A DNA stretch of 64,000 nucleotides. Origin: Ascidia mentula. Taxonomy: Eukaryota > Chordata > Ascidiacea > Phlebobranchia > Ascidiidae. Under the pieces are notes generated by a model. It saw nothing but the letters and a program-made list of their open reading frames with translations. It did not search any database and was not told where the DNA came from. The stretch is from the NCBI GenBank assembly GCA_947561715.1, contig OX387204.1, positions 10,979,001 through 11,043,000 of the forward strand. Direction: 5' to 3'. The translations under genes and the position numbers were made by a program. Of this stretch, positions 1 to 64,000 are shown piece after piece. Every line of letters starts with the position of its first letter. The first letter of the stretch is position 1.

Positions 1-1335
1 CTATAAAGAACCGTATAGTAAACCTCTTTTCGAAAATTTTATCAGGGCGGGTGTGAAATAATCACTGGCCAATAAAATTTGTCAACTATCGCTGTTACAA
101 CTTGTGTAGCATCAACACGGACCCATTAACACAGTTTTCTGCCCATATGACTCAGCGAAACACGAAAATCACACGTTATGGGCGTCTAAAAATTAGTCGT
201 TTGACCAAACAAAGTAAAATATTACCTCGATTTCATTACAGTTGTTGATCGTACAGCAGAAAATTGTATAGCTTCACTAGTTTCAACTAAAATTGGAAGT
301 AAAATTTTTTCATTGTGTATCCTCCACAGCCTAATGGGTCTCACAGGTGACCTCACCAGAAAATCGTGGTGAACGGTGAAATGTCTAAAAAACATTTCCT
401 GAAATGTGTTGTTGGACCCATCAACGTAACAAAACCCTATACATTGATTTCCTGTTGCTCAGTATACCCTTTGGCTCTAAGGCGTTAAGTCATCACAGTT
501 ACATCATACACACATGTGCACAAAGTAACTTACCAATGATCATGTTCTACGCAACAGAGAAGTGCTCTTATACAGCGACTGATGCAGCACCATGCTCAAC
601 GGTCAGAGACGAAACCGCATGTTCGTTGTGTTTTCAGACGTAAATTTATTTTTATTTTTAGCTGAACGCACCCTCGCGCCTTCTGAACTCAAACATCAGT
701 ATGTCTGTAGGACAGCGTATTGGACGTGTTTCTACAGAATTTAAAAATACAAATAGCATGCGAGATGGTTATCAATAACTTTGAATTGTCGTTAATACGT
801 ACGCAGAGGGCACCATGGCACAAAGGCAAGTACAAATTATGTTGTCATGTTTACAATTTTGCACAACACGACTCATAAAACAAAAAACTTTGTTGGAATT
901 TGTGTGGTAATTGGTAGCTCTGTGCAAAATTTTAAAAAGTCCTATGGACCGGAAGTGGTTCAAAAGTTCGTCTTTGTCAAGCGAATACACCACTGTCTGC
1001 TTTGTGTATGTTCGCATCCAAATTTACTTTGTCAAGCGTCTTTTTCTTCTTTGTCAAGCTACCACATCCAAAAGTATTGCATATTTATATGTATACTTTT
1101 GTTTTGTTTTTGATAAATCCTTTGAAGTTGTGTTCATTCGTGCGTGAAATATATTTTGTTGAAAATATTTCACCACAATAAATGACAGTAGTATGTAAAT
1201 AACAACAACGTCAGTTAAAAACGCATAGGCGCTACGAGACTATTGTCATTCTTTGAAGGTAGACACTTCGTTCGTAAGTTAACTTATTTGAAGGTACCCA
1301 GCAATGAACAACGGACATAGGTTACATGTTATCCA
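1..1335. other. Upstream region with no recognised gene
   Basis: No coding exon, RNA gene or clear transposon was recognised here. The open frames are short, contain no recognisable protein similarity and overlap on both strands. The stretch next to 1336 presumably holds the FRY promoter and 5' UTR. A stop codon (TAG, 1318-1320) lies in frame upstream of the chosen FRY start, so the coding sequence cannot extend leftwards without another exon. Confidence 0.4.
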
Positions 1336-41568
<40,233 letters not shown>

Positions 41569-42870
41569 GGGAAACCTGTGACAAAAGACATGTTTGTTTA
41601 AATGTTCCAGTTTCCTTTTATGAATACAGTATAATTTGTTTTATTGGCCTGTTATATTGCTTTAATCTAAATCAGCTGTTTGTACATCAACAATGCAGGA
41701 TAGGTTAATACTCTGCTTAACTTTTAAACACAAAAACTCCTTTAAGCAACATATATATGAACTCTAACACAAATAGTCAGTAAACACAACAAAACTTCTT
41801 AGCAGTCTGACGAAGGTTTTCTTAGATTGTGTGCTGCTCATATGTTTTGGTGGACTCATAATTTTTTGCTAGTGGGTAAAGCTTTGCCAGTTTTAACATG
41901 TAAAAAACTTGACTAATGTGTTTGAGGAAGGCAATTGTGAAAAACTGGAGATATGTATTTGGAATTATGTTGTATAACCATTTGCTTATTATAATGACAA
42001 TTTTGGGTTTACTGCAGAATTTAGCAAACTAAGTGCCATACTCACAATTCGCATTGCTCACCCTGCTCTTGCATGCGGCCCTACGCATTGTTTTTTTTCG
42101 CCATCAGCGCGCGTACTATTTTTTCAGTGACAACATCGTTCTATTCATAATTCTGTAAAACTTTGCAAACTAGGGACATTTTATTTAGATTGTCTTCTTA
42201 TTTGGTACTATAACATAATACTCGGTATGTCATATAGTTACTGCAGTTTGTAAAGAGGCTGCGTGACTGACCCGACCCCTGGTATAAGATATGGGCAGTA
42301 TAGGCCTAATTGTATCCAAAATATGCCAATTATACACATGAAAAAAAAACGACAATCAAGTAATAGATACGACAGTCAGCCACATGATTGCAATAGTGAC
42401 CTAGGTTGTGCTACAAAATATTTTATGGCCATCTTTACTCGATCCTAAATACACCACGGCGTAGGATAAACCGACCAAACACATGATTCAGTAGGAGAAA
42501 AACGCAGCAATATGGTATATTGATCCCATCCAAGTTGGACCTGTTAGATATTTTTTTTACATTTAAACGTTATCTCGTTAGGCTTTCTGTGTCACGGTTA
42601 GGGAACCTCTGGTGTACTTGTTGGGCAATTTCGTTATCAAGGCTACTTTGACAATTAAGTTACGCGACAGGTAACGTGTCAGTTTGTTATGCTGGAAGTG
42701 ATAACGTAGACATTGTAAAATATTTTATGATGACAAACGTTTGAAATTGATTTCGTGCAGAGTTGGCGAGAGGATTTACAAATAGGCTAAATACGGCGAC
42801 AAGGAAAGCGAAAACAACATGCTATAACACGAAAATAATACACGCACATTCAGAAAACAAATACCATGCA

Positions 42871-42887
42871 AATATATATATATATAG
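42871..42887. repeat. TA microsatellite
   Basis: A run of alternating A and T of about 17 bases, followed by AGCCTATATATA. It is an ordinary simple repeat in intergenic DNA. Confidence 0.7.
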
Positions 42888-43249
42888 CCTATATATAAAA
42901 CATTGTAAAGGTATAGTGACGCTCATCATCATAAATTAGGTTTTGCAAGTTCACTCAAAACGTATATTGACGCTTCTTATATTTCGAGTTTGTGAAAGGG
43001 TCAAAATAAACTCTACCAACTTAGGTTTTTTGCGGCTCCCAACTTGTTTTAGTTTAGTACAAAAAAATGTGTCAGGCTCATTGCATGCCAAAGGTTGCCG
43101 ACCTCTGCTATGCCATACAATCAATATCGACCAAAATTTATGTTAATGGACCACCGTATGAAAAAACAGACCATATTGCACACTTAATTAATGAATGATT
43201 TGAGGTACGCACAAGTTATTGACACGGAGTGCCTGATTAACCGTTAGAC

Positions 43250-43658
43250 CAGTGGTTCCCAAAGTGGGCGATTGGGAGGCGCTTAAGTCCGTGTTTCTCA
43301 ACAGGTGGTACGTTTACCACTGTCCACTAGTGATATGCGACCGCATTCCAGGTGGTACGCGAGCACCTTTCCGTAATTTTCTTAGCTTATGCTTGGTGGA
43401 ACGTGCATTCACCACATTCACCACTCTTTTAGATGGAAGAAAATCGTCTTGATATCGACAATTGAGGAGAGTTTACGATTGTTTTTGTCCGACATGAAAC
43501 CTGATATTGAGAAATTGGTGTCATTGCACCAACCTCACCCATCGCATTAATTGACAAGCAACAAATAAATTTATTGTGTTTTTTGTCTGTTCTGTTGGGC
43601 GTTGTTAAATGACCAAGGTGTTTGGGAGGCGGTACAGAAAAAAGTTTGAGAAACACTG
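43250..43658. mobile_element. hAT-type element with a second hAT piece nested inside
   Basis: The outer ends CAGTGGTTCCCAAAG and AGTTTGAGAAACACTG are flanked by 8-bp sequences CGTTAGAC (43242-43249) and CATTAGAC (43659-43666), which differ at one base. About 40 bp in, a second hAT-type start (GTGTTTCTCAACAGGTGGTA) appears. It is followed by GGTGGTACGCGAGCACCTTT, which is shared with the family at 7018 and 47897. The order suggests one MITE jumped into another. Confidence 0.7.
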
Positions 43659-44378
43659 CATTAGACAAACAAGACACGCGTCTTCGGGGCAAATTCAGGT
43701 CACCTAAATAACTTTATCCCGCAAATTCAGGATTAAAGAAGCCGACAAAGTTCTTTTTTCATGCATCAATATAACCACTCTAATGGTAGTTCATTTTCCT
43801 TTTCCGTTTTATTGTCCCTTTTAATTTTTGTGTTTTTATCGTGTACTCTACGCCTAAATGAACAATCCATCTCCGATTTACACCACCACGATTGGACTGT
43901 CCTCGGGAAGTTTTATGTCTGTTGATATGGATAAAAGGAAACGTTCTGAGAACCGAGTTGGCGTTTGCGTTTCGATGGGTTTTGGAAAAAAATACACATG
44001 CAAAGTTATTTCTTTTACAAACTTGACTTCCCAAAAGATCGATGAATATGTCGTTTACATAGGATAAGCGCACAAATACAAATATTTCGGCTAAAGTAAA
44101 AGTCGCCCAAAGGCATCCATTTAAACCCGTTTAAGCGGCAACCAACTAGTACCCTAACTAAGCCAACGGTAATAAAAGAATGGTTTAATGTCGATATTAG
44201 CCTGTTATGTGAACGCAAAGAAAATATAATGCACTTTGTGTTGAAACAAATACCATTGTTACGAATGAATTGTCAGTCAACAAGACAATATTATATTTGT
44301 TTTGTTTGCGACAAATTTGAACAAGTTATGCGAGGTTGGGTGATATATTCATGAAAACTTGATTGATAGCTCAGCAAT

Positions 44379-47300
44379 ATGGGACTTCGCATGGTAAGTC
44401 ATTACCTTTTTTTCATTTTTTAACTTGACGTGTTTTACTATCGAACGGAATCGGGTGTGCCGTGAAAGTTTTGAATATTTTGTGAAAAAGTTTCGACATG
44501 TGTTCTGCAAAACCCTAAATATGAAAAGTATTATTTAAGTAGCCTACCTGCACTGGAATTATTCCTGTAAGCACAGTAATTTACAACAAACAACGTTTGG
44601 TACTGAACACTGTAAATAAAGAAATAGATACCGAACATTCAGCCCTCAATTAGGCAATTTGATTATGTCAACACTCAACAGGCCAAAAATTTGCGTTCAA
44701 TGCTGCCACGTGCCTACACTGAATTAGGCCTACAAAGATGGTTCAAGTGTCCGTGACCCTTCAAAGTTAGAAAAACACATGGTCTAAACTGCAAGCTTTG
44801 ATGATTTTCAATTAACCGAATTAACTTCAATTTTTTTAAACTTAAACCAGTGTTTTTCAAGTTCAATCTATGCAACCATCCGCATCATTGCGGATATGAC
44901 AATTTGTTGTGCGGATGACAATCGCGTGATAAATATAGTTTGTTTAGTTTTGGAATTTCCTATGTTTTGCGACCTACTATCATAACATGTCTACCAATGC
45001 ACTTCTAGTAGTATTAAACATATCAGAGGTGCCCTATTTTATTGTATGAGCCGCTTGTTAGAATGTTTATTTGGACAGGCGGCATAAAAGGCAATTCTTA
45101 TGTATTTCGCTTATAATTACTGCCTGCAGCGTTGTTTCATGCAACCGAAACGCTGCATAAACCTTGACAAATGTAAGAACTGTGACACTAAACATTTTCC
45201 AGTCTACTGGAACCTTGTACCCTCGTCATGATGTTTAAGTTAGTTTCTCTAAAACTTTCTGTTGCTCAGAAGATCATAACAATAAATTAAAATTAATGAG
45301 ATTTCAATGGAATTCTGGGAGTATTCATCGATTTTGAACAAAGTTTTTGCAAATTTTGTTATAAACGTATACTTAAAAAACGTGAACTTTAGCGACTCGT
45401 ATGAAGTAGAAAATTTTTTATGTGCGTCGTCAAACCATTTTGTTCAGTGCGTTACCGGTTCACTGAAGTTTTGGAATACATAGTGCAGTTAATAATAATT
45501 CACGAACTTTTGACATTACGGTGTAACAAGCTTTTTGTGTCTTATCTGCGCGCATAATTATAGCGTTGCTGCAATCAAAATTAGAAACCTGACTAAAATT
45601 AAGGCCTCACTTTTTCGTGCATTCACATGACAGGGCACAAAAAATCATAACACGAGCTGTACTTGAAGTCTGAGGTATACCCTATTTATTTGATACAAAA
45701 TATGCATTTTTGTGCAGTTAAGAGTTGTAAATTTCCTTTGCAAAAAATGTGTGTGTGTGTGTGTTCTTTTATACGACTTATGTAACCAAGTGTTATTTAC
45801 CTGTCCGCTTGTGTTCGTGATGGGGTTCTGTGGTTTTTGAAAAGTAAAACCGTTTAATTCGTTTGGCCGTGTTGTGCGGACGGATCTTTCGTGCCAAACA
45901 AATTTGCGGACTGTCTTCGAAAAGGTTGAAAGCGCTGACTTAAGCGAAATGTTTTTACATGTGTTATGAAGTGCCGTACGGAGAAACAAGTAAATGCTTT
46001 GCAACCAAACTAGTGGCGTTTCATTGGCTATTATAACCTCATGGCGTATGTTTTCTGTATGGGCCCCACATGAAAATACAGACCAATTGTTAGATCAGGT
46101 TGTAATAATTTCCAGACTATTTTTAATACAGCTGGTCATAATTCTGGCTAAATATTCTTCTTCGGTCGGCATTGCCTGTAAAGTTTATAATTTTTATAAT
46201 TATTATCTCACAACAGCTCGCCAATATAGGCATGAGACCACGCGCGGCAAATAAAATTCAGTGCAAACATATTACTGTGGTTCGTGAAGTTTTGTCGACT
46301 GTTCTAAGTTTGTTCAAAAACTGTAATTCTTAATCTTTCTCCTTGTCAGCACCTTCTTGAAATAACCAACCAGTTCTCGCATCCCCTTCATTTTTGTCTG
46401 CTGCAAGTATTAACTTCATCACTGGGTATAGGTGTATAATAAAATATTAATACCGACATTGCTAAAAAAACAACCCCCCTAGGAGCAGATCTTGCACCCC
46501 TGGTAAAGAACACCTGGCCTTGAATAAGATTCACCGGACGCCCATCGCTACCATGGCTGCCGTCATATAATGGTGTTGAAATTTCGCTGTGATGTTCATT
46601 TTCTGCCCACGAGTATAGCGAATAGACTGTGGCAACGCCTCTAACTGCACCTGTATACCATGACCGATCAAGTTCGGTTTAATTTGACTACACCCACACA
46701 TGCCTATTTCACTAAATTAACATCCCTATTTCAGTGGAGCCCTGCAGAACGACCTTACCACAAGTTAAGGGGGGATAGTTTGCTAGAAAAATGGTGTCAA
46801 TCTTCTTGCGAATTTGTGAGTGTTGGACTGATTGGGAAGAATTTGCACACTTTTGTATTGACTGTTTGAAACTTTTAAGTAAGAAGGTCAGCTGCTCCTT
46901 TTTATTGTGTTATTATGTAACTTTGGTAAGGTAAGCTACTCCTATATTTATGCAGAAGTTTGGGAAGTAAAAGTTAAGATGAAAATTCGTTTCGCTCTTT
47001 CATGGAAGAACTGATTGAGCAATAGCGAAGACTGGCGAATGCAAATGTATATCAGGACTTTCTTTTCTAGGCTATACTTCCTGTTACAATCAGTCACGGT
47101 TTATATGGACCTTAGGCTAAAAACCCTGAAACGATGAAATAAAACCGAATAATTCTAACGCTGGATGCTATACAAGTCCGTAGAGTTGAATTACAGTATA
47201 TGAGAAAGTCCGAGGATAGATAATATTTAATTCGACAAAAATGTGTTTGTTTTTCGGTATCCCCGGTTCTTCATTTCTCTAACCGACAGCTCTTCTTATC

Positions 47301-50134
47301 AAAATGTTGCATAAAAAAGCGCTTGTAAATCTGATTCCACCAAAATTGCAGATATTCTTGCAAAAAGGGGTCGCTCTAAGCGGTTTTACCTAGTCGTGAA
47401 ATAGTACTGTTTTAATGGTTGCGCTGGGATCAGTTTGCAGTTAATTCAGTGGTTTCCAACCGTTTAGGCCTGAGACTTACTTTTAATGGCGACTTTTTTG
47501 GCGGACCACTTTGAGGCAAAACTTTTATCGCAAAATTTGTTTGAGCAATTCTGGCCACCACTGGGATATATCGTTGATAACTAGATTCTAAACAGCGCAC
47601 AACTGTTAAATTGTAACAAAGTAGCAGACAGTTGTTCCGTTAAAATAGAGAATGAATATTTAGGAACATAACTGACGGTTTTATATATCTTCAATACAAA
47701 AGGCGTTTTCAACTCCCCCCTTTTTTTACTTATCGCAACTTCAACGTACCATTTTGGCGGTTCGCCTTCAGTTTACACTGAAAATGATTGTAGTATAACA
47801 ATCGACACGTCTGTAGCATGAAGTTTCAACTATTGCATTGGCTATTTGGTATTAAAGAGAATGTATAATTATTGTTACGAAATAGAATGATTAGGCCAGT
47901 GTTTCCCAACCAGTGGTACGCGACGGCATTCCAGGTGGTACGCGAGCACCTTTAAATCGTAAGCTCTGTCAAAATGTTTGTTACTTCAACCCCTAGGTTA
48001 TTTTGTAACACTCAACTAGGTGGTACGGCTGTTTTACCTCCAAGTGGTACGCAATCACAAAAAGGTTGGGAATCACTGGATTAAGCTGTAGCCACAAGGA
48101 GTAAAAGAACTGAAAGTTCAACAGACCTCTTAGAAGGGCTATCAGATCGGCCGTTTTCCGACCGAATTCAAAATCGTTTGGCTGTTTTTGGAATTCTGGC
48201 CATTTTTCGATTACTTATATTTATATGATTGTTATATTTGATATTATATGATTACAATCGAAAACGTTTCTCCTGGTTGTCTGTGAACATGGCTTTACAC
48301 ATGTTCTTTTTGGGCACCGTTTATTTGTGTAATGATGAGATTGGTTTTAATGAAAAGTAAAACAGTGGTTCTTAAATCGAAACCTTGTTTCCCACCAACA
48401 TATAATTTTTTCAACTTAAAATGTAATTGTTGCAATGCGGCTCTCCTGGCCTAAATTAATTAAAATTTAATTTTTGCATTTGTGTGAAATCTTGCACTTT
48501 TCAATGAAAATGCAGGAAAGTTCAACAAACAAATCATTTTACCGAAATAGAAAAAAGATTTACAAGTTTTATTTTGCCAACGATCGATGTTTGGAGTCGC
48601 ACAAACCTTACTCAGTTTCAAATAACCCGTTCTTTTCAATGTTAGTAGAAACACGATAATGTCTACCCATGGCAAAAGGAAATCCCATTTCAAAAACCGA
48701 TTACAATCGGTTTGCCAACTATTGCGTCAACTTTTTGACCGAATAGCATCGCTATTCCCATCGGTTAAGAACCGCTGCACTAAAACATATAGTAATACGT
48801 CAGTTTTTAGTGATTTATAGAAAAGAGCTAAAAGGGGTTTGCGGGTTGCATGAAAATCGTTAAAAAAAGAGTCACGGAACCAACAGTGGTTGAGAAACAC
48901 TGGTTTAAGCCTTATCGGGAGTGTATTTTATCGTGTTTCGACTTGTCAGGTAAAAGTAGGGTACGTGGTATGCATTATTAATCGCCTTTTTGTTTTTATT
49001 GTTTCCACACAAATGAAAAGTACCAGATCTGCTGATGGGTAGGACACTGTTGGTAATGCTTTTTGTCCACGGAAACTTCTTAATTTCACCTCGTTTTAGT
49101 ATTTACAATATAGGCCTGACACACGCAAAATTGCAAGAGTTAGTCACAACCTTGTTACGTGGCAAGCAAAATGGCATTATTGCATGACACCCCGGGATTA
49201 AATCTCAGCGGGAGCAGATTTTTCGATAAACCTGAAAGGGGTATGCGACTGCCCTGACGTCATCAAAAGGTATAGTGCTATTTTTGCTGCAAGGCATAGT
49301 CATTAATAGGAACTGCTCTTCTGGTACTTAGTTTCAAACGTGTTTATGGATACCAACGTTTCGTCCACCATCCCGCGAAACTTTCTCAGGGTTATGTCAC
49401 AACGATAATACACCATCAAAAGGGTTCCGTCTTTTCCCAAAATACTGCTTTCAAAAAATTATTTGTATAATTTACTGAAATGACAATATTATAAATTGTC
49501 AATTGCGTACCAAGGTTTTTCTTTCTGCAGATTCTTTTGTTTTTACTTTTGGTAAAAACAAATCAACCTCAAGTCGCCGCTCAAGTCACTGATGGCAATA
49601 TAGACATGTCAGTGGCCGATTACGATTATTCAACTCAAGACGATGTGCCTTTAACTGACTCGAATAATAACGTACCAACAGGTAAAACGCGGTATTTATT
49701 GTTGTGTCGAAAGAATGCGACTTCATATGATTATGAAACTTCACAGTCGGAAATTCTCCACAAGAAGCTGCCACAACTGGTGTTTCAAACAACATCAACA
49801 GCGTACCAGGTAAATTGTTTATTTTTTATAGAGTGCTTAAAATTAAACTATAAATTAGTTGATTGTTTCTATTATTCGAGGAACCACAAGTGTGGACACA
49901 GGCGACAATTCGGTTGATGGTGACGGTGGTTCTGACAATTCGGTTGGTGGTGACGGTGGTTCTGACAATTCTGTAACTGATGGGAACGACACAACGAATT
50001 CAGGTATGACGTAAAATTGTTGTCACAATTGAGTTTTCTAACTATTTGTGGTTTCAGGTTATACAACACAATCTGGAATATTGACAGTTACTATTGTTAT
50101 TGCTAGTGTTTTTATGGCCATGTATATAAACTGA
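44379..50134 (+). CDS. Small secreted or GPI-anchored Asn/Ser/Gly/Asp-rich protein
   Basis: Five exons, 44379-44393, 49531-49681, 49747-49809, 49881-50003 and 50058-50134, give 142 codons with every phase agreeing. Exon 1 encodes only MGLRM before GTAAGT. Exon 2 begins ILLFLLLVKTNQPQ, so together they form a signal peptide, which the second exon alone cannot start because it has no ATG. The mature part is low complexity (DYDYSTQDD, then SNN and GGSDNSV repeats). The last exon ends in a hydrophobic tail, GILTVTIVIASVFMAMYIN-stop, resembling a GPI-attachment signal or a single membrane span. Exons 2-4 end in phase 1 within a Gly codon. Function is unknown. The weak point is the 5.1 kb first intron, and another first exon remains possible. 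Confidence 0.6.
45748..45764. repeat. TG microsatellite
   Basis: Eight or so TG units in a row. The overlapping 119-codon minus-strand open frame reads through it as a Thr/His run, which argues against that frame being a gene. Confidence 0.7.
47447..47560. mobile_element. hAT element fragment
   Basis: It begins CAGTGGTTTCCAACCG and continues with a GGCGGACCACTTTGAGGC stretch. It resembles the left part of the element at 21671-22176. No matching right terminus or 8-bp duplication was found, so only the left part is annotated and its right edge is approximate. Confidence 0.4.
47897..48078. mobile_element. hAT-type MITE, 182 bp
   Basis: The ends CAGTGTTTCCCAACC and GGTTGGGAATCACTG are flanked by GATTAGGC (47889-47896) and GATTAAGC (48079-48086), which differ at one base. 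The interior CCAGGTGGTACGCGAGCACC and AAGTGGTACGC phrases identify it as an inverted relative of 7018-7250. Confidence 0.75.
48363..48777. mobile_element. Probable hAT-type MITE, 415 bp
   Basis: The left end CAGTGGTTCTTAAAT and right end GGTTAAGAACCGCTG are inverted repeats related to those at 17059-17544. The flanking octamers AAGTAAAA and CACTAAAA agree at only five positions, so this copy is older or the ends are off by a base or two. The open frames inside it are not considered genes. Confidence 0.55.
49899..49969 (+). repeat. 30-bp coding minisatellite, two and a half units
   Basis: Units of GACAATTCGGTTG followed by GTGGTGACGGTGGTTCT repeat twice and begin a third time within exon 4 of the secreted-protein gene. 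They encode DNSV-[DG]-GDGGS decapeptides. Being a multiple of three, changes in copy number would keep the frame, so length polymorphism is likely. Confidence 0.8.
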
Positions 50135-50176
50135 AATGGAAACTAAAAATGTAACGATGTTTATCTCGAAAGCGTG

Positions 50177-50182
50177 AATAAA
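50177..50182 (+). promoter_or_regulatory. Polyadenylation signal AATAAA
   Basis: A canonical hexamer lies 43 bp after the stop codon of the secreted-protein gene. This supports that gene as a real, short transcription unit. Confidence 0.6.
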
Positions 50183-50349
50183 GAATTTTGACAACCGTTT
50201 GAGGTAAACAAAGCACAAAAAGGTAGAATTTTAGTCTAAAACAAATTTGTTGTAAAGACCGTTAGTTGAACAAGTTATTCGCGATCAACATGAAAGCCGC
50301 ACAGTACCCTTTTTAATAGACCAATGTAGCAGTAACGTGATATTGCTCG

Positions 50350-50685
50350 CACTGGCGTAGAGTACGGGGGTGCAGGGGTGCCGCGCACCCCCGACCTTTT
50401 CTAAATTTACAACGCAATCGCATCGTGTCCTTTCGGTTTTCGCCGGTTTAAACCGCAGCAAAAATAAAGGCGCATTTCCTTCTGATAGCACGCAAAGTGC
50501 TCAACACGCTGATTCGTTTGTCTCGTATTCGCGAACAACAATTACGCAACAAGCGAAATTACGTTGGTGATGAACGTGCTTACATAGACGACGCTTTAAC
50601 TTGTTTATGGCGTGCAAAACGACCTTCTGACGTTAGTATTTTTTTTCGCCGCACCCCCGTTGATGTGCAAAACTCTACGCCTATG
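50350..50685. mobile_element. hAT-type MITE, 336 bp
   Basis: The ends CACTGGCGTAGAGT and ACTCTACGCCTATG are inverted repeats with an exact 8-bp duplication ATTGCTCG (50342-50349 and 50686-50693). The interior has GC-rich runs (GGGGGTGCAGGGGTGCCGCG near 50367). It explains the overlapping open frames on both strands. It lies between the secreted-protein gene and the 3' end of the SYTL-like gene. Confidence 0.8.
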
Positions 50686-51023
50686 ATTGCTCGGGTTAGT
50701 TAAATTGCTTCGGTGTCTTTCAATAACTCGTCGTCACACACCGTTTATCTTAAGTTTCGCTTCTAAAAAGTTTTTACCCGATGCAATGCGATCTGCTGTC
50801 AGGTTTAGCTATATACAACGAGCATTAGTCATTAGCGAGTGAGTGTTGGTTGGGGTGCAGGCACTGTTTGCAAATCACCCGCCACGAAACATTCTTTAAA
50901 AACACCATCAGGTCTGGCGGACAAAAATTAGGGTTAGACTAAGAGTCAACAATCAGTTACTGTTATCAACAACTTTCTTTTGCTCATATTGTTAACAGCA
51001 GATTAGTAATATTGTTGCTAAGT

Positions 51024-51029
51024 TTTATT
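51024..51029 (-). promoter_or_regulatory. Candidate polyadenylation signal for the SYTL-like gene
   Basis: AATAAA on the minus strand lies about 175 bp past the stop codon at 51205-51207. Position and strand fit, but no cleavage site can be seen from sequence alone. Confidence 0.4.
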
Positions 51030-51204
51030 GATAAAACTTCGGACGATGAACGAGTTTGCCAAAATTGTACATTAAATTTTGACGAATACCATTCGCAAAT
51101 GGAATTGTACAAATATTGATCGCGAATATAGGGTATCCTCGAAAATGTGATCTTTCGAAACACACTTACAGGTCCAACTAGTGTTACATCACAGCATTCG
51201 TGTT

Positions 51205-54200
51205 TTAATAATATGTCGGTTTCATGTTTAGACGCAGAGAAAGACAGGCGTTTGCTTCTTCGCTAGGATGATCAAAAGCCTGTTGCCAAAGAGACAACTC
51301 GTTTTCATTAGATCCCAATTTTGTGTCAGTTGTTTCTAAACACAAATAGTATTACGTTTGAGAGCTGCAGACAGGGTGTATACACGCACTGTTTCGACCT
51401 GTAAGGTCTCATCAGTGCAGCTGTTGATGTGGCACTGTGCTAGTAGGCACACAGATTTCCACTTTGGGGTACCTTTCGGTCAATCGTCGTATACACCCTG
51501 TCTGCAGCTCTCATTGATTATCATGGCTCTTTTGCGCAAGTATTACGTTTGTTTGAGTGATAAAACGTGCTAGAAGGATTTTATCTTTCAACACATTTCA
51601 TTTGACATGGATTATCTTATGATTATTCGGCAATCAACTTAGTTATAGCCTATTCTTTTACCATCTCGACTGGACAGACGAACACCGCCAACAACCACAG
51701 CTTTTCCAATGGTAAATGTAAGGCCGCAAACAAGTATTTCGAAGCATCTGTCTTCAAACTCGGTTTTGTTGAAACCACGGTACACAAATTTGTGACTGTA
51801 ACTGTACGAAAATAATGATATTTTTTTTAAACAGAAAAAACTTCGTAAATAAGTTAGGAACAATGCACAAAAAAATAACTAGGCCTACATGAGTTATTTC
51901 AGCTTGTTTCATAATTACATGGGACTGTTGCATCCTTTAACGACCGAGCTTCTCATCTTTGCAGCATGAAAACGGTCTGGTATCATATAACACTTTACAT
52001 AGGTGCGCGACTTGTTTCTAAAAAACAGTGATAGATTTTAGTTTTATGACCCGATAGTGTGGAATTGCATGTACTTTGTGACTCCAGGGCTCAGAGATAT
52101 ATTATGTGCTCCATGAATCTCAATGTGTAGCTCCGCATCATCATCTTCTCTGGCACCACTTTCTGTACCTTTTAGAATTGAAAGTTTGGCTCCAGTCAGC
52201 AAAACATAATCTTTCCGAGCAACGACGCTGGTGTCTTGGCTTGTCGAAGACCCACTGTCAGAAAAAAAAATTCAGTTACAAAAAATGTCAATTAAACGAT
52301 AACTTTAGAAAAACAGATGACCTACATTTGCAAAAGGACTTCGCCTAAATCTAATCATGTGTCATGGTGTAATGCAATTTAATATTTTAGTGTTACCACA
52401 AAAACCGCAATAAAGTTAAATCAACCTTTTTCTGGTAATTGTCCTTTGAGTGTTTGGACTGTGTCCTGGTGGGAAGTACGTCAAGGAAATGTCCAGTAGA
52501 CCTGTCTGCAACAAAATGTTGTGGGATTGTATTGGCCTGTTACCAGTGCTGGATTAAAGCCTTGTCTAAGTCATATGGTGAAAAGTGGCTGGAATATAAG
52601 TTATATATAACTTTTATATTGCGCCCACCAAGAATAGAGTAAACCTAATAAAGAACAAAATCGTCAATAAATGTTTCGGAATTTGCAAATGAGTTGATCG
52701 TTCGATCCAATAAAGAGTGCCAAAATGTTGTTGATTGTCTAACCTGCTGAATCCTGAATTTACGCCATAATGTGTTTAAGTGGCCTGGACTTGGTCAGCC
52801 CTAGACATAGCTTTTTTACTTACTGGTCAAATCGACATTGTCTGTTACACAGATTATTAGTATCAACAAACTGGCTACTTCGTGAACAATCTTTACCCCT
52901 TCAATTGCTTGATCCTGGGATTCGGTGACTTTTTCAGTATCATTGCCTGAAAAATTTTGAAGAGCAAAAATAGTTTGACGACTTTGTTGCATTTAACTTG
53001 CTAATGAAAAAAATTCAATAAAGACATTTACCAGATTGTATTTCTTTTATTGGTGATTCTGTTTTTTTTTCTTCAAGCTGAAATATTAAGCAAAATGCTG
53101 TCAAGCCCTCTGACAAAATAATGAATGTTTTGTGTAAAAAATGAAATGAAAACCTACAATTGCAATGCTCGGACTGGGCGGGTTATCAATCGTGGCATCT
53201 GCGAAAAATCAATATTAGTTTAAATACTGTACAAACCATGACAGTCCACTAACCCCCTTTATGCGGGTGGCCAGAAAGGTGCTTTGTGGGAATTAACAAG
53301 TTTAACCATAATGCTGCTTGGGAACAAATTACTCTAAAATAAAATTTCGCATGTTGTTTATTTAAGGGACATGTTGCCAATTTAATCAACATATGTTGGA
53401 TACATAAGCAACGTGTTAATTTATACGAATTATGACTCTTCTGGCCGCATATAGGACGCATATTGGTGTTTCTATTAAAATAAGTTTCACCGACGGGAAA
53501 TGCCAAGTTTGTAGTCGATCCTCTGCCACAATAAAAGGAGGACGTCATAAAGCAATCGGTGATACATGTGGGTTAATTTTCAGTGAAGTGAGCACATATA
53601 CATGTGCTGTTGCTAGGGCGAATTTTAGCCAGTTTCGGGCAGTTTTATTGGGGTTTTGGGCGTTTTAAGTCAGGTAGCTACTTGGTGCCGGGTGCTGTAG
53701 AAAATAGGGCTAGAAAGGCAACTCAAACTTCAATGAAAGATCCATCCCACATCTATCCTTTCTGGTCAAAATTAGTTGCATTTTTGACCCCTGGGGGCAT
53801 TTTATTCCCCCCGGTTGGACATTATTATTAAAAAGTAACAAAAACTGCAATTAGATGTTGCAGAAAATGAAGCGTATAAGTATCCTGTGTTTGAAGCCCA
53901 TCTATCCTCTACACAATAGCACCAAAGTTAGTTGCTGAAGAATTAGGCTGTTTCTGCCCCCCTGTAGGTCACAAGATCTTACCGGAGGCTCCACAAATCC
54001 TTCCTGTGTACTGTCCCGTTCAGGTGCAATAGTATTTTATTTTAAGTTTGAAGAATATTAGGTCCCAATATAAGTCACAAGACACAGAAACGATTATCGG
54101 GAAACAAGTGCAACAGTCGACAGAAGCATTATTGCAGAGGGCCTTAAAAACAGAATTTCTTTGGTTTAATTCGATATTTAGGTCTTATACCTTTCAATCC

Positions 54201-56192
54201 ATCCGAAGTCGACGACATGCTTTCTTTTTGATCGATGTTTTCTTCGTAAGAAAGACTCTAAAACAGAAGTGAAATGAATTTAAATGTGATAAGACATAGG
54301 CCTTTTTGTTTGCGTAGGCTATTTCGTAAAGTTAGTGGCCTACTTACATCGTTCCTTTCAGATTCTTTATCGTTTATCTTCTTTTCGATTTCGTCTATTA
54401 TGTCATTTAAAACGACATTGAATATGTAATTTGGGATGTTATCACTGTTTGCATCTTCAATTACCCTCTCTGTATTTTCTGATAAAAAGTAATAAAATGA
54501 GAAAACTTCTCTTTGAAAATTTCACTGTTTTACCAGCATTGCTGTCAAGTGTTTCCAAGTGTTCACTTTTGGGAAGAGCAGCTATGACAATGTCACTTCC
54601 TGAAAAATACTTTAAAGCGACATGGCGTTTGGTCCAAACCGATTGAATCACATCATCTGATTTGATATTTTTTTGCTTTCCGTAAACTCTGCACAACAAA
54701 TTCTGATGTTGATTTTACCTAAAGGGAGGCCGGGGAAACCTCGGACAAGGTAATTTACATCACAAATTGTTTTTGTTATTGTTAAATAACCTTTACCGTA
54801 TATTTGTGTCCCCCCATTACAAGTAAGCAAGAAATTTAGAATTAGGTCATGTTAGCTTGGAAAATTAGAACCGAAAAAGTAAATTTATCAGTGAAACGAT
54901 TTAAAATTTGTCCGAGTAAACAAATCAGCTGCAAAATCACCAAAATACAGTTATTGTTGGTTGAGGATATAGGCAACAAGGTATTCCTAAATTCGCCGAT
55001 AATGATTTGAACAACGGTCAGCATGACGGGCATTTTTTTACTTTCATGCAGTCACGAGGTCGGGGATACTTCAGACTTTATACCAAAATACAAAACTGTA
55101 AATAGTTTTTTTGTTGTACCGTAATAGAAAAGAAAAACCGAGTCTGAAATGAATATAAGTGGTTTAGCAATGAATAAATTTGTTTTAAAAGAAATTCTAA
55201 CCTTTAAATGCCCCACAAGTCTATAAAAGATAGCCTAATGAGGCACGAGTTGTCACAATGTTCGGAAATCTTGTACGTGTGTGAGGGTCCAAACGGCAAA
55301 TTGGCACACTACGATTTAGTAAAGCTTTAAAACATCCGTTAATGCCCTAATGCTGATAGTGTGCTCATTTTGAATATTATGTAAACCAAAAAAGTTTAGC
55401 TAAAACTTACTGTCCGAGATAACCCCAATCATGTCCTATAAGGTAATCAGATAACGTGACTTTTTTCAGTATTTTTGAAAACAATTCAAAAAATCATTTG
55501 AGCTCTTCTGGTTCCCGCCAAGGCTAGCCTACTCTAAATTGTGTGACACTAACCGAACGCTTATCACATGAGAAAACCATGAACTCGTTTTCCAGGCTGG
55601 AAATGTTAATGCATTTGACTTTTTGATCATTTCCCAAACTACTTTAGGGTGGGGTTGGAACCCTGCTATTGGCGGATTGTTTGTAGTTACACTTGCTTTG
55701 TACTTTGTTTACTACATGATTTTGGTAGTTGCGGTTAAATACTGGGAATTAACATAATGACAATGTTAAGGTTTTTGATGGAGGCTAACAAATATGGAAA
55801 TAGATGCCCGGGTCAATTAACTTAATCTATTCCAACTATATCCATAAATCGGCTAGTCTGGGAAAGCGTTCTGAAGTCAAAAAACGACCTATACATAAAA
55901 TATCACTTGCGCCATTGCATTCCTATTGATCTCTACAGTAATATACCTAGTTGCAGAAAATATGCTAACAAAATCAGGCCCACCCTTGTCTATTTACGTT
56001 TTTGAAGTGCACACATTTCACATCATTGCTACGCTTGTTATTTTTAGGCATGACCTACTGGATATAAAACTATAACACTCACTCGCTTATTTTGATGTCT
56101 GAATCAACCTTTGCCCGTGTGATAACTTCCTTGATGTGAATAATTTCATCTTGAGAAAGATGACTTAAATCCAACTCAGACGAAAAAGCCAT
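51205..56192 (-). CDS. Synaptotagmin-like protein (Slp/SYTL family)
   Basis: Slp proteins are Rab27 effectors that tether secretory vesicles, with an N-terminal Rab-binding helix (SHD) and C2 domains. Exons in transcript order: 56192-56083, 54599-54534, 54478-54348, 54010-53983 (tentative), 53198-53158, 53077-53032, 52946-52824, 52505-52397, 52254-52075, 52017-51919, 51795-51662, 51335-51205. The first exon encodes MAFSSELDLSHLSQDEI, the DLSxLTxEE-type start of SHD domains. The last four form a C2B domain with RTYVKCYMIPD, then FEILVCGLTF, GGVRLSS, and a terminal LSLWQQAFDHPSEEA, which fits the Slp C2B ending (GGVRL...SLWQ...P). C2A is at best half present (52946-52397). From 54599 on, phases agree throughout; from exon 1 (phase 2 out) to 54599 (phase 1 in) an exon is missing from this model. 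Stop TAA is at 51207-51205. Confidence 0.8.
51361..51538. mobile_element. 178-bp hammerhead-bearing retroelement with 13-bp TSD
   Basis: An exact 13-bp duplication AGTATTACGTTTG (51348-51360 and 51539-51551) brackets the element. The first part read on the minus strand carries a full hammerhead ribozyme and about 70 bp upstream of it. The last part, on the plus strand from about 51488, is the inverse: it repeats the 3' half of stem III, the cleavage site and stem I (TGCAGCTCTC), then a tail ending ATGGCTCTTTTGCGCA. Thus one terminal piece is inverted relative to the other, with 25-bp inverted ends around GCAGACAGGGTGTATAC. Inverted partial terminal repeats, short tails, hammerheads and variable-length duplications are known for Penelope-like elements; membership here is inferred. 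It occupies the last SYTL intron. Confidence 0.75.
51364..51421 (-). ncRNA. Type I hammerhead ribozyme, intact core
   Basis: Read on the minus strand: stem I GCTGCA (51421-51416), core CTGATGA (51415-51409), stem II GACC/GGTC with loop TTACA (51408-51396), GAAA (51395-51392), stem III starting CAG and ending CTG around a GTG/CAC inner helix, GTC (51372-51370), then TGCAGC (51369-51364) closing stem I. All conserved core residues of the hammerhead are present and the cleavage site falls between 51370 and 51369. It is in sense with the SYTL-like pre-mRNA, and cleavage would leave 34 nt of intron ahead of the terminal exon. Activity is predicted from the motif, not shown. Confidence 0.85.
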
Positions 56193-57476
56193 GACAATAA
56201 ACAAACAACACAAACTGTTACGTTACCTGATATTCTACAAAACAGAAGAATTACGGTTATCGATATAATATAGCCTACACTTGCATTCTACCAAGACTAA
56301 GTGTTCTGTATTCTCCTATCTACAAACGCCTAAAACAAAATTGTTGTTGTTATCCTTTGGGGACGACAACATTGCAGGAAACGTTAACCTCAGCTAACCA
56401 TCAAACAATCAATCACTTGTAAGAGTTGTTGACAGCTTTCTAAGAACGTGGCAAAGCGTCGCTAAATTAAACTCAAACGATCAGATGGAACCACGATTGA
56501 ACATTTGTTTCGCTATCGGTTATGTGTGCCTCACGCAGTAAACTTTCCATCCTTTATGGGAGTTCGCAACTAACTACCCAGGGAAAAAATACTTTATCAT
56601 GACCCTTTGCGTTTAAACTGACTAGACTACACTACTGTTGTATATGTACACCAACTTTTGTTTGCCCCTAAGACTTGTCATATGGCTCTAAGCCTCTCTT
56701 GTTAATAACCGCTAATAACATATACGCGCTAATCGCATCAGAATCAAATTTAGCTGCTACGTCAAAACTACAATTGTGGATGATTCTGGTGGTCGTTTGA
56801 AAAACCACCTCCAAAATTTTGTCACAAACTGCTTCCAAAGAAATCCAGTTTGAAAGTTGAAAACAATGATGAAAGATCTTTGTCCTATCTCTACCCTAAC
56901 AAGGACCCAATGATAGTGGCGCATTAACTATTACCACATTCACCTAATAACGTTGATCTTTTATCATGCAGATTTGCGATTTATAGATTCCACAAGGGCC
57001 CGGCCGCTTCAAGTCATATTATTAGGGTAAACTGGACCGCCACCATGCCCACCAACGAAATTAGATTTTTCGATGCTAATCTAAAGTATTGTTTTTAATC
57101 ATGAAAGGCGTATCACTAGAGTTGAACTAGAAATTGTGGTCAGTTTTTTATTGTGTGAAAACAAATTTTTAGAACTGCCCTATCTCAAAATGTTTTGCTG
57201 GCTGCAGGTAAAGTACCTGTCCGTTTCTGGTTAATAACTTCATACTCCCCAAAGTCTTGCACCTGAATTTCACCTACACAATTTTTCAGTTTGCACAAAA
57301 ATAACAGTCAAATAAATGGCTAGTTTTTTTCTATATTGCATACTTCCCATGAAATGGTTACAGCAGCCAAAAAGAAAATGAGCCACAATATTTCTCCAAA
57401 CTATCATAAACAATTGATACTAAAGAAGCATTGTACATAATTGCACAATTTAACATTTTTTCCAACACCGAAATAA
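56193..57476. other. Intergenic region between USO1 and the SYTL-like gene
   Basis: No exon, RNA gene or transposon was recognised. Both flanking genes are on the minus strand, so this span should hold the USO1 3' UTR and terminator (right side) and the SYTL-like promoter (left side). Confidence 0.4.
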
Positions 57477-60400
57477 TTATTCATTGTTTAAGAGGGTTTG
57501 ATCATCATCTTCACTATTGTCTGTGTCAGCATTTTCTTCATCTTCAGATACCTTGAAGAAAACACAAGGAGAAACATTTACAACATGTAAATTTCACAAT
57601 AAAGCTTTAAGCAGCAATTTTCTGTCAAATGCCAATTTTCCATACACACGATGGGTGAAACATCAAATGCATGTCTGGTAAGCCAGGCTAATTAATGTCA
57701 TTGTTAGGGTGGCAATGTAGATAAAACACTTTTTCTCACCATGGCAGACAAGTAATGGGACAGGTCAAAGTTGAGAGAATTGGTACTACTACTATAACAT
57801 ATTGACATACAGACATATTAAATTAACAGATTCAAGTTACAACTTTTAAAAGATACAATGGCAACCAATGGGACAATCCATAAAGAAGATAACAAACTAT
57901 CTACTTGTCTAAAGTTTAAAAAGGAGCACCTTTAATATTGGGTTTGAATTTGCAAACCTCATGTAAATTTAAACCATTGCTCAAAATAAAATTAAGAAAA
58001 AAATATCTACAAGTTGGAAATGCAAAAGGGTTTAGCATTATAATATCAGAAAACATAATATATGGCAAATAAAAAAGTACAATAATTACATAAAAAGGTC
58101 GCACCACCAGGAAAATTTTCCTGGTGTCATGAAATTCTCTAAAACTCAGATGTTCAGGTAATTGGATCACTAATGAATAATGACTCAAAACTAATAAAAC
58201 AAAATTCGACCTTCAACGGAAAATTGCAAGCAATCAGCTATTGTTGCTAGAATTACTTTAAGTGTTGAATCACTCCATTTGCATTATGATGTTAAAAAAT
58301 AACACAATGTTTAGTTTTTTGTTGTTGAAAGTTTTAAAAGAGTTATTTAGTTTAATTCTGCTTCATTACCTCAGCACCAAAGTTTTTAAGCATTTGCTTG
58401 TATTCTTTAATTTTTAGTTCTTGATCTGATAGCAAAATAAGCAAATCCTCTTGTTCTTTTCGTAAAGAGTCTGTATTCATAACCTGTTCTTGTATTTCAG
58501 CATTTTTTGCCAACTCTAGATCATTAATGTGGATTTGGAGTTCCTCAAAATCTTTTAATAATCGACATTTTTCAGCCTAAAAACAGTCATAAAAATAGGG
58601 CAAAATAACAATTGTTTTACCAGTAGTATAGCAATAATACTCAATTTAGTTTGCGACCCCGGAGGTTGACAAAGCATATTCATCCACCCATTTTTTTAAA
58701 TTATGTATCATAAAACAGAAAATAACAGCAATTAGGTCTTTTGTAGACATTTCTTTGCATTTTTGCATGATTGACACTCATTAAGTTCGTGAAGTGTCAA
58801 ATAAAACATAAACACACAAACCCCCACAAAAAAATTGAATACAAAGTAACACCTCTAAATTCTTGCAACGAGCTTCCAATTCATCCTTTTCTTTTTCAGC
58901 AATTTGACAGGTTTTGCAAAATTCCTGTCATTATAAAAAGCAGCAGGTTGTAAACCATATACACCTTTATTAGATAAATGTCATGCTTACCACATTGTCT
59001 TCCTCATTATGATTCATTGTCGAAGCATCTTCAGTTTTCTAGGAATTTGTGTGTTTAATTGTTTATTTTGACACAAAAACTAGCAATTAAAACATATTTT
59101 TTTTACCTTTTCATCCGGTTTTTCTATTTCATGCATTTCCTTTGTTGGTGGTTTTGCTTCATCTCCACCTATACAAGATATTTATGACCTCTTCCACAAC
59201 ACATTAGTATTTATTAAAGTCAAACCTTGCATTGTCTTTAGTAAATTGTATTGATCTTTAAGCTGCTGAACTTGGGAATCACGCTCCTGAATATGTTTGT
59301 TGCTTGCAACAAGGCTATTTTCCAGCTCATCACATCTTAGTTGCAGCGAGGCAACTTTTGTATCCTAACATGTAATTGTAACTATTAAAAGGGACACAGT
59401 TTTACATGTTAAGTAAGAATCCCAAAAACTTTTTTACTATCTTTGGACATAAATCAAGTATACCTGTTCTCTTATTAAAGTCTTGTATTCTGATATAATA
59501 GAATCATGTGCTTTTATGGCAGCCTTCACTTCCTCCTCTTTTTTTATGTCTTCCAGGTTGGAAACGGTTTTTACAATTCTGTCTGCACAAATAGTTTTTT
59601 TTAAACACAATAAATGTAAAAATCTGGCAGTAAATGTACCTTCCAAAGCTTTGAACAGCTTTGCAAAGGAGTGATCAAACAGTAGATTACTTGCTGTATC
59701 ACTAGTCGGCTGATGTTTTTGTAGTGCTTTAGCATACAAATCATTTTGAGACACATATGATAAAGCATCGCAGAAATTCTCCACTCCAACACGAGAATCC
59801 ACAAGTTCAATCAAAGATTCTCTTTAGACATATCATATTGATTAGTTCATGCCTTCGTACAGCAGAAACTTCACATACTTAGTATAAAGTGATATTGACC
59901 CATCGTTATCCAAAATGCATATCCCCAATAATAGGGTACACACTCCTTTCACCAAAAGATCATGATCAGTTCCGCTTACTACAAGTTGACTTAACAACTA
60001 TGCATGGCATTTGAAAAGTTAAAAGGCAATACAGAGTTAAAAATTGTTTAATTACCAATACCACATAAAACAAAATTTTTCAGAGGATACAAATGAGACC
60101 GTAGATTCATCTTCAAGGAAATGTGAAATTGCTACTGGACATGCTGTCAACCAGCAACACAGCAAATTTAGTAAACCAATGCTAGTTTGTGGCTGACTGG
60201 CCTAAAACACAAGAGAATTTGGCTTCAGAAATCATTAACTTTGTAGAGCATGCACAACCCATGACCTGAAGTGCATTATTTGGTGTGGTCTACATAGTAT
60301 TGTTTATAAACTTGTATGTAATATATATTAGTTAAAAATAGGGGATCTATTTTCAAAATATATATGGTCATGGCTAGGGATGTACCGAAAGTTCAGTTTG

Positions 60401-63400
60401 CTTTTTTGTTGGTAAAAAAAAGATGGTTTCATGAAAAAAAGACAGTTACCTGCTGCAGTATTCTGATTAACTGCTTTAACAGTGTTACTGGGGAGTTTCC
60501 AGGAGCAGTTGCAAGTTGAACTCGAAGAAGCTGGCATTTGGCTTTATTGTTGGATAGTAAAGCATGGGATAATGCAGTTGCTGCTAACCAATTGGACAAT
60601 GAATCAGTTTGTGCAAACAATCCCCCACATAATAGCTGTCCTGATGACACATCATGAGCTAAACAAAAAACACAGTGGGGTGATCCTGCCTTGTCATACA
60701 ATAGCATAAAACACTTCTGCATTGTCGTCCATACTCATTTAGCATATTTAATGTATGTTCAGTACAACTTGGTTAGTTCAAAGATGATATAGGTGTAATT
60801 TGCTTAAATTCAACACAGCCAAAAAAAGTGATTTCGACAGTTATGTGATACAAGCTACAATAATGATGATCAGACTATCTAAGTCATGATGTGATGTCGT
60901 AAAGAACACTGCATTGAAGCAAAAATATAACTTTCAGCAGATGTAATTGAAACATGGTGCACAAATACAAGGTAAAAGCAGCAAATCCAGATTACAAGAT
61001 GCAAAAAGAACAACATTTATTAAGTTCCACTGTATATAACGATTAATTTAAAATCAAAAAGCTTCAGTATAGGAATTATACATCAATAGGTTTATTAGCA
61101 TACAGCAAGTGTTTTATCCATAAGATTCTTACGTTCAAGAGATGAAGGAAGTAGTGTATCAATTATCTGAGTCTGTCCAGTTCCATTTCTGGTAAAAAAA
61201 ACTCATTTTTGTGTTTATTTAAGAGAAAGGCAAACAAAAAAGGTACCTACTTGTAAACAAAACATTGAAAACAGTATAAAACTGCACATCTCAAGTGAAA
61301 CGGCTGCTGGGAATTAACCATAGACATTAGAAGGACAACCAAAGCTGATCTTGGTGGATCCCAAGGTGCCATAACATGAGAAAATACCAGCTGATTTTCT
61401 TTGTTTCCCCTTATTACTTCCGATACTGTGTTTATGATCTTAACAAAGACATCACTTATCAATGTGGTTTCAACTATTAAACAAAAACTAGCAACACTGT
61501 TCCTGTGACAGAGGACTTCTCAAACTAAGGGTTTCTGACCCTATTTAGGCTCACCAAATGTTATTTCCAAAACAAATTTGCTTTTATAAGGGTAATTCTG
61601 TACTTTTAGTTGTTTACTAGGGGTCATACAGAAAGTCTCTTTAAAATAGAGAAACTTCTCATACAGTCCTGCTGTAACAAACTACAAAACCCAAGACATA
61701 GTGATTTATAAAATCTCAAAACAATATGTCAACGTCATGCATTATTAACATTCTAGCAAAATCCAGAGAATAGTGCACAACAAAATGATACCTCTGTGAG
61801 TACATCGGTAGGTACACCTGTAGCCATAAGCAATTCTGACAACTTGCCCAATACATTGCACTGCTGCATTGCCAATTGGCAAGATGACAGAAAATTTGAA
61901 GAATTAGAAGGAGAAACAAGGGTTCTTACTATCTTCAAAGAAAATACATGTTACAGAACTATTTTTTGCGTTAAAAAAAAAAATACCTTGAGCATTAGAT
62001 GAATGTTGGCAATTTTCTGTGCAGACCACAAACTTTCAGAAGACATGTCAAAGAAAGGTGTCAGTTTTTGAACAAAAGTCCCCTCCTACAAAAATATTAC
62101 AATTAAACAAGGCATTTGCATTGATGAGAATATTGTCAGGTGTACACAATGTCATCCTCAACTTTTTTTGTTTTTTAAAAAAATTAACAAAAACTTTAAA
62201 TGCTGACACAATAATATCATTACTTTTCTACATAAAACAAATTACACAGAGAATGACAACATCTTATCATAAACAAACAAAGACAGTTTTTATCAAATAG
62301 CACAAACTTTAAAAAACTGCTGATTTGATGTGTTGTTTTTTAGAAGAAGAAGTAGTAACATCAGAGAATCCTCTACCACCACTCCTCCATCAGAAAACCC
62401 TTCCTCTGTGATGATTGTAAATATCGCTTCAAACCCATTTTCAAATGCAACTATCTTTTGGATATTTGCATTGTTTTGGGTAAGCTCAATTAAAGTCAAC
62501 AAAGCCTAAAATGAGACTAACAATAATGTCATCTATTTAAATGCAAACATATTTAGTTTATTGAGTTTAGCTTGTTATAGTTAGTAGAGTTTCAACTCTT
62601 GGCTTAACTATTTTTTTAATTACTTTTTGTGTTTACTTTTATTTATTGCAATTATTTGAAATAAACTTGAAAAAAATTAACTTAAAAGTAAGAGAAATTG
62701 TCACAGCACACTTTAGTGTTGAACAAATAACAAACACTTAAGACAATTAACTTTTTTCTGTCAACATTTATCTTTATTTTTGAGAAACACAAAAAATGCC
62801 TACAAATTATGACAAAATCATTATGTGGTTTACCTCGTTTCGTATAATTTCTCTATTTTCATACAACAAATCCATAATTCTTGAAACTCCTACAAAACAT
62901 ACACAGAATGGTATAAGGTTGCTGAACTGAATTCGCTTGTAGACATGAATAAAAAATTTGTTAATTTTAGGGACTTAGAGAAAGGTTTTTTTTTCATATT
63001 ATGATCTAGTTTAGTTGTCAAGAATGTTTTTTTTTTCAGAATACTTCATATTATTTTAAACTTTAACAATTTAAATATAATGATTCCATTGTAACAGCAC
63101 CATCTGTTGTTACAGAGTGTACACCAAGATTTGAAGAACTTCAATACAACTTCAAAAATAGACTCAACAAAGATATTGTTTGACACTATGCACAGTGGTT
63201 ATGAAACAGTAAATCACAGCAAATTTTAGTGACAGAAAGGATCTGAACAAGGTGTCAACAATAAAACATAGTTCTGTAAATATTTTTTAAACATTCCACA
63301 ACAGATTAATAAAAATACAATATGCCTTGCAGCAACATAACATTCCACAACTGTTTCAAAAAAACATTGACCTCAAAGTATGTCACAAATTTAGTTGACA

Positions 63401-63726
63401 TATATCTTTACTAATTACCCAATGGTTGAGCAAGAATAATGTGCTGAACAGCTGGTGGTTTTCCTCTTAATAATGATGTCAGCAATCGAATTGAAGCATA
63501 TCGGATTGTGAACTCATATCTTTCTAGCATGTCAAGAACAAGCATCACATTGTCCTGTAAACATAAAAACTTCTTAACATTGTCAAAGTGATGGTTTCTT
63601 TGTATTGTCATGGCGCTTCTAAGTTAAGGAAATACCCATTTTCGTCTACTATATTTACACTTACCACATCATCAATAAACTTCTCAACAAATGATAGGGC
63701 GAATTCAGTTTGTACCACATCATCAC
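57477..63726 (-). CDS. USO1: USO1 / p115 vesicle tethering factor, 5' end cut by the window
   Basis: USO1 is a homodimeric Golgi tether for COPI/COPII vesicles, acting with Rab1, GM130, giantin and SNAREs. Exons in transcript order: 63726-63665, 63554-63419, 62889-62834, 62505-62308, 62085-61987, 61932-61792, 61438-61251, 61188-61133, 60658-60450, 60201-60091, 59997-59879, 59821-59640, 59582-59464, 59364-59226, 59168-59107, 59038-58991, 58924-58853, 58576-58370, 57551-57477. All phases agree, giving about 759 codons. The armadillo head contains NTVSEVIRG and VVLLMSMVN (61438 exon), RCAVLYCFQCF and SGQLLCGGLF (60658 exon). A coiled coil follows (EEEVKAAIKAHDSIISEYK; LKDQYNLLK), with EQEDLLILLSDQ near the end and an acidic tail, as in vertebrate p115. 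About 100 N-terminal residues lie beyond position 64000. Donor GTTTGT at 62307 is atypical. Confidence 0.97.
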
Positions 63727-64000
63727 CTAAAATAAAAAAACTGAGCTTAAAAGTAGCCATGAAAAAGTTAGTAAATTGTCAATAAAACAATGATCAAGAG
63801 TTTATGGCAGCAGGGTAAAGACAAAAAAAAATGCCTTGCATTAGATTTACCATAGATCAAGGTAATTACAATTTACTTTTGATTAGCACAGTGGTTAGTA
63901 AACAGGGATTGTGGTGTCATTACCAAAACAGAACTGGTGTTACTTTCACAACAACAGCATTTTCTGCAGTTACTTGTTTTTTTTAAACAGATCAAGCATT
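63727..64000 (-). other. USO1: Partial USO1 intron at the window edge
   Basis: The visible exon 63726-63665 has a clear acceptor (CAG-type TTTTAG) immediately to its right, so this stretch is intron. The preceding USO1 exon, which should encode the end of the first armadillo repeats, was not found before 64000. Confidence 0.7.

What the first reader, a model, noticed from the sequence alone, without database searches (positions are those of the whole stretch)
51364..51421. Intact hammerhead ribozyme in sense orientation inside the last intron of the SYTL-like gene
All core residues (CTGATGA, GAAA, GTC) and three helices are present on the strand that is transcribed with the host gene. The predicted cut is 34 nt before the terminal exon's 3' splice site. 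If active during transcription, it would separate the exon encoding the end of the C2B domain from the rest of the pre-mRNA unless splicing is faster, so it could tune the amount or form of the protein. Intronic hammerheads are known in vertebrates. One this close to a splice acceptor, brought in by a datable insertion, is unusual.
Basis: partly seen in the sequence, partly recalled or inferred. Interest (0 to 1): 0.88.

Follow-up and report, generated by a model that had tools for sequence, protein, structure and literature searches.

The report
Self-trapped hammerhead in retrozyme insertion
A sea squirt gene carries in its last intron a recent copy of a very common jumping RNA element that contains a self-cutting ribozyme motif, but the way the copy was inserted left an antisense strand right beside it that probably keeps the ribozyme misfolded and silent.

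Summary
A complete type I hammerhead core lies on the minus strand at 51422-51363, cut site 51370|51369, 34 nt before a terminal exon that aligns with the end of a synaptotagmin-like C2B domain.

The family has 293-bp tandem units, short target duplications and, in 25 of 25 scorable inserts, inverted ends with a 27-nt tail at exactly one end. That is Penelope-type anatomy on an animal retrozyme.

Folding puts the hammerhead 37 kcal/mol above the resulting hairpin (5 with the arm scrambled), and the arm pairs before the cut site is transcribed. I expect cleavage here to be largely blocked and the insertion near-neutral. Regulation of the gene is possible but unsupported. Predictions are thermodynamic; no RNA data were available.

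The parts
51363..51422 (-). Type I hammerhead ribozyme motif, predicted cut between 51370 and 51369
   Evidence: Descriptor; constrained fold; Rfam only below threshold
51359..51488 (-). Sense part of the insertion: 3' part of the retrozyme unit, ending ...CTGCAGCTCTCA
   Evidence: Genome copies
51489..51513 (+). Antisense arm: exact reverse complement of 51359-51383, covering cut site, 3' strand of helix I and 3' strand of helix III
   Evidence: folding
51359..51383 (-). Sense partner arm containing the cut site
51514..51540 (+). 27-nt tail at the inverted end only (last two bases overlap the target duplication)
51539..51551 (-). Target-site duplication, copy upstream in the transcript (CAAACGTAATACT)
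51348..51360 (-). Target-site duplication, copy downstream in the transcript (first 2 bases shared with the element end)
51336..51661 (-). Host intron, GT...AG, 326 nt
51205..51335 (-). Terminal coding exon (end of C2B domain, stop codon)
51662..51801 (-). Penultimate exon inferred from reading frame and homology
   Evidence: splice sites read by eye

Best explanation
The feature is a partial copy of a non-coding hammerhead retrozyme (unit about 293 nt) that was inserted into the intron by Penelope-type machinery. Inferred from the anatomy: both target strands were primed, one at the CTCTCA site and the other 27 nt further 3' (the tail), and the two cDNAs were joined head to head; self-priming is an alternative way to the same product. 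Shown by the sequence: the product has an antisense copy of the ribozyme's cleavage strand 5' of the ribozyme in the same transcript. Inferred from folding: in the pre-mRNA the two arms form a 25-bp hairpin as soon as the 3' arm emerges, so the hammerhead rarely folds and the intron is spliced out as usual. The ribozyme's real role lies in the family's life cycle, cutting multimeric transcripts into units that are probably circularised (from the literature, not tested), not in this gene.
For: Direct repeat and inverted arms. Genome family: 128 matching pieces to the insertion, several per locus, with only 40 of 1,774 candidates scored; 1,302 copies of the 16-nt 3' end with at most 1 mismatch against 2 in the control; 1,738 exact matches to CTGATGA-helix II-GAAA, cut strand not included, against 0. 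Tandem units of 293 bp and 285-286 bp in a second subfamily. Direct repeats of 9-15 nt at 15 of 21 flank rows, 14 of 20 distinct sites. One tailed and one untailed inverted end in 25 of 25 scorable inserts out of 41 loci; two of them (L009, L061) share flanks, so 24 are independent; 19 of the 25 have an 8-15 nt direct repeat within 6 nt of both ends. An autonomous Penelope pair in the same genome has the same design: 4,797-bp palindrome, 12-bp duplication, 32-nt extra at one end only. Folding of 51668-51336: hammerhead +37 kcal/mol; 5.3 on average in 50 arm shuffles; arm fully paired (10 of 10) in the RNA ending at 51374, before 51370 is made. 30 of 50 intact hammerheads in the 41 loci have an upstream antisense arm of at least 15 nt, 0 of 50 downstream. 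Precedent: an antisense oligo over the cut site left 80% of the Cpeb3 ribozyme uncleaved at 30 min against 20% in the control (PMC10919898, passages).
Against: Folding is equilibrium or prefix minimum energy, not kinetics; the left arm is partly self-paired in the nascent RNA, so a fast hammerhead could win in some molecules. The lock is not general: 20 of 50 copies lack the arm, and 6 of the 30 with an arm cost less than 10 kcal/mol in a fold reaching 330 nt upstream, while 5 of the 20 without an exact arm cost 10-35. No Penelope element carrying this family's ends was found among the loci examined. In the purified anole Penelope protein there was no apparent difference in start site between top and bottom strand (PMC11167929), which does not by itself predict one tail per insert; that paper also saw hammerhead cleavage only with protein added and not needed for insertion. 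Head-to-head inverts have also been explained by self-priming (PMC3846280). No RNA data were examined.
Confidence: 0.75

Rival explanations
1. One reading: the hammerhead is active during transcription, cuts the last intron and tunes the amount or form of the SYTL-like protein.
For: Intact core, identical over 60 nt to the commonest form in the loci fetched (53 of 89 hits, some loci fetched twice). Sense orientation. Minimum-energy fold of the isolated motif is the hammerhead. Published precedents of intronic ribozymes affecting splicing (PMC10919898, passages; PMC6155905, passages).
Against: 25-nt cis antisense arm over the cut site; +37 kcal/mol. Even without the arm the hammerhead is about 5-9% of the predicted ensemble. 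The outer part of helix I (ATCAA with TTGAT in a tandem copy) is lost because the insert ends at CTCTCA. Insertions are numerous, so position alone is no sign of function.
Confidence: 0.12
2. The 25-bp hairpin itself, not catalysis, is what acts: a structured RNA ending 23 nt before the exon that alters splicing or is processed or edited as double-stranded RNA.
For: Fold of the 216-nt stretch at -86.2 kcal/mol, z -8.1, 0 of 200 shuffles as low. Candidate branch-point sequences are duplicated by the target duplication (by eye).
Against: No RNA data; the pre-insertion 3' splice signals downstream of the hairpin look untouched (by eye).
Confidence: 0.08
3. A miniature inverted-repeat DNA transposon that carries a hammerhead by accident.
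For: Terminal inverted arms and target duplications.
Against: Ends are asymmetric (tail at one end, 25 of 25), duplications vary from 8 to 15 nt, tandem head-to-tail multimers and variable internal joins occur.
Confidence: 0.03
4. Chance or decayed hammerhead look-alike with no ribozyme history.
For: No Rfam match over threshold.
Against: 0 look-alikes in 60 simulated windows; CTGATGA-helix II-GAAA kept in 1,738 exact matches against 0 in the control.
Confidence: 0.02

Closest known systems
Animal non-LTR retrozymes with type I hammerheads (Cervera and de la Pena 2020, PMC7229834; parts 1-2 of 6 and passages read)
   Same: Type I hammerhead, non-coding unit of about 300 bp in dimers and multimers, target duplications longer than 4 bp, coexistence with Penelope-like elements
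   Different: Inverted head-to-head ends with a single tail are not mentioned in what I read (the word 'inverted' occurs 0 times in its main text). GC of the unit is 47.8%, above the <45% of their Figure 1 legend, within the <50% of their text. Circular RNA not tested here
Penelope-like elements (PMC3846280, passages; PMC11167929, parts 1-2 of 4)
   Same: Inverted terminal copies, an optional extension or tail of about 30 bp at one inverted end, short target duplications, reverse transcription starting at two adjacent internal sites that bound the tail, both DNA strands cut and extended
   Different: The element here encodes nothing; no RT or GIY-YIG part
Intronic hammerheads of amniotes (RECK and others; PMC6155905, passages)
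   Same: Type I hammerhead in introns, thought to derive from retroelements
   Different: Those are deeply conserved; this one is a single insertion with intact target duplication and a predicted blocking antisense arm; its conservation was not tested
Cpeb3 intronic ribozyme (PMC10919898, passages)
   Same: Intronic self-cleaving motif upstream of an exon; antisense over the cut site blocks cleavage
   Different: HDV-like, conserved in mammals; the antisense there is an added oligo, here it is built in

Membership tests
Hammerhead ribozyme, type I | Conserved core (CUGAUGA, GAAA, UH before the cut) and three helices with open helix I | tested here: met
Hammerhead ribozyme, type I | Covariance-model score over Rfam gathering cut-off | tested here: not met
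   The 20 other family loci scanned also stay below the cut-off; in the genome search with Hammerhead_1, 7 matches, none over the cut-off, 73 of 27,659 candidates scored
Hammerhead ribozyme, type I | Loop I - loop II tertiary contact | not testable with these tools
   An internal loop beside helix I is predicted in a tandem copy; the contact was not modelled
Hammerhead ribozyme, type I | Self-cleavage | not testable with these tools
   Needs a bench assay
Animal non-LTR retrozyme | Tandem non-coding units of about 150-450 bp with a type I hammerhead | tested here: met
   293-bp spacing; hexamer with 285-286 bp spacing; longest stop-free stretch in the doubled unit 89 aa
Animal non-LTR retrozyme | Target duplications longer than 4 bp | tested here: met
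   9-15 nt in 14 of 20 distinct sites
Animal non-LTR retrozyme | Low GC (below 50% in text, below 45% in figure legend) | tested here: inconclusive
   Unit 47.8%, window insertion 49.4%
Animal non-LTR retrozyme | Expressed as linear and circular RNA | not testable with these tools
   No RNA data held
Penelope-like element | RT and GIY-YIG open reading frame | tested here: not met
   The insertion is 180 bp and the unit 293 bp, with no long reading frame
Penelope-like element | Insertion signature: inverted ends, tail at one end, short target duplication | tested here: met
   25 of 25 scorable inserts of 41 loci; same design in an autonomous pair in L044
Regulatory intronic hammerhead | Conservation across species | not tested
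   No second haplotype or related tunicate was examined

The most novel reading that the evidence does not exclude
Penelope-type two-sided priming is what mobilises animal retrozymes, and by its chemistry it fits many copies with an antisense lock on their own ribozyme, so that a genome can hold over a thousand hammerhead copies, including sense copies next to splice sites, with little harm. Unlocked sense copies would then be depleted in introns.
Probability: 0.25. Interest if true: 0.72.

Novelty: new variant of a known kind. Interest (0 to 1): 0.5.

Why it matters
Which enzyme mobilises animal retrozymes is open: the authors who described them named Penelope-like elements as a strong candidate from shared hammerheads, tandem copies and coexistence (PMC7229834, passages). 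A family whose inserts carry the Penelope end signature in 25 of 25 scorable cases is direct sequence evidence for that. The built-in antisense arm suggests a simple reason why a genome may tolerate many hammerheads in genes, and it gives a clean prediction for RNA data. For the gene itself it is a caution: an intact ribozyme motif in an intron is not evidence of cleavage until the flanking antisense is considered.

Tried and rejected
Type III reading: Rfam Hammerhead_3 aligns at 51386-51440, but that alignment has no UH cut site in place; rejected in favour of type I. SNORD25 match (18.8 bits, cut-off 39): below threshold, taken as chance. Chance motif: rejected. DNA transposon: rejected (asymmetric tail, tandem units). 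Helper search, limited to L029-L055: 9 hammerhead-like hits, in L040, L041, L044 and L052-L055; none inside a Penelope reading frame. The two in L044 lie about 0.7 kb beyond the end of one, but as a retrozyme insert with its own target duplication, so that is neighbourhood, not linkage. Helper not found; the genome was not searched for it exhaustively. PDB search with the last 93 residues alone: 0 matches up to E 1; the terminal exon rests on the SYTL2a alignment. Upstream exons: of 6 open stretches none gave a C2 or SYTL domain, nor did the single exons; a coiled-coil match (Uso1_p115_C) lies at 58352-58576. In one search the helix III count is wrong through an index slip and was not used. 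In one search, L013 was classed untailed/untailed because of a hit 560 nt outside its insert, and was dropped from 26, leaving 25; the outer left hit of L027 is likewise outside the insert, without changing its class. Sampling: 39 of the 41 loci come from the similarity-ranked list, whose query included the antisense arm; some loci are duplicates of one another (L009 and L061; L011 and L064 share a flank). The second sample (10 loci) was picked by hand from TTACA-loop places among the first 100 listed on one chromosome, leaving out close pairs and others to save letters, and reached only about 450 nt upstream, so 4 of 10 may be low.

Full report
Observation. The minus strand holds a complete type I hammerhead core at 51422-51363 with a cut predicted between 51370 and 51369, 34 nt before an exon. 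A strict descriptor finds it once in the window and never in 60 simulated windows. Rfam at gathering thresholds finds only two tRNAs in the window; below threshold the best matches are RAGATH-1-hammerhead and Hammerhead_3. The 20 other family loci scanned also gave no hammerhead over threshold, and a genome search with Hammerhead_1 gave 7 matches, none over the cut-off (73 of 27,659 candidates scored), so these models are a poor test for this family. The isolated motif has the hammerhead as minimum-energy fold, but a rival pairing of GCACTG with CAGTGC leaves it about 9% of the ensemble.

Host gene. Splicing by eye gives a 182-aa stretch with a Pfam C2 match (E 2.6e-7). The protein search, which is limited by length and scored 49 candidates, gave one match, a fish synaptotagmin-like 2a (E 1.1e-7), aligned as far as query residue 177 of 182 and so through the terminal exon. 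Solved-structure matches are C2 domains of RIM2, PI3K-C2alpha and rabphilin and stop before that exon. The exon 51335-51205, in phase with the previous one, ends in a stop and is followed by AATAAA at 51029.

Organism. The window lies at 10,979,001-11,043,000 of contig C72 in a 195.8-Mb genome. The nine large contigs match the nine chromosome lengths of Ascidia mentula kaAscMent1.1, C72 being chromosome 8 (contig lengths; table, passages of PMC11109543). This is inference from lengths.

The insertion. A 13-nt exact direct repeat flanks a 180-bp insert, which has 25-nt perfect inverted arms. The insert gives 128 matching pieces in the genome, several per locus, 40 of 1,774 candidates scored. 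The genome has 1,302 copies of the 16-nt 3' end (at most 1 mismatch; control 2) and 1,738 exact matches to CTGATGA-helix II-GAAA (control 0); the latter pattern does not include the cut strand. Units repeat in tandem every 293 bp. A second subfamily forms a hexamer with 285-286 bp spacing. This fits the published description of animal non-LTR retrozymes (PMC7229834, parts 1-2 of 6 and passages).

How it was inserted. I marked the 3' end piece S and the 27-nt tail T in 41 loci. 26 were classed as having outer ends in opposite orientation; one (L013) was an artefact. In the 25 others one end is S alone and the other is tailed; 15 loci showed only one orientation at the outer ends. L009 and L061 share flanking sequence, so 24 are independent; 19 of the 25 have a direct repeat of 8-15 nt within 6 nt of both ends, and 6 do not. 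The Penelope literature describes the same design: inverted pLTRs, a 31-bp tail optionally present at one of them, short target duplications (PMC3846280, passages), and reverse transcription starting at two adjacent internal sites that bound the tail, with both DNA strands cut and extended (PMC11167929, parts 1-2 of 4). Two points there do not fit neatly: in vitro no difference in start site between the strands was seen, so one tail per insert needs a further reason; and head-to-head inverts were earlier put down to self-priming. In this genome 121 GIY-YIG matches were listed among 150 scored candidates, and one autonomous pair (L044) is a 4,797-bp palindrome with a 12-bp duplication and a 32-nt extra at one end only. 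I infer that Penelope-type machinery places this retrozyme. The helper itself was not found among L029-L055.

Consequence for the ribozyme. The head-to-head joining puts the antisense of the cleavage strand upstream of the ribozyme. In 51668-51336 the hammerhead-constrained ensemble is 37 kcal/mol above the free ensemble; in the element without its left arm the gap is about 2. Fifty shuffles of the 25-nt arm give 5.3 on average, range 2.7-10.1. In prefix folding the arm is paired over all 10 available positions when the RNA ends at 51374, before the cut site exists; with the RNA ending at 51377 it is not yet paired. The left arm is itself partly structured in the nascent RNA, so a minority of molecules may escape. 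Published work gives a close analogue: an antisense oligo over the Cpeb3 cut site left 80% of the ribozyme uncleaved at 30 min against 20% in the control, and slow ribozymes placed in introns did not affect splicing (PMC10919898, passages). The window copy also lacks the outer helix I predicted in a tandem copy.

How general. Of 50 intact hammerheads in the 41 loci, 30 have an upstream antisense arm of at least 15 nt within 700 nt and none has one downstream; the median cost is 55.8 against 3.6 kcal/mol for the 20 without. The split is not clean: 6 of the 30 cost less than 10 (fold reaching 330 nt upstream), and 5 of the 20 without an exact arm cost 10-35. These loci were ranked by similarity to the window copy; in a hand-picked chromosome sample of 10, with about 450 nt of upstream sequence and close pairs left out, 4 have the exact 11-nt antisense upstream and one has no legible cut site. 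So the lock is common, not universal.

What is in print. Searches for hammerhead with intron and ascidian (0 papers), Penelope with inverted, tail, target duplication and hammerhead (20 of 35 listed), retrozyme with inverted repeat, Penelope and tail (10 of 57 listed) and tunicate with hammerhead (1 paper) showed no title or abstract start describing this family or this lock. I read passages or parts of eight papers and could not read the 2014 Penelope hammerhead paper. The library holds open-licence papers only, so this is no proof of absence.

Verdict. A true hammerhead motif in a real intron of a real gene, but a member of a very abundant family, probably locked by its own insertion scar. 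The interesting part is the Penelope signature and the lock, not the proposed regulation.

Noticed in passing
window 14583-14658 (+): A 54-bp remnant of the same family with its tail end, flanked by an 11-bp direct repeat AAACAGTGCTC.
   Followed up: partly
window 32191-32271 (+): A tiny insertion of about 57 bp that is almost exactly one hammerhead of the TTTTA subfamily, flanked by ACAAAAATGTAA, with a changed core base (CTGTTGA), hence probably inactive (the flanking repeat read by eye).
   Followed up: partly
window 14936-15343: Two tRNA-Thr(GGT) genes in the arms of a 183-nt, 98% inverted repeat. A 121-nt piece recurs at 39 other listed places in the genome (40 of 1,869 candidates scored), some in tandem every 366 bp and some inverted: perhaps a tRNA-derived repeat moved in the same two-sided way.
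   Followed up: partly
L075 (C1:3332100-3334500): Hexamer of a second retrozyme subfamily (285-bp unit, loop TTTTA) plus one inverted copy; its two ends also look like one tailed and one untailed (by eye).
   Followed up: partly
L039 and L042: Penelope-like elements in direct tandem (2,868 bp at 99.97% identity in L039) and next to a satellite with a period of about 138 bp (L042).
   Followed up: no
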